A program made the position numbers and the translations under genes. Below the pieces are notes generated by a model that was given only the letters and a program-made list of their open reading frames with translations, was not told the DNA's origin and searched no databases. 64,000 nt of DNA from assembly GCF_002080435.1 (NCBI RefSeq), contig NZ_CP020538.1, positions 2,041,501-2,105,500 on the forward strand. Reading direction: 5' to 3'. The stretch comes from Sphingobium herbicidovorans (GTDB lineage Bacteria; Pseudomonadota; Alphaproteobacteria; Sphingomonadales; Sphingomonadaceae). Positions 1 through 64,000 of the stretch are shown piece after piece; position 1 is the stretch's first letter, and every line of letters starts with the position of its first letter.

Positions 1-767
1 CCTCCAATCGCTTCCCACGGGACCGGGCCACCCAGGCCATTTTCCTCCAGCGGAGCGCGGCTGTCGGCGCTGTTGTCCCGATTGTCGCCCATCAGGAACA
101 CATGATTTGCCGGCACCCGCACTGGTTCATACCAGTCGAGCGTACTGGGGCCCATGTCGATTATCAGATAGCTCTTGCCATTGGGCAGAGTCTCCTGCCG
201 GACGGGCAACTGGCAATAGCTTCGTCCGTCCGTCCCGGTCGCACGCGCGCCCGGGAATTGGGCGGGAGAGCAGGGCGCATTGCCATCGATGGGGATGCGC
301 ACAGGCTTCAGCGCCCTTTGGGGGACCGCCGCGCCGTTAAGGATCACCTGTCCGCCCCGCACCTCGATAATGTCGCCGGGCAGACCGATCACGCGCTTGA
401 TATAGTCCTCCCGCCGGTTGTGCGGCGACACGATGACGATATCCCCGCGCTCGGGCAGGCGGCCGAAAATCCGGCCTTTCAGGAAGGGGAGGGGATGAAA
501 GCTCGGCGAGACGTAGGACCAGCCATAGGGAAATTTGCTGACCACCAGACGGTCGCCCTTGAGGAGGACTGGCATCATCGATTCGCTAGGAATGTAGAAT
601 GGCTTCGCCACGAAGCTGTGGAACGCGAGCACTGCCAGGATTAGAAGAGCGATGCTTTTTACTTCATGCCACCAATCGATTGACCCTTTTTCGGTTTGGG
701 CGGGCGGCGGGGTTGCTGGCTCGTCGGGGGAAAGCGGGTCGTTTTCGCTCATATCGGTTGCCGTCAT
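1..767 (-). CDS. lepB: Signal peptidase I (C-terminus cut by window start)
   Basis: Type I signal peptidase, an inner-membrane serine protease that cleaves Sec and Tat signal peptides on the periplasmic side. About 255 codons are visible; the end lies beyond base 1. After an acidic, proline-rich N-terminus there is one membrane segment (about residues 37-53), then the nucleophile motif PSESMMPVL (Ser63) and the lysine motif YIKRVIGLPGD (Lys124). The family box MGDNRDNSADSR is also present. The ATG at 767 was chosen; an in-frame ATG at 752 is possible. It is the last visible gene of the minus-strand run pyrE-pdxJ-acpS-lepB, 31 bp after acpS, an order in which rnc and era usually follow in alphaproteobacteria. 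Confidence 0.95.
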   Translation of the reverse strand, partial: MTATDMSENDPLSPDEPATPPPAQTEKGSIDWWHEVKSIALLILAVLAFHSFVAKPFYIPSESMMPVLLKGDRLVVSKFPYGWSYVSPSFHPLPFLKGRIFGRLPERGDIVIVSPHNRREDYIKRVIGLPGDIIEVRGGQVILNGAAVPQRALKPVRIPIDGNAPCSPAQFPGARATGTDGRSYCQLPVRQETLPNGKSYLIIDMGPSTLDWYEPVRVPANHVFLMGDNRDNSADSRAPLEENGLGGPVPWEAIG

Positions 768-798
768 GAAAGGCTTCTCGGATTCAGGGACGCCGCTG

Positions 799-1200
799 TC
801 ACTGGGGCAGCGCTTCGATGATGACGAAGGCCTGCGCCCATGGGTGATCATCGGTTAGCGTGACGTGAATGACAGGCTTGTGACCTGAGGGAACCATGGA
901 TCGAAGCTGCGCCAGCGCGCCACCGGTCAGTTCAAGCGTGGGCGCGCCCCCCGCCCGGTTCACGACGCCGATGTCCTTCATGAACACGCCGTGCTTGAAT
1001 CCGGTGCCGACCGCCTTGGAAAAGGCTTCCTTCGCCGCGAACCGCTTGGCGAGAGTCCCGGCCTTTGTGAAAGGACGCCGATTGGCCTTTACTCTTTCGA
1101 CATCGGTAAAGACGCGCTGTTCGAAGCGCTCGCCGAACCTGTCTAGCGAATGCTGGATCCGCTCGATATTGCACAGGTCGGAACCCAGGCCGATGATCAA
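799..1200 (-). CDS. acpS: Holo-[acyl-carrier-protein] synthase
   Basis: Transfers 4'-phosphopantetheine from CoA to a serine of apo-ACP, activating it for fatty acid synthesis. The 133-residue product begins with the canonical [15 protein letters not shown] (metal-binding Asp8) and contains the second signature [15 protein letters not shown]. The start codon is TTG, fixed because homologues begin at exactly this residue; it overlaps the pdxJ stop as TTGA, implying translational coupling. The length is usual for the family. Confidence 0.96.
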
Positions 1201-1934
1201 CGGACGAGGTCCATCTGCCGCCGCATTTCCCGGATGCTGCCTTCCAGGCCGTTGAATATCGCCTCGCCGATCAGGAAATGGCCGATGTTGAGTTCGGCCA
1301 CCTGCGGGATCGCCGCGATAGGGCCGACATTGTCGAAGGTCAGTCCGTGGCCCGCATGCGGTTCGATCCCGTTCTTGGCGGCCAGAGCCGCAGCGTCCGT
1401 GATGCGGCGCAGTTCGTTTACACGCTCCGTGCCGGAAACATGAGCGTAGCGGCCGGTATGGAATTCGACGACCGGTGCACCAAGCTGGATCGCGGCCGCG
1501 ATTTGAACCGGATCGGCCTCGATGAACAGGCTGACCCGGATTCCCGCGTCGCTCAGAGCCTGAACAATTGGTTGTAGCGCATCGATCTGCCCGGCTGCAT
1601 CAAGGCCGCCTTCGGTCGTTCGCTCCTCCCGCTTTTCGGGTACGATACACGCGGCATGGGGGCGATGCTTCAAGGCGATGTCCAGCATTTCCTGCGTCGC
1701 CGCCATTTCCAGATTGAGCGGCACCGTGAGCGCCGTCATCAGCGTGGCGATATCCTCGTCCCGAACGTGCCGCCGGTCTTCGCGCAGGTGCGCGGTGATG
1801 CCGTCCGCACCGGCTGCCACCGCGAGCAGCGCGGCCTTCACGGGATCGGGATGCTCTCCCCCGCGGGCATTCCGGATGGTCGCAACATGGTCTATGTTGA
1901 CACCCAGGCGCAGATGGGCGGGGGACTGGTGCAT
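1197..1934 (-). CDS. pdxJ: Pyridoxine 5'-phosphate synthase
   Basis: Last step of de novo vitamin B6 synthesis by the DXP-dependent route: condenses 1-deoxyxylulose 5-phosphate with aminoacetone 3-phosphate. The 245-residue TIM barrel shows the family opening [17 protein letters not shown], the [11 protein letters not shown] segment, EFHTGRYA and the C-terminal GHGLTFDNV and [12 protein letters not shown] motifs. ATG start; it lies 5 bp downstream of pyrE and overlaps acpS by 4 bp, so the three are almost certainly co-transcribed. Confidence 0.97.
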
Positions 1935-1939
1935 ATAGC

Positions 1940-2521
1940 TTATTGCTTCCGGCTGCCGGGCTTGATCGCGGGCACTGCCGCCAGTTCGGGTGGCACCTCT
2001 TCGGCTTCATAAACCGGAAAGTTTATGCTGACGAGCGGATAGAAGGGTACGCCCAGATCCACTTCGCCTGCAGAGCGATCGACCAAAGAAGCCTCTGCAA
2101 TGACGATGCCGCCGTCCGCTTCCACCGCTTCGATTGCCTGGCGCGAGGAGAGGCCGGTGGTGACCACATCTTCGACCATCAGCACTTTTTGACCCGGCAC
2201 GATCGCGAAACCGCGGCGAAGTTCGAACGTACCTTCGGGCCTTTCCAGAAACACTGCATCCTTGTCGAGCGCCCTGCCCACCTCATGTCCGATAATCAGC
2301 CCCCCCATGGCAGGCGAAACGACCAGGTCGATTTCTTGCCGCAATTCGCGCGGCAGCTTCTGCACGATGGCGCGCGCGAGGCGACCTGCGCGTTCGGCGT
2401 TCATCAACACGCGCGCGCATTGCAGATAATTGGCGCTACGGCGGCCCGAGGACAGAATGAAATGCCCTTCCAGCAGCGCTCCGGCCGCCCTGAATTCCGC
2501 CAATACTTCCTCGTCGGTCAT
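1940..2521 (-). CDS. pyrE: Orotate phosphoribosyltransferase
   Basis: Pyrimidine biosynthesis: orotate + PRPP to OMP. The 193-residue reading starts at [10 protein letters not shown], the usual N-terminus of alphaproteobacterial PyrE; an in-frame ATG at 2578 would add 19 residues. The substrate-loop region [14 protein letters not shown] and the PRPP-binding stretch [17 protein letters not shown] are clear. It is first in the minus-strand operon; its promoter would lie in the 2522-2690 region, divergent from the oxidase operon. Confidence 0.95.
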
Positions 2522-2685
2522 CCGATTTTTGATCCATCCGCCCATGCCAGGGCCATGTTTCAGAACCAGCCGGCACATCTTATTCCAGCATGAGACACGC
2601 CCATGATCGCGCTCCTGCGCGCGAGGTGCGAGATAGGCGGACGACAGGGGCGTTGCAACAGCGAAGAAAATCTGCTCCTGCCCGC

Positions 2686-2714
2686 TTGAGGCAGGAAAAA
2701 ACCATGCCTATAAG
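2686..2714 (+). promoter_or_regulatory. Predicted sigma70-type promoter of the ctaC operon
   Basis: TTGAGG at 2686-2691 and TATAAG at 2709-2714 are separated by exactly 17 bp and lie about 85 bp upstream of the ctaC ATG. This is the best match to a housekeeping promoter in the pyrE/ctaC divergent gap. It is a prediction from pattern only. Confidence 0.55.
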
Positions 2715-2802
2715 CCGCGGCAGACCGACCGGGCGGGGGGAGCGCGTATGCGCGCGCCTTCGTTGCAGCGGCGCCAAGGGGTTACGGGGTAAGAAGACGC
2801 TT

Positions 2803-3801
2803 ATGAAGATGGTGAAATCGCTCGTTCTCGCCGGATTGCTGGCCTTTGCGCCGGCTGCGGCGTTGAACAGTCAGGCGCTGGCACAGGACAATGCCGCCGT
2901 CGCGGCTGCTGCTGACAATGCGGTCGTGCCGACCGAATCGAGCGCCAATGCTGCGGCTCCCGCTGCCGAAGTTGCCGCCCCGGCCCGGATGAAGCCGACC
3001 GAAGGCATAGGCATGCCGCGTCCTGGCGAAATCACCTTGCAGGAACAGTTCAGCCCAACCGGCCACACGGCCCGCTGGCTGCATGATGTGCTTTTGCTTC
3101 CGCTCATCACGATCATTTCGATCCTCGTGCTGGTCCTGATGCTCTATGTCATGGTCCGTTTCCGTCGCAGCGCGAATCCGGTGCCCTCGAAGACTTCGCA
3201 CAATACGCTGATCGAAGTGATCTGGACCGTGGTGCCGGTGATTATCCTTCTGGTGATCGCCGTGCCGTCGATCGGCTTGCTGGCCGACCAGTATAAGCCT
3301 GCGCCCAAGGATGCGCTGACTGTCAAGGTCACAGGTTATCAATGGTATTGGGGCTATGAGTACCCCGACAACGCCATTCCCGAATTCGTTTCGAACATGC
3401 TCCCGAAGGACAAGGCCGAGGCAAATGGCGAGCCATATCTGCTTGCGCCCGACAATCGTCTCGTGCTGCCTGTTGGCCGTCCGATCAAGTTGATCATCAC
3501 TGGCGCTGACGTCATTCACAGCTTTGCCATTCCGTCGCTTTGGGTGAAGATGGATGCGGTGCCGGGCCGGCTGAATGAAAAGAGTTTCTCCATCGAGAAG
3601 CCCGGCGTCTATTATGGTCAGTGCTCGGAACTGTGTGGCGCACGCCACGCCTTCATGCCGATCGCGATCGAGGCGCTGCCCCCGGCTCAGTTTGACCAGT
3701 GGGTCCTTTCGCAAGGTGGCCAGCTCCAGGGTGCAACTGCGGCAGCGACTGCTGCTGCCGCTCCCGTAGCGCCTGCCGCCGCACCCGCCGAAAAGCTTTG
3801 A
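2803..3801 (+). CDS. ctaC: Cytochrome c oxidase subunit II
   Basis: CuA-bearing subunit of the aa3-type terminal oxidase; takes electrons from cytochrome c on the periplasmic side. The 332-residue protein starts at an ATG giving a good signal peptide ending near SQALAQ. An Ala-rich linker, two membrane helices (about 95-120 and 140-160) and the cupredoxin domain follow. The CuA ligands are visible: His239 (VIHSFAIPS), then Cys274, Glu276, Cys278, His282 and Met285 in GQCSELCGARHAFM. The C-terminal 25 residues are an Ala/Pro tail beyond the usual domain end. ctaD begins 17 bp downstream. Confidence 0.97.
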   Translation: MKMVKSLVLAGLLAFAPAAALNSQALAQDNAAVAAAADNAVVPTESSANAAAPAAEVAAPARMKPTEGIGMPRPGEITLQEQFSPTGHTARWLHDVLLLPLITIISILVLVLMLYVMVRFRRSANPVPSKTSHNTLIEVIWTVVPVIILLVIAVPSIGLLADQYKPAPKDALTVKVTGYQWYWGYEYPDNAIPEFVSNMLPKDKAEANGEPYLLAPDNRLVLPVGRPIKLIITGADVIHSFAIPSLWVKMDAVPGRLNEKSFSIEKPGVYYGQCSELCGARHAFMPIAIEALPPAQFDQWVLSQGGQLQGATAAATAAAAPVAPAAAPAEKL

Positions 3802-3806
3802 TGTAA

Positions 3807-5486
<1,680 letters not shown>

Positions 5487-5503
5487 CGATCGGCGCGAAC
5501 AAG

Positions 5504-5525
5504 GGCGTCCCGGTATTGGGACGCC
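5504..5525 (+). other. Stem-loop between ctaD and ctaB
   Basis: GGCGTCCC, a 6-base loop, then GGGACGCC: a perfect 8-bp stem 18 bp after the ctaD stop. There is no U-run, so it looks more like an mRNA-stabilising or partial-termination hairpin setting structural-gene versus assembly-gene levels than a full terminator. Confidence 0.5.
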
Positions 5526-5604
5526 AGGTAGCGGCTAACGCCGTCGACCTAGTATGAGCATTCCCGGCGTCCGTAATGGCGCCGGGTTGCCGCATGAGGA
5601 GCAT

Positions 5605-6525
5605 ATGGCAAGTTTGCCGTTCGAGACCACAAGCACGGTTTCCACGATCCCCGCTCATTGGCGGGATTTCGTCGCGCTGACCAAGCCGCGAGTGATGACG
5701 CTCGTGGTCTTCACCGGGCTTTGTGGCCTGCTTGCTGCGCCGGGCCATATTCACCCCGTTTTGGCTTTCACGGCCATCCTCTGCATTGCGCTGGGTGCGG
5801 GCGCTGCGGCGACGCTCAACCAATGGTACGAAGCCGACATTGATGCGAAGATGAAACGGACCGCTAATCGGCCGCTGCCGGCGGGCCGAATGGATCGGCA
5901 GTCCGCGCTCCACTTCGGCGTCGGCCTTTCCTTTTTTTCGGTGCTGTTGATCGGGGTCGCCACCAACTGGCTGGCCGCAGCCGTTCTCGCGATATCGATC
6001 CTCTTTTATGTGTTCGTCTACACCATCTGGCTCAAGCCCAGGACGACGCAGAATATCGTGATTGGCGGCGCTGCTGGCGCCTTTCCTCCGGTCATCGGCT
6101 GGGCTGCTGTGACCGGCGATGTGGGCGCATTGCCGATCGCGCTATTCGCGCTCACCTTCTTCTGGACGCCGCCACACTTCTGGGCGCTCGCTCTGTTCGT
6201 GAAGACCGATTACGCTGCGGCAAACATTCCGATGCTGCCGGTTGTGTCCGGCGAAGCCGCCACGCGGCGGCAGATCTGGTTTTATACCGCAATCATGGCG
6301 GCGGCGGCGATGGCGCCGGTCCTTCTGCGCCTCACTGGCCTCATTTACGGGGTGACCGCGCTGCTCGGAACTGCCTTATTCGTCGTCTTTGCTTTCCAGG
6401 TGTTCCGGCACAGGGAGACCGATCCGGCTCGCATGGCTCCTGAACGGCGGCTGTTCAAATATTCGATTTTCTACCTTTTCCTTCTCTTTGGAGCGGTCGT
6501 GATTGATCGTTGGCTGCTTGCATGA
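5605..6525 (+). CDS. ctaB: Protoheme IX farnesyltransferase (heme O synthase)
   Basis: UbiA-family membrane prenyltransferase that adds a farnesyl group to heme b, making heme o for the oxidase. The 306-residue reading starts at MASLPFE, chosen because AGGAG lies just upstream; an in-frame ATG at 5554 is an alternative. Around nine hydrophobic helices are present. The Mg/prenyl-diphosphate motif is [20 protein letters not shown], and the second conserved loop [15 protein letters not shown] is present. Its stop overlaps the next small gene as ATGA. Confidence 0.95.
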
Positions 6526-6680
6526 CGCCTGAAGAAGAAAAGCAGGTCAGAAGCAGGCAGAAGTCGCGCGCGCTTGTGACGGGCCTCCTGCTTGCGGCGC
6601 TTGTCGTCCTCTTCTACGCCATCACCATCGCCAAGATGGGGGAGGCCGTTGATGGCCAGCTTGCCGCCGTCACCCTTTGA
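6522..6680 (+). CDS. Small single-span membrane protein of the oxidase cluster (CoxF-like)
   Basis: A 52-residue protein with an acidic/basic N-terminus ([17 protein letters not shown]), one membrane helix (about residues 17-36, [20 protein letters not shown]) and a short tail. It overlaps the ctaB stop by 4 bp (ATGA) and runs 29 bp into ctaG, so it is translationally embedded in the operon. Small proteins of this shape sit at the same place in other alphaproteobacterial oxidase clusters (CoxF-type). The function is inferred from context only. Confidence 0.8.
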
Positions 6681-7227
6681 CCGGGACCGGCGAAATCGGC
6701 GAACTTTGATGGCCATGGCCGGCGTAGGTCTCGCCATGCTCGGCCTGGGTTTCGCGTCGGTCCCACTTTATCGCATCTTCTGCGAGCAGACGGGTTTCGG
6801 CGGCACGACCCAGCGCGCGTCCAGTAACGTCAACGTGCAGCCGGCCGTTGGCCACACCATGTCTATCCGCTTCGACTCAAACATTCAGCCCGGCATGCCC
6901 TGGCAATTCTATCCTGAGCGCAGGACCGATACGGTAACCGTTGGCGCCAGGGACATGGCTATCTTCATTGCGAAGAACATGTCCGACAAGCCGGTCACCG
7001 GAACGGCGAGCTTCAACGTCACGCCGACTCAGGCTGGCGCCTATTTCACCAAGATCCAATGCTTTTGCTTCACGGAGCAAACCTTGCAGCCTGGCCAGGA
7101 AGTCCGGATGCCAGTGCTCTACTATGTTGATCCAAAAATTCTGGCGGATCCCGACAACCGGGACACCCAGCAAATTACGCTCAGCTACACCTTCTATCCT
7201 GTTGAGCAGGACAAGAAGCCAAGCTAA
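6652..7227 (+). CDS. ctaG: Cytochrome c oxidase assembly protein CtaG (Cox11)
   Basis: Copper chaperone that delivers CuB to subunit I. The 191-residue protein has an N-terminal anchor (about 20-40, ending [20 protein letters not shown], the Cox11 signature) and a periplasmic Ig-like domain with the copper-binding pair in [12 protein letters not shown]. The ATG at 6652 was chosen because GGAGG lies 6 bp upstream and the resulting N-terminus fits the family; it overlaps the preceding small gene. Confidence 0.95.
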
Positions 7228-7270
7228 GGCAATCCACGATAACGCGAACGCGAACAGGGAAGAGTACGTC

Positions 7271-8101
7271 ATGGCAGGCGCCAAGCAGCACGATTATCAT
7301 ATTCTACCGCCCAGCATCTGGCCGCTTTTTGGATCCATGTCTGCGCTGGTTATGGCAGTTGGCGCGATTATGTGGATGCATCCCGACGCGATGCCCGCTG
7401 GCGGTGGTTGGGTGTTCCTGATCGGCGTGGCTGGCGTCCTTTTCACCATGTACAGCTGGTGGGCCAATGTGATCGCCGAGGCGCATGCCGGCGATCACAC
7501 GCCTGTCGTCCAATTGCACCTGCGTTACGGCATGATCTTGTTCATCGCTTCCGAAGTGATGTTTTTCGTGGGCTGGTTCTGGGCATATTTCGACTTCTCG
7601 CTATTCCCCAGCGAACTCCCGCCGATTGATGGAATGTTCCCGTCAAAGGGCATCGAGGTAATGAATGCGTTCGAGCTGCCGCTGCTCAACACGCTCATCC
7701 TGCTCTGCTCCGGCACCACCGTCACCTGGGCGCATCACGCGCTGATTCATGGCGATCGTGAAGGCCTGAAGACAGGTCTGTGGTTGACCGTGATCCTGGG
7801 CGTTCTGTTTTCGGCGATCCAGGCCTATGAATATGCCCATGCTCCGTTCCCGTTCGGCGGCAGCCCGTACAGCTCGGCCTTTTATATGGCGACCGGTTTC
7901 CACGGGTTCCACGTTCTGGTCGGCACGATCTTTCTGATCGTCAACCTGATCCGCGTCTACAAGGGGCACTTCACACCCCGCCAGCATTTCGGTTTTGAAG
8001 CCGCTGCCTGGTACTGGCACTTTGTCGATGTTGTCTGGTTGTTCCTCTTCGTCGCCATCTACGTCTGGGGTGGCTGGGGCGCCCCGATGCATGGCGGCTG
8101 A
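7271..8101 (+). CDS. ctaE: Cytochrome c oxidase subunit III
   Basis: Seven-helix subunit III, which stabilises the active site and proton uptake. The 276-residue protein begins [20 protein letters not shown], a typical alphaproteobacterial N-terminus. It contains the conserved [16 protein letters not shown] and the C-terminal [18 protein letters not shown] and YVWGGWG stretches. It follows ctaG by 43 bp and ends before a strong terminator at 8126. Confidence 0.97.
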
Positions 8102-8125
8102 TCACCGATCAACGTTCAGATAGCG

Positions 8126-8158
8126 AACGGCCGGGCATGATCCGGCCGTTTCCTTTTG
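8126..8158 (+). terminator. Intrinsic terminator after ctaE
   Basis: AACGGCCGG, a 7-base loop, then CCGGCCGTT form a perfect 9-bp stem followed by a T-rich run. It separates the oxidase operon from the SURF1 gene. The remaining ~150 bp before SURF1 show no gene I can support. Confidence 0.8.
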
Positions 8159-8312
8159 CGGCGAGGCCAATTATCTCTGCTGCGATCATGTCCTTGATTG
8201 CTCCTCCGCCACGGCCGTTCCCATGTGGCGCTTACAGTCGCGGATCGAAGAGGTTCGGCAACGGGATATTGGCGATAGCACCTGTCGATATCAGGCTAGC
8301 GGAGTAGCAATT

Positions 8313-8954
8313 ATGAAATTTGGGCGCTTCCCGCTTTTCGCGACCTTGGTTGTCGTCGTCGCAATTCTAGTCATGATCGGCCTTGGCGTTTGGCAATTGC
8401 AAAGGCGTGGTGAAAAGGAAGCCACGCTCGCGCTTGTGGCGGCGAATCCGGCGAAACCGGCGATCAGCTTTCCCTGGACGCCTCCGGTCCCCGACGAATT
8501 GCTGTTCCGTCGCTCGTCGCTCCATTGCCTTGATGTCGTAGCTTGGCAAACCGAAGCCGGGCGGGCCGCCGATGGGTCGGTGGGATATCGCTATATCGCG
8601 CATTGCTCCACTGGCGCAGAGGGACCAGGTGCGCTCGTCGCAATGGGTGTCGCCAAGCAACCGGATCTGAAGCCGAGTTGGGACGGAGGCAATGTAGGCG
8701 GGTGGATCTCGGAAGAACCGGATCACAGGACGCTGCTTTCGCGATTTGTTGGCAATGCTCCTCCATTGCGGCCGATGCTGATTGCGGAACGCGCTCCGAA
8801 TGGGCTGAAGCCTGTTGCGCCGCCGGCCGTTGATGACGTCCCCAACAACCACCTCGCTTATGCCGTCCAGTGGTTTCTCTTCGCCGCGGTGGCAGCTCTC
8901 ATCTATGCGCTTGCACTGCGCAGGCGCACCCTGTCCCCAGGCGGATCGTCGTAA
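8313..8954 (+). CDS. SURF1 family cytochrome oxidase assembly protein
   Basis: SURF1/Shy1 homologue, an inner-membrane factor for heme a insertion into subunit I. The 213-residue protein has the classic two-helix layout. The N-terminal helix ends in LGVWQLQRRGEKEA, a periplasmic domain follows, and the C-terminal helix is preceded by NNHLAYAVQWFLFA, the family's second signature. The ATG at 8313 was chosen because it places the first helix directly at the N-terminus; an upstream ATG at 8223 would add 30 non-conserved residues. It is on the short side for the family. Confidence 0.9.
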   Translation: MKFGRFPLFATLVVVVAILVMIGLGVWQLQRRGEKEATLALVAANPAKPAISFPWTPPVPDELLFRRSSLHCLDVVAWQTEAGRAADGSVGYRYIAHCSTGAEGPGALVAMGVAKQPDLKPSWDGGNVGGWISEEPDHRTLLSRFVGNAPPLRPMLIAERAPNGLKPVAPPAVDDVPNNHLAYAVQWFLFAAVAALIYALALRRRTLSPGGSS

Positions 8955-8998
8955 ATGCTTGCTCCTCCGTCTCTGCATCGTTACCGGGCGTCCCCATC

Positions 8999-10399
8999 AT
9001 GCAATATGTGAGCACCAGAGGAAGCGCCCCAACGCTGGGTTTCGAAGATGTGACGCTGGCGGGGCTGGCGTCCGATGGGGGGCTCTACATTCCCGAAAGC
9101 TGGCCGCGCCTTTCGGATGACCAGATCAATGCGCTTGCCGGCCTCTCCTATGTCGAAACCGCGGTGCGGGTCATGGCGCCCTATGTGGCAGGATCACTGA
9201 CGGAAGAAGAGTTGCGGGAACTCTGCACCGCAGCCTATGGACGCTTCAGCCATCAGGCGGTGACGCCGCTGGTGCAACTCGATCATCGGCATTGGCTGCT
9301 CGAACTTTTCCACGGTCCGACGCTGGCGTTCAAGGATGTAGCGCTTCAGTTGCTCGGCCAGTTGTTCGAGCGGTTTCTTTCGCGACGGGACGATCATCTG
9401 ACGATTGTCGGCGCGACATCAGGGGACACCGGATCGGCGGCGATCGACGCTGTCGCCGGACGCGAGAAGATCGACATTTTCATGCTGCACCCGGAAGGTC
9501 GGGTGTCGGACGTCCAGCGTCGGCAGATGACGACCGTGCGCGCGCCCAATGTCCATAACATCGCCATTGAGGGCAGCTTTGACGATGCGCAGTCGCTGGT
9601 AAAGGCGATGTTCAACGACGCCGCCTTTTCAAAGCGCTTCAATCTGTCAGCGGTGAACAGCATCAACTGGGCACGGCTGATGGCTCAGGTCGTCTATTAT
9701 TTCTACGCTGCGGTTCGCCTTGGCGCGCCGGAGCGGCCCGTCGCCTTTTCCGTGCCGACGGGAAATTTCGGCGATGTGTTCGCTGGCTATGTGGCCGCGC
9801 AGATGGGGCTGCCCGTCGCCAGGTTGATGGTCGCCACCAATGTGAACGACATTCTCCACCGCGCACTTTCAGACGGCGACTATAGCCAGGGCCAGGTGGT
9901 CCAGACGGCAACGCCCAGCATGGACATCCAGATCAGCTCCAATTTCGAGCGGTTGCTGTTCGACGCAGGAGGGCGGGATGGCGCGGCCCTTTCCGCACAG
10001 ATGAAGGGTTTTGAGACGAGCCGCGCGATGCGCCTTACCAATGCGCAGCGGGCAGGCGCCGGGAAGCTTCTGACGTCTGCTCGTGTTGATGGCGATGCGA
10101 TGAACATGGCGATCCGTTGGGCTTTCGATGGTTCGGGCCAGGTGATCGATCCGCATACTGCCGTGGGGCTTGCCGCCGCGCGCGAGCTGGAAGTCGATGC
10201 GAGCGTTCCGATCGTGACGCTGGCGACCGCGCATCCGGCCAAGTTCCGCGAGGCCGTCGAGCGCGCAACAGGTATTCGCCCCCCGTTGCCAGCGCGGATG
10301 GGGGATCTGTTCGCCCGCGAGGAAGCCTATGCCAAGCTGCCTGCGACCTTTGACGCGATAACCGCCTATGTCGCGGAGCGCGCTACGCCGCGGGCATGA
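8999..10399 (+). CDS. thrC: Threonine synthase
   Basis: PLP-dependent conversion of O-phosphohomoserine to threonine. The 466-residue protein starts MQYVSTRGSAP; the PLP lysine is in GPTLAFKDVALQLLGQ (Lys112). Phosphate-binding SGDTGSAA and the SVPTGNFGDVFAGY stretch are present. It is the long (class of about 460 residues) type found in proteobacteria. The stop overlaps the next gene as ATGA. The link SURF1-thrC is common in alphaproteobacteria. Confidence 0.97.
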   Translation: MQYVSTRGSAPTLGFEDVTLAGLASDGGLYIPESWPRLSDDQINALAGLSYVETAVRVMAPYVAGSLTEEELRELCTAAYGRFSHQAVTPLVQLDHRHWLLELFHGPTLAFKDVALQLLGQLFERFLSRRDDHLTIVGATSGDTGSAAIDAVAGREKIDIFMLHPEGRVSDVQRRQMTTVRAPNVHNIAIEGSFDDAQSLVKAMFNDAAFSKRFNLSAVNSINWARLMAQVVYYFYAAVRLGAPERPVAFSVPTGNFGDVFAGYVAAQMGLPVARLMVATNVNDILHRALSDGDYSQGQVVQTATPSMDIQISSNFERLLFDAGGRDGAALSAQMKGFETSRAMRLTNAQRAGAGKLLTSARVDGDAMNMAIRWAFDGSGQVIDPHTAVGLAAARELEVDASVPIVTLATAHPAKFREAVERATGIRPPLPARMGDLFAREEAYAKLPATFDAITAYVAERATPRA

Positions 10400-11265
10400 A
10401 GCTCGACACCCTCATTGGCGAGCCTTGGCCCGATTACGGCCTGATAGATTCAGGTCACGGCCGGAAGCTGGAACGCTACGGCCGTTTCCGGTTCATCAGA
10501 CCCGAGCCGCAGGCCATGTGGGCGCCAGCCAACGCGGATTGGCAGGCCGATGGCGAGTTCGTGCCCGGCTCTGACGAGGAAGGTGGCGGCCGCTGGGTTC
10601 ACGCCCGGCCGGTTCCGCCGGAAGGGTGGCCACTTAGCTGGAAGGAAGTGACCTTCCAGGCCAATTGCACGCCCTTTCGCCACCTGGGCTTCTTCCCTGA
10701 CATGGCGCCGGTCTGGAACTGGATGCGCGGGCAGGTCGATGGCGTGGAGCAGCCACAGGTGATGAACCTGTTCGGCTATACCGGCGTCGGTACGCTGGCG
10801 ATGGCGGCTGAGGGCGCGCAGATGGTCCATGTCGATGCGTCGAAAAAGTCCGTGGCGCAGGCACGCGCCAACGCCGCCGCATCGGGCATGGAGGACCGGC
10901 CGGTGCGCTGGATCGTCGATGATGCGGCCAAATTCGTTGCACGCGAGGTGAGAAGAGGGCGGCGCTATGACGGCATCTTGCTGGATCCGCCCAAATATGG
11001 TCGCGGGCCTGATGGTGAGATTTGGCGGCTTGAGGAGGATCTGCCAGGGCTTATCGCCAATTGCCGGCAGCTGCTCGATGCGGACAGCCGTTTCCTGTTC
11101 CTGACAGTTTATGCGGTTCGAATGTCGGCGCTGGCGATCGGGGAATTGCTGCGACAAGTCTTCGCCGATCTGCCCGGAGAGGTGGAGGCGGGTGAGCTGG
11201 CGGTGCGTGAGGAAGCGCGGGGCCTGTCCCTGCCGACGGCGATCTGGGCGCGCTGGCGGCGCTGA
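10396..11265 (+). CDS. Class I SAM-dependent methyltransferase, RlmI/RlmK-like
   Basis: The 289-residue protein resembles the C-terminal methyltransferase half of 23S rRNA methyltransferases RlmI/RlmK (COG1092). It shows SAM motif I VMNLFGYTGVGTLAMAAEGA, acidic motif VHVDASKKSV and catalytic loop ILLDPPKYGRGPDGE. The N-terminal PUA RNA-binding domain of RlmI is absent, so the RNA target is uncertain. Starts on ATG overlapping thrC by 4 bp, implying coupled translation. Confidence 0.85.
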   Translation: MKLDTLIGEPWPDYGLIDSGHGRKLERYGRFRFIRPEPQAMWAPANADWQADGEFVPGSDEEGGGRWVHARPVPPEGWPLSWKEVTFQANCTPFRHLGFFPDMAPVWNWMRGQVDGVEQPQVMNLFGYTGVGTLAMAAEGAQMVHVDASKKSVAQARANAAASGMEDRPVRWIVDDAAKFVAREVRRGRRYDGILLDPPKYGRGPDGEIWRLEEDLPGLIANCRQLLDADSRFLFLTVYAVRMSALAIGELLRQVFADLPGEVEAGELAVREEARGLSLPTAIWARWRR

Positions 11266-11273
11266 GCGCTCGC

Positions 11274-12512
11274 CTACGCCCCCCTTGATCCCAGCAGCGG
11301 TACGATGTTCACTGGCCGTCCGTGGCGCCGCAATTCAATGGTTATGCTTGGCCGTCCCAGCCCCGCGCTGCCCAGTGGGTCGCCTTGGCGCACCTTGTCC
11401 CCGACGGTTGCGGAAATGCGGAGCAATCCGGTGATCAACGTCGTCCAACCGCCACCATGGTCCAGGATCAATATCTGCCCATAGCCGCGATACGGCCCGG
11501 CAAAGACCACGCGACCCGCCGTCGGCGCTACCGCCAGCGCGCCTGGCTGCGTCACGATGGTCAGGCCGCGTGAACGCACACCACTTTCGGACAATTCCCC
11601 CATTCCCGTGACAAGCTGTCCCATGACCGGGAGACGGTAGGGCGGTGGTCCGTTTGGCTGTCGCTTCTCCGTTGGCGCAGGAGCGGCAGCCAGATCCGGC
11701 CGCGCGGGCCGAAGCAGCGGGCCGGGGAGCGCCGCCAGCGCATCGCGCAGGTCGCCAGCCGCCTGCAGGCGGTCCATCAGGTCAACGATATCGCGTGCGC
11801 GCTCGCCCATGGCCAGCGCGCGATCGCTCTCAATATCCGCGCTGGAACGATAGTCTTTTGCCGCCAGCCGCTTGCGCGTTTCCAGCGTCTGGAGCGCGGC
11901 CTGACGATTGCGCAGGTCGGCCTGGCTCTGTGTCAGGGAACTTGCGGCCTGTTCCGCGCTTTCGCGCAGCGCCCGGCTGCGATCCAGCTCCGCCCGCAGG
12001 CCTGCGGTGCGTTCCTGGATGACAGGAAGTATCTGGCCCAGCACGGCGCGCATGTGCACCGCGTCACTGACCGATCCCGGTTGCACCAGCGCGAGCGCCA
12101 GTGGGCGGCGCGCCATCATCTGAAGCGCCGCTGTCAGGCGCACGACCGGCTCCTGCTTCGCCGCGAGCCGCGCCGCCTGGGCGCGCTGCATGCGGGAGAT
12201 GATGGCGATGCGGGCCTGTGCGGCCTGAATGTCGGCTTCGGCCTGTTGAATGCGCGCGGCCATGGCGGCGGCGCGGCGTCGTGCCTGATCGGCCTCGTCA
12301 CGGGCGGCCCCGGCCTGTTGTTCCAGCCGTTCGGACCGTTCGCGCGCCTGCGCTGACTGGACGCGCGCAGCCTTGAGGGCGGCCTGTTCCTGTTGAAGAC
12401 TGGTTTCACCCGTGCCGCCAAGGATGATGCCGGGACCGGCGGCGGTCAGGCGTGCGGCTGCGATGGCTGCCGCACCACCGATGACCGCTGCGACAATCGC
12501 TGACCGTTTCAC
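11274..12512 (-). CDS. EnvC-like murein hydrolase activator (coiled coil + degenerate LytM)
   Basis: A 412-residue exported protein: signal peptide/anchor (1-25), a long Ala/Arg/Gln-rich coiled coil (about 40-250), then a peptidase M23 (LytM) domain (about 300-405). The LytM fold is recognisable (GRVVFAGPYRGYGQILILDHG), but the metal/catalytic histidines appear lost: the usual YAHL position reads TLITGLL and the HxH position reads ITIEL. This matches EnvC/NlpD-type activators of amidases rather than an active endopeptidase. GTG start with GGGGGC upstream. Last gene of the crtZ-nadD-rsfS-rlmH run. Confidence 0.88.
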   Translation of the reverse strand: MKRSAIVAAVIGGAAAIAAARLTAAGPGIILGGTGETSLQQEQAALKAARVQSAQARERSERLEQQAGAARDEADQARRRAAAMAARIQQAEADIQAAQARIAIISRMQRAQAARLAAKQEPVVRLTAALQMMARRPLALALVQPGSVSDAVHMRAVLGQILPVIQERTAGLRAELDRSRALRESAEQAASSLTQSQADLRNRQAALQTLETRKRLAAKDYRSSADIESDRALAMGERARDIVDLMDRLQAAGDLRDALAALPGPLLRPARPDLAAAPAPTEKRQPNGPPPYRLPVMGQLVTGMGELSESGVRSRGLTIVTQPGALAVAPTAGRVVFAGPYRGYGQILILDHGGGWTTLITGLLRISATVGDKVRQGDPLGSAGLGRPSITIELRRHGRPVNIVPLLGSRGA

Positions 12513-12593
12513 CCTTGCCCCCTGCGGACCATGTGGACGGGCCGCGTGGATTGCCTATCCTGAAAGCCCGGCCGCTGTCGAGCGGCGACCATA

Positions 12594-13016
12594 TCAGCCT
12601 TCGCGATGATAGGGATGCCCCGACAGGATCGAAGATGCGCGCCAGAGTTGCTCCGCCAGCATCGCGCGCGCCATCATGTGCGGCCATGTCATTGCGCCAA
12701 AGGCGATCAGCAGGTCAGCGTTCGCCCTGTCGGCATCCTCGAACCCGTCCGCAGCGCCGATCAGGAAACGGCATTCGCGGGCGCCTGCGTCACGCCAGCC
12801 TTCCAGCCGTCTGGCGAACTCCACCGAGCCCAGTTGGCTGCCCTTTTCGTCGAGCATGACGGTGACCGCGCCCGGCTGCGCAGGCGGCAGTTTGCCGCCG
12901 CGATCGGGCAGTTCGGTTATCCTGTGCGGCATCGTCAGCCGCTTCATATAGCGCTCGACAAGCTCAGCCTCGGCCGAGCGTCCGATCTTTCCGCGCGCAA
13001 TGATGTGAAGGAGCAT
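12594..13016 (-). CDS. rlmH: 23S rRNA (pseudouridine1915-N3)-methyltransferase
   Basis: SPOUT methyltransferase acting on helix 69 of 23S rRNA in assembled ribosomes. 140 residues, MLLHIIARGKIG start, the knot motif FLIGAADGF and the C-terminal AEQLWRASSILSGHPYHR signature are all present. 44 bp after rsfS, in the conserved nadD-rsfS-rlmH order. Confidence 0.96.
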   Translation of the reverse strand: MLLHIIARGKIGRSAEAELVERYMKRLTMPHRITELPDRGGKLPPAQPGAVTVMLDEKGSQLGSVEFARRLEGWRDAGARECRFLIGAADGFEDADRANADLLIAFGAMTWPHMMARAMLAEQLWRASSILSGHPYHREG

Positions 13017-13060
13017 GGAGAAGCCCCTAACAAGTCAGTGCGCGCTTGTCGAAGGCCGTT

Positions 13061-13450
13061 TCAGGCGGTGCCGGCCACCGGCGCGTCGACAAAGCCCCAC
13101 ATGCGCTCCAGATTGTAGAAGCTGCGCACTTCCGGCCGGAACAGGTGGACGATCACGTCGCCCGCATCGATCAGGACCCAGTCGGCAACCGGCAGACCTT
13201 CGACACGCGCGGAGCGGCCGGTGGCTTGCTTGATGCGCTCGGCCAGCTTCTGCGCCATCGACGCGACCTGACGCGATGAACGCCCGCTGGCGATCACCAT
13301 ATGGTCAGCGATGCTGCTCTTGCCTTCGAGAGGGATGGAGATGGTTTCCTGCGCCTGGTCGTCGTCGAGCGACTTGAGGACAAGGTCGTGCAGGGCGGCA
13401 ACGCTATCGGCACTTTGGGCCGTGTCGTTGGCGGGATGTGGTCTGGTCAA
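13061..13450 (-). CDS. rsfS: Ribosome silencing factor
   Basis: RsfS/Iojap family; binds ribosomal protein L14 and blocks subunit joining during starvation. The 129-residue protein contains SIADHMVIASGRSSRQVASMA and the WVLIDAGDVIVHLFRPEVRSFYNLERMW signature region. TTG is the most likely start, with GGAG 5 bp upstream; no earlier ATG exists. It lies 12 bp downstream of nadD. Confidence 0.94.
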   Translation of the reverse strand: MTRPHPANDTAQSADSVAALHDLVLKSLDDDQAQETISIPLEGKSSIADHMVIASGRSSRQVASMAQKLAERIKQATGRSARVEGLPVADWVLIDAGDVIVHLFRPEVRSFYNLERMWGFVDAPVAGTA

Positions 13451-13462
13451 AGATGCTCCATT

Positions 13463-14092
13463 CTAGACAATCAACCGGCGCGTGAGCGAATCGCGCACAC
13501 GTGCATGTTCATATTCGCGATGCCAGAGGGGTTTCGCCTGCCGTAGCAGGGTCGCCGATCTTGGATCAGGGCGAAAGCGCAAAAGCACAAGCGCCGGCGT
13601 TCTCCAATCCGTCCACTCTGCACTCTGGCGCGCGGGCCGGACGAAACGCCGCAGCCAGGCCATGGCCACAGAGCCACGGGCAGCACCATCATAGCCGGGG
13701 CGGGCGATGACGGCAATGGGCAACTGTTGCGCAATGCCGCGCCAGTCCTTCCACTGGCCGAACTGCGCCAGATTATCCCCACCCATCAGCCATATGAAGC
13801 GGTTGCGGGGGAAGCGGTGGATGATTGCTCTTACCGTATCGACGGTAAAACGGGTGCCCATAGCCTGCTCGATCGCGGTGGCGCGAATCGGTGCGCGGCG
13901 CGCCACATGACGCGCGTGGCGGAGTCTGGCGGGCAGCGGCGCCATGCCTTTGCGAGGCTTAAGCGGATTGCCCGGCGAGACAAGCCACCAAACCTCGTCA
14001 AGGCGCAAAGCCTTCGCCGCGAAGAGCGAGATGGCGCGGTGCCCGCCATGGGCCGGATTGAAGGAGCCGCCCAAAAGGCCAATACGCGCCAT
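13463..14092 (-). CDS. nadD: Nicotinate-nucleotide adenylyltransferase
   Basis: Adenylates nicotinate mononucleotide in NAD synthesis. The 209-residue reading starts at MARIGLLGGSFNPAHGGH, which contains the nucleotidyltransferase HxGH-type motif; an in-frame upstream start would add 16 non-conserved residues. The conserved WLMGGDNLAQFGQWKDW stretch and a basic C-terminus complete the family pattern. Downstream of crtZ by 4 bp and upstream of rsfS by 12 bp. Confidence 0.95.
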   Translation of the reverse strand: MARIGLLGGSFNPAHGGHRAISLFAAKALRLDEVWWLVSPGNPLKPRKGMAPLPARLRHARHVARRAPIRATAIEQAMGTRFTVDTVRAIIHRFPRNRFIWLMGGDNLAQFGQWKDWRGIAQQLPIAVIARPGYDGAARGSVAMAWLRRFVRPARQSAEWTDWRTPALVLLRFRPDPRSATLLRQAKPLWHREYEHARVRDSLTRRLIV

Positions 14093-14096
14093 GCCT

Positions 14097-14609
14097 TCAG
14101 TCGGTATCCACCATGACCCGCGCTTCGCGCAGTCCCGCACGCCCGCTGCTGGACAGCTTTTGTTTCAGCTGCTCGGGCCGCGGCGCGATCAGAAAGCCGA
14201 AGCTGACGCAACCTTCGCGAGTCCCGACTGCGTGGTGCAGCCTGTGCGCCTGGACGATCCGCTTCATATAGCGCGATCGCGGGACATGGCGGTGGCCGAT
14301 GCGGCGGTGAACGAGAATGTCGTGGAAGCCAAGATAGATCAGCCCATAAGCGGCGATCCCAGCCCCGCAGGCGGTCGCCCAATCACCCCAGCCCCATTGC
14401 ACGCCGCCCAGCAGCAGCAGGATGGAGGGCATGGCGAAGATCACGAAATACAGGTCGTTCGCTTCCCACCAGCCGATGCGGGGGCGATGATGGCTCGCAT
14501 GCAGGAACCAGCCGGGACCATGCATCACCCAGCGGTGCATGGCATAGGCGAAGCCCTCCATCGCGGCGACCGTGGCTGCAAAGATGAGGAATAGCGAAAG
14601 GGCGGTCAT
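14097..14609 (-). CDS. crtZ: Beta-carotene 3-hydroxylase
   Basis: Di-iron membrane hydroxylase converting beta-carotene to zeaxanthin, an early step to nostoxanthin-type pigments of sphingomonads. The 170-residue protein shows the histidine clusters HRWVMH, HASHH, HDILVHRRIGH and HRLHH, with three to four hydrophobic helices. It lies immediately upstream of nadD, unlike the more usual proA neighbour, so pigment and NAD/ribosome genes may share a transcript here. Confidence 0.95.
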   Translation of the reverse strand: MTALSLFLIFAATVAAMEGFAYAMHRWVMHGPGWFLHASHHRPRIGWWEANDLYFVIFAMPSILLLLGGVQWGWGDWATACGAGIAAYGLIYLGFHDILVHRRIGHRHVPRSRYMKRIVQAHRLHHAVGTREGCVSFGFLIAPRPEQLKQKLSSSGRAGLREARVMVDTD

Positions 14610-14699
14610 GCGGCTCTATATAAGGGCGTCTATCAGCGCGCGCGACAGGTAAAGCGGGTGGCGTGAAAAAGGCCGCATCCAATGGACGACGTCTCTGCC

Positions 14700-15923
14700 C
14701 TAGCCACGCGCTTTCCGGAATCGGGCGAGGCCAGCGTCGAGGTCCGCGACCAGATCGGCGGGATCTTCCAGACCGATCTGCAGCCGCACGACGGGGCCTT
14801 CCGCTTGCCATGCCGTCGCGGTGCGGTAGCGAGCGGGATCGACCGGCAAGGCAAGGCTTTCAAATCCGCCCCAGCTGTAGCCGATGCCGAAATGGGCGAG
14901 CCCGTCGATCAGGGCGGCGCGGGACTGTTCGTCGCCGCCGTTCAGCACGAAGCTGAAGAGGCCGCTCGACCCGGAAAAGTCGCGCCGCCAGATCTCATGG
15001 CCGGGACAGCTGGGCAGCGCGGGATGAAGGACGCGGGCGACGTCCGGTTGGTCGGCGAGCCAGCGGGCGACATGAAGTGCGCTGTCCTGATGCTGGTTGA
15101 GGCGGACGCCGAGGGTGCGCAGGCCGCGGGAGGCGAGCCAGGCGTCGTCCGGGCTGACCATCTGGCCGAGGAGATAGGCGGTCTGGCGGACCTTCGGGAA
15201 CAGCGCCGGAGTGGCGGTGACGGAGCCGAGCATGACGTCGCTGTGGCCGACGATATATTTGGTGCAGGCGAGGATGGAGATGTCTGCGCCGTGGGAGAGG
15301 GCCTGGAAGAAATATGGCGTGGCCCAGGTATTGTCGATCAGGGTGACGATACCCCGTTGCCGGGCGAGGGCGGTGATGGCGGGGACGTCCTGCACTTCAA
15401 ACGTCAGGCTGCCGGGGCTTTCGAGGAAAATGGCGCGGGTTTTTTCATGAATGAAATGGTGAATTGAAACGGATTCCAGCGGGTCGTAGTAGGTCGTTTC
15501 GATACCGTAACTTTTCAGCATCTTGTCGCAGAAGTTGCGGGTGGGGTCGTAGGCGCTGTCGACCATGAGCAGGTGGTCGCCCGGTTTGAGCACGGACAGC
15601 AGGGCGCAGGCGATGGCGGCGACGCCGGAGGGGAAGAGCATCGTGCCTTCCGCCTCCGGCTCCATTTCGGTGAGCGCGTCGGCGAGGCTCCAGGCGGTCG
15701 GCGTGCCCTTGCGGCCGTAGAAAAGGCGTTCGTGCGTGCTGCTGCTGGCGGCGCGGCGCAGATGGGCGACATCGTCGTAGAGGATGGTCGAGGCGCGCCA
15801 GACGGGCGGGTTGACGATCGCGCCGGGCTGGCCGGGCATGCTCGTCCATTCAGGCTTGCGCCCCGCCTGCGCCAGATGGGTGAGCGGCTTGCGATCCTTG
15901 CGATCCCCCTGATCCCCGCTCAT
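14700..15923 (-). CDS. metC: Cystathionine beta-lyase
   Basis: Cys/Met-metabolism PLP enzyme (gamma-family); best read as cystathionine beta-lyase making homocysteine. The 407-residue protein has the fold-type I motifs: FPSGVAAIACAL (phosphate binding), LIDNTWATPYFF (Asp pairing with PLP nitrogen) and the PLP lysine in CTKYIVGHSDVM (about residue 219). The C-terminal SWGGFESL is typical of beta-lyases. The ATG at 15923 overlaps the sseA stop, so the two are coupled. A cystathionine gamma-synthase or sulfhydrylase role cannot be excluded from sequence alone. Confidence 0.88.
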   Translation of the reverse strand: MSGDQGDRKDRKPLTHLAQAGRKPEWTSMPGQPGAIVNPPVWRASTILYDDVAHLRRAASSSTHERLFYGRKGTPTAWSLADALTEMEPEAEGTMLFPSGVAAIACALLSVLKPGDHLLMVDSAYDPTRNFCDKMLKSYGIETTYYDPLESVSIHHFIHEKTRAIFLESPGSLTFEVQDVPAITALARQRGIVTLIDNTWATPYFFQALSHGADISILACTKYIVGHSDVMLGSVTATPALFPKVRQTAYLLGQMVSPDDAWLASRGLRTLGVRLNQHQDSALHVARWLADQPDVARVLHPALPSCPGHEIWRRDFSGSSGLFSFVLNGGDEQSRAALIDGLAHFGIGYSWGGFESLALPVDPARYRTATAWQAEGPVVRLQIGLEDPADLVADLDAGLARFRKARG

Positions 15924-16768
15924 GTAGCGGCTCCCGTCGCCTTGGGCGTCGCGGGATCGAGACCCCATTCGGACCAGCTGCCGTCATAGAGGGTGACATC
16001 GGACTTGCCGAGCAATTCGAGCCCTGCGAGCAGAATGGCGGCGGTCACGCCGCTGCCGCAGGTGGTGATGATCGGCCGCGAGAAATCCGTTCCCGCGTCC
16101 ACGAAGAGACGGCGCAGTTCCTCGCCCGTCTTCATGCTGTGATCGGGATTGAAGAGGCTGGACGAGGGAATGTTGCGCGAGCCCGGAATGTGCCCCGAGG
16201 CCATGCCGGGCCGTGGCTCTTTCTCTTCGCCGGTGAAGCGGGCAGCGCCGCGCGCGTCGATGACCTGTGCGGCTTGATTGGAAAGGTTGGCGAGCAAGTC
16301 GTCCTTCGTGCGCACCTGATCTTCGGCGCGGCGGGCGGTGGCGTTGCCGCGCGGGATGACGGGCCAGCCGGATTCGGTAGGCTGTCCTTCCGCCACCCAT
16401 TTGGGAAGCCCGCCATCCAGGATCGTGGCGTTCGCGCCCACGCCATAGACGCGCATCATCCACCACGCGCGCGCGGCGCTGTGCGTGGGGCTGTTGTCAT
16501 AGAGGATGATGCGGCTGTCCGTGTCGATGCCAAGCGCGCGGCAGCGTTCGGTCATGAAAGCGTCGCTGGGCAGCATGCCGGGGCGCGGGTCGTCCGCATC
16601 GGCGAGGGTCGGCAGGTCAAGATAGGCCGCGCCCGGAATATGCGCGGCTTCAAATTCGGCGCGCGGATCGCGTGGCGTGCCGGGCAGGAAGAGGCTGGCG
16701 TCGAGAATCTTCAGGTCGCGCTTGCCCAATTCCGCCGCGAGCCAATCTGTTGAGATGAGAATGTCCAT
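15920..16768 (-). CDS. sseA: 3-mercaptopyruvate/thiosulfate sulfurtransferase
   Basis: Two tandem rhodanese domains in 282 residues; the active-site loop CGSGVTAA matches mercaptopyruvate sulfurtransferases. Both domains show the conserved AHIPGAAYLDL/GHIPGSRNIP entry. It overlaps metC by 4 bp, linking sulfane sulfur transfer to cysteine/methionine turnover. Confidence 0.93.
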   Translation of the reverse strand: MDILISTDWLAAELGKRDLKILDASLFLPGTPRDPRAEFEAAHIPGAAYLDLPTLADADDPRPGMLPSDAFMTERCRALGIDTDSRIILYDNSPTHSAARAWWMMRVYGVGANATILDGGLPKWVAEGQPTESGWPVIPRGNATARRAEDQVRTKDDLLANLSNQAAQVIDARGAARFTGEEKEPRPGMASGHIPGSRNIPSSSLFNPDHSMKTGEELRRLFVDAGTDFSRPIITTCGSGVTAAILLAGLELLGKSDVTLYDGSWSEWGLDPATPKATGAAT

Positions 16769-16927
16769 GCCGCCTCATTGTGTGCCGTTTCCGGCATTTT
16801 ACGAGGAGGAGGGGATGGTGGGAAGGGAATTGCGCGAGGAGAAAGAGGCGCGATCATTCAGGTCATGCGCGGTCGGATATTTTCGCGCAGAGTCCGCAGA
16901 GGGCGCAAAGCTCCTGATCGACGACGC

Positions 16928-18163
16928 CTAGCTGGCCAGTTCCAGTGCGGTGGCGCGGCTGCCGGGTGCGCGGAACTGGCGCGGACCCTGATCGATGCGG
17001 AAAGGCGCGAGGCGGTCGGCGGGTGGGGATTTTTCCTGACCCACGATGAAGGCGCGGCCGGTGCGGCCTGTGCCGGTAAGGCTTTCCCCTGCCTCATCGG
17101 CCCAGCGATATTGCGCGTCGAAGGCGACGAGCGGGATCAGCAGGGCGCGGTTGCCCATCTGCACCGGTGCGATCTGATCGGGCAGGAGGCGCAATTCGCC
17201 GGTCAGGCTGTGGCTTTCGCCCGGCGCGATGGACACGGCCGAATGGGCGGGCATGCCGGTCGCTCCGGCGAAGAATTGCTGCATTGTCGCCTGCTGTCCG
17301 GTGTCGGCGTTGGCGATGAGCGTGCGGATGAGAATATCCTCCGCAGCAAGCGTGCCGCGATTGTGGAGCGTGAGCCGGTAACCGATGGTCGCACCCATCA
17401 GCGAAAGACGCGCGCTGCGTATTTCCAGCGAGAGATCGAGCCAGGGGCGATCGGTGGTCGCTGCTTCGGGGGAGGGCCGCTTGGCCGGGGGCGAAGCGGG
17501 TTTCGGCGCCGTTGCTGCGGGCGTGGGCTGCGGTTCGGGTGCGGGCCGGGGCGGGACCGGCGCGGGGGCCTCTGGCCGCGCCTCATCTTTGAACGCCTCC
17601 TGATCCGGCTGTTCTTCGCGACGGCGGCGGAGGAACAGCCAGGCGGCGGCGAGGGCAGCGGCCAGCAGGGCGATGCCGCCAATGATCCATTGCCAGGACG
17701 GGGATTCGGCTGGTGCGCCGGGGGGCGGTGGGGGCGATGGTTCAGTGGTGGGCGGCTGCGGAGCGGCTTGCGGCTCGGCGGGGGAGTCAGGCGCTGCCTG
17801 AGGCGCGGGCGCGGCAGGCGCGGGGGCGTCACTTTCCGTGCGGGGCGCGGGTTGGGCGGGCGCAGCAGGCGGCGTTGCCGGGCGCTGCGGCTGCGCAGGC
17901 GCCGACGTCTTCGGTTCCGGCGTGGACGCTGGGGGTGTGATGACCTGCGGCGGCGGCGTGATTATGGGCGGAGTGACCGGCGGCGGGGCGACGGGCGAGC
18001 CGCGAAAGACGTCCAGTTCCGGTCCTTGCCGGGTCGGATCGGCAGGCGGCTGGCCAGTGCGGGGCAGGTTGAAGACGGGGTCGTTGCCCTGCTGATCCTG
18101 AGCGGCAGAGGGCGTGGCCAGCAGCAGCGGCATGGCGGCGATGATGGCAGGACGCAGACCCAT
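16928..18163 (-). CDS. Proline/alanine-rich exported membrane protein, function unknown
   Basis: The 411-residue reading has a signal peptide (MGLRPAIIAAMPLLLATPSAAQ), about 130 residues of Pro/Ala-rich low-complexity sequence, one membrane helix followed by a basic stop-transfer (AAWLFLRRRREE, about residue 185), another Pro-rich linker and a C-terminal beta-rich domain of roughly 160 residues beginning PWLDLSLEIRSARLSLMG. No named family is recognised with confidence. An in-frame ATG at 18235 gives 24 more residues. No close operon partner. Confidence 0.8.
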   Translation of the reverse strand: MGLRPAIIAAMPLLLATPSAAQDQQGNDPVFNLPRTGQPPADPTRQGPELDVFRGSPVAPPPVTPPIITPPPQVITPPASTPEPKTSAPAQPQRPATPPAAPAQPAPRTESDAPAPAAPAPQAAPDSPAEPQAAPQPPTTEPSPPPPPGAPAESPSWQWIIGGIALLAAALAAAWLFLRRRREEQPDQEAFKDEARPEAPAPVPPRPAPEPQPTPAATAPKPASPPAKRPSPEAATTDRPWLDLSLEIRSARLSLMGATIGYRLTLHNRGTLAAEDILIRTLIANADTGQQATMQQFFAGATGMPAHSAVSIAPGESHSLTGELRLLPDQIAPVQMGNRALLIPLVAFDAQYRWADEAGESLTGTGRTGRAFIVGQEKSPPADRLAPFRIDQGPRQFRAPGSRATALELAS

Positions 18164-18264
18164 GGGCAGCAGCCAAGGCAATGCAGCCGCTGAACGGCAG
18201 GTGAACGGCGGAGATGGGCGGCGCTGCGGTGACATTAGGCGTGCAATCGCGTAGATGGCCGGTC

Positions 18265-18732
18265 ATGACTGATACGCCTGAACCTGTAAAGCCGATCCAT
18301 CTGGGGCAGAGCAGCGCGCTGCCTGCGTCGCCCGAAGATGCGGTGCTCGATTATGTGCCCAATCCGCGTCCCGGGAAGCCCTATCTGGTGCGCTTCACCG
18401 CGCCGGAATTTACATCGCTCTGCCCGGTGACGGGGCAGCCCGACTTCGCTCATCTGGTAATCGACTATGCGCCCGCCGCAACGATCGTCGAATCGAAATC
18501 GTTGAAGCTGTTCCTGGGCGCGTTCCGCAACCATGCGGCGTTCCATGAAGATTGCACGGTGGGGATCGGCGAGCGGCTGTTTGCCGAGATGCAGCCGCTG
18601 TGGTTGCGGATCGGCGGCTACTGGTATCCGCGCGGGGGCATTCCGATAGATGTGTTCTGGCAATCGGGCGAGCCGCCCGCAGGCTTGTGGCTGCCTGCGC
18701 AGGATGTGCCGGGGTATCGCGGGCGGGGTTGA
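18265..18732 (+). CDS. queF: NADPH-dependent 7-cyano-7-deazaguanine reductase
   Basis: Reduces preQ0 to preQ1 in queuosine biosynthesis. The 155-residue type I (YkvM-like) protein has the nucleophile in [13 protein letters not shown] (Cys53, Asp60) and the QueF motif [15 protein letters not shown], followed by FHEDC. The divergent gap to the preceding gene is about 100 bp. No other queuosine gene is in the window. Confidence 0.96.
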
Positions 18733-18872
18733 GGATTGCTCGCCCTTCCGCTCATGCGGGCCTGCGAAGCGCGATTTTCTGCGCTCCGGTGCTCACGTAC
18801 TGAAGTACGCTGCGCTCCGGTACTCGAAAATCCCACTTCTCGGCTCCCCCTGAACGAAAGGGCGAGCAATCC
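18733..18872. repeat. 140-bp long imperfect hairpin element
   Basis: Starts at the base after the queF stop. Outer arms 18733-18754 (GGATTGCTCGCCCTTCCGCT...) and 18851-18872 are inverted with two mismatches. Inner paired arms are GATTTTC/GAAAATC and a central CGTACTgaAGTACG palindrome; GCGCTCCGGT occurs twice. It could be a miniature mobile repeat that also terminates queF. Confidence 0.75.
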
Positions 18873-18944
18873 TCCGGCCTCGCTTGTTGCTATACTTTGC
18901 CGCTGGTTGTCACAGGCGGGGGTGAGGGCGCCCGGTAGCCGGTG

Positions 18945-18971
18945 GAGATCCCGGCGTTCGCTGGGATGACG
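18945..18971 (+). repeat. REP-like palindrome, copy 1
   Basis: GAGATCCCGGCGTTCGCTGG... ending ATGACG: an imperfect palindrome around GTTC. The same unit recurs at 19350-19375 (direct) and, with changed stem bases, inverted at 18987-19013. Confidence 0.75.
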
Positions 18972-18986
18972 GAGTGAGAGGTGTGT

Positions 18987-19013
18987 CGTCATGCCAGCGA
19001 AAGCTGGCATCTC
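18987..19013 (-). repeat. REP-like palindrome, copy 2 (inverted)
   Basis: CGTCATGCCAGCGAAAGCTG... ending CATCTC. On the minus strand it has the same layout as the neighbours (GA-stem-TTCGC loop-stem-ATGACG) with compensated stem changes, as in a REP family. It lies 25 bp upstream of the GIY-YIG gene and faces copy 3. Confidence 0.7.
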
Positions 19014-19038
19014 GGGAGGCTGGAGATGCGTTCGCGTG

Positions 19039-19344
19039 ATGCGGCGTAGTTGGACGTACATCATGACGAACAAGCCGCGCGGGGTGCTGTATATTGGCGT
19101 CACCAGCAACCTGGCTGTGCGTGTGGACCAACATCGGCGTGGTGTGGGATCGGTGTTTTGCAGCAAATATAATCTGCGCTGTCTGGTGCTGGCCGAGGAA
19201 CATCAGCGGATTGACGATGCGATCGCGCGGGAAAAAGCGTTGAAGGCGTTGAAGGCGTTGAAGGCGTGGAAGCGAGACTGGAAGATCGAGCTGATCGAAG
19301 CCGGGAATCCAGAATGGCGTGATTTGTTCGAGCTTATTATGTGA
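19039..19344 (+). CDS. GIY-YIG nuclease family protein
   Basis: A 101-residue UPF0213-type single-domain GIY-YIG protein. It starts MRRSWTYIMTNKPRGVLYIGVTSNL, where YIM and YIG are the two halves of the motif and Arg in LAVRVDQHR is the usual catalytic position. The ATG at 19039 was chosen because homologues begin two or three residues before WTYIM. A 9-bp tandem repeat (gcgttgaag, three copies around 19237-19263) gives EKALKALKALKAWKRDWK where relatives have a shorter helix. The gene is bracketed by inverted REP-like palindromes. Confidence 0.88.
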   Translation: MRRSWTYIMTNKPRGVLYIGVTSNLAVRVDQHRRGVGSVFCSKYNLRCLVLAEEHQRIDDAIAREKALKALKALKAWKRDWKIELIEAGNPEWRDLFELIM

Positions 19345-19349
19345 GGCGG

Positions 19350-19375
19350 GAGATCCCGGCGTTCGCTGGATGACG
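19350..19375 (+). repeat. REP-like palindrome, copy 3
   Basis: Begins 6 bp after the GIY-YIG stop; identical to copy 1 except for one missing G in the right arm. Together with the inverted copy 2 it brackets the gene. Confidence 0.72.
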
Positions 19376-19521
19376 ATGGTTAAGCCTCCCGTATTAAACA
19401 AAAGAATAACAACGCCTGGCGAACGGCTTGACCGCAGCGCCGAAAGGTTCGATCCCGCAACTATGTTGGCGCTATGCCGTTGTGGCTGCGCCGTTCTCAA
19501 CGTGTCGGAGTTGCGAACCTG

Positions 19522-22152
19522 ATGTCTTTTGGAAAATTCCTGCCCCTGATGCTGGCGGCTGCGCCGTTGGCCCTGATCCAGCCCGTTCTGGCGCAAGCCC
19601 CCACTGGCCCCGCGCCGGGGATCACGACGCAATTGCCGCGTGGCGCGGCGCCCAGCCATTATGCGATCGAAGTGACGCCGGACGCCGCGAACCTGAAGTT
19701 CACGGGCAAGGTGACGATCGACGTCGCCGTGGCGCAGTCCATGCCGGTGCTGGTGCTGAACGCCGCGGACCTGACGATCGGCGATGTCAGGCTGACGCCC
19801 ACGAAGGGCAAGTCGCTAACGGGCACGGCCAAGATCGATGCCGACGCGCAGACGGTGACGCTGGATTTCGGCAAGCCGCTCGCGCCGGGAAGCTATAAGC
19901 TCGACGTCGCCTATGCGGGCGTCATCAATACGCAGGCGAACGGTCTTTTCGCGCTGGATTACACCGATAATGAAGGCAAGGCGAAGCGGGCGTTGTTCAC
20001 GCAGTTCGAAGCGCCCGATGCGCGCCGCTTCGTGCCGAGCTTTGACGAGCCGAGCTACAAGGCCACGTTCGGCCTTTCCGCCATCGTGCCCACGGGGCAG
20101 CTGGCGGTCAGCAACATGCCGGTCAAGGCGTCGCAGGATCTGGGCGGCGGCAAGACGCGGGTGACATTTGGCGCCAGCCCCAAAATGTCGTCTTATCTGC
20201 TGTTCTTCGGTCTGGGCGATCTGGAGCGCGCGACCAAGATGGCGGGCGCGACCGAAGTCGGCGTCATCACCGGCAAGGGGAATACGGGCAAGGCGCAGCT
20301 GGCGCTGGATGCGTCGGTGGCGATCCTGCCGTGGTTCAACGATTATTTCGGCGTGCCTTACCCCCTGCCCAAACTCGACAATGTTGCGGGGCCGGGGCAG
20401 AGCCAGTTCTTCTCCGCAATGGAGAATTGGGGCGCGATCTTCACCTTCGAGCGGGCTTTGCTGGTCGATCCGCGCTTTACGTCAGAGGGCACGCGGCGGA
20501 CCATCTATTCCATCGTCGCGCATGAAATGGCGCATCAATGGTTCGGCGACCTGGTCACCATGGCATGGTGGGACGACCTGTGGCTGAATGAAGGTTTCGC
20601 CAGCTGGATGGCGACCAAGGTCACCGACAAGTTGCAGCCGGAATGGGAGATGCTGTTGACCCGCGTTGGCGGGCGGGAGCGGGCGATGGCGCTCGACGCG
20701 CTGGCGACCACGCATCCGGTGGTGCAGAAGATCAACACCGTCGAAGAGGTGAACCAGGCGTTCGACGACATCACCTATGAAAAGGGTGAGGCGGTCATCA
20801 CCATGCTGGAAGGCTTTGCGGGCGAGGATGTGTGGCGCGAGGGTATTCGCAGCTACATGAAGGCGCATGCCTATGGAAATACCGTGACCGACGATCTGTG
20901 GAAGGCGGTTGAGGGCGCGGGGGCCAAGGGGCTGGTTTCCATCGCGCATGACTTTACCAGCCAGCCGGGCATTCCGCTGGTGAAGGTGGACAGCGCGCAG
21001 TGCAAGGGCGGCTCCACCGTGCTGGCGCTGAGCCAGGGCGAGTTCAGCCGCGACCGGAAGGACAAGACGCCCTTACGCTGGAACGTGCCGGTGATGGCGC
21101 AGACCATCGGCGGCGCGCCGCAGCGGCTGATCCTGAACGGGGCGGCGTCGCTCACGCTGCCGGGATGCGGGGCCTATGTGATCAATGCGGGGCAGACGGG
21201 CTATTATCGCTCGCTCTATCCGCAGGCCAATGTGCAGGCGCTGGCGAAGGGCTTTACCCGGCTTTCGGCGATGGATCAGATCGGGCTGCTGGCGGATAAC
21301 TTCCAGCTGGGGCTGGGCGGTTATCAGCCGATCGGGCTGGCGCTCGACATGGTGGACGCGGTGCCTGCCAGTGCGAGCCCGGCGGTGCTGGCGGAAGTAC
21401 CCGACTATCTGGGCAGCGCCTATCATATGCTGGAAAGCGACAAGGCGGCGCAGGGCCGGGTCGCGGCCTATGCCTCGCGCAAGCTGGGGCCGGTGCTGGC
21501 GGGCGTCGGTTTTGACGCCAAGGCCGGAGAGGGGCCGCAGGCGCCGGTGCTGCGGTCGGCGCTGGTGGCGACGCTGGGCGGCATGGGCGACAGGGCCGTG
21601 GTGGCGGAAGCGGCGCGGCGCTTTGCTGAGCCTGCCCTGCTCGACGGGCCGCTGCGCAATGTGTGGCTGAGGATCATTGCCCAGAATGCCGATGCCGCGA
21701 CCTGGGAAAAGCTGCGCGCGATGGCCAATGGTGCGAAGACCGATCTGGAGAAGAGCACGCTGTTCGCTCTGCTGGGGGCGGCGAAGGATGAGGCGCTGGC
21801 GACGAAGGCGCTGGACCTCGCCATGACCGATGAACCGGGGAAGACGACGAGCGCGGCGATCATATCCGCCGTGGGCGCGGAGCATCCGATGCTGGCGGTG
21901 GACTATGTGCTGGCGCACCGGCAGCAATATGAGGCCATGATCGACGTGTCGGCGCGGAGCCAGGCGATTGCGCGGCTGGGCGGCGGATCGGCGGACCCGG
22001 CGATGGCGACGAAGCTGGACGCCTATGCCAGCCAGCATCTGACGCCTGAATCGCGCAAGGTCGTGGATCGGTCGATATCGGCGATCAAGACGCGGATCGA
22101 GACGCGGGCGCGGCTGAAGCCGGCGCTGTTGGCCTGGTTTGCGAAGAAGTGA
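19522..22152 (+). CDS. M1 family zinc aminopeptidase, exported
   Basis: A periplasmic or outer-envelope PepN-like metallo-aminopeptidase of 876 residues with a signal peptide (MSFGKFLPLMLAAAPLALIQ..., cleavage near VLAQ). The substrate-anchoring motif reads SAMENWGA (GAMEN class, about residue 298). The zinc site is HEMAHQWFGDL (His334, Glu335, His338) with the third ligand Glu357 in WLNEGFASW. The C-terminal ~350 residues form the helical ERAP1-like domain. It stands alone between a repeat cluster and the convergent phytase. Confidence 0.95.
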   Translation: MSFGKFLPLMLAAAPLALIQPVLAQAPTGPAPGITTQLPRGAAPSHYAIEVTPDAANLKFTGKVTIDVAVAQSMPVLVLNAADLTIGDVRLTPTKGKSLTGTAKIDADAQTVTLDFGKPLAPGSYKLDVAYAGVINTQANGLFALDYTDNEGKAKRALFTQFEAPDARRFVPSFDEPSYKATFGLSAIVPTGQLAVSNMPVKASQDLGGGKTRVTFGASPKMSSYLLFFGLGDLERATKMAGATEVGVITGKGNTGKAQLALDASVAILPWFNDYFGVPYPLPKLDNVAGPGQSQFFSAMENWGAIFTFERALLVDPRFTSEGTRRTIYSIVAHEMAHQWFGDLVTMAWWDDLWLNEGFASWMATKVTDKLQPEWEMLLTRVGGRERAMALDALATTHPVVQKINTVEEVNQAFDDITYEKGEAVITMLEGFAGEDVWREGIRSYMKAHAYGNTVTDDLWKAVEGAGAKGLVSIAHDFTSQPGIPLVKVDSAQCKGGSTVLALSQGEFSRDRKDKTPLRWNVPVMAQTIGGAPQRLILNGAASLTLPGCGAYVINAGQTGYYRSLYPQANVQALAKGFTRLSAMDQIGLLADNFQLGLGGYQPIGLALDMVDAVPASASPAVLAEVPDYLGSAYHMLESDKAAQGRVAAYASRKLGPVLAGVGFDAKAGEGPQAPVLRSALVATLGGMGDRAVVAEAARRFAEPALLDGPLRNVWLRIIAQNADAATWEKLRAMANGAKTDLEKSTLFALLGAAKDEALATKALDLAMTDEPGKTTSAAIISAVGAEHPMLAVDYVLAHRQQYEAMIDVSARSQAIARLGGGSADPAMATKLDAYASQHLTPESRKVVDRSISAIKTRIETRARLKPALLAWFAKK

Positions 22153-22160
22153 GGTGCCTC

Positions 22161-22185
22161 CCCCTCCCTTCGGTGAAGGGAGGGG
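22161..22185. terminator. Hairpin between convergent M1 peptidase and phytase genes
   Basis: CCCCTCCCTTC, a 3-base loop, GAAGGGAGGGG: an 11-bp perfect stem in the 43-bp gap between two convergent genes. No clear T-run; the CCCTCCC arms resemble the repeats around the DUF559 gene at 47.2-47.7 kb. Confidence 0.65.
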
Positions 22186-22195
22186 ATGTCGTTGC

Positions 22196-23284
22196 TTAGC
22201 GAAGGCCCAGCGCCTTGGCGATGTCATCCCAGGCGACCAGCTTGAAATTCTGCGCCGCGGCGGCGTTGTGGCCGTCCTGCGCGACGAAGAGGCCGCCGGG
22301 ATAGGCTGGCCCGAAATCGCCCAGCATCAGGTCGATGCCGTCCGTTTCTTCTGTCCCGCCGATAGCGCCAGCGCCGACGCGGAAGCGCCCGGCATAGCTG
22401 TCGTCGCTCAGCCGGTAGGCGACATAGGCATTGTCGCCCTGGCTGGAGACGAGGACATAGCCGTCCTTCTCCCCAATGGGCGCGATCGCGACGCCTTCGG
22501 CATCGGCGACCAGGTTCCTGCCATCGGCGGCTGCGATCATGACCGGGGTGGTGGAGCCGGTGGCGCTGGCGTCGAAGCGCCACAGTCCTGCATCTTCCTC
22601 CGCCACGTACAGGATGCCGGTGCGGTCGTCGGCGGCGCAGCCTTCCGACTGCGAGGCGAGCTTCATGGAGCGGACGATGCGTGCCGTGGGCGCCGCGCCC
22701 GCCGTGTCGAGCGCGATCTGGTTGATCGTGCCGTCCTTGAGGACGATGAAGGCATAGGTGGCGGCCGCGTCCCGGTAGAGGCAGATGCCGTAAGCCTCGC
22801 CCTTGCCGCCATCGACCTTGCCAAGGGCGGTGAGCTTGGCCGTGGCGGGGTCGAGAAGGAAGAGCGCAACCTTTGCGTTGGCAAGGTCATTGCGATCGCT
22901 GGCTGCGACCAGAATGCCCTTTTGCCCATTGATGACGACATCGTCGCGCAGATCGACATTGTTGACCCGGCCAGCGTCCAGGAAATCGCGCGTCTTGCCG
23001 TCCAGACCGTAGACATACAGCCCGGCCTTCTTGTCGGTGCCGACGATCAGGCTCTGCGCCGGGTTGGCGGCATTGCGCCAGATCGCAGGATCGTCCGCCG
23101 CGTCCGCATTGGCCGTACCCACAGGGGCGGTTTCGCCCCGCGCGGTGACTGCGACGGCGGGGGTGGCGTTGGCGATACGCGTGGCAAGTGGAACTTCCCG
23201 TTCTACCGGCGCGCAGCCTGATAATGTAATAAAAGTGAAACCTATAATCGCTGAAATGTAATATTTATTACATGATGCAGTCAC
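22196..23284 (-). CDS. Beta-propeller 3-phytase, lipoprotein
   Basis: Hydrolyses phytate (inositol hexakisphosphate) to release phosphate. The GTG at 23284 was chosen because AGGAGG sits 5 bp upstream; it gives 362 residues with a lipoprotein signal ending TFITLSGC. The mature part opens with the beta-propeller phytase signature ADAADDPAIW and continues with LIVGTDKKAGLYVYGLDGK, EGCAADDRTGILYVAEED and an acidic Ca-binding stretch EETDGIDLM. The 5' end and its upstream region are strikingly AT-rich compared with the rest. In related bacteria such genes pair with a TonB-dependent receptor; here the divergent partner is broken. Confidence 0.93.
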   Translation of the reverse strand: MTASCNKYYISAIIGFTFITLSGCAPVEREVPLATRIANATPAVAVTARGETAPVGTANADAADDPAIWRNAANPAQSLIVGTDKKAGLYVYGLDGKTRDFLDAGRVNNVDLRDDVVINGQKGILVAASDRNDLANAKVALFLLDPATAKLTALGKVDGGKGEAYGICLYRDAAATYAFIVLKDGTINQIALDTAGAAPTARIVRSMKLASQSEGCAADDRTGILYVAEEDAGLWRFDASATGSTTPVMIAAADGRNLVADAEGVAIAPIGEKDGYVLVSSQGDNAYVAYRLSDDSYAGRFRVGAGAIGGTEETDGIDLMLGDFGPAYPGGLFVAQDGHNAAAAQNFKLVAWDDIAKALGLR

Positions 23285-23372
23285 CAATACCTCCTGGCGG
23301 CAATTTTCACCGAATAAATACAAGAGATAGTTGGTTGGTCAATTTATCAATTAAATGATCCACGGCCAATTT

Positions 23373-23451
23373 ATGGGAAAAAAGATATGTTATGCTTTAT
23401 TCTGCGTCGGTGGCGCTGTTTCCCTTTCCGCTCATGCTGAAGAGGAATTTG
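23373..23451 (+). pseudogene. 5' fragment of a secreted-protein gene interrupted by the mobile element
   Basis: ATG at 23373 opens a typical signal peptide (MGKKICYALFCVGGAVSLSA, then HAEEEF) and is cut after 26 codons by the element; in the element it would stop at 23478-23480. Removing both element copies and two target repeats lets the frame continue at 29730 as ASNGEIAGSARLTARSG and beyond, but only about 20 mature codons remain before a terminator and the OPT gene. The rest is missing. It lies divergent to the phytase gene, where a TonB-dependent receptor would be expected; that identity is inference. Confidence 0.6.
23444..23451 (+). repeat. 8-bp target site repeat, left
   Basis: GGAATTTG directly before the left end of element copy 1. 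The same octamer occurs between the copies and after copy 2. Eight-bp duplications are typical of the IS1595 family. Confidence 0.9.
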
Positions 23452-23475
23452 GGCGATTATATACTTGTTTGGACC
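23452..23475 (+). repeat. Left terminal inverted repeat, copy 1
   Basis: 24 bp, GGCGATTATATACTTGTTTG then GACC; exact reverse complement of 26560-26583. Confidence 0.93.
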
Positions 23476-23538
23476 GCTGAATTTGCCGGGGATTATATCG
23501 CTGTACCGCCCGTTGAAATGAATGAGACGTATATTGGC

Positions 23539-23579
23539 AAAGGCCCCGCTCACTCCTTCTCGGGTGACGGGGCCTTTTT
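23539..23579. terminator. Bidirectional terminator in element left end, copy 1
   Basis: AAAGGCCCCG and CGGGGCCTTT pair perfectly around a 19-base loop, with a T-run on plus and the matching A-run for minus. It ends the minus-strand passenger gene and insulates the element from outside transcription. Confidence 0.82.
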
Positions 23580-23683
23580 CCGTTTCGGTTTCCCGGACTT
23601 CTCTGGCGGCTTCACCTTGAGTAGCCCGCCAAGGGCCTGAGCCAGACCAAGCGGCTTTAGACTGACCGGCTTTTCGTCAGGCA

Positions 23684-24625
23684 TCAGCTTAGCAGCTTCA
23701 GGATTTCCTCGTACTTGGCGAGCATATCCTTCAAATCAGCTATTTCATCAGGGCCAACATCGGCTGTTAGCTGTAAGCGGCCACCATCCACGTAGGCGGT
23801 GACGTTGAGTTTTCCGCCCTTGGCGGACGGCTTAGCAATGTCTCGCTTTTGCGTCGCATGTGGTGCGTCAACGAGTTCGACTTCGCTCATAGGTATCCCT
23901 GCAGGGCTTCCAAAAACGCGCAGGTGTGACCCATCTTCTGAAACCCAATCAACCTTCCGGGCTTCAAACTGGATCACCCCCCCCGATTCCCACTGCACAA
24001 AATCCCCGACTTTGACGTTCGGGACGCGCGGAGCCGGAGTTACACCAGGTTCGTTTTCGTCGGCCTTGTCCTCTTGTTGAGGAGATACCTTAGTGGAATC
24101 CTCGAGTCCTGCATAGGCTATTGTGGCTCGGTACGTCGCGATAACCTCGTCAGCCGCAGCCGGGCTGTAAGGTGCCTCGCCTCCTTCTTCTCTGTCGATC
24201 GTCAAATGCGTCCTTATGACGGTATCTGAAAGGCCGCTTGCAACATTGTAGCGATCCCAAAGCTCGCGATGAATCATTGGACCCAAGGCGGCGTTTTGAA
24301 TTGCCTCCTGCCTACGCTGAGAGTCGGGGCTGGTATCCAAAATTATTCGTTTTGCTGCGTCGGTAATCTGGAATTTTCTATTCTTCCCGGTGCCAGAATC
24401 CTGCATCAGTCCATATTGGATAAGCGAAGCAGCAGTCCGCCAGACCTTTCCATCGACCGACTTCATGCCCCACGCCTCAGCAAGAACTTGAACCCCCGCA
24501 GCGTGCGCATTGGCTTTGGAGTAAACCTCCTTTGCCCGTTCAACCGCCTTTCCCAAATCGAACATGGGGTAGGGCGGAGACCGGAAGCGCTTCGGTTTTT
24601 CGTTCTCATCAGACATCGGGGCCAT
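23684..24625 (-). CDS. Passenger gene of unknown function (winged-helix-like N-terminus), intact copy
   Basis: The 313-residue reading starts at MAPMSDENEKPKRF; other in-frame starts (24643 GTG, 24616 ATG) exist and no Shine-Dalgarno decides. Residues about 15-95 look like a winged-helix domain (AGVQVLAEAWGMKS, then LIQYGLMQDSGTGKNRKFQI). An acidic linker and a small beta-rich middle part (VPNVKVGDFVQWESGG) follow, and the C-terminus is amphipathic (DLKDMLAKYEEILKLL). The frame runs through an 8-C tract at 23977-23984; copy 2 has 7 C and is broken. It could be a regulator of the divergent tRNA/toxin genes or a transposition accessory protein. Confidence 0.75.
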   Translation of the reverse strand: MAPMSDENEKPKRFRSPPYPMFDLGKAVERAKEVYSKANAHAAGVQVLAEAWGMKSVDGKVWRTAASLIQYGLMQDSGTGKNRKFQITDAAKRIILDTSPDSQRRQEAIQNAALGPMIHRELWDRYNVASGLSDTVIRTHLTIDREEGGEAPYSPAAADEVIATYRATIAYAGLEDSTKVSPQQEDKADENEPGVTPAPRVPNVKVGDFVQWESGGVIQFEARKVDWVSEDGSHLRVFGSPAGIPMSEVELVDAPHATQKRDIAKPSAKGGKLNVTAYVDGGRLQLTADVGPDEIADLKDMLAKYEEILKLLS

Positions 24626-24885
24626 CACCTTTCCGCCCCTCACTATCGCCCTAGACCTTCCACGTCAAGTTACATGGATAGCTCTTAGACCTTTTTTAAC
24701 TTGCGCCATGTTCGACGGTTGGGCATAGGGGTCGGAGAAAGGAATGACCGATGCCGCCACCCGCTAGTTGACCCGCGCGCCATGGCACACTGACTTGCGA
24801 CGCGGATGAATGGCCTGAGGGTCAGGCCGGATCGGAGAGCTTAGGACCTCTACCGACCCGGTGGGCAAAACCCATTATCGACTGT
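24626..24885. other. Divergent control region of the element cargo, copy 1
   Basis: 260 bp between the unknown passenger gene and the tRNA-like gene, AT-poor apart from its start. It contains a perfect hairpin GGCCTGA-GGG-TCAGGCC (24812-24828) and TGGG-CAAAA-CCCA (about 24862-24874) just upstream of the tRNA-like 5' end. Promoters for both directions must lie here; I cannot place them with confidence. Identical in copy 2 (27765-28024). Confidence 0.6.
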
Positions 24886-24970
24886 GCCCCCGTGGTGGAA
24901 CGTAGACACGCCAGCATAGGATGCTGGTGGCCTATAGGCCGTCCCGATGCGAACTCGGGCGGGGGCACCA
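24886..24970 (+). tRNA. Class II tRNA-like gene, Leu-like body with anticodon AGG, copy 1
   Basis: 85 nt fold as a full cloverleaf. The acceptor GCCCCCG/CGGGGGC (7 perfect bp) has discriminator A and an encoded CCA. The D arm GTG/CAC has loop GAACGTAGA. The anticodon stem CCAGC/GCTGG has loop ATAGGAT (anticodon AGG, 24918-24920). The long variable arm is GGCC-TATA-GGCC, and the T stem CCCGA/TCGGG has loop TGCGAAC. The long variable arm, A14 and A73 are tRNA-Leu traits, but AGG would read the proline codon CCU. The D loop lacks one of the G18-G19 pair and T-loop position 55 is G, so elbow contacts are altered. It may be a specialised tRNA-like RNA rather than a decoder. Confidence 0.85.
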
Positions 24971-24990
24971 TTTTTATATATGAGATTTAG

Positions 24991-25392
24991 ATGCCGCTCA
25001 ACTTTTATCCCCGCGCGGGTCAGGTGCTGATGTGCGACTTTTCAGGCTTCAAGGTTCCTGAGATGGTGAAGCCGCGCCCTGTGGTGGTGGTATCGCCGCG
25101 TTTGCCGCGTAGGTCGGATGTGGTTGCTGTCGTGCCGATCAGTCTTACTGAGCCCACGCATTTGATGCCATATCATGTTAGGCTATCGAAGAATTATCAT
25201 CCGAGTGAGCCCGATGATTTGCCATGTTGGGCAATCGCCGATTTACTGATGAACCTGGGCATATACCGTCTCGATGGCTTCAAGGTTGGTCGTCGGAAAT
25301 GGGAGAACCCGCAGATGACGGGCGACGATCTAGCCGCCGTGAAAGATGCCGTTCTGCACGGCCTGGGGATGTTTCCAGTTGCCAACTCTTAA
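24991..25392 (+). CDS. PemK/MazF-type toxin-like protein, copy 1
   Basis: 133 residues. The N-terminal strand pattern GQVLMCDFSGF, then MVKPRPVVVVSPRLPRRSDVVAVVPIS, is the PemK/MazF (CcdB-fold) core, in which the RP-VVVVS segment and following VVAVVPIS are diagnostic; such proteins are usually mRNA or tRNA endoribonucleases. The ATG is 20 bp after the tRNA-like gene with no strong Shine-Dalgarno. No small antitoxin gene precedes or follows it, unlike classical pem/maz loci. Identical in copy 2. Confidence 0.82.
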   Translation: MPLNFYPRAGQVLMCDFSGFKVPEMVKPRPVVVVSPRLPRRSDVVAVVPISLTEPTHLMPYHVRLSKNYHPSEPDDLPCWAIADLLMNLGIYRLDGFKVGRRKWENPQMTGDDLAAVKDAVLHGLGMFPVANS

Positions 25393-25507
25393 CGCGATTC
25401 CTATATGGTGACTACTCCCGGTCATCGGGCTTTAAGACCTAGCTTGCTAGGCAGGCTGCTCAACGGACGATGACAAGTCCAGAGTAGCCTAGATATTGTC
25501 AGTGTCC

Positions 25508-25535
25508 GAAACCCCGTCAGAAATGGCGGGGTTTC
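25508..25535. terminator. Bidirectional terminator between toxin-like and transposase genes, copy 1
   Basis: GAAACCCCG, a 10-base loop, CGGGGTTTC. It sits 6 bp after the convergent transposase stop and terminates both genes. Upstream, CCTAGC-TT-GCTAGG (about 25438-25451) is a further short palindrome. Confidence 0.8.
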
Positions 25536-25541
25536 GTCATT

Positions 25542-26534
25542 TTAGCCTACCGTTTCGCTGTACGTCAGACGCTTCCCGATAGCGGTTTCAATCACTCGTA
25601 CTGTGCGAGCGCCATCGCGCTCCTTGCGCGTATTCCAGCGGCGATCAAACTCGGCGAGATAGCGCGGAAGGTGCTTGTCGCTGACATGATGGAAGGAGCC
25701 GATGATGCCCCGCTTGAGCAGGCTATGATAGCTTTCCGCGAAGTTGGTGTGGAAAATCACGCCGCGAACGAACGTCTTGCTGTGGTCGACCACATGATGG
25801 CCGTGGAAGTGCTCTGCAAGGCCCTCATAAGAAAGGTGGGCGTCTGTGATGATCGTCGCGCTCTGGTCAACGATAGGACGAGCGAGCGATTGCAGAGTGT
25901 TCTTGCGAACGTTCGGGACTTTGACGGTCTTAACGTCGCCCTCGCGGTCGATCAGCGTCATGACGGCGGTCTTCTTGCCAGCCTTGGCGGTGCGGTTCTT
26001 GTGGCGATTGTTCTTCAGCTTGCCGCCGACATACGTTTCATCCAGTTCCACGATGGCATCCGGGCCGCCGCCAAGCATGCCAGCCATAGGTTCTTGCAGC
26101 ATGGCCTCGCGAACGCGGTGGCACATGAACCAGGCCGACTTGTAGGTGACGTTCAGTTCCCGAGCGAGCTGGTTGGCCGAGACGCCCTTCTTGCTGCTGC
26201 ACATCAGGAAAATGGCATAAATCCACTTGCCGACCGGAATGTGAGCGCCCTCGAAGATACTCTTGCTGGTGACGCTGAACTTCTGACGGCACTTGCCGCA
26301 CTTCCACTGCTTGCGGACGGTCGGGATGACGTTCCCGTCCTTGTCCTTGCGCTTGTAGCTGACGGCGTAGACCTTCGTACCACCACACGAAATGATTTCG
26401 CCGGTCTCGGGATCGGCAGCATCAAGCGGGCAAACGACGTTTCCGTCCGGCCAGCGCAGATCGGCCAGGGCTTGCTGTGCGGCGGCTTCGTCAGTGAGGA
26501 AGCGGGCGATATCGGTGATGCCATTGATCTGCAT
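25542..26534 (-). CDS. IS1595 (ISXO2-like) family transposase, copy 1
   Basis: 330-residue DDE transposase. The N-terminal zinc ribbon has Cys35, Cys50, Cys79 and Cys82 (WKCGKCRQKF). A helix-turn-helix-like part follows (GVSANQLARELNVTYKSAW), then the catalytic core with VELDETYVGGK (Asp165), IITDAHLSYEG and the terminal NFAESYHSLLKRG. ATG at 26534, 26 bp inside the right terminal repeat. Identical in both copies, so both could be active. Confidence 0.95.
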   Translation of the reverse strand: MQINGITDIARFLTDEAAAQQALADLRWPDGNVVCPLDAADPETGEIISCGGTKVYAVSYKRKDKDGNVIPTVRKQWKCGKCRQKFSVTSKSIFEGAHIPVGKWIYAIFLMCSSKKGVSANQLARELNVTYKSAWFMCHRVREAMLQEPMAGMLGGGPDAIVELDETYVGGKLKNNRHKNRTAKAGKKTAVMTLIDREGDVKTVKVPNVRKNTLQSLARPIVDQSATIITDAHLSYEGLAEHFHGHHVVDHSKTFVRGVIFHTNFAESYHSLLKRGIIGSFHHVSDKHLPRYLAEFDRRWNTRKERDGARTVRVIETAIGKRLTYSETVG

Positions 26535-26559
26535 GGATCATTGTATGGCATACTTTCTT

Positions 26560-26583
26560 GGTCCAAACAAGTATATAATCGCC
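26560..26583 (-). repeat. Right terminal inverted repeat, copy 1
   Basis: 24 bp, exact reverse complement of the left repeat 23452-23475. Confidence 0.93.
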
Positions 26584-26591
26584 GGAATTTG
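26584..26591 (+). repeat. 8-bp target site repeat shared between the two copies
   Basis: GGAATTTG, a single octamer serving as right flank of copy 1 and left flank of copy 2. Confidence 0.9.
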
Positions 26592-26615
26592 GGCGATTAT
26601 ATACTTGTTTGGACC
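26592..26615 (+). repeat. Left terminal inverted repeat, copy 2
   Basis: Identical to 23452-23475. Confidence 0.93.
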
Positions 26616-26678
26616 GCTGAATTTGCCGGGGATTATATCGCTGTACCGCCCGTTGAAATGAATGAGACGTATATTGGC

Positions 26679-26719
26679 AAAGGCCCCGCTCACTCCTTCT
26701 CGGGTGACGGGGCCTTTTT
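26679..26719. terminator. Bidirectional terminator in element left end, copy 2
   Basis: Same AAAGGCCCCG/CGGGGCCTTT hairpin as in copy 1, with T-run. Confidence 0.82.
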
Positions 26720-26823
26720 CCGTTTCGGTTTCCCGGACTTCTCTGGCGGCTTCACCTTGAGTAGCCCGCCAAGGGCCTGAGCCAGACCAAGCGGCTTTAG
26801 ACTGACCGGCTTTTCGTCAGGCA

Positions 26824-27764
26824 TCAGCTTAGCAGCTTCAGGATTTCCTCGTACTTGGCGAGCATATCCTTCAAATCAGCTATTTCATCAGGGCCAACAT
26901 CGGCTGTTAGCTGTAAGCGGCCACCATCCACGTAGGCGGTGACGTTGAGTTTTCCGCCCTTGGCGGACGGCTTAGCAATGTCTCGCTTTTGCGTCGCATG
27001 TGGTGCGTCAACGAGTTCGACTTCGCTCATAGGTATCCCTGCAGGGCTTCCAAAAACGCGCAGGTGTGACCCATCTTCTGAAACCCAATCAACCTTCCGG
27101 GCTTCAAACTGGATCACCCCCCCGATTCCCACTGCACAAAATCCCCGACTTTGACGTTCGGGACGCGCGGAGCCGGAGTTACACCAGGTTCGTTTTCGTC
27201 GGCCTTGTCCTCTTGTTGAGGAGATACCTTAGTGGAATCCTCGAGTCCTGCATAGGCTATTGTGGCTCGGTACGTCGCGATAACCTCGTCAGCCGCAGCC
27301 GGGCTGTAAGGTGCCTCGCCTCCTTCTTCTCTGTCGATCGTCAAATGCGTCCTTATGACGGTATCTGAAAGGCCGCTTGCAACATTGTAGCGATCCCAAA
27401 GCTCGCGATGAATCATTGGACCCAAGGCGGCGTTTTGAATTGCCTCCTGCCTACGCTGAGAGTCGGGGCTGGTATCCAAAATTATTCGTTTTGCTGCGTC
27501 GGTAATCTGGAATTTTCTATTCTTCCCGGTGCCAGAATCCTGCATCAGTCCATATTGGATAAGCGAAGCAGCAGTCCGCCAGACCTTTCCATCGACCGAC
27601 TTCATGCCCCACGCCTCAGCAAGAACTTGAACCCCCGCAGCGTGCGCATTGGCTTTGGAGTAAACCTCCTTTGCCCGTTCAACCGCCTTTCCCAAATCGA
27701 ACATGGGGTAGGGCGGAGACCGGAAGCGCTTCGGTTTTTCGTTCTCATCAGACATCGGGGCCAT
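26824..27764 (-). pseudogene. Passenger gene of unknown function, frameshifted copy
   Basis: Same gene as 23684-24625 but with 7 rather than 8 C at 27117-27123. Reading the minus strand, the frame hits TGA directly after the G-run (QWESGG then stop), giving a protein of about 216 residues that keeps the winged-helix-like part and loses the last ~100 residues. An alternative is a functional truncated product, a slippage switch, or a homopolymer sequencing error. Confidence 0.8.
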
Positions 27765-28024
27765 CACCTTTCCGCCCCTCACTATCGCCCTAGACCTTCC
27801 ACGTCAAGTTACATGGATAGCTCTTAGACCTTTTTTAACTTGCGCCATGTTCGACGGTTGGGCATAGGGGTCGGAGAAAGGAATGACCGATGCCGCCACC
27901 CGCTAGTTGACCCGCGCGCCATGGCACACTGACTTGCGACGCGGATGAATGGCCTGAGGGTCAGGCCGGATCGGAGAGCTTAGGACCTCTACCGACCCGG
28001 TGGGCAAAACCCATTATCGACTGT
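27765..28024. other. Divergent control region of the element cargo, copy 2
   Basis: Identical to 24626-24885, including the GGCCTGA-GGG-TCAGGCC hairpin. Confidence 0.6.
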
Positions 28025-28109
28025 GCCCCCGTGGTGGAACGTAGACACGCCAGCATAGGATGCTGGTGGCCTATAGGCCGTCCCGATGCGAACTCGGGCG
28101 GGGGCACCA
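28025..28109 (+). tRNA. Class II tRNA-like gene, anticodon AGG, copy 2
   Basis: Identical in all 85 positions to 24886-24970; the cloverleaf, long variable arm, A73 and encoded CCA are all preserved. Confidence 0.85.
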
Positions 28110-28129
28110 TTTTTATATATGAGATTTAG

Positions 28130-28531
28130 ATGCCGCTCAACTTTTATCCCCGCGCGGGTCAGGTGCTGATGTGCGACTTTTCAGGCTTCAAGGTTCCTGA
28201 GATGGTGAAGCCGCGCCCTGTGGTGGTGGTATCGCCGCGTTTGCCGCGTAGGTCGGATGTGGTTGCTGTCGTGCCGATCAGTCTTACTGAGCCCACGCAT
28301 TTGATGCCATATCATGTTAGGCTATCGAAGAATTATCATCCGAGTGAGCCCGATGATTTGCCATGTTGGGCAATCGCCGATTTACTGATGAACCTGGGCA
28401 TATACCGTCTCGATGGCTTCAAGGTTGGTCGTCGGAAATGGGAGAACCCGCAGATGACGGGCGACGATCTAGCCGCCGTGAAAGATGCCGTTCTGCACGG
28501 CCTGGGGATGTTTCCAGTTGCCAACTCTTAA
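28130..28531 (+). CDS. PemK/MazF-type toxin-like protein, copy 2
   Basis: Identical to the copy at 24991-25392: 133 residues with the GQVLMCDFSGF and RPVVVVSPRLP core, 20 bp downstream of the tRNA-like gene, no adjacent antitoxin. Two identical doses of a toxin-like gene suggest that it is tightly controlled or harmless in this host. Confidence 0.82.
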   Translation: MPLNFYPRAGQVLMCDFSGFKVPEMVKPRPVVVVSPRLPRRSDVVAVVPISLTEPTHLMPYHVRLSKNYHPSEPDDLPCWAIADLLMNLGIYRLDGFKVGRRKWENPQMTGDDLAAVKDAVLHGLGMFPVANS

Positions 28532-28646
28532 CGCGATTCCTATATGGTGACTACTCCCGGTCATCGGGCTTTAAGACCTAGCTTGCTAGGCAGGCTGCTC
28601 AACGGACGATGACAAGTCCAGAGTAGCCTAGATATTGTCAGTGTCC

Positions 28647-28674
28647 GAAACCCCGTCAGAAATGGCGGGGTTTC
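28647..28674. terminator. Bidirectional terminator between toxin-like and transposase genes, copy 2
   Basis: Same GAAACCCCG/CGGGGTTTC hairpin as in copy 1. Confidence 0.8.
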
Positions 28675-28680
28675 GTCATT

Positions 28681-29673
28681 TTAGCCTACCGTTTCGCTGT
28701 ACGTCAGACGCTTCCCGATAGCGGTTTCAATCACTCGTACTGTGCGAGCGCCATCGCGCTCCTTGCGCGTATTCCAGCGGCGATCAAACTCGGCGAGATA
28801 GCGCGGAAGGTGCTTGTCGCTGACATGATGGAAGGAGCCGATGATGCCCCGCTTGAGCAGGCTATGATAGCTTTCCGCGAAGTTGGTGTGGAAAATCACG
28901 CCGCGAACGAACGTCTTGCTGTGGTCGACCACATGATGGCCGTGGAAGTGCTCTGCAAGGCCCTCATAAGAAAGGTGGGCGTCTGTGATGATCGTCGCGC
29001 TCTGGTCAACGATAGGACGAGCGAGCGATTGCAGAGTGTTCTTGCGAACGTTCGGGACTTTGACGGTCTTAACGTCGCCCTCGCGGTCGATCAGCGTCAT
29101 GACGGCGGTCTTCTTGCCAGCCTTGGCGGTGCGGTTCTTGTGGCGATTGTTCTTCAGCTTGCCGCCGACATACGTTTCATCCAGTTCCACGATGGCATCC
29201 GGGCCGCCGCCAAGCATGCCAGCCATAGGTTCTTGCAGCATGGCCTCGCGAACGCGGTGGCACATGAACCAGGCCGACTTGTAGGTGACGTTCAGTTCCC
29301 GAGCGAGCTGGTTGGCCGAGACGCCCTTCTTGCTGCTGCACATCAGGAAAATGGCATAAATCCACTTGCCGACCGGAATGTGAGCGCCCTCGAAGATACT
29401 CTTGCTGGTGACGCTGAACTTCTGACGGCACTTGCCGCACTTCCACTGCTTGCGGACGGTCGGGATGACGTTCCCGTCCTTGTCCTTGCGCTTGTAGCTG
29501 ACGGCGTAGACCTTCGTACCACCACACGAAATGATTTCGCCGGTCTCGGGATCGGCAGCATCAAGCGGGCAAACGACGTTTCCGTCCGGCCAGCGCAGAT
29601 CGGCCAGGGCTTGCTGTGCGGCGGCTTCGTCAGTGAGGAAGCGGGCGATATCGGTGATGCCATTGATCTGCAT
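28681..29673 (-). CDS. IS1595 (ISXO2-like) family transposase, copy 2
   Basis: Identical to the 330-residue transposase at 25542-26534, with zinc ribbon and DDE-type core intact. Confidence 0.95.
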   Translation of the reverse strand: MQINGITDIARFLTDEAAAQQALADLRWPDGNVVCPLDAADPETGEIISCGGTKVYAVSYKRKDKDGNVIPTVRKQWKCGKCRQKFSVTSKSIFEGAHIPVGKWIYAIFLMCSSKKGVSANQLARELNVTYKSAWFMCHRVREAMLQEPMAGMLGGGPDAIVELDETYVGGKLKNNRHKNRTAKAGKKTAVMTLIDREGDVKTVKVPNVRKNTLQSLARPIVDQSATIITDAHLSYEGLAEHFHGHHVVDHSKTFVRGVIFHTNFAESYHSLLKRGIIGSFHHVSDKHLPRYLAEFDRRWNTRKERDGARTVRVIETAIGKRLTYSETVG

Positions 29674-29698
29674 GGATCATTGTATGGCATACTTTCTT

Positions 29699-29722
29699 GG
29701 TCCAAACAAGTATATAATCGCC
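29699..29722 (-). repeat. Right terminal inverted repeat, copy 2
   Basis: Identical to 26560-26583. Confidence 0.93.
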
Positions 29723-29730
29723 GGAATTTG
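29723..29730 (+). repeat. 8-bp target site repeat, right
   Basis: GGAATTTG following copy 2; third occurrence of the octamer. Confidence 0.9.
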
Positions 29731-29784
29731 CGTCGAATGGCGAGATTGCAGGTTCCGCCAGACTGACGGCAAGAAGCGGGAGAG

Positions 29785-29813
29785 AAAGGGGCTGCTGGCG
29801 CGGCCCCTTTTTT
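29785..29813. terminator. Bidirectional terminator downstream of the OPT gene
   Basis: AAAGGGGC, a 10-base loop, GCCCCTTT followed by further T. It abuts the OPT stop on minus and would also end the interrupted plus-strand gene. Confidence 0.8.
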
Positions 29814-31780
29814 CATGCGAGCGGGATGCTGGCCCAGCGGCGCAGGCGGGCATAGAGAACCGCGATGACCCCGGCGAAGATCAACAGGGCGAGGGGCGCG
29901 GCAAAGGGATTTTCGGCCACCAGCGCAAGCGGCGCGTCGCTGCCGGTTGCGGCGACGATCCCGGCGAAGGCGACGCCGAACAGGCTTTCGCCGACGATGA
30001 AGCCGGTCGCCATCAGCACGCCCATGCGTTCGGCAAAGTCGGGATTGGCCTGACGCAGCGCCCAGCGGTTGTAGAAATGGCCGATCAGTGCGCCCACCGG
30101 GATCAGCAGGGTGAGCGCCATCGGCAGATAGATGCCCATGCCGACCGCGAGCGGGGGCAGGCGCAGCTTGCCCGCCTTGCCCAGCAGTTCGTCGATGACG
30201 ACGACCACCGCACCGATCAGCGCGCCGACGCCAATCAGGTTCCAGTCGAGATCGCCGCCAAGCACGCCCTTTGCCAGCGCCGAAATCAGCGCGGCCTGCG
30301 GTGCGGGGAGTGCGGTTGCCTTGGCCCCCGGCGCGCCTGCAAAGCCAAAGGCGTTGTTGAGAAGGTCCAGCACTGGCGGGATCACCAGCGCGCCGAAGAT
30401 CACGCCCAGCACCAGCGCGAGCTGTTGCTTCCACGGCGTCGCGCCGACGAGCTGGCCAGTCTTGAGATCCTGAAGATTGTCGTTCGATATGGTGGCGATG
30501 CCAAAGACGATGGCGGTCGTGAACAGGGCGTAGGCGATCAGCGCCTGCGATTGTTCGGGATCGCCGCCCGATCCGTAAATGGCGGCGAGGATCAAGGATG
30601 CGCCCAGGACGGCGAGGATGCCCACGCCCGAGATCGGACTGTTCGACGCGCCGATCAGGCCCGCCATATAGCCGCACACCGCCGCGATCACTATCCCCGC
30701 GACAAGGATATAGGCGAGCGTCAGGGCGATGATCGGTGCCGGATTGAGGGCGATCGGCCCCCCTTGCGCAAAGTACCAGAGCAGCACCGCGATGGGGACG
30801 AGCGAGGCGATGATAGTGCCGCCGACGATGCCGATGGGCAGGTCGCGCTCGGTAAGTTCAAGCAGGCCGCCTTCGCCCGCATTGCGCCGCCGCGCCGCCG
30901 CCATCGCGGATCGGATGCCGCTGACAATCGGGCCGAGGATCTTGAGTAGTGTCCAGATCGCCGCCACGCCAATCGTCCCCGCGCCGATGAAGCGGGCCTT
31001 TGTACGGAAGGTCGCGCCCACCACCTCCGCCAGATCGGCGCCCGTGGGCAGCGGGGCCGTGAGCCAGGGGACAAGGCCCAGCCAGCTGATCAGCAGGCCG
31101 ACGAACATGGCGAGGCCGACCGACAGGCCGACCAGATGGCCGACGCCGATCAGCGCCATGGAAAAACTGGTCGAAAGGGATGTCGCGCCGCTGCCGAGTT
31201 TGAAGAAGGTGGCGGCTTCCTCTGCGATCAGTTTCGTCTTGGCGGTGATCGAGAAGGCGGCGGCGGCGAGAGCGCTCATGATGATCGCCGCAAGGCCACG
31301 CCTGTTTTCTTCAAGCCCCTCGCGCGAGCCTGCTCCAACCTTGAGCACTTCGGCGGCGGCGACGCCCTCGGGATAGGGGAGGTCCGATCCGGTCACCAGC
31401 GCGCGGCGCAAGGGCACCGAATACATGACGCCCAAAATGCCGCCGATCGCGATGGTGAAGGCCGAAAGCCAATAGGGAAAACCCTGCCACCAGCCGATGA
31501 TGACCAGCCCCGGCAGCACGAAGATGATCGCCGAAAGCGTGCCCGCCGCCGAAGCGATCGTCTGTACGATGTTGTTTTCCAGGATTGTCCCGGTCGCGAA
31601 CATGCGCAGCACCGCCATGGATATGACGGCGGCAGGGATGGAGGTGGCGAAGGTCAGCCCGATCTTCAGCCCGAGATAGACATTGGCGGCGGTGAAGAGC
31701 AGCGTGATGAGCGCGCCCAGAATGACGCCGCGTAGCGTCAGTTCCGCCATGGGCGTGGCCTTGGCCGAATCGGTGGTCAC
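29813..31780 (-). CDS. OPT family oligopeptide/metal-chelate transporter
   Basis: Inner-membrane transporter of the OPT superfamily; 655 residues from the GTG at 31780, chosen because GAGGGG lies a short distance upstream (a TTG at 31849 is less likely). About 14-16 hydrophobic helices are visible, starting LTLRGVILGALITLLFTAAN and including NVYLGLKIGLTFATSIPAAV, a family signature. Substrate (peptides, siderophore-like or metal complexes) cannot be read from sequence. It is downstream of the SGNH hydrolase with a 65-bp gap. Confidence 0.9.
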   Translation of the reverse strand: MTTDSAKATPMAELTLRGVILGALITLLFTAANVYLGLKIGLTFATSIPAAVISMAVLRMFATGTILENNIVQTIASAAGTLSAIIFVLPGLVIIGWWQGFPYWLSAFTIAIGGILGVMYSVPLRRALVTGSDLPYPEGVAAAEVLKVGAGSREGLEENRRGLAAIIMSALAAAAFSITAKTKLIAEEAATFFKLGSGATSLSTSFSMALIGVGHLVGLSVGLAMFVGLLISWLGLVPWLTAPLPTGADLAEVVGATFRTKARFIGAGTIGVAAIWTLLKILGPIVSGIRSAMAAARRRNAGEGGLLELTERDLPIGIVGGTIIASLVPIAVLLWYFAQGGPIALNPAPIIALTLAYILVAGIVIAAVCGYMAGLIGASNSPISGVGILAVLGASLILAAIYGSGGDPEQSQALIAYALFTTAIVFGIATISNDNLQDLKTGQLVGATPWKQQLALVLGVIFGALVIPPVLDLLNNAFGFAGAPGAKATALPAPQAALISALAKGVLGGDLDWNLIGVGALIGAVVVVIDELLGKAGKLRLPPLAVGMGIYLPMALTLLIPVGALIGHFYNRWALRQANPDFAERMGVLMATGFIVGESLFGVAFAGIVAATGSDAPLALVAENPFAAPLALLIFAGVIAVLYARLRRWASIPLA

Positions 31781-31845
31781 CAGCGTCTTCCCCTCAAGGC
31801 TGTGATTTTTAGAGATGTACGGTAATAATGTTGCTTGACCGTGGA

Positions 31846-32649
31846 TCAATCGGAAAGTGAGGCGCTGCGTCCCATGGGGGCCGTCTTTGCTGGCTGGCCC
31901 GTTACGGAGGCGGTCTCGCCGCGATCCAGCCAGCCATCGACCAGGCGGGTCCAGCGGCTGTAGCCGCGCGCATTCATGTGCAGGCCATCGGGCCTGAACA
32001 GCGACGCGTCGGGCAGCCCGTCGCGGGCCAGCAAGGCGCTGCCGACGTCAAGATAGTCGAAGCGGCCGACGCGGCTGCGCGCGGCGACAGTCATGTTGAC
32101 CGCAGCCATTTTGGGCCAGAGCGTCCAGCGGATCGGCGATGGCTTGAGCGAAAGAAAGGCGATGCGCGACCGGGGATAATCGGCGCGCAGTTTTTTCAGC
32201 AGCGCCAGCAGGTCATGGGCGACCGCAGCGGGGGTCGCTCCGCCGGCAAGGTCATTTTCCCCGACATAGACCAGGATCGACCGGGGTGCGGCGCGCGGCA
32301 ACAGGCGGGGATAGTAATGGAGTACGTCCGGCGTGGTCGCGCCGCCAAAGCCCCGATTGACGGTGGCCTCGTCCGGGAAGCTGCCGCCCGTATTCCACAG
32401 CCGGATGCTTGAACTGCCGAGGAACAATATGCCGCCCGGCGGACCGGTATTGGCTCCATCGGCCTTTGCGAAGGCGGCGATTTCGTTGGAGAAGGGGAAA
32501 ACGGGATCAGCGTTGACGCGGGGCGCTTCGGACGATCCGGGCGCGACCGTCTGCGCGGCCAGCGTCCCGGCTGGAAGCAGCAGCGCGAGCGCGGCCAGCG
32601 CGATCCTAATGCCGATGGAGGGGGCGCAGCTGATATTTGCCGTTGGCAT
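31846..32649 (-). CDS. SGNH/GDSL-family hydrolase, exported
   Basis: 267-residue esterase/lipase-type protein with a signal peptide (IRIALAALALLLPAGTLAAQ). The SGNH blocks are all present: LFLGSSSIRLW (Ser), VNRGFGGATTPD (Gly), VYVGENDLAGG (Asn) and RPDGLHMNARGY (Asp/His). The start was set at the ATG at 32649, overlapping the hspQ 3' end by 44 bp, because a signal peptide directly follows; the upstream extension would only be hspQ read in another frame. Related to the GDSL-like hydrolases of polysaccharide or lipid turnover; substrate unknown. Confidence 0.85.
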   Translation of the reverse strand: MPTANISCAPSIGIRIALAALALLLPAGTLAAQTVAPGSSEAPRVNADPVFPFSNEIAAFAKADGANTGPPGGILFLGSSSIRLWNTGGSFPDEATVNRGFGGATTPDVLHYYPRLLPRAAPRSILVYVGENDLAGGATPAAVAHDLLALLKKLRADYPRSRIAFLSLKPSPIRWTLWPKMAAVNMTVAARSRVGRFDYLDVGSALLARDGLPDASLFRPDGLHMNARGYSRWTRLVDGWLDRGETASVTGQPAKTAPMGRSASLSD

Positions 32650-32977
32650 AGGTGCCGAACATGCCCGTGATGGCCGGGTGGTCCACAGGCTCTTCACTGT
32701 CGTCGGCGAGCAGATTCTGCTGGCTGACATAGGCGACATAGCTGGTTTCGCCATTTTCGGCGAGCAGATGGTAGAAGGGCTGGTGCTTGTCGGGCCGGGA
32801 CTGTTCGGGAATGGCCTGATACCATTCCTCGCTGTTGGCGAAGACAGGGTCGATGTCGAACACCACGCCACGGAAGCCGAAGCTGCGATGCTTTACGACA
32901 TCCCCAATGCTGAAACGCGCGTGGACAACGGGCGGGGCGCTGACATCTGCTCCGAAAATGGCGGTGGTGTTGGTCAT
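32606..32977 (-). CDS. hspQ: Heat shock protein HspQ (YccV-like)
   Basis: 123-residue hemimethylated-DNA-binding/YccV-like protein, in E. coli a Lon specificity factor. Diagnostic: FSIGDVVKHRSFGFRGVVFDIDP near the N-terminus and QPFYHLLAENGETSYVAYVSQQNLL. The ATG at 32977 is set by family alignment. It overlaps the SGNH gene, suggesting co-translation. Confidence 0.93.
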   Translation of the reverse strand: MTNTTAIFGADVSAPPVVHARFSIGDVVKHRSFGFRGVVFDIDPVFANSEEWYQAIPEQSRPDKHQPFYHLLAENGETSYVAYVSQQNLLADDSEEPVDHPAITGMFGTYANGKYQLRPLHRH

Positions 32978-33100
32978 GATGGACAATTTAGGGCGCTTCC
33001 CTTTCGTTACAAGAAAAATACGGTCCAGCCCGCTTGGCAAGCCGACCATCATTCGCTAATGGCCGCCGCTCGACCGGGTCGGTGCACGCCGCCCTTCTGC

Positions 33101-33190
<90 letters not shown>

Positions 33191-33329
33191 CGACTTTCCA
33201 AGTCACCGTTTTTTCGTAACAATCTGATGAGTGACGGGTGGTTCCGGCAGGAACCTTGATCCTTGAAGGTGTTAGTGCTGGAAGATCGTGCAAATGACAT
33301 GTTTGACGCTTTTCTTTCCGGCCGCCTGA

Positions 33330-34016
33330 ATGTTTGATCGATACGTGGCTGAGCCATTGATCCGTGCCGCCGCCTTGTTGCTGGCTCTGTGCCCCGCGCT
33401 TGCATCGGCGATGCCGACGAACCGGCCGACGCCCGGCTATACGCGTGTCGCGATCGAAACATCGGTGGGGACGATCATCGTTGCCGTCGATAACAAGCGG
33501 GCGCCGCGGACGTCCGCGAATTTCCTGGCCTATGTCGATGACGGGCGCTTTGACGGCGTCACCTTTTACCGGGCGGCGCGGCGGAAGAGCAATCCGAAGC
33601 TGGGGCTGATCCAGGGCGGGATCGACACCGACGCGCGGCGATCCTTGCCGCCGATCCCGCATGAGCCCACCAGCAAGACGGGGATCCGCCATCTCGACGC
33701 CACGCTGTCGATGGCGCGGCCCAACCGGCCGGATTCGGCGATGGGCAATTTCTTCATCACGGCTGGCGCGACGCCCAATATGGACGCGCGGGGAGACTAT
33801 ATCGGCTATGCCGCGTTCGGCCATGTGGTGGCGGGAATGGATGTGGTGCAGCGCATCCTGGCGATGCCGACCTGCTGCGGATCGGGGGCCATGCGTGGGC
33901 AGATGATCGTGAAGCGCGTCGAGATCCGGCGTGCGCGGCGGCTGGAGGGCACGGCGAGGCCGACGCGGGGGGTAAAGCCCTGGTTGATCGGATTGCGGCG
34001 CAAGCAGGGCGACTGA
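33330..34016 (+). CDS. Peptidyl-prolyl cis-trans isomerase, cyclophilin type, exported
   Basis: 228 residues with a signal peptide (AAALLLALCPALASA) and a compact bacterial cyclophilin domain: VAIETSVGTIIVAVDNKRAP, ANFLAYVDDGRFDGVTFYRA, LIQGG and NFFITAG. The C-terminal ~25 residues are basic. It acts as a periplasmic folding catalyst. No operon partner upstream; the DUF72 gene follows by 38 bp. Confidence 0.92.
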   Translation: MFDRYVAEPLIRAAALLLALCPALASAMPTNRPTPGYTRVAIETSVGTIIVAVDNKRAPRTSANFLAYVDDGRFDGVTFYRAARRKSNPKLGLIQGGIDTDARRSLPPIPHEPTSKTGIRHLDATLSMARPNRPDSAMGNFFITAGATPNMDARGDYIGYAAFGHVVAGMDVVQRILAMPTCCGSGAMRGQMIVKRVEIRRARRLEGTARPTRGVKPWLIGLRRKQGD

Positions 34017-34054
34017 TTCCGGCCAGTCGGGATGCGGGCGAAGGAGGCGGTTAC

Positions 34055-34798
34055 ATGTCGGCAGGACGGATCAGGATTGGCATCGGCGGATGGACGTTCG
34101 AGCCATGGCGCGGGACCTTCTACCCCGAAGGTCTGCGGCAGAAGGATGAGCTTGCCTATGTGGGTGAGCATCTGACCGCGACTGAGATCAACGCCACCTA
34201 TTACGGCACGCAAAAGCCGGCCAGCTTCGCCAATTGGGCCAAGGCGGTGCCGGACGGATTCCAGTTCGCGGTGAAGGCGTCGCGTTACTGCACCAATCGG
34301 CGCGTCCTGGAGGAGGCGGGCGAATCAATCGCGAAGTTCACCGGCCAGGGGATTGCCGAACTGGGTGATCGGCTGGGACCGATATTGTGGCAATTCATGC
34401 CGACCAAAAAGTTCGATGCGGATGATTTCGGCGCCTTCCTGAAACTGCTGCCCGCCAGTGTCGGTGGTCTGCCGCTGCGCCACGCGCTGGAGGTGCGGCA
34501 TGAAAGTTTCGATGATCCCGTTTTCCTGGCGATGGCGCGGGATGCCGGGGCGGCGGTGGTGCTGGCGGACCATGACGAATATCCCGCGATCGAGGGCCAT
34601 GATGTCGGCTTTTCCTACGCCCGCCTGATGCGCACGCGGGAATCGGAGGCGACCGGCTATAGCGCGGAGGAGATTGAGGGCTGGGCAGACAGGGCGCGCA
34701 CCTTGGCGCGGAAGGGCGACGTCTATGCCTTCTTCATCAGCGGAGCGAAGGTGCGCGCGCCTGCGGCGGCGCAGGCGATGATCGTTGCATTGAGGTAA
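34055..34798 (+). CDS. DUF72 (YecE-like) family protein
   Basis: 247-residue TIM-barrel-like protein of the DUF72/YecE family: IRIGIGGWTFEPWRGTFYPEG at the start, LTATEINATYYGTQKPASFA, FQFAVKASRYCTNRR and LGPILWQFMPTKKF. AAGGAGG lies upstream of the ATG. Biochemical role unknown; some relatives bind metals. Confidence 0.92.
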   Translation: MSAGRIRIGIGGWTFEPWRGTFYPEGLRQKDELAYVGEHLTATEINATYYGTQKPASFANWAKAVPDGFQFAVKASRYCTNRRVLEEAGESIAKFTGQGIAELGDRLGPILWQFMPTKKFDADDFGAFLKLLPASVGGLPLRHALEVRHESFDDPVFLAMARDAGAAVVLADHDEYPAIEGHDVGFSYARLMRTRESEATGYSAEEIEGWADRARTLARKGDVYAFFISGAKVRAPAAAQAMIVALR

Positions 34799-34843
34799 CA
34801 GGGGCTGTTGCATTTGCTGCAACTGCGAACGCGTCCTTTGCGA

Positions 34844-34872
34844 TTGTGACAAACGGGTTACGCGACCATATG
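34844..34872 (+). promoter_or_regulatory. Promoter-like box upstream of a 27-residue ORF
   Basis: TTGTGA and CATATG are separated by 17 bp; the second element lies in ACCATATGCGCCCTTGTC. Almost the same sequence with the same spacing occurs at 45339-45367 upstream of the outer-membrane barrel gene. Confidence 0.6.
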
Positions 34873-34920
34873 CGCCCTTGTCGAACACGACAGATAACAA
34901 AAATTGCAGGAAACGAAACA

Positions 34921-35004
34921 ATGCGGCACACATTCCATGGCGTTGCGCTGATGGTAGCGGTCGGCGCGCAGATGCTGACCTTCTACTCGGTGCTTTTCGC
35001 CTAA
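34921..35004 (+). CDS. Putative 27-residue hydrophobic peptide
   Basis: MRHTFHGVALMVAVGAQMLT then FYSVLFA: a single hydrophobic segment. Supported by an AGGAAA-type ribosome site shortly upstream, the promoter box at 34844-34872 and a strong terminator at 35045. No family known; the transcript could instead be a small RNA. Confidence 0.45.
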   Translation: MRHTFHGVALMVAVGAQMLTFYSVLFA

Positions 35005-35044
35005 GCGATCACAGATCCCTATCTATTCCTCGTCATGAGGAAGC

Positions 35045-35084
35045 CAAAAAAGGCCGCCCGGCATTGTCAGGGCGGCTTTTTTAT
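35045..35084. terminator. Intrinsic terminator
   Basis: AAAAAAGGCCGCCC, a short loop and GGGCGGCTTTTTT form a strong bidirectional hairpin, 40 bp after the 27-codon ORF and before the cyclotransferase gene. Confidence 0.85.
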
Positions 35085-35103
35085 TACTATTGAAGGTCGC
35101 GAT

Positions 35104-35490
35104 ATGACCAGCGACCTGCTTTTCGTTTATGGAACACTCCGCCCCGGATTTGGCGGAGAGAGGGCCGCCTGGCTCGCGTCGGTGGCGCGGCCCGTGGATG
35201 CAGCCATGGCGCGCGGCGCACTATATCGTGTCGATTATTATCCGGCCTTTGTCCCCCAGGCGGATGGATTGGTCGTTGGAGACCTGTTCCACCTGCCCAA
35301 CGCCACTGCGATCCTGGCCACGCTTGATGAATATGAGGAATGCGCGGCGCATTTCCCTGCCCCGCACGAATATCGGCGCGAGCGGGTGCGGGTGCAGACG
35401 ACGGGGGGCGGCGTCGATGCGTGGACATATGTTTACGCGCGCGACGTCGCGGGGCTGGAGCGGATCGCGGGCGGCGACTTCCTCGGCTGA
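35104..35490 (+). CDS. Gamma-glutamylcyclotransferase-like protein
   Basis: 128 residues of the GGCT/YtfP fold: LLFVYGTLRPGFGG (substrate loop), GALYRVDYYPAFV and the catalytic acid in LDEYEECAAHF. YtfP/BtrG-type proteins cyclise gamma-glutamyl amines; the exact substrate is unknown. Followed 63 bp later by the dienelactone hydrolase. Confidence 0.88.
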   Translation: MTSDLLFVYGTLRPGFGGERAAWLASVARPVDAAMARGALYRVDYYPAFVPQADGLVVGDLFHLPNATAILATLDEYEECAAHFPAPHEYRRERVRVQTTGGGVDAWTYVYARDVAGLERIAGGDFLG

Positions 35491-35553
35491 ATGCTTGCGC
35501 TCGACGCGCGAGCCGATAGGCTGCCGCAGGCGGGGAATGCGGAGAGATGAGCG

Positions 35554-36468
35554 ATGAGCAATGAGACGCAAGGGACGGCCAGGTCCGAACGGCTGCCAGA
35601 GGATTGCAACTGGATCGACAGCAAGGGGCTGAACCGGCGCAAGCTGCTGATGAGCGGCGCTTTTGCGGCTGGCTTCGCGGCGGCATGTCGCCCGGTGTCG
35701 AGCAGCGCGGTGCAGACCTCGGGCGAAGGGTTGGAAGAAGAAACGGTGTCTATCAAGGCCAGCGACGGCTTTGCCTTGCCCGCCTTTGTGGCGCGGCCGA
35801 AGGGGGCGAAGAACAGCCCGGTCATCGTCGTCGTCCATGAGGTGTTCGGCGTTCATGAATGGATCCGGGACATGTGCCGCCGTTTCGCGCGCGCGGGCTA
35901 TTATGCGGTCGCGCCGGACCTGTTCGCCCGCCATGGCGATGCGACGAAGATCGCCGACATCAAGCAGCTGGTGAGCAGCATCGTGTCCAAGGCGCCCGAT
36001 GCGCAGGTCATGGCGGACATCGATTCGACCTATGAGTGGGCGGGAAGCCATGGCGGCGATGCGGCGCGTCGCGGGATCACCGGATTTTGCTGGGGTGGGC
36101 GGATCGTGTGGCTTTATGCCGCGCATAGCGCGCAACTGGACGCAGGCGTCGCCTTTTACGGTCGGCTGGTGAGCGACAAGACGGCGCTGCAACCCTTGAG
36201 CGCGATCGAGCAGGTGAAGGCGCTAAACGCCCCGGTGCTGGGGCAATATGGCGCGTTGGACAAGGGCATTCCGGTTGCCGACGTCGATGCGATGCGCGCG
36301 GCGCTGAAGCAGGCGGGCAAGTCGCCGCCCGCCGACATCACGCTTTATCCTGATGCTGACCATGGGTTCATGGCGGATTACCGGCCCAGCTATAATGAAG
36401 CTGCGGCGAAGGCTGCCTGGACCGCGACGCTCGACTGGTTCGGCCGTTATGTGAAGGGCGGGAAGTAA
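35554..36468 (+). CDS. Dienelactone hydrolase family protein, exported
   Basis: 304 residues with an RR-containing leader NRRKLLMSGAFAAGFAAAC (Tat-like with a possible lipobox Cys45) and an alpha/beta-hydrolase domain. The nucleophile is Cys179 in GFCWGGR, as in carboxymethylenebutenolidases. The acid and His are in GALDKGIPV and DADHGFMAD. The N-terminal 25 residues before RR are unusually long for a Tat signal. Substrate unknown. Confidence 0.88.
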   Translation: MSNETQGTARSERLPEDCNWIDSKGLNRRKLLMSGAFAAGFAAACRPVSSSAVQTSGEGLEEETVSIKASDGFALPAFVARPKGAKNSPVIVVVHEVFGVHEWIRDMCRRFARAGYYAVAPDLFARHGDATKIADIKQLVSSIVSKAPDAQVMADIDSTYEWAGSHGGDAARRGITGFCWGGRIVWLYAAHSAQLDAGVAFYGRLVSDKTALQPLSAIEQVKALNAPVLGQYGALDKGIPVADVDAMRAALKQAGKSPPADITLYPDADHGFMADYRPSYNEAAAKAAWTATLDWFGRYVKGGK

Positions 36469-36473
36469 GGCCG

Positions 36474-37010
36474 CTAGTCCGCCTTCATCGACTGTACGGC
36501 GGCCAGGGTGCTCTTCACATGATCGGCATAGTTCATTTCGCTGTGGACGAAGACGATGCGGCCATTGGGCGCGATGACATAGGATGTTCGGTCGGTCATG
36601 CCCGGCCGCATCTTAAGCGCGACGTCATAGCCCGATATGATGCCGGGGCCAGCCGATGCTACCGCGAACTTGCCCGCGCATTCCTTGGTCGAGAAGGCGA
36701 CAAGGTCGTCCACCGGGTCCGCCGACATGCCGATGACGGTGGCCCCCGCCTTCTTGAAGTCTTCGATATGCGTGGCGAATTCGCGGGCTTCCGCCGAACA
36801 GCCGGGCGTGAACGCCTTTGGGAAGAAATAGAGGACGACCGGCCCCCGTTTCAACTGGTGCGAGAGGGTCAGGGTGAAGGGCTTGCCCGCCAGCGCGCCG
36901 CGCGTCGTGAAATCGGGCGCCTTTGCCCCGATCGCAAGCGCCGCCATCGCCCCGGTGCTTCCCAAGGCGGCTGCGGCAAGGCCAAGGGCGATCTTCGCGC
37001 TCTTCAACAT
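36474..37010 (-). CDS. Periplasmic peroxiredoxin (Bcp/PrxQ type)
   Basis: 178-residue thiol peroxidase with a signal peptide (IALGLAAAALGSTGAMA). The peroxidatic Cys71 is in FPKAFTPGCSAEARE. A further Cys (TKECAGKF) may be the resolving residue. It is convergent with the dienelactone hydrolase (5-bp gap). Confidence 0.9.
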   Translation of the reverse strand: MLKSAKIALGLAAAALGSTGAMAALAIGAKAPDFTTRGALAGKPFTLTLSHQLKRGPVVLYFFPKAFTPGCSAEAREFATHIEDFKKAGATVIGMSADPVDDLVAFSTKECAGKFAVASAGPGIISGYDVALKMRPGMTDRTSYVIAPNGRIVFVHSEMNYADHVKSTLAAVQSMKAD

Positions 37011-37115
37011 CGGTCGTCTCCATCGTCAGGGGCTTTGCAGCCAGTGATGGCCACAAGTAAGGCGGCTGGCAAGCCCGATGCCGGAACCCTTGGGCGGCTG
37101 GCCGGTTCATTACGG

Positions 37116-37619
37116 ATGCGCCTGCTTTTCGCCATGCCTCTGCTGCTGCTCGCCGCCTGTGGCGAGAAGGATGAAGGCAATCGGGGCCTGTCGGCCAATA
37201 TCGTTGATGAACAGCCATCCTATGACGTGAGCAATGAAATGTCTGCCCAGGATGAGACACTGGCGGTGGACAATGGGACGCAATCGGCGCCCGCGAACAA
37301 CGCCGATGCGCCCAAGCGATCTGCGGCCATGACGATTCCCGCCGCGTTGCAGGGGAACTGGACCGGGCTTAACGATCGTTGCGGCGACCGGTCTGCGGAG
37401 CTGGAGCTGAAAGTGACGCCGGAAAGCCTCATCTTCCATGAAAGCGTTGGAACGGTGGAGGGCGTTACGACCGGCCCGGATGGCCGGGTGCGCATCGATG
37501 CGGCCTTTACGGGCGAAGGCCAAAGCTGGACCAAGAGGCTGGACCTGCGCCCGTCCGCGAACGGCCGGGAACTGGTCATCACCAATGACGGCGCGGCGGT
37601 GACGCGCAAGCGCTGCTGA
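37116..37619 (+). CDS. Lipoprotein of unknown function
   Basis: 167 residues; MRLLFAMPLLLLAACGEKDE is a clear lipoprotein signal (lipobox LAAC). A low-complexity linker is followed by a beta-rich C-terminal domain (ALQGNWTGLNDRCGDRSAEL, ending TRKRC) with two cysteines that may pair. The longer upstream frame is antisense to the peroxiredoxin and was not used. Lies 40 bp upstream of recF. Confidence 0.82.
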   Translation: MRLLFAMPLLLLAACGEKDEGNRGLSANIVDEQPSYDVSNEMSAQDETLAVDNGTQSAPANNADAPKRSAAMTIPAALQGNWTGLNDRCGDRSAELELKVTPESLIFHESVGTVEGVTTGPDGRVRIDAAFTGEGQSWTKRLDLRPSANGRELVITNDGAAVTRKRC

Positions 37620-37659
37620 ACCGCTTTCCGTTTGGGCTTCGCGCCGCTAGAGCGGGGCG

Positions 37660-38730
37660 ATGATCGGCCGCCTGACCTTAAGCGATTTCCGCAATCATGC
37701 GGACGCGCTGATCCTGCCCGATCACGCCTTCATCGTGCTGACCGGCGAAAATGGCGCGGGCAAGACCAATATATTGGAGGCCGTGTCGATGCTGGCCCCC
37801 GGTCGCGGCCTGCGGGGCGCGGCGATGCGCGACATGGCGCGGCAGGGCGGGCCGGGCAGCTTCGGTGTGGCGGCGGAGGTGGATGGCGTCGTGCTGGGCA
37901 CCGGCACATCGCCCCAGGCGCCCGACCGGCGGCAGGTGCGGATAGGCGGTGTGTCCTCTTCGGCGAATGCGCTGGCCGACCATCTGGCGATCATGTGGCT
38001 GACCCCGGCGATGGACAGGTTGTTCATGGACAGTCCGGGCGGGCGGCGGCGCTTCCTCGACCGGCTGACGCTGGCGCTGCATCCGGGGCATGCCGTGCAC
38101 AGCGCGCGCTATGAAGCCGCGATGCGCGCGCGCAACCGGTTGCTGACCGACCTGAAAAGCGCGGACCCCGCGTGGTTGACGGCGCTGGAAGCGCAGATGG
38201 ACGAGCATGCCGCCGCGATTTCCGCCGCGCGGGGCGATCTGGTCGCGCGGCTGGGGGCGCAGCTTGCGGGACAGCCGGACGAACCCTTTGCCCGGCCCTT
38301 GGTGGCGATCGAGGGAGAAGATGGGGGCGAAGAGGCGCTTGGCCCACGTCTGGCGCGGGAGCGGCGGCGCGACGCGGCAGCGGGGCGCACATTGTCCGGG
38401 CCGCACCGGCAGGATCTGGCTGTCACCCACGCCGCCAAGGGGCAGGCGGCCGCGCTTTGTTCGACCGGTGAGCAAAAGGCTTTGCTGCTGTCGATCCTGC
38501 TCGCCCATGCCGCGCTGGTCGCCGCGCATCGCGGCCAGCCGCCGGTACTGCTGCTCGACGAAGTGGCGGCTCATCTCGACCCGTCGCGACGGGCTGCGTT
38601 GTTCGAACGGTTAACGGAAGCGGGCGGGCAGGTGTGGATGACGGGAACGGAGTCCAGCCTTTTCAGTAGTTTGTCCGATGCAACCCGATTTACCGTAACA
38701 TCGGGCCGATTGTTTCGTTCCGCAGATTAA
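37660..38730 (+). CDS. recF: DNA replication and repair protein RecF
   Basis: SMC-like ATPase that loads RecA at gaps with RecOR. 356 residues starting [13 protein letters not shown]. The Walker A is GENGAGKT (Gly29-Thr36), the signature motif [17 protein letters not shown] and Walker [14 protein letters not shown] are present. It is not next to dnaA, dnaN or gyrB here, as usual in this order. Confidence 0.96.
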
Positions 38731-38837
38731 CGCACCTGAACAACCATTCATCGCTCGACGCTTCTCAACTCGTCCTGGCTCTGCACAAGAGCTTCACAGG
38801 GTTGAAAATCAAGAAGAAGTCGGGGGTCGTTTCACAC

Positions 38838-39365
38838 ATGATCGGTGCTTTTCGCGCATTTATCGCGACTGCTACGCTTGCGCTCGGCGCACTGATCGTT
38901 ACCCCCGCCGCTGCCGGTACGCTGCAGTGCGTGCCCTATGCCCGTCAGGTTTCCGGCATCGAGATTTACGGCAACGCCCATACTTGGTGGAACCAGGCCG
39001 AAGGTCGTTATGCGCGAGGCCATGAGCCGCGCGAGGGCGCTGTGCTGGCCTTCGCGGCGAGCCGGTCGATGCCCGTCGGTCATGTCGCCATGGTCAGCAA
39101 GGTCGTCAGCGAGCGCGAAGTGCTGCTGACCCATGCCAACTGGTCCTATCGTGGCGGGATCGAGCGCAATGTCCGCGCCATCGACGTGTCGCCGAACAAT
39201 GACTGGACCGATGTGCGCGTATGGTACGGCCCCATCGGCGGCCTGGGCCTGCGGTCCAACCCGGCCAACGGCTTCATCTATCCGGTGCAGGCGAGCGAGC
39301 CCGCCCCGACGATCCAGATCGCGATGGCCGATCGCGCGGCCTCCACCGCGCACGCTGCTTTCTGA
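38838..39365 (+). CDS. CHAP domain protein 1, exported
   Basis: 175 residues; signal peptide (ATLALGALIVTPAAAG) then a CHAP amidohydrolase domain with the catalytic Cys in GTLQCVPYAR (Cys31), His in PVGHVAMVSKV and LTHANW. Probably a peptidoglycan amidase/endopeptidase. The ATG at 38838 gives a clean signal peptide; a TTG at 38802 is possible. It is about 80 bp upstream of a paralogue of the same layout. Confidence 0.88.
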   Translation: MIGAFRAFIATATLALGALIVTPAAAGTLQCVPYARQVSGIEIYGNAHTWWNQAEGRYARGHEPREGAVLAFAASRSMPVGHVAMVSKVVSEREVLLTHANWSYRGGIERNVRAIDVSPNNDWTDVRVWYGPIGGLGLRSNPANGFIYPVQASEPAPTIQIAMADRAASTAHAAF

Positions 39366-39445
39366 GATTTTAACCAGTTCATAAGAGCCGCCGCCTAATG
39401 TGATCGGCGGTGGGGCGATGCTCAAAAGATTTGAGGTCGCAAATA

Positions 39446-40174
39446 ATGTTTCGATATGTTCGCGGAGCAGTGTGGCTGTTGGCGGGGCTGATCGCGACGC
39501 CGGTATCCGGCGCAACGGCTCTGCAATGCGTACCCTATGCGCGGATCGTTTCCGGGGTGAATATCCGGGGCGATGCGCTGACCTGGTGGGATCAGGCGCA
39601 GGACCGCTATGCGCGCGGCCATCTGCCTCGGCGCGGGGCAGTGATGGCATTTCGTCCCTATGGGCCGATGGTGCTGGGCCATGTCGCCGTGGTCAGCAAG
39701 GTGCTGGACGACCGGCGCGTGTTGATTCGCCATGCCAACTGGTCGGTGCCCGGCGCAATCGAGGAAGATGTGCTGGCCATTGATGTGTCGGATGCGGGCG
39801 ACTGGAGCGCGGTGCGTGTGTGGCACAGTCCAACGGGGCAAATGGGCGCGCGGACCAATCCGACTTTCGGTTTCATCTATCCGGGCAAGGCGCAGTTGCG
39901 GCCGTTCGAGCCCGATCCGGCGCTGGGCGCAAGCGTCCGCTTTGCGAAGGCGGATCCGGCGGTATGGGAGCAGGCCGGGCCAGCAGCCAAGGCTGTCGAT
40001 GAAAGCGAGGGGGCCGAACGCCTCGCCGGTCTTGGCCGTTCCTTGCGCAAGGCATTGCGCGAGCCACGGCTGGAAACCGATATGCGCGCTATCCAGTTTG
40101 CCGACGCTGCGCCGTCGGGACGGTCGCTGCGCGACATCATCGCTGATGTGAAGCGGGACGCTCGGCTGCGTTGA
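39446..40174 (+). CDS. CHAP domain protein 2, exported
   Basis: 242 residues, a paralogue of the preceding gene: ALQCVPYARIVSGVNIRGDA, TWWDQAQDRYARGH, LGHVAVVSKV and IRHANWSVPG align almost column by column. It carries an extra C-terminal ~90 residues, charged and helical, with no known domain. The tandem arrangement implies a local duplication followed by divergence. Confidence 0.88.
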   Translation: MFRYVRGAVWLLAGLIATPVSGATALQCVPYARIVSGVNIRGDALTWWDQAQDRYARGHLPRRGAVMAFRPYGPMVLGHVAVVSKVLDDRRVLIRHANWSVPGAIEEDVLAIDVSDAGDWSAVRVWHSPTGQMGARTNPTFGFIYPGKAQLRPFEPDPALGASVRFAKADPAVWEQAGPAAKAVDESEGAERLAGLGRSLRKALREPRLETDMRAIQFADAAPSGRSLRDIIADVKRDARLR

Positions 40175-40209
40175 CAGCCCTGCGATCTGCTGACGCTGAC
40201 CCGATCTGC

Positions 40210-40234
40210 ATCCGTTCGCATGGCACGAACGGAT
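40210..40234. terminator. Hairpin between convergent genes
   Basis: ATCCGTTCG, a 7-base loop, CGAACGGAT: perfect 9-bp stem in the 70-bp gap between CHAP protein 2 and the DUF3297 gene. No long T-run. Confidence 0.65.
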
Positions 40235-40243
40235 CAGGACAGC

Positions 40244-40519
40244 TTATTCCGCGTCGGCGGGCTTTTCTTCCTCACCCTCGGCCGGGCGTTCGAACCAGGC
40301 TTCGACCGGGCCGGTCAGCTTGATCGTCAGCGGCTGGCCGTTGCGGTCGCGGGTCTTGCCGGCTGCGACGCGAATCCAGCCTTCCGAGATGCAATATTCC
40401 TCGACATCCGTGCGGACGCGGTCCTTGAAGCGGATGCCGATTCCCCGTTGCAGCACGTCCATGTCGAAAAAGGCGCTGCGCGGGTTGGTGGAAAGGCGGT
40501 CGGGAGGCGTGTCGCTCAT
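40244..40519 (-). CDS. DUF3297 family protein
   Basis: 91 residues: MSDTPPDRLSTNPRSAFFDM then RTDVEEYCISEGWIRVAAGK and an acidic tail. This matches the short conserved DUF3297 family of proteobacteria, sometimes mis-labelled glutathione peroxidase. Function unknown. The start was chosen at the conserved MSDTPPDRL. Confidence 0.85.
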   Translation of the reverse strand: MSDTPPDRLSTNPRSAFFDMDVLQRGIGIRFKDRVRTDVEEYCISEGWIRVAAGKTRDRNGQPLTIKLTGPVEAWFERPAEGEEEKPADAE

Positions 40520-40574
40520 GGCTGTTCCAAAGGTCCTTCGTTTCGCGCCGCCTAGCGCCTCGGCCTTATCGCCG

Positions 40575-41405
40575 TCAACCGGGGCCGTCATCGACGTCGC
40601 AGAAGATGCGGCGGATCACGCCCTGTTCCAGCCATGAAGCAAAGCGCACCTCTGCATCGGCAAGGCCGGTGAAGGGGTAGGCGACCGGCCGGTCATTGAC
40701 CGCGCGGCTGGCCTGCACCAGCCGGATCATGGCGTCGGGCGCGGTGGTAAGGATGCGGCCCCGCCTGTCGGTCGCCGCGCTGTTGACGCCGACGACATGC
40801 CCATCCTCGGCAAAGACGGGGCCGCCGCTGATGCCGGACAGGGTGTGGTCACCCTCTGGCAAGCGGCCAACCTCTGCCCATGCGAGCACGGGCTGCGTTT
40901 CTTCGGTCCGACCCCGGCGGGCGCTAGCCGCGCCGATCAGTTCGGACATGACGAGGGTGGGGCGGCCCGCGGGGAAGCCCATATGGAATCCGGCCGATCC
41001 CGGTGGCGGCATACGGTCTGACAGGGGCAGCGCATGGCCGCTGGGCATGCCATCGCGCACGAGTGCGGCGTCGGCCTCACGGCTTGCCACGACGCGGGAT
41101 ACGGGGCGCGCGATCCCGCCTTCGTCAATGCCGATGCGGGCGCAGCCGTGCGTGACATGTTCGGCCGTCAGCCAGACGCCGTCCTGATCAATGGCAAAGG
41201 CCGTACCCATGCTGTCGGCGGGCCCGTCGAGCCGGTCCTGGATCACGAATGTCTCGTCGCTCCATTGCGGCATGGGGCGGCGGGGGGAGCGAGGGTCGTA
41301 GACTTCGACCTGCAACGGCGTCGGGCGCGTGACCTCGCCAATCCAGGCGAGCGCCAATATGCCGCCCAGCATCAGCGGCAGGCAGCCAAGGCTCCGCCGC
41401 GCCAT
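40575..41405 (-). CDS. Trypsin-like serine protease, membrane-anchored
   Basis: 276 residues. The N-terminal helix (LPLMLGGILALAWIGEV) is followed by an S1C-type protease domain with the triad visible: His in WLTAEHVTHGC, Asp in SREADAALV, Ser in SGISGGPVFAEDG. No PDZ domain. Upstream on minus, 4 bp away, is the DUF350 protein, so the two are probably co-expressed. Confidence 0.87.
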   Translation of the reverse strand: MARRSLGCLPLMLGGILALAWIGEVTRPTPLQVEVYDPRSPRRPMPQWSDETFVIQDRLDGPADSMGTAFAIDQDGVWLTAEHVTHGCARIGIDEGGIARPVSRVVASREADAALVRDGMPSGHALPLSDRMPPPGSAGFHMGFPAGRPTLVMSELIGAASARRGRTEETQPVLAWAEVGRLPEGDHTLSGISGGPVFAEDGHVVGVNSAATDRRGRILTTAPDAMIRLVQASRAVNDRPVAYPFTGLADAEVRFASWLEQGVIRRIFCDVDDGPG

Positions 41406-41409
41406 CGCT

Positions 41410-41832
41410 TTAGCCCGCCACGGCCGCAGCCGTCAGGCATGCGATCGCGGCTTTCATCATGGCAAGGAAGACGGCGGCCGCCCGCTCGTTCGCCTCGATC
41501 CGGGTGGAGAGCGAGCCGAGCAGGAAATCGACGAAGCGAAAGGCGATGAGTTGCAGCACAAGCGTGACGCTGCCCCAGATCATGACGTCCCAGACATTGA
41601 CCGATCCGGCAAGGCACAGCGCCAACGGGATGGCGAGGCCAATCGCAGCGCCGCCCAGCGATATTGCCGCCGCTTCGTTCCCAGCGCGGATCAGGGCGAA
41701 TTCATCATGCGGGGTAATCCACATGTAAAGCGCAAGGGCCGCCAGCCAGACCAGCGTCGCGCAGGCAAGGTGAAGCAGGAAGATCGGGAGCCCGGAAAGC
41801 AGGCTCTGGATAACGGGCATGGGATCGGTCAT
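41410..41832 (-). CDS. DUF350 (UPF0719) inner-membrane protein
   Basis: 140 residues with four predicted helices and the family's small-residue-rich loop NEAAAISLGGAAIGLAIPLA. The start was set at MTDPMPVIQ (ATG 41832); the longer frame begins on a weak TTG. DUF350 proteins are of unknown function. Forms a two-gene unit with the downstream protease. Confidence 0.85.
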   Translation of the reverse strand: MTDPMPVIQSLLSGLPIFLLHLACATLVWLAALALYMWITPHDEFALIRAGNEAAAISLGGAAIGLAIPLALCLAGSVNVWDVMIWGSVTLVLQLIAFRFVDFLLGSLSTRIEANERAAAVFLAMMKAAIACLTAAAVAG

Positions 41833-41922
41833 GTCCGCCACGATGCCGCAACCTGCCCCCGGCTTCAATCCGGGATAAGGTTGCGGCGCCGTTTCTAACC
41901 GAAGTTCAGAAAACTTGACCTG

Positions 41923-42222
41923 TTATCGGCAGATCCGAACCCGAACGTCCCGGTCGCGGTAATAATCATAGCGCCATTCGGTCCAGCAGCGCTGGCGGTA
42001 GCGGTAATGGTTGCGTCGCCCATCGCGCCAGTGGCGGCGATATTCCCCGCGCCAATGGCGGCGGGCATCGCGCCGATCCCAGTGGCGGTCGCCGCCGCGC
42101 CAGTCGCGGTCGCCATAGCCGTAATAACCGCCCCGATATTGAGCCTGCGCCGGAGCAGCCGTGGCGCCCATCGCCGTGATCGTCAGCCCGACCGCCACCG
42201 CGCCCTTCATAAAGATGTTCAT
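41923..42222 (-). CDS. Small secreted Arg/Tyr/Trp-rich protein
   Basis: 99 residues: signal peptide (MKGAVAVGLTITAMGATAAP... cleavage near AQAQ) and a mature part very rich in Arg, Tyr, Trp, Asp and His, ending RQRCWTEWRYDYYRDRDVRV. GAGGAG lies 7-8 bp upstream of the ATG. It resembles the small RcnB-like or BA14K-like secreted proteins of sphingomonads in composition only. Confidence 0.78.
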   Translation of the reverse strand: MNIFMKGAVAVGLTITAMGATAAPAQAQYRGGYYGYGDRDWRGGDRHWDRRDARRHWRGEYRRHWRDGRRNHYRYRQRCWTEWRYDYYRDRDVRVRICR

Positions 42223-42361
42223 ATTCTCTCTCCTCACTTGCACCCCGACGCATCGGCGTAAAGCGGGGCCACGGGAGGGAAGATGCGCGCGCGTGACTGA
42301 ACCGTCCGGGAACGGCGTTGTCAGGTGGCGTTAAGCGAACGAGGGCGCGATGGGACGGACC

Positions 42362-43603
42362 TTACTTGCCCTGCAGCGCCTCTTCGGCTTGCGCGATATA
42401 GTCGCGGGTGATCGGCAGGGCGCGGCGGTCGCGCACATATTGCACCTGGTAGTTCACCATGCTGCCATGTTCGAACACCGTCGCGGCCCCGGCGAGGTAA
42501 AAGGTCCAGAGGCGGAAAAATCGCTCGTCATACAGGGCGATGATGTCGGCGCGGCGCGCCATGGCGCGGGCATACCATTGCCGGATGGTGAGGCCGTAAT
42601 GGATACGCAGCACCTCTACATCGGTGACCATCAGCCGCGTGCCCTCGCTGCCCTGGATCATTTCGGAGAGCGCCGGGATATAGCCGCCGGGGAATATATA
42701 TTTCTGGGTGAAGGCGTCGGTGATCCCCGGCCCGCCAACACGGCCGATCGTGTGGACCAGCATCACGCCGTCGCGCGTCAGCAATTGGGTGCACTTGTCG
42801 AAGAAGGTGCGGTAGTGCGCGGTGCCCACATGTTCGAACATGCCGACCGACACGATCCGGTCGAAGGGCCCTTCGATGTCGCGATAGTCGATCAGTTCGA
42901 ACCGGACATGATCGGCGACGCCAGCCTCCTGCGCCCGTTGGCGCGCGACCTTCAGCTGTTCTTCCGACAGGGTGATGCCGGTCACATCGACGCCGCAGGT
43001 GCGGTGCAGGTAAAGCGCCATCCCGCCCCAGCCGCAGCCGATGTCCAGCACCTTCATCCCCGGTTTCAGGTGCAGCTTGGCCGCGATATGCGCCTTCTTG
43101 TCCTCCTGCGCCTGTTCCAGGCTGATGCCCGCTTCATTGTCGGCGTCCGGCCAATAGGCGCAGCTATATTGGCGGTCGCGATCGAGGAAGAGGGCGTAGA
43201 GCGCGCCCGACAGGTCGTAATGATGGGCGACATTCGCCTTTGCCCGCGCGCGGTGATTGGCGCGCCAGAGCGTCTGGCGGATCGACTTGAACCCCCGCTT
43301 GAGCGCGCCCATGTCGCTGATCGACTTGCCGCTTTCCCAGCTGTTGTTGGCGCGGATCAGCGAGATAAGCTCCATGATCCCGCCGCCCTCGATGCCGACG
43401 CGCCCGTCGATATAGGCTTCGGCCATGCCAAGGCGCGGATCCTTGATGATGTCCAGCGGCACGCGGGCGTCGCGGAACTTCAGGGCAAGCGACGGGAAGG
43501 CCGGATCGGGGGCGCCGACCGTCACTTTCCTGCCGTCATGATAGATGATGGTCAGTTGCCCCCGCGAGACCAACCGCTTGATGACCCGATCGAACAGTTT
43601 CAT
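42362..43603 (-). CDS. cfa: Cyclopropane-fatty-acyl-phospholipid synthase
   Basis: 413 residues. Transfers a methylene from SAM to unsaturated acyl chains of membrane phospholipids. N-terminal lipid-binding part, then SAM motif VLDIGCGWGGMALYLH, GVDVTGITLSEEQLKVA, the MFEHVG motif and HTIGRVGG. Start at MKLFDRV. It lies 32 bp after the molybdenum oxidoreductase gene on the same strand. Confidence 0.95.
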   Translation of the reverse strand: MKLFDRVIKRLVSRGQLTIIYHDGRKVTVGAPDPAFPSLALKFRDARVPLDIIKDPRLGMAEAYIDGRVGIEGGGIMELISLIRANNSWESGKSISDMGALKRGFKSIRQTLWRANHRARAKANVAHHYDLSGALYALFLDRDRQYSCAYWPDADNEAGISLEQAQEDKKAHIAAKLHLKPGMKVLDIGCGWGGMALYLHRTCGVDVTGITLSEEQLKVARQRAQEAGVADHVRFELIDYRDIEGPFDRIVSVGMFEHVGTAHYRTFFDKCTQLLTRDGVMLVHTIGRVGGPGITDAFTQKYIFPGGYIPALSEMIQGSEGTRLMVTDVEVLRIHYGLTIRQWYARAMARRADIIALYDERFFRLWTFYLAGAATVFEHGSMVNYQVQYVRDRRALPITRDYIAQAEEALQGK

Positions 43604-43635
43604 GGGCGGCAACCTGTCAGGTCATTTCGCGTCCG

Positions 43636-44388
43636 TCAAATGCCTGCATACCAATCATATCCTGCACGGTCCTCCCAATAGCCGCCCTTGCCTTCGCCAA
43701 TGCCGGAGAGGCTGTCGACGGCCTTTATCTCCATCAGATATTTAGCATGTTTGTAGCCCAGGTGCCGTTCGACGCGCAGTCGCAGCGGCGCGCCGTTGGC
43801 GACTGTGAGCGGCCGATCGTTAAGCGCGAAGGCGAGGACCGTCTGGGGATGAAAGGCGTCGATCAGGTCGATGCTTTCATAATAGGGCCGCCCGTCACCC
43901 ATGAAGTCGGCGCAGTGAAACAGGATATAGCGCGCACGGCTGTTCATGCGCGCTGCGTCGAGGATGAGCGCCAACGGCACGCCGCGCCACTTGCCGATGG
44001 CGCTCCACCCTTCGACGCAATCGTGGCGGGTGATCTGTTCGCGATGGGGCAGGCTGCGCAGCTGGGCGAGCGACAGGGAGAGCGGGCGGTCGACCAGGCC
44101 CGTGATCTTCAGCCGCCAGTCGGCAAAGCCGGTGCGCCACAGCGCCCGATATTCGGGCGTGTTCGGGTTGGCGGTGCCATTGGAGCGGAAAATGGGCGAG
44201 ATCTGGTCGGGCCGAAACTCGCGCGCCATCGCGTCGCGCGTCATCAGGCTGCGCTGCGCCCATTTGTGGAAATTCTCGGCGGAAAAGAGCGCCTCGCGCA
44301 CGCCTTCGTTCCGCGCCAGCCGGTCGCAGCCCGCGAGCGTGGCCGTCGCGCCGACCAGCAGAGTGCGGCGGTCGAAGATCAGGCTCAT
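43636..44388 (-). CDS. Molybdopterin-dependent oxidoreductase (sulfite oxidase/MsrP-like), exported
   Basis: 250 residues of the SUOX fold; the molybdenum-ligating Cys124 is in RHDCVEGWSAIGKW. The N-terminus FDRRTLLVGATATLAGC has a Tat RR and a lipobox-like LAGC, so it may be a Tat-exported lipoprotein. It overlaps its cytochrome b partner by 4 bp, as in msrP-msrQ pairs. Whether the substrate is methionine sulfoxide or another compound is not readable from sequence. Confidence 0.85.
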   Translation of the reverse strand: MSLIFDRRTLLVGATATLAGCDRLARNEGVREALFSAENFHKWAQRSLMTRDAMAREFRPDQISPIFRSNGTANPNTPEYRALWRTGFADWRLKITGLVDRPLSLSLAQLRSLPHREQITRHDCVEGWSAIGKWRGVPLALILDAARMNSRARYILFHCADFMGDGRPYYESIDLIDAFHPQTVLAFALNDRPLTVANGAPLRLRVERHLGYKHAKYLMEIKAVDSLSGIGEGKGGYWEDRAGYDWYAGI

Positions 44389-45113
44389 GGCCGTTCCCTT
44401 GGCAGCCGGTAACGGCCGGTGATCATGGAACGCAGTTCATTGATTGGTCCGGCGAGCAGCACCATGACGATATGGACAAGGAAAAAGGTGGCCAGCGCGA
44501 ATGCCATGATGAAATGGATAGACCGGGCCGACTGCCGCCCGCCGAACAGATCGACCAGCCAGGGCCATGCGGCGTTCATGCCGGGCGACATGGTCAAGCC
44601 GGTCAGGATGAGCAGCGGGAGCGCGACGAAGATAACGGCGATATAGCTCGCCTTCTGCAGGACATTGTAGCGCAGGGCCGCTTCGCCGGTTGGAAAGCGT
44701 AATCGGGCGTGATCGAGGATGTCCCGCAAGATATGGCGCGGGGCGAGGTCTTCCCGACGGAAAGCGAGATCGCGCGCGATGTGACCCTTCATCAGCGCCC
44801 AGAGCATGTAGGCCAGCAGGGCGAAGGCGAAAAGAGGTGCGGCCGCCAGATGCCAGTGCCGCGACATGGCGAGATCATAATGGCCGGGCAGGGTGATCCA
44901 GCCGCCGAAACGCTCCAGTTCCAGCCAGGCATGGTCGAAATTCGCCCCATATTGCCCCCAGTAGAGCCGGGGATGGGCGTTGAAGATGCCAAGGCCGCTG
45001 GTGAAAAGAACGTACAGCAGGATGGCGTTGAGCCAGTGCCACAATCGCACCGGCCAGCGGTGCCGGAGCACGATCGGCGTCGGCGGGGCGACATGGGGCG
45101 AAGGACCAGCCAT
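44385..45113 (-). CDS. Cytochrome b561-type membrane subunit
   Basis: 242 residues, four to five helices with heme-ligand histidines (RLWHWLNAILLY, HWHLAAAPLFAFALL, SIHFIMAFALATFFLVHIVM). Probably passes quinol electrons to the molybdenum protein encoded by the overlapping downstream gene. ATG at 45113. Confidence 0.88.
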   Translation of the reverse strand: MAGPSPHVAPPTPIVLRHRWPVRLWHWLNAILLYVLFTSGLGIFNAHPRLYWGQYGANFDHAWLELERFGGWITLPGHYDLAMSRHWHLAAAPLFAFALLAYMLWALMKGHIARDLAFRREDLAPRHILRDILDHARLRFPTGEAALRYNVLQKASYIAVIFVALPLLILTGLTMSPGMNAAWPWLVDLFGGRQSARSIHFIMAFALATFFLVHIVMVLLAGPINELRSMITGRYRLPRERP

Positions 45114-45528
45114 GGCGCACTGTTACCCTTTTGCATCAAGCCGGTCAAAAATCATTGCCTAGCCAGAACGGTATCGAAACAAATTAAAACCGTTCATCTT
45201 CTGGCCATAATCGGGCTGGATAAGCGCTGATGATCGGTTCCGGCCGGTCGGCAGGTCCACGACAATGCGCTACGCCTGGCAGTGTTCGGATCGACTGTTG
45301 CGAAAGTGCATCATTCTACATTAATCTTCATGACGCTGTTGCAACGCGGAACAAAGGCTACCATATGCGCCCCTGTCCACGGCGCAAGATCGTGGCAAGC
45401 AGGGATGGAGTAAAAGGGGTCACTTCATAGCGATCCTCGAAGCAGCAAAGCTTCAGCGAAATTCCTGTCCTATATCGAGAGTGCTGTCCAATCCTTGGAT
45501 AATGCACTCCTTATTGCATGAGGACTTT
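45114..45528. other. Intergenic control region, 415 bp
   Basis: Divergent gap between the cytochrome b gene (minus) and the barrel gene (plus). It holds the promoter-like box at 45339-45367 and a leader of about 150 nt before the barrel gene. No gene is supported in it. Confidence 0.6.
45339..45367 (+). promoter_or_regulatory. Promoter-like box upstream of the outer-membrane barrel gene
   Basis: TTGCAA and CATATG are 17 bp apart; the second lies in ACCATATGCGCCCCTGTC, nearly identical to the box at 34844-34872. About 160 nt of leader would precede the barrel ATG. Confidence 0.6.
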
Positions 45529-46035
45529 ATGAAGACTGTGATTTTCGCAGCCGTTGCTGCTGCCGCTGTTGCGGCCCCCGCGTTCGCTCAGGACGCTGCT
45601 CCCTTCACCGGCCCCCGCGCAGGCGTGACCGTTGGTTACGACAACCTCGGCAACGAAGGCGTGAGCTACGGCGTGAGCGCTGGCTACGACATCGCCCTGA
45701 CCCCGAACGTGACCTTCGGTCCGGAAGTCACGCTGGGCGACAGCACCGTTGATGCCCCCGGTTCGGAAGTAAGCCGCGACCTGGCCGCTTCGGTCCGTCT
45801 GGGCTACATCCTGACCCCGCAGGTTCTGGCGTTCGGCAAGGTTGGCTACGCCAGCACCCGCCTCGAAGCGTCGAACAGCAACTTCGGCTTCGCGCTGGAA
45901 GGCGTTCGTTTCGGCGGTGGTCTGGAATATGCCATCAACGGCAACACCTACATCTCGGCTGAATATCAGCGCACCGAGTATGAAGACAATGGCAGCCGTG
46001 ACGCTGGCGTCGTCGGCATCGGCTTCCGTTTCTAA
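45529..46035 (+). CDS. Small outer-membrane beta-barrel protein (porin/opacity family)
   Basis: 168 residues; signal peptide MKTVIFAAVAAAAVAAPAFA and a mature part of alternating strands (GVTVGYDNLGNEGVSYGVSA, TFGPEVTLGDSTV), ending in Phe (VGIGFRF), as required for BAM recognition. GAGGA lies just upstream of the ATG. Likely abundant, judging by its regular codon use and strong promoter and terminator; function structural or unknown. Confidence 0.88.
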   Translation: MKTVIFAAVAAAAVAAPAFAQDAAPFTGPRAGVTVGYDNLGNEGVSYGVSAGYDIALTPNVTFGPEVTLGDSTVDAPGSEVSRDLAASVRLGYILTPQVLAFGKVGYASTRLEASNSNFGFALEGVRFGGGLEYAINGNTYISAEYQRTEYEDNGSRDAGVVGIGFRF

Positions 46036-46060
46036 TCCTTCCCGGATCTGAAACGCATAG

Positions 46061-46089
46061 AGGGCGGTCCCATTGGGGCTGCCCTTTTT
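46061..46089 (+). terminator. Intrinsic terminator after the barrel gene
   Basis: AGGGC-G-GTCCC, a short loop, GGGGC-T-GCCCT then TTTT: strong hairpin with one internal mismatch and U-run. Confidence 0.82.
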
Positions 46090-46111
46090 CGTGTCAGGAT
46101 TTTTGATTTTC

Positions 46112-46140
46112 ACGCGGAGACGCGGAGGCGCGGAGGCGCG
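46112..46140. repeat. Short GC-rich direct repeat
   Basis: ACGCGGAGACGCGGAGGCGC... : four imperfect copies of an 8-9-bp unit (GCGGAGRC). A related stretch occurs near 16880. Nothing else is seen in the 240 bp between the barrel and DMT genes. Confidence 0.6.
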
Positions 46141-46275
46141 AACATTGGAGCGAAGGGCTCGGTCATCGACTGCCGCACCTCACGCATCTTGAGCCTGGAT
46201 TCCATTTGAGGCATTGCGCGCGCCGTTGAGGTCTGCGGCCTCCTCGCGTGAATATCGGGTGGGAATTTGGCCTGG

Positions 46276-47193
46276 CTAGAGCGCGCCCGCCAGCGCCAGC
46301 ACGACCCCGCCAACGACCAGCAGAAGCCCGGCCACTTCGCTGCGGCTCATCCTTTCCCCAAGATAGAAATGGCCGAAGCCCAGGGTGAAGGCGACCTCTA
46401 TCTGGCCGACGATCCGGACCAGCGCCACGGGCGCGGTGGCAAAGCCCGTGAACCAGCAGGCCGAACCGAGCGCGGACAAAAGCCCGACCTGGCCGGATAC
46501 ACGCCAGGTCGCCAGCACCTTGCGCATCTCCCCGGCCTCGCGCGCCAACAGATAGCTGCCCTGCATCAATGTTTGCAGCGCGACCGTGACGACAAGCACG
46601 ATCAGCGCGGCCAGTATGGGATCGCTGCCGCCGACCTCCTGCGTTGCGCGGCGGATCGCGATGGCGGTGAGGGCAAAGAAAAAGCCGGACGCGATGCCGG
46701 TGAGCGCGGCGGGCTGGCCCAGCGCTTTCATGAAATCCGCCGGACCCATGCGCTTGCCCCCGGTGGACAGCAGCATCACGCCCATGACGCCGCAGCCGAT
46801 CCCGGCCCAGGCGAGTGGATTGAGCCGTTCGCCCATCAGCAGGAAGGACAGGGCGGCGCCCTGCACAGCTTCGGTCTTTGAATAGGCGGTGCCCACGACG
46901 AAGTTTCGATGGGCAAAGGCCAGGATCAGCAGATTGGTGGCGATAATCTGCGCCAGCCCGCCGCCCAGGCAGAAAAGCAGAAACAAGGGGTCCGCGCTGG
47001 GCAACTGCCCCGGAACGAGCAGCCGGTAACCGCCCAGCAGCCCCAGAGCGAAGGGCAGACCGTACAGATAGCGCACCAGCCCGGCGGCGTTGACAGACAG
47101 GCTGTGACTGACGCGGCGCTGGATGGCCGTGCGCCAGGCTTGCACCGCCCCGGCCAGCAGCGTCGCGGGAAGCCAGATGGGAGAAGAGATCAT
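46276..47193 (-). CDS. DMT superfamily (EamA) transporter
   Basis: 305 residues with ten predicted helices in two EamA-like halves; motifs AYSKTEAVQGAALSFLLMGERL and VRIVGQIEVAFTLGFGHFYLGERM end each half with the conserved GER. Start at MISSPIWLP, the first ATG leading straight into a helix. Drug/metabolite export is the family role; substrate unknown. Confidence 0.88.
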   Translation of the reverse strand: MISSPIWLPATLLAGAVQAWRTAIQRRVSHSLSVNAAGLVRYLYGLPFALGLLGGYRLLVPGQLPSADPLFLLFCLGGGLAQIIATNLLILAFAHRNFVVGTAYSKTEAVQGAALSFLLMGERLNPLAWAGIGCGVMGVMLLSTGGKRMGPADFMKALGQPAALTGIASGFFFALTAIAIRRATQEVGGSDPILAALIVLVVTVALQTLMQGSYLLAREAGEMRKVLATWRVSGQVGLLSALGSACWFTGFATAPVALVRIVGQIEVAFTLGFGHFYLGERMSRSEVAGLLLVVGGVVLALAGAL

Positions 47194-47195
47194 GC

Positions 47196-47600
47196 TTAAT
47201 CCTCCCCATGCCAGGCATGGGGAGGGGGACCAGCCGCAGATTGGCGGAGGGCAAGGGCGCGGCAGTGGAGAAGAATGTGCAGCATCACATTGTCGAGATC
47301 GTGGAGAACATCGGCTGCTTTGATCCTTAGCATCCGGATGCCTTGGGCTTGCAGCCATGCATCCCGGCGCTCGTCCTGCGCGATCTGGCTGGCATGATCG
47401 TGACTGCTCCCGTCCACCTCGACCGCGAGCCGAGCGGGTGCGCAGTAGAAATCCAGCACATAGGGTCCGACGGGATGCTGCCTTCTAAACTTCATACCTT
47501 GTGGGCGCGAGCGCAGCCATTGCCATAGCGCAACCTCTGAAGGAGACATCGCTCGCCGCAGGTAACGAGCCAACTCAACCGTCTTCCTTATCGGCGGCAT
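47196..47600 (-). CDS. DUF559 (endonuclease-like) protein bracketed by repeats
   Basis: 134 residues. The domain shows the Vsr/PD-(D/E)XK-like pattern: LRRAMSPSEVALWQWLRS, MKFRRQHPVGPYVLDFYC, then LAVEVDGSSHD and RDAWLQAQGIRMLRI. The start was set at MPPIRKTVELARYLRR. The last ~15 codons (QSAAGPPPHAWHGED) are encoded by the flanking repeat, so the natural C-terminus may have been extended by it. Inverted copies of one ~50-bp element lie at both ends. Confidence 0.85.
   Translation of the reverse strand: MPPIRKTVELARYLRRAMSPSEVALWQWLRSRPQGMKFRRQHPVGPYVLDFYCAPARLAVEVDGSSHDHASQIAQDERRDAWLQAQGIRMLRIKAADVLHDLDNVMLHILLHCRALALRQSAAGPPPHAWHGED
47201..47251 (-). repeat. Double-hairpin repeat, 3' side of the DUF559 gene
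   Basis: Contains CCTCCCCATGCC-AGG-CATGGGGAGG and GTCCCCCTCCCCAT on minus, preceded by CCCTCCGCC. Inverted relative to the copy at 47611-47658. Confidence 0.78.
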
Positions 47601-47610
47601 CGCGCTCTTC

Positions 47611-47658
47611 CCCTCCACCGCCTTCGGCGGTCCCCCTCCCCATCTTTCAATGGGGAGG
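47611..47658 (+). repeat. Double-hairpin repeat, 5' side of the DUF559 gene
   Basis: CCCTCCACCGCC-TTC-GGCGG, then GTCCCCCTCCCCAT-CTTTCA-ATGGGGAGG: two adjacent stem-loops sharing the order and core of the 47201-47251 element on the opposite strand. Confidence 0.78.
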
Positions 47659-47668
47659 ATCTGCGCGA

Positions 47669-49189
47669 TCATGCCTTTTCGAGAAGACCTTCCTTCTTGA
47701 TCTTTTCCTGCCACACCAGCGGGGCGAGGCGGTGGACGTTCTGGCCATCGCTGTCCACGGCGACCGTCACGGGCATGTCCTGCACGTCAAATTCGTAGAT
47801 CGCTTCCATGCCGAGATCTTCAAAGCCGACGACCTTTGCGCCCTTGATCGCGCGGGCGACCAGATAGGCCGCGCCGCCGACCGCCATCAGATAGGCGCTC
47901 TTATGCTTGGCGATGCTGTCGGTCGCCGCCGGACCGCGCTCGGCTTTGCCGACGCAGGCGGCGAGGCCCTGTTCCAGCATCATGTTCATGAACTTGTCCA
48001 TGCGGGTCGCGGTGGTGGGGCCAGCGGGGCCGACCACTTCGTCGCGTACCGGGTCAACCGGGCCGACATAATAGATGACGCGGCCCTTGAAATCGACCGG
48101 CAGCTGCTCGCCCTTGGCCAGCATGTCCTGAATACGCTTATGCGCGGCGTCGCGGCCAGTGAGCATCTTGCCGTTCAGCAGCAGGCGGTCGCCATGCTTC
48201 CAGCTCTGGACGACTTCGGGCGTCAGCGTGTCGAGATCGACGCGGATCGCTTCCTTGCTCGGCTTCCAATCGACCTGTGGCCATTCGGACAGCTTGGGCG
48301 CTTCCAGATAGGCGGGGCCTGAACCGTCGAGCGTGAAGTGCGCGTGGCGGGTGGCGGCGCAGTTGGGGATCATCGCCACCGGCTTGCCCGCCGCGTGGCA
48401 GGGATAGTCGTAGATCTTGACGTCGAGGATGGTCGAAAGCCCGCCCAGCCCCTGCGCGCCGATGCCGAGCGCATTCACCTTGTCGAAAATCTCGATGCGC
48501 AGGCGTTCAATATCATTCTGCGGGCCGCGCGCTTTGAGCTCGCCCATGTCGATGGGCTCCATCAGCGATTCCTTGGCGAGCGCCACAGCCTTTTCCGCCG
48601 TGCCGCCGATGCCGATGCCCAGCATGCCGGGCGGGCACCAGCCAGCGCCCATCTGCGGGATCATCTCCAGCACCCAATCGACGATCGAATCGCTGGGGTT
48701 CATCATCTTGAACTTGGTCTTGTTTTCCGAGCCGCCACCCTTGGCCGCAACGTCGACGATCACCTTGTTGCCCGGCACCATTTCGACATTCAGCACGCAG
48801 GGCGTGTTGTCCTTGGTGTTCTGGCGCGAGAAAGCCGGGTCGCGCAGGATGGAGGCGCGCAGGCGGTTTTCCGGGTTCAGGTAAGCACGGCGCACGCCTT
48901 CGTCGACGACGTCCTGCATCGAACGGCTGTTGTCGTCGAGGCGGCAATCCATGCCCCATTTGATGAAGACATTGACGATGCCGGTGTCCTGGCAGATCGG
49001 GCGATGCCCTTCCGCGCACATGCGGCTGTTGGTCAGGATCTGCGCGATGGCGTCCTTCGCCGCCGGATTGGCTTCCGCCTCATAGGCTTTGCCCAGCGCG
49101 CGGATGTAATCCATCGGGTGATAGTAACTGATGAACTGAAGCGCGTCGGCGACGCTTTCGATCAGATCGGCGGTCTTGATGACGGTCAT
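47669..49189 (-). CDS. fumA: Fumarate hydratase, class I (iron-sulfur)
   Basis: TCA cycle, fumarate to malate. 506 residues, the single-chain class I type. The 4Fe-4S cysteines are in GHRPICQDTGIVNVF, GAGWCPPGMLG and AMIPNCAATRHAHF. The C-terminal beta part has GPTTATRMDKFMNMML. Oxygen-labile family; no class II fumC is in the window. Confidence 0.96.
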   Translation of the reverse strand: MTVIKTADLIESVADALQFISYYHPMDYIRALGKAYEAEANPAAKDAIAQILTNSRMCAEGHRPICQDTGIVNVFIKWGMDCRLDDNSRSMQDVVDEGVRRAYLNPENRLRASILRDPAFSRQNTKDNTPCVLNVEMVPGNKVIVDVAAKGGGSENKTKFKMMNPSDSIVDWVLEMIPQMGAGWCPPGMLGIGIGGTAEKAVALAKESLMEPIDMGELKARGPQNDIERLRIEIFDKVNALGIGAQGLGGLSTILDVKIYDYPCHAAGKPVAMIPNCAATRHAHFTLDGSGPAYLEAPKLSEWPQVDWKPSKEAIRVDLDTLTPEVVQSWKHGDRLLLNGKMLTGRDAAHKRIQDMLAKGEQLPVDFKGRVIYYVGPVDPVRDEVVGPAGPTTATRMDKFMNMMLEQGLAACVGKAERGPAATDSIAKHKSAYLMAVGGAAYLVARAIKGAKVVGFEDLGMEAIYEFDVQDMPVTVAVDSDGQNVHRLAPLVWQEKIKKEGLLEKA

Positions 49190-49251
49190 CTTGCCCTATG
49201 TCCCAATTGTCCCTGACCGCGCGGCTAGTAGGGATTGCGCCAAGAGTCCAG

Positions 49252-49896
49252 CTATCCGGCGGCAAAGGGGAACATGTGCCACCAGGGTTCCTTCTCTTCC
49301 AGCACGCGCGCAAAGCTGGGCCGCGCCTCCAGCCGGTCAAGATAGGCGGCGAGCGTCGGAAAGCCGCCACGCATCGGTTCCACCCTGTCCGCATAGAAAA
49401 GGGCAGGGGCAGCCGCGCAGTCGGCCAGGCTGAACATATCCCCCGCTGCCCAGTGCCTTCCTTTCATCCGCTCCTCCAGCAGGGTGTAGGCCTTGCCCAG
49501 CATCAGCCGCGCCTCACCCACGCCATAGGGGTCGCGCACATCTTCCGGCCTCAGCCTGTCGGCGACGATCGCCTGCATCGGCGCCATGACATAATTGTCG
49601 AACAGCCGGTCCATCAGCCGCACTTCGATCGCGTCGTCCGGGTCGGCGGGAATCGCGCGGAAGGGACCGGGGCAATGCTGGTCCAGATATTCGATGATGA
49701 CGCTGGTTTCGGCGAGCGTCCGGTCGCGCGCTTCATCCCGCAGCACCGGAAATTTGCCGAGCGGCCATAGCGCCAGCCAGGCTTCGGCGACCCCAGGTTC
49801 CTCCATCATCGCACGCTCGAAGGGGACGTCATTCTCATACAGGGCGATCAGCGCCTTCCAGCAATAGGATGACAGCGGATGGTAATAGAGAATCAT
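49252..49896 (-). CDS. Glutathione S-transferase family protein
   Basis: 214 residues. Thioredoxin-like N-terminal part MILYYHPLSSYCWKALIALY, cis-Pro region KFPVLRDEARDRTLAETSVI (Glu/Ser glutathione contact) and an all-helical C-terminal domain. The start was set at MILYYHP, the family's N-terminus. Substrate unknown. Confidence 0.9.
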   Translation of the reverse strand: MILYYHPLSSYCWKALIALYENDVPFERAMMEEPGVAEAWLALWPLGKFPVLRDEARDRTLAETSVIIEYLDQHCPGPFRAIPADPDDAIEVRLMDRLFDNYVMAPMQAIVADRLRPEDVRDPYGVGEARLMLGKAYTLLEERMKGRHWAAGDMFSLADCAAAPALFYADRVEPMRGGFPTLAAYLDRLEARPSFARVLEEKEPWWHMFPFAAG

Positions 49897-49959
49897 CGGA
49901 CGCCTTTCTCCTCTCCCAAGGTTGTTCATGGGGGGCACGGAGGGCGAGAATAGCCCGAC

Positions 49960-49995
49960 TTACCCACATATTCATCCACAGCAGCTTGTGGATAA
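49960..49995. promoter_or_regulatory. Cluster of three DnaA-box-like sites
   Basis: TTACCCACA (49960-49968), TCATCCACA (49972-49980) and, on minus, a perfect TTATCCACA (49987-49995). Three 9-mers within 36 bp, two with one mismatch from the consensus TTATNCACA. DnaA control of nrdAB is known in E. coli; here it is inferred. Confidence 0.6.
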
Positions 49996-50238
49996 CCGCG
50001 CCCTTACCCCCTATCTTTAGTGGAAAGGGACATGCCTGCTGACCTGTCGGAACGCATTTGCGTGGCAAGGGAAATTTATTTTCGTTCGCATATTGTCCCC
50101 CTTGCCTTTTACGGGAGCCAGAGAAGTCCGCGCGTCGCTGCGATGCAGTGTGGCGGATTGCCGATGAAGCGAGTCAGGCGCGCGCCCATCGGAGTCTCCA
50201 TATCGTCATTTACCCCCTTGCAAGCATTTCGGGCTGTG

Positions 50239-50254
50239 GCACTATCCCTTGTAT
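50239..50254 (+). promoter_or_regulatory. NrdR-like box 1
   Basis: GCACTATCCCTTGTAT: 11 of 16 positions agree with the NrdR box, including the key C-A...T-G positions. It overlaps the likely -10 region. Confidence 0.6.
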
Positions 50255-50270
50255 CAGGTTAACGGGGGTT

Positions 50271-50286
50271 ACCCTACAGATTGTGA
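50271..50286 (+). promoter_or_regulatory. NrdR-like box 2
   Basis: ACCCTACAGATTGTGA: 12 of 16 positions agree with the NrdR box. It begins exactly 32 bp after box 1, the spacing of three helical turns typical of NrdR box pairs. Confidence 0.62.
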
Positions 50287-50428
50287 TTGCACCGGCCGGA
50301 CCATTTTCCGGAAGGGAGGCGTTTTACCTCATGCGATCCGCTGCAGGCGAACCCCGATGCCGGTCCGGGCAGTCTCAAAACATGAGGCTTGACCGAATCG
50401 AACGAAACAGGAACATTCGGGGGCTCGA

Positions 50429-52363
50429 ATGGATTTTCGTGACAGCGAACAGACAGGTGCAAGCGACGTGGCGACGGTGATCGACGAAGTGATTGAAACG
50501 GTAGCGGAAAAGAAGACGGCTGCGCCCGCCAAGGAGGCGCCGCGTTCCTCTTCCTCCATCCAGGCGCGCCGGTTCGACGTCGTGACGGATGAAAGCCGCG
50601 ACGCGTTGCTGACCGAATTCGGCAAGGATACGCTCAAGGACCGCTATCTGCTGCCCGGCGAGAATTACCAGGACCTGTTCGCTCGCGTGGCGGCCGCCTA
50701 TGCCGACGACCAGGGTCATGCCCAGCGCGTCTATGACTATATATCGCGCCTCTGGTTCATGCCCGCAACGCCCGTGCTGTCGAACGGCGGCACCGGGCGC
50801 GGCCTGCCTATCAGCTGCTATCTGAACAGCGTGGACGACAGCCTGGAAGGCATCGTCAACACCTGGAACGAGAATGTCTGGCTCGCCTCGCGCGGCGGCG
50901 GCATCGGCACCTATTGGGGCAGCGTGCGCGGCATTGGCGAGCCGGTGGGCCTCAACGGCAAGACCAGCGGCATCATCCCCTTCGTCCGCGTGATGGACAG
51001 CCTGACGCTGGCGATCAGTCAGGGCAGCCTGCGCCGCGGTTCGGCCGCCTGCTATCTCGACATCTCCCATCCGGAGATCGAGGAGTTTCTGGAAATCCGC
51101 AAGCCCAGCGGCGACTTCAACCGCAAGGCGCTGAACCTGCACCATGGCGTGCTGTTGACCGATGAGTTCATGCGGGCGGTGCACAATGGCGACGAATTTC
51201 AGCTGAAATCGCCCAAGGACGGTTCGGTCCGGGGCAAGGTCGACGCGCGCAGCCTGTTCCAGAAGCTGGTGGAAACCCGCCTGGCGACCGGCGAGCCCTA
51301 TATCGTCTTTTCCGACACCGTGAACAACACGATGCCCAAGCATCACCGTGACCTGGGCCTCAAGGTGTCGACATCCAACCTTTGTTCCGAAATCACTTTG
51401 CCGACGGGTCGCGACCATCTCGGCAAGGACCGGACGGCGGTCTGCTGCCTTTCGTCCCTGAATCTGGAAACCTGGGACGAATGGAACAAGGACCCCGTCT
51501 TTGTCGAGGACGTCATGCGCTTCCTCGACAATGTGCTGCAGGACTATATCGACCGAGCGCCGGACGAAATGGCGCGGGCCAAATATAGTGCTGAGCGCGA
51601 ACGGTCAGTGGGCCTGGGGGTGATGGGGTTCCACTCCTTCCTCCAGGCCCGGGGCCTTCCGTTCGAAGGGGCCATGGCCAAGAGCTGGAACCTGCGCATC
51701 TTCAAGCATATCAACGAGAAGGTGAACGAAGCCTCCATGCAGCTCGCGGTCGAGCGGGGCCCGTGCCCCGACGCTGCCGACATGGGCGTCATGGAACGGT
51801 TCAGCTGCAAGATGGCGATTGCGCCCACCGCGTCGATCAGCATCATCTGCGGCGGCACTTCGGCCTGCATCGAGCCGATCCCGGCCAATATCTACACCCA
51901 CAAGACGCTGTCCGGCAGCTTCGTGGTGAAGAACCCCTATCTGGAAAAGATCCTGCGCGACAAGTCGAAGGATTCGACCAATGTGTGGAACACGATCCTG
52001 GAACGCGGCGGTTCGGTCCAGCATCTCGACTTCCTGAGCCAGGAAGAAAAGGACACGTTCAAGACCAGCTTCGAAATCGACCAGCGCTGGCTGCTCGAAC
52101 TGGCCGCCGACCGCACGCCTTACATCGACCAGGCGCAGTCGCTGAACCTGTTCATCCCGGCGGACGTCGAAAAATGGGACCTGCTGATGCTCCACTATCG
52201 CGCGTGGGAGCTGGGCATCAAGTCGCTCTATTATCTGCGGTCGAAGTCGGTGCAGCGCGCCGGTTTCGCGGGCGGCGTGGAAGCCGACAATACGATCGAT
52301 GCGCCAAAGTTCGAACTGGCCGGCGGGAGCACCGACTATGACGAATGCCTCGCCTGCCAATGA
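50429..52363 (+). CDS. nrdA: Ribonucleotide reductase class I, alpha subunit
   Basis: Makes deoxyribonucleotides for DNA synthesis. 644 residues, shorter than E. coli NrdA because the N-terminal ATP-cone is missing: the first ~45 residues are a low-complexity tail (AEKKTAAPAKEAPRSSSS). The core shows PATPVLSNGGTGRGLPISC (active-site Cys), NLCSEITLP and PTASISIICGG. The C-terminal redox pair is in YDECLACQ. Regulation by NrdR and perhaps DnaA is suggested by upstream sites. nrdB follows after an antisense DUF2171 gene. Confidence 0.96.
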   Translation: MDFRDSEQTGASDVATVIDEVIETVAEKKTAAPAKEAPRSSSSIQARRFDVVTDESRDALLTEFGKDTLKDRYLLPGENYQDLFARVAAAYADDQGHAQRVYDYISRLWFMPATPVLSNGGTGRGLPISCYLNSVDDSLEGIVNTWNENVWLASRGGGIGTYWGSVRGIGEPVGLNGKTSGIIPFVRVMDSLTLAISQGSLRRGSAACYLDISHPEIEEFLEIRKPSGDFNRKALNLHHGVLLTDEFMRAVHNGDEFQLKSPKDGSVRGKVDARSLFQKLVETRLATGEPYIVFSDTVNNTMPKHHRDLGLKVSTSNLCSEITLPTGRDHLGKDRTAVCCLSSLNLETWDEWNKDPVFVEDVMRFLDNVLQDYIDRAPDEMARAKYSAERERSVGLGVMGFHSFLQARGLPFEGAMAKSWNLRIFKHINEKVNEASMQLAVERGPCPDAADMGVMERFSCKMAIAPTASISIICGGTSACIEPIPANIYTHKTLSGSFVVKNPYLEKILRDKSKDSTNVWNTILERGGSVQHLDFLSQEEKDTFKTSFEIDQRWLLELAADRTPYIDQAQSLNLFIPADVEKWDLLMLHYRAWELGIKSLYYLRSKSVQRAGFAGGVEADNTIDAPKFELAGGSTDYDECLACQ

Positions 52364-52377
52364 GCTAATGGGGGGAT

Positions 52378-52405
52378 GGACGCGGCGGCTAACCCTGCCG
52401 CGTCC
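52378..52405. other. Stem-loop downstream of nrdA
   Basis: GGACGCGGC, a 10-base loop, GCCGCGTCC: perfect 9-bp stem between the convergent nrdA and DUF2171 genes. It is probably a terminator for both or an mRNA end. Confidence 0.6.
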
Positions 52406-52426
52406 AAACCATTGCCCACAAAAAAT

Positions 52427-52684
52427 TCAGCGTTCGTCCTCTTCTTCTTCGAAAAGGACAGCGTTGGCGCCCGTAGCCGACAGCCTTACGGTGCCATCCT
52501 CGTCAACCCCGGCGATCAATCCTTCGCTGATATAATGATGATGTCCCGCATGACTGCCTTCGCCGCTGTCCGCCTTGATCAGCTTGATACGCTTTCCTTC
52601 GACATGATCGACAGTGCCCACATGCACGCCATCGGCGCCGATAATATCGGCATGTTCCTTGATGCTGCCCAGATCAACCATCAT
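52427..52684 (-). CDS. DUF2171 family protein
   Basis: 85 residues: VDLGSIKEHADIIGADGVHV, GTVDHVEGKRIKLIKAD, then HHHYISEGLIAGVDEDGTVR and an acidic end EEEEDER. Matches DUF2171, a small beta-rich PRC-barrel-like family of unknown function. It is antisense to the nrdA/nrdB direction and splits the pair. Confidence 0.85.
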   Translation of the reverse strand: MMVDLGSIKEHADIIGADGVHVGTVDHVEGKRIKLIKADSGEGSHAGHHHYISEGLIAGVDEDGTVRLSATGANAVLFEEEEDER

Positions 52685-52768
52685 ATTGCTCCTGTGCCGG
52701 GAATGACGGGGTCTGAACGCCCCGAACCCGCGCAGGTTGCGCTAACCCATTAATCGCGGAGCCGACCC

Positions 52769-53824
52769 ATGCCCCTTCTGCAAGCCAGCAAGGTCTACAA
52801 GCCTTTCGAATATCCCTGGGCCTATGAATATTGGAAGCGCCAGCAGCAGCTCCACTGGCTGCCCGAAGAAGTGCCGCTGGGCGAGGATTGCCGCGATTGG
52901 GCGCAGAAGCTGTCGGACCATGAACGCAACCTGCTGACGCAGATCTTCCGCTTCTTCACCCAGGCGGACGTGGAAGTGCAGGATTGCTATCACGAAAAAT
53001 ATGGCCGCGTGTTCAAGCCGACCGAAGTGAAGATGATGCTGACCGCGTTCAGCAACATGGAAACGGTCCATATCGCCGCCTACAGCCATCTGCTCGACAC
53101 CATCGGCATGCCCGAAAGCGAATATAGCGCGTTCCTCCAGTATAAGGAGATGCGCGACAAGCATGATTATCTGCAGCAGTTCGGCGTCGATACCGATGAG
53201 GATATCGCCCGCACGCTCGCCATGTTCGGGGGCTTTACCGAAGGCTTGCAGCTGTTCGCGTCGTTCGCGATGCTGATGAACTTCCCGCGCTTCAACAAGA
53301 TGAAGGGCATGGGCCAGATCGTCACCTGGTCGGTCCGCGACGAGACGCTGCACTGCGAAGGCATCATCAAGCTGTTCCACGCTTTCTGCGCCGAACGCGG
53401 ATGCCTGACCCCGGCGGTCAAGGACGACATCATGGACATGTGCCAGAAAACGGTGCGGATCGAGGATGCGTTCGTCGATCTCGTCTTCGAAATGGGCCCG
53501 GTGCCCGGCATGACGCCCAAGGACATCAAGAAATATGTCCGCTACATCGCCGACTGGCGGCTGGGGCAGCTGGGCCTGAAACCCATCTACATGATCGACG
53601 ACCACCCGCTCCCCTGGCTCGCCCCGCTGCTGAACGGCGTGGAGCACGCCAACTTCTTCGAAACCCGCGCGACCGAATATTCAAAGGGCGCAACGCGCGG
53701 CCAGTGGAACGAAGTGTGGGACGCGTTCGACCGTCGCAAGAAGCTGAAAAGCGGCGACGCGGCGAATGCGGATGAAGTGGCGGACCCGGATATGTTCAAG
53801 GCTGCGGGGATCGCGGCTGAGTAG
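52769..53824 (+). CDS. nrdB: Ribonucleotide reductase class I, beta subunit
   Basis: 351-residue ferritin-like small subunit holding the diiron-tyrosyl cofactor. Metal ligands are visible in RFFTQADVEVQDCYHEKY, NMETVHIAAYSHL, GFTEGLQL and VRDETLHCEG. The radical Tyr sits four residues after the His of the ETVH motif, at the same spacing as Tyr122 of E. coli (ETVHIAAY), so class Ia chemistry is expected. Confidence 0.96.
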   Translation: MPLLQASKVYKPFEYPWAYEYWKRQQQLHWLPEEVPLGEDCRDWAQKLSDHERNLLTQIFRFFTQADVEVQDCYHEKYGRVFKPTEVKMMLTAFSNMETVHIAAYSHLLDTIGMPESEYSAFLQYKEMRDKHDYLQQFGVDTDEDIARTLAMFGGFTEGLQLFASFAMLMNFPRFNKMKGMGQIVTWSVRDETLHCEGIIKLFHAFCAERGCLTPAVKDDIMDMCQKTVRIEDAFVDLVFEMGPVPGMTPKDIKKYVRYIADWRLGQLGLKPIYMIDDHPLPWLAPLLNGVEHANFFETRATEYSKGATRGQWNEVWDAFDRRKKLKSGDAANADEVADPDMFKAAGIAAE

Positions 53825-53826
53825 GC

Positions 53827-54936
53827 ATGGCGCTAAGTGTAATTTCCTTCGACGAGGCATTGCAGAAAACAGAAGGTAGGAAGCGGCATCTTCTTTTGGG
53901 GAATGGCTTCAGTATCGCGCTATTTCCAAATAAGTTTCGTTATGGGAGCCTGCTTGATCGCGCTAAGGAGGACGGGGTATTCAATGAGTACCCTGAACTT
54001 GTAGAGGCGTTCGAGATTCTTTCGACAACAGACTTCGAAGTGGTGCTCGAAGCGCTTGTGAGAATGACCCGCCTGATCCATTTGTATGTTGATGACATCA
54101 ATCCTAGATCAAAGCTAGTTCAGCACGTCGAGCGCTTAAAAGAGGCGCTGATTACCGCTGTCGCAGGCAGCCATCCGGCGAGGTTGTCAGAAATACAGTC
54201 CCAGCAATTTGATATGTGCCGGAAATTTTTGCTTAATTTCGCTGGCGCTGGCTTGGAAAAGCCGGGATGTATTTACACGCTGAATTATGATCTATTGCTC
54301 TATTGGGCTGTGCTGCACGAGCCACAGCCTGAATGGAAGGGGCTCAGTCTAGTACAGCCTCCCAAGGAGTTGCTGCTCAAGCACGACGATGGATTTCGAT
54401 CACCTGACGACTACCCTGATGCGCCTTACGTAACTTGGGATGTCGATGGTGGCTCTAATAAGCAGAACATCCACTTTATCCATGGTGGCCTGCACATATT
54501 TGATGGGGGCTTCGAGCTTCAAAAATATTGCTGGGAACGGTCAGGCGGTGTGCCGCTGATGGACCAAATCAAGGACGCATTGGATGCGGATATATACCCT
54601 GTCTTCGTTTCTGAAGGAAACTGCGAATCTAAACTGCAAAAGATTTTGCACAATGGGTACTTGACTAGATCGTTCAAAAGCTTGGCTGGGGTTTGTAATT
54701 CTCCAACAAGTTCACTTTTTATTTATGGACATTCTCTGGCGAGCAATGATGATCACATTTTGCGGCTCATTGAAGATGGGCAGATTCGTGAAGTGTATAT
54801 TAGCATATATGGAAATATCGATGATGAATTTAATAAATATATGGTTGAGCGTGCTACACTATTAAACGCGAGGCGTGACAGATTTCCACTAAATGTTTAT
54901 TTGTATGATGCTCAAAGCGCGAAAGTTTGGGGATGA
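53827..54936 (+). CDS. DUF4917 protein with SIR2-like NAD-binding fold
   Basis: 369 residues. Motifs in SIR2 order: LLLGNGFSIAL (25-29 GNGFS), IYTLNYDLLLYW (151-155, catalytic-type Asn), HFIHGGLHIF (218-223, catalytic-type His) and FIYGHSLASNDDHIL (301-308). This pattern is shared by SIR2-like NADase effectors in anti-phage systems; DUF4917 itself has no established role. It starts 2 bp after nrdB without its own clear promoter. Base composition and codons (many AAT, ATA, TTT, AGA) are distinctly AT-richer than all neighbours, so it looks acquired. Confidence 0.8.
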   Translation: MALSVISFDEALQKTEGRKRHLLLGNGFSIALFPNKFRYGSLLDRAKEDGVFNEYPELVEAFEILSTTDFEVVLEALVRMTRLIHLYVDDINPRSKLVQHVERLKEALITAVAGSHPARLSEIQSQQFDMCRKFLLNFAGAGLEKPGCIYTLNYDLLLYWAVLHEPQPEWKGLSLVQPPKELLLKHDDGFRSPDDYPDAPYVTWDVDGGSNKQNIHFIHGGLHIFDGGFELQKYCWERSGGVPLMDQIKDALDADIYPVFVSEGNCESKLQKILHNGYLTRSFKSLAGVCNSPTSSLFIYGHSLASNDDHILRLIEDGQIREVYISIYGNIDDEFNKYMVERATLLNARRDRFPLNVYLYDAQSAKVWG

Positions 54937-55115
54937 ACTACTACGTTAAGCGGCACGCACAGCTGGAGTTTACCTGATTCCTTGCTCATGCCGACCGACC
55001 CAATCACCACCTGTCCCCCCGCTGAACGCGATGTTTTGTTCCGTTCATGCAACGTCCATGCGCCATCATGTGTTTTAGCTCCACAGCCTGATAATAATGG
55101 CAAAGGAGCCAGGTC

Positions 55116-55703
55116 ATGACATTCTCGATCAAGCGGACCATTGCCGCTTTTTCCCTTGGCGCGATGACGCTGACGGGTTTGGCGGCGACGCCGGCTTTCG
55201 CCCAGCCCCGTGAATGGCGCGGGGACGCACGTGAATATCGCAAGGATGTGCGGGAAGCGCGGCGCGAGCGTGACAAGGATCGCCGCGAAGCCCGGCGCGA
55301 ATATCGCAAGGACGTGCGGGAAGCGCGTCGCGATTTCAGGAAGGATCGCCGCGATGACCGTCGCGATGGATGGCGTCGTCCGGGCAGGGTCGTCTATGGC
55401 TATGACTGGAACCGCCCGGATCGCCGCTATGGCTCGCGCTATCGGCCCGACCGCTATTATCGCGGCGGCTATGAGCCGATCCGCGTGACCCGGTCTACCC
55501 GCATCTATCGCGGCTATGACGACCGCTATTATTGCCGCCGCTCGGACGGGACGACTGGCCTGATCGTCGGCGCGGCGCTTGGCGGGCTGCTCGGTAGCCA
55601 GCTCGACCGCGGCTATTCCAACACGGCTGGCATCCTGATCGGTGGCGGCGCGGGCGCGCTGCTGGGCCGTGAGATCGACCGTGGCAGCCTGAACTGCCGC
55701 TAA
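55116..55703 (+). CDS. Exported Arg-rich protein with C-terminal glycine zipper
   Basis: 195 residues: signal peptide (cleavage near ATPAFAQ); a strongly basic segment (35-85) built from tandem units EYRKDVREARRERDKD / EYRKDVREARRDFRKD; a Tyr/Arg-rich middle; and a glycine-zipper 2TM region (GLIVGAALGGLLGSQLDRGY, GILIGGGAGALLGREIDRG). Such proteins associate with the outer membrane or envelope. A terminator follows. Confidence 0.85.
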   Translation: MTFSIKRTIAAFSLGAMTLTGLAATPAFAQPREWRGDAREYRKDVREARRERDKDRREARREYRKDVREARRDFRKDRRDDRRDGWRRPGRVVYGYDWNRPDRRYGSRYRPDRYYRGGYEPIRVTRSTRIYRGYDDRYYCRRSDGTTGLIVGAALGGLLGSQLDRGYSNTAGILIGGGAGALLGREIDRGSLNCR

Positions 55704-55714
55704 TGATGGCATCA

Positions 55715-55757
55715 AGGCTGGCGCTGCCCGGAACAGGGTTGCGCCAGCCTGATTTTT
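55715..55757 (+). terminator. Intrinsic terminator
   Basis: AGGCTGGCGC, a 16-base loop, GCGCCAGCCT then GATTTTT: perfect 10-bp stem with U-run. Confidence 0.85.
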
Positions 55758-55832
55758 ATCAACTGAGTTACGCTTACCGATAAGGATGGCGCGGTAATCT
55801 TTCGCCGTTGAAGCCCGGAAAAACCGGCTCCG

Positions 55833-56138
55833 CTATTCCTCATTCTCGGTGCGGCCGAGATATTCTTCTTCATCGTCCATCTGGGGCTCGCCAGCGAAGG
55901 CGTCATTGTCGATCCGCCCGGACCGGTTCATTTCCTCCATCCGCTCGACCAGGTCGGGGGTGTCGTCGGGAATGATCTGCGCCGGGTTGGGGCGGCCGCC
56001 GCGCTCGCTGTCCTCGGACAGGTCGGTGGAGCGGGCGCGCGCATCTTCCGCGACGTCCTGCGCCTGCGTTCCGCTGTCGCGCTGTTCGTCATTTTCCTCG
56101 ATCTGGTCGGGCAAGCGGTTACTGTCGTCCTGATTCAT
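55833..56138 (-). CDS. Acidic, probably disordered hypothetical protein
   Basis: 101 residues from MNQDDSNRLPDQIEENDEQR; about a third Asp/Glu with few hydrophobics, ending EEEYLGRTENEE. No family recognised. It is divergent from the RidA gene with a 136-bp gap. Codon positions and lack of stops support it as coding. Confidence 0.65.
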   Translation of the reverse strand: MNQDDSNRLPDQIEENDEQRDSGTQAQDVAEDARARSTDLSEDSERGGRPNPAQIIPDDTPDLVERMEEMNRSGRIDNDAFAGEPQMDDEEEYLGRTENEE

Positions 56139-56274
56139 GGCATGTCTCCTTGCCTGCCCAACCGACCAACCCGGACACCCGTTCCATGACCCGCAAAAGG
56201 CGCTGGACAGCGGCAGCGGCAGGGGGCAAGAGCCGCCCGATCCTTTCATCCGCTACTGCTTCCAAGGAACTTCC

Positions 56275-56655
56275 ATGACCCGCAAACTCATTTCCTCGGG
56301 TTCGCCTTTCGAGGCGCAGGTCGGCTATTCGCGCGCCGTGGTCCAGGGCGACTGGTGCTTCGTCGCGGGAACGACGGGCACGGACCCGGAAACCAAGGCG
56401 ATGCCCGAAAGCGTCGTGGATCAGGGCGTCAACGCGCTGAAGGTCATCGGCAAGGCGCTGGAGGATGCGGGCTTTTCCTTCGCGGATGTCGTGCGCGTGA
56501 CCTATTATATCACCGACCCGGCCTATTGGGACGAACTGGGCAAGGCGACCGCGCCGGTGTTCGGCGACATACGCCCGGCGGCCAGCTGCATCATCACCGG
56601 CCTTATCAAGCCGGAGATGAAGATCGAGATCGAAGTCACCGCTTTCAAAGGCTGA
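56275..56655 (+). CDS. RidA family (YjgF/YER057c/UK114) protein
   Basis: 126 residues; enamine/imine deaminase family. GTTGTDPETKAMPESVVDQG, DVVRVTYYITDPAYWDELG and RPAASCIITGLIKPEMKIEIE are the family blocks; the canonical substrate-binding Arg is present in DIRPAAS. Two bp after its stop codon region the next gene begins (4-bp gap), so they form a pair. Confidence 0.9.
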   Translation: MTRKLISSGSPFEAQVGYSRAVVQGDWCFVAGTTGTDPETKAMPESVVDQGVNALKVIGKALEDAGFSFADVVRVTYYITDPAYWDELGKATAPVFGDIRPAASCIITGLIKPEMKIEIEVTAFKG

Positions 56656-56659
56656 CCCC

Positions 56660-57022
56660 ATGATTACCATGTACGGCATCAAAAATTGCGACACCATCAA
56701 GAAGGCGCGCAATTTCCTGGATAATGAGCGCGTCGCCTACAACTTCCACGACTATAAGGTGTCGGGGGTGGACAAGGCGAAGCTGGAGGATTGGGTGATG
56801 GAACATGGTTGGGAAACCATCCTCAACCGATCCGGCACGACCTTCAAGGCGCTGGACGCAGGCGACAAGGCGCATATCGACGCCGAAAAGGCGATCCTGC
56901 TGATGACGGCCAACCCATCGATGATCAAGCGGCCGATCCTGGACGTGGGCGGCCAGGCCATCGTGGGTTTCAAGGCAACGACCTATGAAACGGCGCTGGC
57001 GAAGGCAAAGACAAAGGCCTGA
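56660..57022 (+). CDS. ArsC/Spx/YffB-like reductase family protein
   Basis: 120 residues. MITMYGIKNCDTIKKARNFL has the single active-site-type Cys of the YffB branch, followed by FHDYKVSGVDKAKLEDWV and LMTANPSMIKRPILDVGGQA. It lacks a CxxC pair, so an arsenate reductase role is unlikely; thiol-disulfide function is inferred. Confidence 0.88.
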   Translation: MITMYGIKNCDTIKKARNFLDNERVAYNFHDYKVSGVDKAKLEDWVMEHGWETILNRSGTTFKALDAGDKAHIDAEKAILLMTANPSMIKRPILDVGGQAIVGFKATTYETALAKAKTKA

Positions 57023-57074
57023 TTTGCCGCGACGGCGGCTTGTCAAATGAGGCGGGTGGGCGAATAACGGGATC

Positions 57075-57500
57075 ATGCTTTCGCAGAAGACCCGTTACGC
57101 CATCCGCGCGCTTCAGCATCTTGCCGATCGCTACCGCCAGGGCCCCGTGCCACTGAACGAAATCGCGACGCGGCAGAATATCCCGGCCAAGTTCCTGACG
57201 GTCATCCTGTCGGAAATGGCGCGCGAAGGATTGGTGGCGACGCAGCGGGGGCGCGACGGCGGCTATTGGCTGGCGCTGGCGCCGGTCGACATCAGCTATG
57301 GCGACATCGTCCGGCTGACGCGCGGGTCGCTGGCCCTGACGCCATGCGCCAGCCGATTCGCGCATGAAACCTGCACCAACTGTTTGCCCGAATCGGAATG
57401 CAGGCTGCACCGCGTAATGCTGAGGGTGCGCGACGAAACGGCCAAGGTGCTGGACAGCATCAGCCTGGCCGAACCGCTTGCGATGGAGGAAGCGGGCTAG
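57075..57500 (+). CDS. Rrf2 family transcriptional regulator
   Basis: 141 residues: winged helix MLSQKTRYAIRALQHLADRY, IPAKFLTVILSEMAREGLV and RGRDGGYWLALAP. Four Cys (91, 100, 103, 109 in PCASRFAHETCTNCLPESEC) could bind an Fe-S cluster, as in IscR/NsrR/RsrR-type sensors, though the spacing is not that of IscR. Target unknown; possibly the neighbouring thiol-related genes. Confidence 0.88.
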   Translation: MLSQKTRYAIRALQHLADRYRQGPVPLNEIATRQNIPAKFLTVILSEMAREGLVATQRGRDGGYWLALAPVDISYGDIVRLTRGSLALTPCASRFAHETCTNCLPESECRLHRVMLRVRDETAKVLDSISLAEPLAMEEAG

Positions 57501-57552
57501 CCGATAGCGCCTGGCCCTTGCGCCGCGCGCGCCGCTTCGCCACATCGTCGGC

Positions 57553-58209
57553 ATGACCACGCCTCCACTCAAAGCCGCGCTGATTCCCGTTACGCCGTTG
57601 CAGCAGAACTGCACCTTATTGTGGTGTACCGCGACCAACCGGGGCGCATTCGTCGATCCCGGCGGCGACCTGCCCCGGCTCAAGGCAGCGGCGCAGCAGC
57701 ATGGCGTCACCATCGAAAAGATCCTGGTGACCCACGGCCATATCGACCATTGCGGCGAGGCGGGCGTGCTGGCCAGGGAGTTGGGCGTACCGATCGAAGG
57801 GCCGCATGAAGCGGATCGATTCTGGATCAGCCGGCTGGAGGAGGATGGCCGCAAATACGGCATCCGGGGCCAGCTGTTTGAACCCGACCGTTGGCTGACC
57901 GACGGCGACAAGGTCCATGTGGGCGACCTGGAACTGGACGTCTATCATTGTCCGGGCCACACGCCGGGCCATGTCGTCTTTCACCATGCTCCCAGCAAGC
58001 TCGCGATCGTGGGCGATGTGCTGTTCCAGGGTTCAATCGGCCGGACCGACTTTCCCATGGGGAATCACCAGCATTTGATCGACGCGATCACCGGCAAGCT
58101 GTGGCCGCTGGGTGGCGATACGGCCTTCGTGCCCGGACATGGGCCGATGAGCAATTTCGCGCATGAGCGCCGCTCCAACCCTTTCGTTGGCGACGCGGTG
58201 CTGGGCTGA
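57553..58209 (+). CDS. Metallo-beta-lactamase fold hydrolase (glyoxalase II-like)
   Basis: 218 residues. Metal motif THGHIDHCGE (about 60-69), CPGHTPGHVVFHH, IVGDVLFQGSIGRTDFP and VPGHGPMSNFAHE. Resembles YcbL-type type II glyoxalases acting on glutathione thioesters. ATG at 57553. Confidence 0.92.
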   Translation: MTTPPLKAALIPVTPLQQNCTLLWCTATNRGAFVDPGGDLPRLKAAAQQHGVTIEKILVTHGHIDHCGEAGVLARELGVPIEGPHEADRFWISRLEEDGRKYGIRGQLFEPDRWLTDGDKVHVGDLELDVYHCPGHTPGHVVFHHAPSKLAIVGDVLFQGSIGRTDFPMGNHQHLIDAITGKLWPLGGDTAFVPGHGPMSNFAHERRSNPFVGDAVLG

Positions 58210-58214
58210 TTCCT

Positions 58215-58642
58215 TTAGCGGGCGGCCATGGCGGGAGGCGCTGGGACGGCGCGGGTGGCGTGATAGGCGACATAGAGCGCGGTCGCCGCCAGCGCGGCGG
58301 TGACTGCCCAGCTGAGCAGCGCGCCGCCTGCACGCCAGACGGTGGGGCGGTCGGCGTCCATGCCAATTCCATGCGCCGCGCGGGCAACGACATAGACGAG
58401 TGCGCCAATCCACAGCCAGAGCGGGGAGCCGATCGCCAGTTCGACCAGCGCGAAGAGAATGAGGACGATCGGCGTATATTCGTGAAGTTCGCATGCGCCC
58501 TTATCCGCCGCGCCAGCAGCGGATTGCCGCCATCGCCGTGCAATGTCTTGTTGCCCACCCGAATCCGGGCGCAGCGAAAGGCAAGCCACAGGTTGAGCAG
58601 CGCGCACGCGGCAGCCAGGGTCAGCGTGATCGGCAACAACAT
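58215..58642 (-). pseudogene. MAPEG family membrane protein, frameshifted
   Basis: Frame 1 gives MLLPITLTLAAACALLNLWL to RRIRAHANF; the continuation EYTPIVLILFALVELAIGSP and the last two helices are in another frame. MAPEG relatives run HANF-x-EY without a break, so one base is missing near 58483-58484. Intact it would be about 142 residues with four helices. Either a real pseudogene or a sequencing error. Confidence 0.8.
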
Positions 58643-58712
58643 GGATGTCTCCCCCCAAATCCTTTTCTTCACCGGCACAATAGGCGGACGCCATTGCGGG
58701 GCAAGGAAGGAC

Positions 58713-58740
58713 TTGCGCGTCCGTCAAAAAAGGCTATAGG
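58713..58740 (+). promoter_or_regulatory. Predicted sigma70-type promoter of the rpmF-plsX-fabH block
   Basis: TTGCGC at 58713-58718 and TATAGG at 58735-58740, 16 bp apart, about 115 bp upstream of rpmF. Pattern prediction only. Confidence 0.5.
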
Positions 58741-58855
58741 CGCAGGGCTTCGCGATCACCCGGGCCGCATGGGTCTGCGGCGCCTGTGGCGTCGGCACCC
58801 ATCGGATACTGGCCAGTCGCTTAACCAGATCTAATTTATGGAATAAGGTGCCGAC

Positions 58856-59035
58856 ATGGCTGTCCCCAAGAGGAAAACTTCCCCGTCCCGCCGCGGTATG
58901 CGCCGCAGCCACGATGCGCTGCGCGTCGAAGCATTCCAGGAATGTTCCAACTGCGGTGAACTGAAGCGTCCGCACAATCTGTGCGACGCTTGTGGCCACT
59001 ATAATGGCCGCGAAGTCGTTGCCGTCGGGGCCTGA
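58856..59035 (+). CDS. rpmF: 50S ribosomal protein L32
   Basis: 59 residues: [20 protein letters not shown], then [17 protein letters not shown], the two CxxC pairs of the zinc-binding type. The position ahead of plsX is conserved across bacteria. Confidence 0.97.
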
Positions 59036-59067
59036 CGACACACTCTCTCCTGTAAAGGTGTCCTGAA

Positions 59068-60126
59068 GTGTCCAGCCAACCGCGAATCGCAATCGACGCG
59101 ATGGGCGGGGATGAAGGCGTGCGCGTGATGATGGCGGGCGTGGCGCTCGCCCGTCACCGTCATGAAGGGCTGCGCTTCACCCTTTTTGGAGACGAGACGC
59201 GGATCAAGGCCGCGCTCGATCATCATCCGAATCTGCGCGCCGCTTCCGAAGTGGTGCATGCCAGCGATGTTGTGGCCGCCGGGGACAAGCCAAGCGTCGC
59301 CATCCGCAAGAAGGCCAGCTCCATGAGCATGGCCATCGCGGCGGTGAAGGCGGGCGAGGCTGGCGCTGCCGTTTCGTCCGGCAACACCGGCGCCTTGATG
59401 GCGATGGCGAAGCTCGCGCTGCGCACCATGCCCGGCGTCGATCGCCCGGCGCTGGCTGCGCTGCTGCCGACGCTTGGCGCGAATGACGTGGTCATGCTGG
59501 ACCTTGGCGCGAACACGGAATGTGACGCCCGCAATCTGGTGCAGTTCGCGGTCATGGGCGCTGCCTATGCCCGGATCGCGTTCGATCTGGAACGCCCTCG
59601 CGTACGGTTGATGAACATCGGCACCGAAGACATGAAGGGCACGGAGGAAATCCGTGACGCTGCCGCCATGTTGCGCGCTGCGACCAACCTGCCGCTGTCC
59701 TTTGATGGTTTCACCGAAGGCGACAAGATCGGGCGGGGCGAGGCCGACGTCATCGTCAGTGATGGTTTTTCCGGCAATGTCGCGCTCAAGACCGCGGAAG
59801 GTACGGCGCGCTTCGTCACCGATCTGCTGCGCACGGCCTTTACCAGTTCGATCCGGTCGAAGATCGGCTTCCTGATTTCCAAGCCGGCGATGCACCTGCT
59901 GAAGCATCATCTGGACCCCAACAATCATAATGGCGCAGTGTTTCTGGGCTTGAATGGTGTGGTGGTTAAGAGCCATGGCAGTGCGAACGACAAGGGTGTG
60001 GCCAATGCCGTGCATGTCGCCGCGCGCCTGCTGGAAGAGGATATTACCCGGCGCATCGCTGCCGACATGGCGGGCGTGAGTGCGCTGTCGGCCGTCGCGT
60101 CCAAACAGGAGCTTGCCGCCAAGTGA
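59068..60126 (+). CDS. plsX: Phosphate acyltransferase PlsX
   Basis: Makes acyl-phosphate from acyl-ACP for phospholipid synthesis. 352 residues starting with GTG ([17 protein letters not shown]); the conserved [37 protein letters not shown] and [16 protein letters not shown] blocks are present. Its stop overlaps fabH as GTGA. Confidence 0.97.
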
Positions 60127-61091
60127 TCCGCAGATCGATTCTTCTGGGCACCGGGTCCGCGCTTCCGGTCCGTGCGGTCAGCAACGCTGAACTGGCGCAG
60201 ACCGTCGATACCAGCGACGAGTGGATCGTCGAGCGCACTGGCATCCGCAACCGGCACATCGCTGGTGACGGTGAAACGACGGCCACCCTGGCGACCGATG
60301 CGGCCAGGGCGGCGCTGGACGCTGCGGGCCTGACCGCGCAGGACATCGACCTCATCATCCTGGCGACCGCTACGCCCGACCAGACTTTTCCGGCCAGCGC
60401 CACCCTGGTTCAGGCGGCGCTGGGCATCGACGATTGTGTCGCATTCGACGTCGCCGCCGTCTGCTCAGGGTTCCTTTATGCGGTCACCGTCGCGGACAGC
60501 ATGATCCGTTCGGGCGCGGCAAATCGCGCGCTGGTGATCGGATCGGAGACGTTCAGCCGCATTCTTGATTGGGAAGATCGTACGACCTGCGTGTTGTTCG
60601 GCGACGGCGCCGGGGCGATCGTGCTGGGCGGTGAGGAAAGTGCGGACGGCGCGCGAGGCATATTGGCGGCCAAGCTGCACGCCGACGGACGGCATAACCA
60701 GCTGCTCTACGTCGATGGCGGCCCCTCAACGACCCAGACCGTCGGCAAGCTGCGCATGAAGGGGCAGGAGGTGTTCCGCCATGCGGTCGTGAACCTTGCC
60801 GGAGTCCTGACCGAAGTCATGGCAATGGCCGACCTCAGCACGGCCGATATCGACTGGCTGATCCCGCACCAGGCCAATGCGCGCATCCTGGACGCGACGG
60901 CCCGCAAGCTGAAGCTTTCGCCCGATCGCGTGGTCATGACAGTCGATCGTCACGCGAACACTTCCGCCGCATCGGTGCCGTTGGCGCTTGACGTAGCCAT
61001 TCGCGACGGCCGGGTGCAGGCTGGTGATTTGCTGGTGCTGGAGGCGATGGGCGGGGGCTTTACCTGGGGCGCTTGCGTTCTGCGGGTCTAA
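60123..61091 (+). CDS. fabH: 3-oxoacyl-[acyl-carrier-protein] synthase III
   Basis: Initiates fatty acid synthesis by condensing acetyl-CoA with malonyl-ACP. 322 residues, GTG start overlapping plsX. Catalytic Cys114 ([12 protein letters not shown]), His in IPHQANARI and Asn in [14 protein letters not shown] are present; C-terminal [13 protein letters not shown] is canonical. Confidence 0.97.
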
Positions 61092-61215
61092 ACCCTTTCA
61101 TTTGCGCATAATTTTTTACAGAGTTTTACGAGTCATCTTGCAGAATCACTCGGGTTATCGCAGAATTTACTATTATCGTCCGCATCAACCCGGCGGATGA
61201 AGGTGGGGACGTTCG

Positions 61216-61512
61216 ATGACTGGTCATGCTACCCTGACGCGTGCGGATCTCGCGGAAAGCGTAAATCGTCATATTGGCCTCTCACGATCCGAGGCGGCCG
61301 CCCTGATCGAATCCATTCTGGAGCATATGACATCTGCTCTGGAACGCGGCGAAAATGTGAAAATCTCGAGCTTTGGTACCTTCGTGCTGCGCGACAAGAC
61401 ACAGCGCATGGGCCGCAATCCCAAGACGGGTGTAGAGGTGCCGATTGAACCGCGCCGGGTTCTGACCTTTCGCGCCAGCCAGACCATGCGGGACCGCGTC
61501 GCCGCTTCCTGA
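61216..61512 (+). CDS. ihfA: Integration host factor subunit alpha
   Basis: 98-residue DNA-bending protein. [37 protein letters not shown] and the beta-arm [19 protein letters not shown] with the intercalating Pro are present. Follows fabH by 124 bp in the conserved block. Confidence 0.95.
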
Positions 61513-61585
61513 AACGATCGCGTCACCTTCTGCGGTCCTTTCCAATGGTTGACCTTTGCGCTTTGATGAGTGCAACATCGCGCCC

Positions 61586-61957
61586 ATGGCAAAGGTAGAG
61601 GGCGCATTCCTGACGATAAGCGAACTGTCGGGAGAGCTTGGGCTTCCGCAGCATATCCTGCGCTATTGGGAAACCCGTTTTCCGCAGTTGCGGCCGCTGC
61701 AGCGTTCGGGCAACCGCCGCTATTATCGCCCCGCAGATGTGGCGTTGGTGCGGCGGATCAACCATCTGCTGAATGTGGAAGGCTTTACCGTACGCGGTGC
61801 GCAAAAGGCGCTGGCCGAGAATGGGGTGGCGGCTGACGCAAGGTCTGGCCCCGATGCTCCCACGCAACCTTCAACAGCGGCAACAGGGACGTCCGGAGCG
61901 TTGCTCCATCGCTTGCAGGCCATCCGGGCGACGCTAGCCCGCGCGATCGGTGAATGA
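61586..61957 (+). CDS. MerR family transcriptional regulator
   Basis: 123 residues: AFLTISELSGELGLPQHILR, YWETRFPQLRPLQRSGNRRY and DVALVRRINHLLNVEGFTVR are the winged helix; the C-terminus is short and lacks metal-binding Cys. A regulator of this kind follows ihfA in most alphaproteobacteria. The ATG at 61586 was chosen over an upstream TTG. Confidence 0.93.
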   Translation: MAKVEGAFLTISELSGELGLPQHILRYWETRFPQLRPLQRSGNRRYYRPADVALVRRINHLLNVEGFTVRGAQKALAENGVAADARSGPDAPTQPSTAATGTSGALLHRLQAIRATLARAIGE

Positions 61958-61960
61958 AGA

Positions 61961-62482
61961 TCAGAGCGTCCGCGCATATATAAGATCGCGGAACGGAACA
62001 TCGCCCACCATGAATGTGGTTTCGCCGATTTCCTGAAATCCATGCCGTGCATAGAAGCGGCGCGCGCGGTCATTTTGCGGATAGACGGCGAGCAGCATCC
62101 GCTTCGCGCCGCGATGGCGAGCATGATCGGCAAGCAATTCCATCAAGGCGTCGCCCCGGCCGCCGCCTTGCCATGGCCCGAGCAGATAGATCCGCTTGAT
62201 TTCGACATCATCGCGTTCGTCGGTGAAAATGGGAAGGTCCGGGGGCGTCAGCATCGCATAGCCCACGGGCGCGCCCAGCGGCGTTTCGCCGATCAACAGG
62301 TGCTGCGCCGGATCATGAAGCGCGACCCGATAATAGCTTTCCGCATGCGCCACCTGAATGTGGGCGATCAGCGCGGGCCCGGGGTGGTCGTGGGCGAAAC
62401 TTGCGAGAAAAGTCGCGCCGCCCAAGAGGGAAAGCGCCGGGGCGTCTGACGGAACAGCCCGGCGCCAATGGATCGGCGTCAT
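61961..62482 (-). CDS. GNAT family N-acetyltransferase
   Basis: 173 residues: IHWRRAVPSDAPALSLL at the start, the acetyl-CoA motif IYLLGPWQGGGRGDALMELL (loop variant of Q/RxxGxG/A) and YPQNDRARRFYARHGFQEIG. Substrate unknown. Convergent with the MerR gene (3-bp gap). Confidence 0.9.
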   Translation of the reverse strand: MTPIHWRRAVPSDAPALSLLGGATFLASFAHDHPGPALIAHIQVAHAESYYRVALHDPAQHLLIGETPLGAPVGYAMLTPPDLPIFTDERDDVEIKRIYLLGPWQGGGRGDALMELLADHARHRGAKRMLLAVYPQNDRARRFYARHGFQEIGETTFMVGDVPFRDLIYARTL

Positions 62483-62493
62483 GACGCCGCCTT

Positions 62494-63036
62494 TCAGCGG
62501 GAACCCGGACCCAAGGCCGGATCAAGGTCGCGCGGACGCGTAAAGCTGACCAGCGTTGCGGTATCCTGCCGGACGTCCGCCCAATGGTCGATGGCCAGAT
62601 CCATCACGGCGAGGCTGGCGGTCGGGAACTTGACCTCCACATCCTCGCGCAAAGGGCTGGCGCCGTCATCGGGCACCAGTTCCAGGATCAATTCTTCAAG
62701 TCCCGGATTATGCCCTGCCATGATGACGTTGTCCGCCCTGTCGGGCAGATCGCGAATGACGTCCATCAGAGTCGCAACGGACGCCAGGTAGATGCGCCGG
62801 TCCCAATGGGGCTCCAACGGATTGCCATAGCCATCCAGAAAAGTGTCGAGAGTCTGCACGACCCGCGTGGCGGGAGAGGCGATCAACAGGTCAAACTGCA
62901 TCTTGCGGTTGCGGGCAAACTGACCGACCAACAGCGCCGCCTTTTCCCCTCGCCGGTTAAGCGGACGGTCGAAGTCGCGCTCGACCGGGTCATCCCAATC
63001 GGACTTGGCATGGCGCAACAGGGTCAACCGCTTCAT
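62494..63036 (-). CDS. SixA-like histidine phosphatase
   Basis: 180 residues: MKRLTLLRHAKSDW holds the RHA/G phosphoacceptor motif; RPLNRRGEKAA and the second His in VIMAGHNPGLEEL complete the branch-2-like active site seen in SixA proteins. Possible phosphohistidine target unknown. The ATG overlaps the helicase stop by 4 bp. Confidence 0.9.
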   Translation of the reverse strand: MKRLTLLRHAKSDWDDPVERDFDRPLNRRGEKAALLVGQFARNRKMQFDLLIASPATRVVQTLDTFLDGYGNPLEPHWDRRIYLASVATLMDVIRDLPDRADNVIMAGHNPGLEELILELVPDDGASPLREDVEVKFPTASLAVMDLAIDHWADVRQDTATLVSFTRPRDLDPALGPGSR

Positions 63037-64000
63037 TTTTGCTCCAGGTCGAGGGTGCCGGATTCGACTCCCTGATGCCCTAGCGCCATGCTGTCGCCAA
63101 GACCAGCACGGGAATGGGCGCTGACCGCGATGATCGCTTCGTCCAGCGTCATGCGGCGGATTGGCGTGCCTGCCGGAAAGGCGCTCAGCAAGCGGCTGGG
63201 CATGGCGGCAGACAGGATGACGAAGCTGCCGCGATCCTCGGCGCGGCGGATAAGGCGGCCGAATGCCTGCGCGAGCCGGGCGCGGATCAGCCGGTCGTCA
63301 TAGGCTGCGCCGCCTCCGGCCAGGCGGCGTGCGGCGTGCAGCACCGTCGGCTTGGACCATGGCACGCCCTCCATCACCACCAGCCGCAGCGAATGACCCG
63401 GCACATCGACGCCGTCGCGCAGGGCGTCGGTGCCGAGCAGCGATGCGCGCGGATCGTCGCGGAAAATGTCGATCAGCGTGCCGGTGTCCATCGGATCGAC
63501 ATGCTGCGCGTAAAGCGGCAGCCCGGCACGTGCCAGGCGATCGGCGATTCGGGCGTGGACGGCGCGCAAACGCCGGATGGCGGTGAACAGGCCGAGCGTG
63601 CCGCCGCCCGCTGCCTCGATCAGCCGTCCATAGGCGCCCGACAGCGCGGCTATGTCGCCACGCTTGATGTCGGTCACGATCAGCACTTCGGCGCGGTCGG
63701 CATAGTCGAACGGACTGTGCGCCTCAAACTGCTGCGCGCCATGGGGCAGGTGGCTTGCCCCGCTGCGGCTTTCGGCATTGTCCCAATCGCCGCCGCCTTT
63801 TAGCGTTGCCGATGTGATGAGCACGCCCTGCGCCGGTTTCAGCACCGTTTCGGCAAGCGGCCGGGTGGGATCGAGCCAGTGGCGATGAATGCCGATATCG
63901 AATTCTCGCCCTTCGATCCGGTCAACGGTCATCCAATCGACGAAGTCGGCGTCCGCAGGGCCGCCGATCCGCGCGAGCAGCGCCAGCCAGGCAGCAAGCA
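63033..64000 (-). CDS. DinG/Rad3-like ATP-dependent DNA helicase (N-terminus cut by window end)
   Basis: C-terminal ~322 residues only. Helicase motifs of the XPD/DinG class: GVLITSATLK (motif III-like), then DALRDGVDVPGHSLRLVVME (motif V) and RLAQAFGRLIRRAEDRGSFVIL (motif VI, QaxGRxIR). Walker A and the Fe-S region would lie beyond base 64000. The visible ATG at 63932 is internal; the open frame continues to the window edge. Confidence 0.88.
   Translation of the reverse strand, partial: LAAWLALLARIGGPADADFVDWMTVDRIEGREFDIGIHRHWLDPTRPLAETVLKPAQGVLITSATLKGGGDWDNAESRSGASHLPHGAQQFEAHSPFDYADRAEVLIVTDIKRGDIAALSGAYGRLIEAAGGGTLGLFTAIRRLRAVHARIADRLARAGLPLYAQHVDPMDTGTLIDIFRDDPRASLLGTDALRDGVDVPGHSLRLVVMEGVPWSKPTVLHAARRLAGGGAAYDDRLIRARLAQAFGRLIRRAEDRGSFVILSAAMPSRLLSAFPAGTPIRRMTLDEAIIAVSAHSRAGLGDSMALGHQGVESGTLDLEQK

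Follow-up and report, generated by a model that had tools for sequence, protein, structure and literature searches.

Two copies of a jumping gene in Sphingobium herbicidovorans carry a leucine-type tRNA with a proline anticodon, and related modules carry other mismatched tRNAs in the same slot. What does such a gene do in a mobile element? The recurrence hints at an RNA directed against protein synthesis, as a weapon or as a switch. The reading put forward here is that of a mobile, protein-repressed, translation-interfering RNA in a toxin-antitoxin-like module, the tRNA-like part being one of its domains; we regard it as possible rather than probable. Its computed basis consists of the element anatomy, the Leu likeness of the body, the conservation and the recurring mismatch, all of them solid, and of the codon bias of the mini-ORFs, which is less so.

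Anatomy of the element pair

The window, i.e. the whole stretch of 64,000 nucleotides that was analysed, contains two IS1595-family elements in tandem, which possess the DDE transposase, the terminal repeats (TIRs) and the 8-bp duplication of that family. Each copy contains ORF A on the minus strand, a leader with the tRNA-like gene and a PemK-like gene on the plus strand, and the transposase on the minus strand:

23444..23451, 26584-26591 and 29723-29730: 8-bp repeat GGAATTTG, the target-site duplication
23452..26583: IS1595-family element, copy 1, 3132 bp, with 24-nt perfect TIRs GGCGATTATATACTTGTTTGGACC
23684..24643, minus strand: ORF A, copy 1, 319 aa, divergent regulator-like protein, N-terminal part predicted to be winged-helix-like
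24701..24729, plus strand: possible promoter TTGCGC-17-CATAGG, read by eye
24751..24771, plus strand: mini-ORF MPPPAS*, with the Shine-Dalgarno-like stretch GGAGAAAGGA in front
24819..24877, plus strand: leader block of 59 nt, hairpin with loop CTTAGGAC, identical in the relative L003
24886..24970, plus strand: tRNA-like domain, copy 1, Leu-type body, anticodon AGG (ARAGORN)
24971..24975, plus strand: T5 run immediately 3' of CCA (sequence)
24991..25392, plus strand: PemK/MazF-like toxin gene, copy 1, 133 aa (PF02452, E=4.3e-10)
25542..26534, minus strand: IS1595 transposase, copy 1, 330 aa (PF12762 / NF033547)
26592..29722: IS1595-family element, copy 2, 3131 bp, in tandem with copy 1, with 24-nt perfect terminal repeats
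26824..27782, minus strand: ORF A, copy 2, interrupted, two overlapping frames of 222 aa and 102 aa (two separate search matches)
28025..28109, plus strand: tRNA-like domain, copy 2, identical (ARAGORN)
28130..28531, plus strand: PemK-like gene, copy 2 (ORF list, tblastn)
28681..29673, minus strand: IS1595 transposase, copy 2 (ORF list)

The tandem copies and the thrice-present 8-bp repeat (23444-29730) form a pattern as after insertion beside a copy or recombination. In copy 2, ORF A is split while the tRNA-like gene is intact. With its transposase, TIRs and 8-bp duplications the pair resembles other IS1595-family elements with passengers, from which it differs in what it carries: a regulator, an RNA/tRNA-like module and PemK.

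Structure and body type of the tRNA-like domain

ARAGORN called an 85-nt tRNA-Pro(agg) in both copies (score 103.6). Only three tRNAs in total were called across 100 dinucleotide-preserving shuffles of the 64-kb window, so that the call is not a matter of chance. The first-pass annotation, made from the letters alone, had described a cloverleaf with acceptor, anticodon and T stems of 7, 5 and 5 bp, a 4-bp variable helix, A73 and an encoded CCA, identical in the two copies, and ARAGORN, the fold and the sequence confirmed each of these features. The variable helix reaches 5 bp if a T-G pair is counted and the D stem has just 3 bp. The minimum-free-energy fold of the RNA is the cloverleaf (z -3.57), and none of 200 shuffles was equally stable. 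The acceptor helix is extendable to 9 bp via U-1:A73 and G-2:C74, and 9 bp are found in L003 too. The anticodon arm, CCAGCAU-AGG-AUGCUGG, forms an inverted repeat free of mismatches, and its loop ATAGGAT could be closed to an AGG triloop via U33-A37 and A32-U38.

The elbow had been described as altered, with a short D loop and a G at T-loop position 55, and this is what was found: in place of the GG of the aligned native Leu tRNA the D loop has a single G, position 55 in the T loop (TGCGAAC) is G, and the G18-G19 / U55-C56 elbow of tRNA-Leu is lacking. The Rfam tRNA model reported the window copy neither at the gathering score nor at E<=10, and in a search of the whole genome RF00005 gave 45 matches, none of them the tRNA-like gene, which does not exceed the 29-bit covariance threshold. 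This outcome speaks against an ordinary tRNA and, together with the broken elbow, supports the claim of the first-pass annotation that the RNA is not an ordinary decoder. Judged by its sequence, the copy in the window probably does not decode; since its elbow is broken, a structured 3' end or a bait would be the likelier role of the domain.

Body types were assigned by nearest-neighbour comparison with the 45 tRNAs of the own genome. The four nearest to the window body were all Leu, and no Pro tRNA was found in the top seven; the long variable arm does not belong to a class I Pro body either. In a leave-one-out control on native tRNAs, Leu was recovered in 5/5 cases, Ser in 3/4 and the correct type overall in 26/38; with 8/9 for Leu and Ser against 26/38 overall, the method is usable for class II bodies and weak for class I. 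The domain thus combines the class II body, A73 and CCA of tRNA-Leu with AGG in place of a Leu anticodon. The proposal of a Leu-type class II body with the Pro anticodon AGG is borne out by the top four matches and by the ARAGORN anticodon.

The nearest relative

A family-wide DNA search with the tRNA-like RNA covered 298 genomes, of which three had a match: the own genome, one with an ordinary tRNA-Leu and the one containing the locus L003. A class-wide DNA search recovered the window and 14 further loci, each an ordinary tRNA-Leu gene, which were set aside. Searched as DNA in plasmids and phages, the RNA had no match. An exact 17-base pattern had two matches in viral contigs, which were discarded as having no tRNA and as unrelated by eye.

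L003 is 82% identical to the window over the tRNA and 89% identical over 154 nt with the longer query (leader plus tRNA). The 59-nt upstream leader block shows no change. Within the tRNA 15/84 columns differ, 0/17 of them in the anticodon arm; this arm and the acceptor stem are unchanged whereas the other loops are changed. Double compensation is seen in one pair each of the D and T stems, and one variable-arm pair is lost. The cloverleaf had been thought to be selected, and covariation named as the check; the comparison with L003 favours selection through the two double-compensated pairs and the unchanged anticodon arm, the lost variable-arm pair notwithstanding. CCA is not encoded in L003, and T5 lies one base 3' of the extended acceptor stem. 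The D loop keeps GG and U55 is kept as well; the T loop CTCAATA has C at position 54.

The mini-ORF of L003, MPPPV*, has its first four codons in common with that of the window. Divergent to the tRNA lies a distant homologue of ORF A (29% identity; one Tistrella protein is matched by both), and the gene 3' of the tRNA is a 171-aa ORF that is weakly YjaZ-like, below the family cut-off, and not PemK. In the 9.6 kb around L003 neither an IS1595 transposase nor an IS1595 terminal repeat was found (<=7 mismatches allowed). The RNA is therefore not specific to IS1595 elements, among which the first-pass annotation had proposed to look for homologues, and similar modules occur in IS1-like elements.

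ORF A and its divergent tRNAs

The ORF A profile had 200 protein matches at E<=0.001 (the best 120 of 200 displayed), and no Pfam, NCBIfam or PADLOC family was assigned to it. Its AlphaFold model has a mean pLDDT of 75.8. Foldseek gave no match at E<=0.001, and winged-helix proteins, CadC (E 0.1) among them, make up the low-rmsd local matches, so that DNA binding by ORF A is a reasonable guess only. ORF A was found in 10/385 genomes of a class sample, 20/397 of a family sample and 8/398 of a phylum sample; the own genome is included in each of the three and one other genome in two. One relative, with no tRNA, was found in viral contigs and one in plasmids (Tistrella), where a fourth query found none; one query of phages found none.

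Leaving aside the own genome, the survey comprised 36 ORF A loci, one of them in a viral contig. A tRNA divergent to ORF A was called at five of them, by ARAGORN at L003, L041, L043 and L048 and by Rfam at L047. No tRNA was called at the other 31 in the stretches examined, mostly a 1.5-kb flank. L076 was left out of the counts, its tRNA-Gln lying far downstream of ORF A and on its far side. The tRNA slot of L044 (~2255-2330, 3' of the hairpin) holds what looks by eye like a degenerate mini-tRNA, with T arm and acceptor and no clear D arm.

Anticodon and body are clearly mismatched in the window and in four of the five tRNA-bearing ORF A loci. L003 and the window combine a Leu body with AGG (Pro), and L047 a Leu-type body with GCG (Arg). 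L043 and L048 have Ser-type bodies with the anticodon UUA, which reads the ochre codon UAA, and the loop CTTTAAA is common to both though the remaining tRNA has diverged. L041 has an Arg-like body with CGU (Thr), and is ambiguous since an alternative register gives UCG, cognate for Arg. With Rfam scores from 53.5 to 65.4 bits, L041, L043, L047 and L048 are well-formed tRNAs.

Mismatched tRNAs in IS1-like elements

Thirty-six IS1-like loci were examined, namely 13 + 15 from viral contigs, obtained by transposase searches, and 8/9 plasmid matches; ARAGORN was run on 36/36 and Rfam on 18. A tRNA lies inside the element at two of them, L146 and L164, behind a similar leader and with no ORF A as divergent neighbour; the remaining loci have no tRNA within an identified element. 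Four of 37 further plasmid records were examined with ARAGORN and had no tRNA. L146 (63.5 bits with Rfam; terminal repeats at 2445 and 5559) is counted as mismatched for its Ser anticodon GCU on a class I body. L164, for which the left terminal repeat alone was found, has a Glu-like body with the anticodon AGU (Thr).

The mismatched tRNAs recur in one setting. Among the eight tRNA loci (the window, L003, L041, L043, L047, L048, L146 and L164) the divergent neighbour is ORF A in six, and five of the seven clearly mismatched tRNAs have Leu- or Ser-type bodies (the window, L003, L043, L047 and L048; not L146 and L164). LeuRS and SerRS do not read the anticodon. With this recurrence, and with bodies whose synthetases ignore the anticodon, the question becomes testable with small constructs. 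Two identified terminal repeats bound four of the eight loci (the window, L041, L048 and L146); one imperfect repeat was found at L043, and no element was identified at L003 and L047.

A natural control is provided by L167:4852-4931, a cognate-looking tRNA-Pro outside an IS1-like element whose terminal repeat begins two bases past the CCA. L167, which abuts the TIR, and L141 and L168, which represent one place, were not counted as they lie outside the element ends; they look cognate, the Thr call weakly so. L152, decayed and outside the element, was not counted either. Dropped before counting were L162 and L170, with tRNAs far from the transposase, and L172 and L177, mismatched-looking tRNAs for which no bounding TIR pair was found. 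L177:5278-5363 has a Leu-like body with the Ser anticodon GGA near an IS1595-type transposase, and another tRNA-like stretch seems to follow it; L172:3117-3192 has an Arg-like body with the Ala anticodon CGC near an IS1-type transposase. Since nearest-neighbour calls are unreliable for class I, the body types given for L041, L146, L164 and L172 should be taken as no more than leads. Two further IS1-like elements (L083:4539-4772 and L081:5391-5621) have a small protein of 76-77 aa with a GGxARAxxxTPExR-like stretch and no Pfam family.

The leader and its mini-ORF

The leaders follow a common plan, read by eye, of a Shine-Dalgarno sequence, a mini-ORF and a strong hairpin, often with a GGTRGGC-like stretch. 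This plan is seen in most tRNA loci (it was unrecognised in L047) and in several ORF A loci with no tRNA. Mini-ORFs were read by eye in 25 leaders, from 22/36 ORF A loci, the window, L146 and L164. An AGR-AGR pair occupies codons 2-5 in 11 of these 25 (L041, L042, L044, L045, L048, L059, L063, L068, L073, L120 and L124). Among Arg codons in the first seven codons, AGA/AGG account for 27/29 as against 6-14% in four ORF reference sets, a count that is no clean test given the relatedness of the loci and starts picked by eye; AGGAGG is moreover Shine-Dalgarno-like, AGAAGA less so. The AGR excess is thus a strong hint and not a clean statistic. The mini-ORFs of the window and L003 begin with M-P-P-P and have no AGR pair. 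Such a pair is present in just two of the tRNA-bearing loci, L041 and L048, so that the mini-ORF signature and a mismatched tRNA rarely coincide.

Start-stop minigenes (M*, MR*, MG*) occur in some Sphingomonadaceae loci, the family being taken from a single annotated match. At L060-L062, L064-L066, L069, L070 and L072, ORF A faces a leader that mostly has a minigene of the start-stop type or a very short one (M*, MR*, MG*, MLDV*), and in most of these loci a small basic protein, MVWVCSYCRLRFGRVEHVRAHW-like by eye, comes next. At L071, L074 and L075 ORF A faces a 5' hairpin, followed in L074 and L075 by a small protein that looks YjzC-like by eye. A promoter scan listed none for the window leader, and a terminator scan limited to loops of 3-8 listed none. 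The consensus fold of 13 leaders is weak, with just 7 pairs of hairpin 1, each showing some two-sided change, and near-zero energy. A UAGGA common to the hairpin loop and the anticodon loop was considered as a general rule and dropped, being absent in L043 and L048.

The PemK-like neighbour

The PemK-like gene and the RNA are adjacent on the same strand, 20 nt apart, and some RNA antitoxins pair with toxins of the PemK/MazF fold. The tRNA-like RNA could accordingly be an antitoxin, decoy or substrate of the adjacent toxin, as in a type III toxin-antitoxin pair, and the first-pass annotation had offered the role of decoy or target. In type III systems the RNA antitoxin is conserved beside its toxin; here PemK is not conserved with the RNA. 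None of 15 PemK relatives in genome contigs has such a tRNA (L016 has an ordinary tRNA-Met), and PemK was absent by tblastn (E<=1e-3) around L003, L041, L043, L044, L047, L048, L146 and L164. PemK was rejected as a conserved partner on both counts, the decoy proposal is left unsupported, and a type III-like pair is very unlikely.

Possible functions of the module

In the reading put forward here, the tRNA-like gene would be the 3' domain of an RNA of ~230 nt, presumably made in one piece from an IS passenger module. This module would consist of ORF A, a probable DNA-binding repressor, and of the divergent RNA with its Shine-Dalgarno sequence, mini-ORF, hairpin and tRNA-derived 3' domain. As long as ORF A is present, the RNA would be silent; once ORF A is lost, it would engage ribosomes and tRNAs via the mini-ORF in a CreT-like manner and might be toxic. 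In lineages with an intact tRNA, the mismatch of anticodon and body could add miscoding, provided that the tRNA is charged and finds its target. In the window lineage, the domain, which retains the cloverleaf and the AGG arm and has a broken elbow, would derive from a tRNA-Leu and more likely act as bait or as a structured 3' end than as a decoder. The likeness of the body to Leu tRNAs, the conservation in L003, the divergent ORF A, the seven clear mismatches and the AGR mini-ORFs argue for such a module. Against it, no tRNA was called in 31/36 ORF A loci, and in several of them the leader is followed by a small protein, so that it may be simply an attenuator. The lack of an AGR pair in the window and L003, its rare coincidence with a mismatched tRNA, the empty promoter scan, the lack of a fold match for ORF A and the weak consensus fold of the leaders also count against it. 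A leader acting as attenuator, with the tRNA-like part as a stable 3' end, processing site or terminator and an anticodon that decodes nothing, is likewise possible and nearly as likely as a protein-repressed RNA. It would fit the broken elbow, the 9-bp G+C-rich acceptor stem followed by T5, with the extension present in both the window and L003, and the retention of stem and T5 in L003 though CCA is not encoded there; a terminator-like hairpin also occupies the tRNA slot of several tRNA-less elements (by eye), and small-protein genes lie 3' of the leader in several ORF A loci. It would leave unexplained why the tRNAs of several lineages combine misfitting anticodons and bodies and why the anticodon arm, with the acceptor stem, is unchanged between the window and L003 while other loops changed, and the terminator scan with its loops of 3-8 does not favour it.

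A stronger form of the protein-repressed RNA, in which two IS families carry an anti-translation RNA that joins a CreT-like, tRNA-sequestering mini-ORF to a deliberately mismatched tRNA (a missense or ochre suppressor) and serves in addiction or exclusion, is unlikely, its odds being reduced by the coincidence of tandem AGR and a called tRNA in L041 and L048 only. Improbable, too, is a functional miscoding tRNA that would be charged by LeuRS irrespective of its anticodon and insert Leu at Pro CCU codons. The Leu-type body, A73, CCA and long variable arm are as expected of such a tRNA, and so are the Leu- or Ser-type bodies of most clear mismatches; the lost D-loop G, the changed T loop, the missing Rfam report and a possible AGG triloop count against it, and an altered D/T elbow is expected to harm leucylation. 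Allo-tRNAs with foreign anticodons do insert Ser in E. coli, according to the available text of a review (PMC7609411). CCU-to-Leu mistranslation is the less likely for the window copy with its altered elbow, whereas miscoding would be more plausible for the intact tRNAs of L043, L047 and L048. Next in rank and about as improbable is a passenger in decay: the element would have picked up a tRNA-Leu gene of its host, which would now be drifting. The broken elbow, the unencoded CCA and lost variable-arm pair of L003 and the mere remnant in L044 (by eye) would agree with decay; the compensated pairs, the unchanged anticodon arm and 59-nt upstream block, and the UUA loop CTTTAAA that is the same in two diverged Ser-type copies would not.

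Comparison with known systems

The literature yielded no account of such a tRNA passenger, an absence that carries little weight as subscription papers were thinly covered. The closest parallel to the leader is CreT of Haloarcula hispanica, which, in the available text, needs a strong Shine-Dalgarno sequence, a start codon, two consecutive AGA codons and a stem-loop, and is repressed by the CRISPR effector with the CreA RNA (PMC8501985). Many relatives of the leader resemble this part of CreTA in their Shine-Dalgarno sequence, AUG, tandem rare Arg codons and stem-loop (PMC8501985). The window itself has the Shine-Dalgarno-like stretch and the hairpin, with the Pro codons of MPPP instead of the rare Arg pair, and its neighbour is a protein by which repression is a guess. 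A tRNA gene as a natural part of CreT is not mentioned in the available text (PMC8501985). Going by the rare-Arg mini-ORFs, RNA toxins of the CreT kind may not be confined to CRISPR and could also occur under the control of a repressor protein.

Bacterial tRNAs with anticodons that misfit their bodies are known as allo-tRNAs, for which 35/64 anticodons were seen (Mukai et al. 2017, as summarized in the available text of PMC7609411). Among them is a pseudogene that overlaps with a transposon-related gene, and some are unusable for translation in E. coli; SerRS does not read the anticodon (PMC7609411). The tRNAs described here share with allo-tRNAs and allo-tRNA(UAU)-like sequences the misfit of anticodon and body and, in the window and L003, an extra base pair at -1. 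As far as that text goes, the acceptor branches of allo-tRNAs are of the 8/4 or 9/3 type, and their identity is Ser in most cases and Ala in some (PMC7609411). Here, by contrast, the cloverleafs are 7/5, in the window extendable to 9/5, and the bodies are Leu, Ser, Glu-like or Arg-like; most of the genes lie divergent to ORF A, and most are preceded by a leader with mini-ORF and hairpin.
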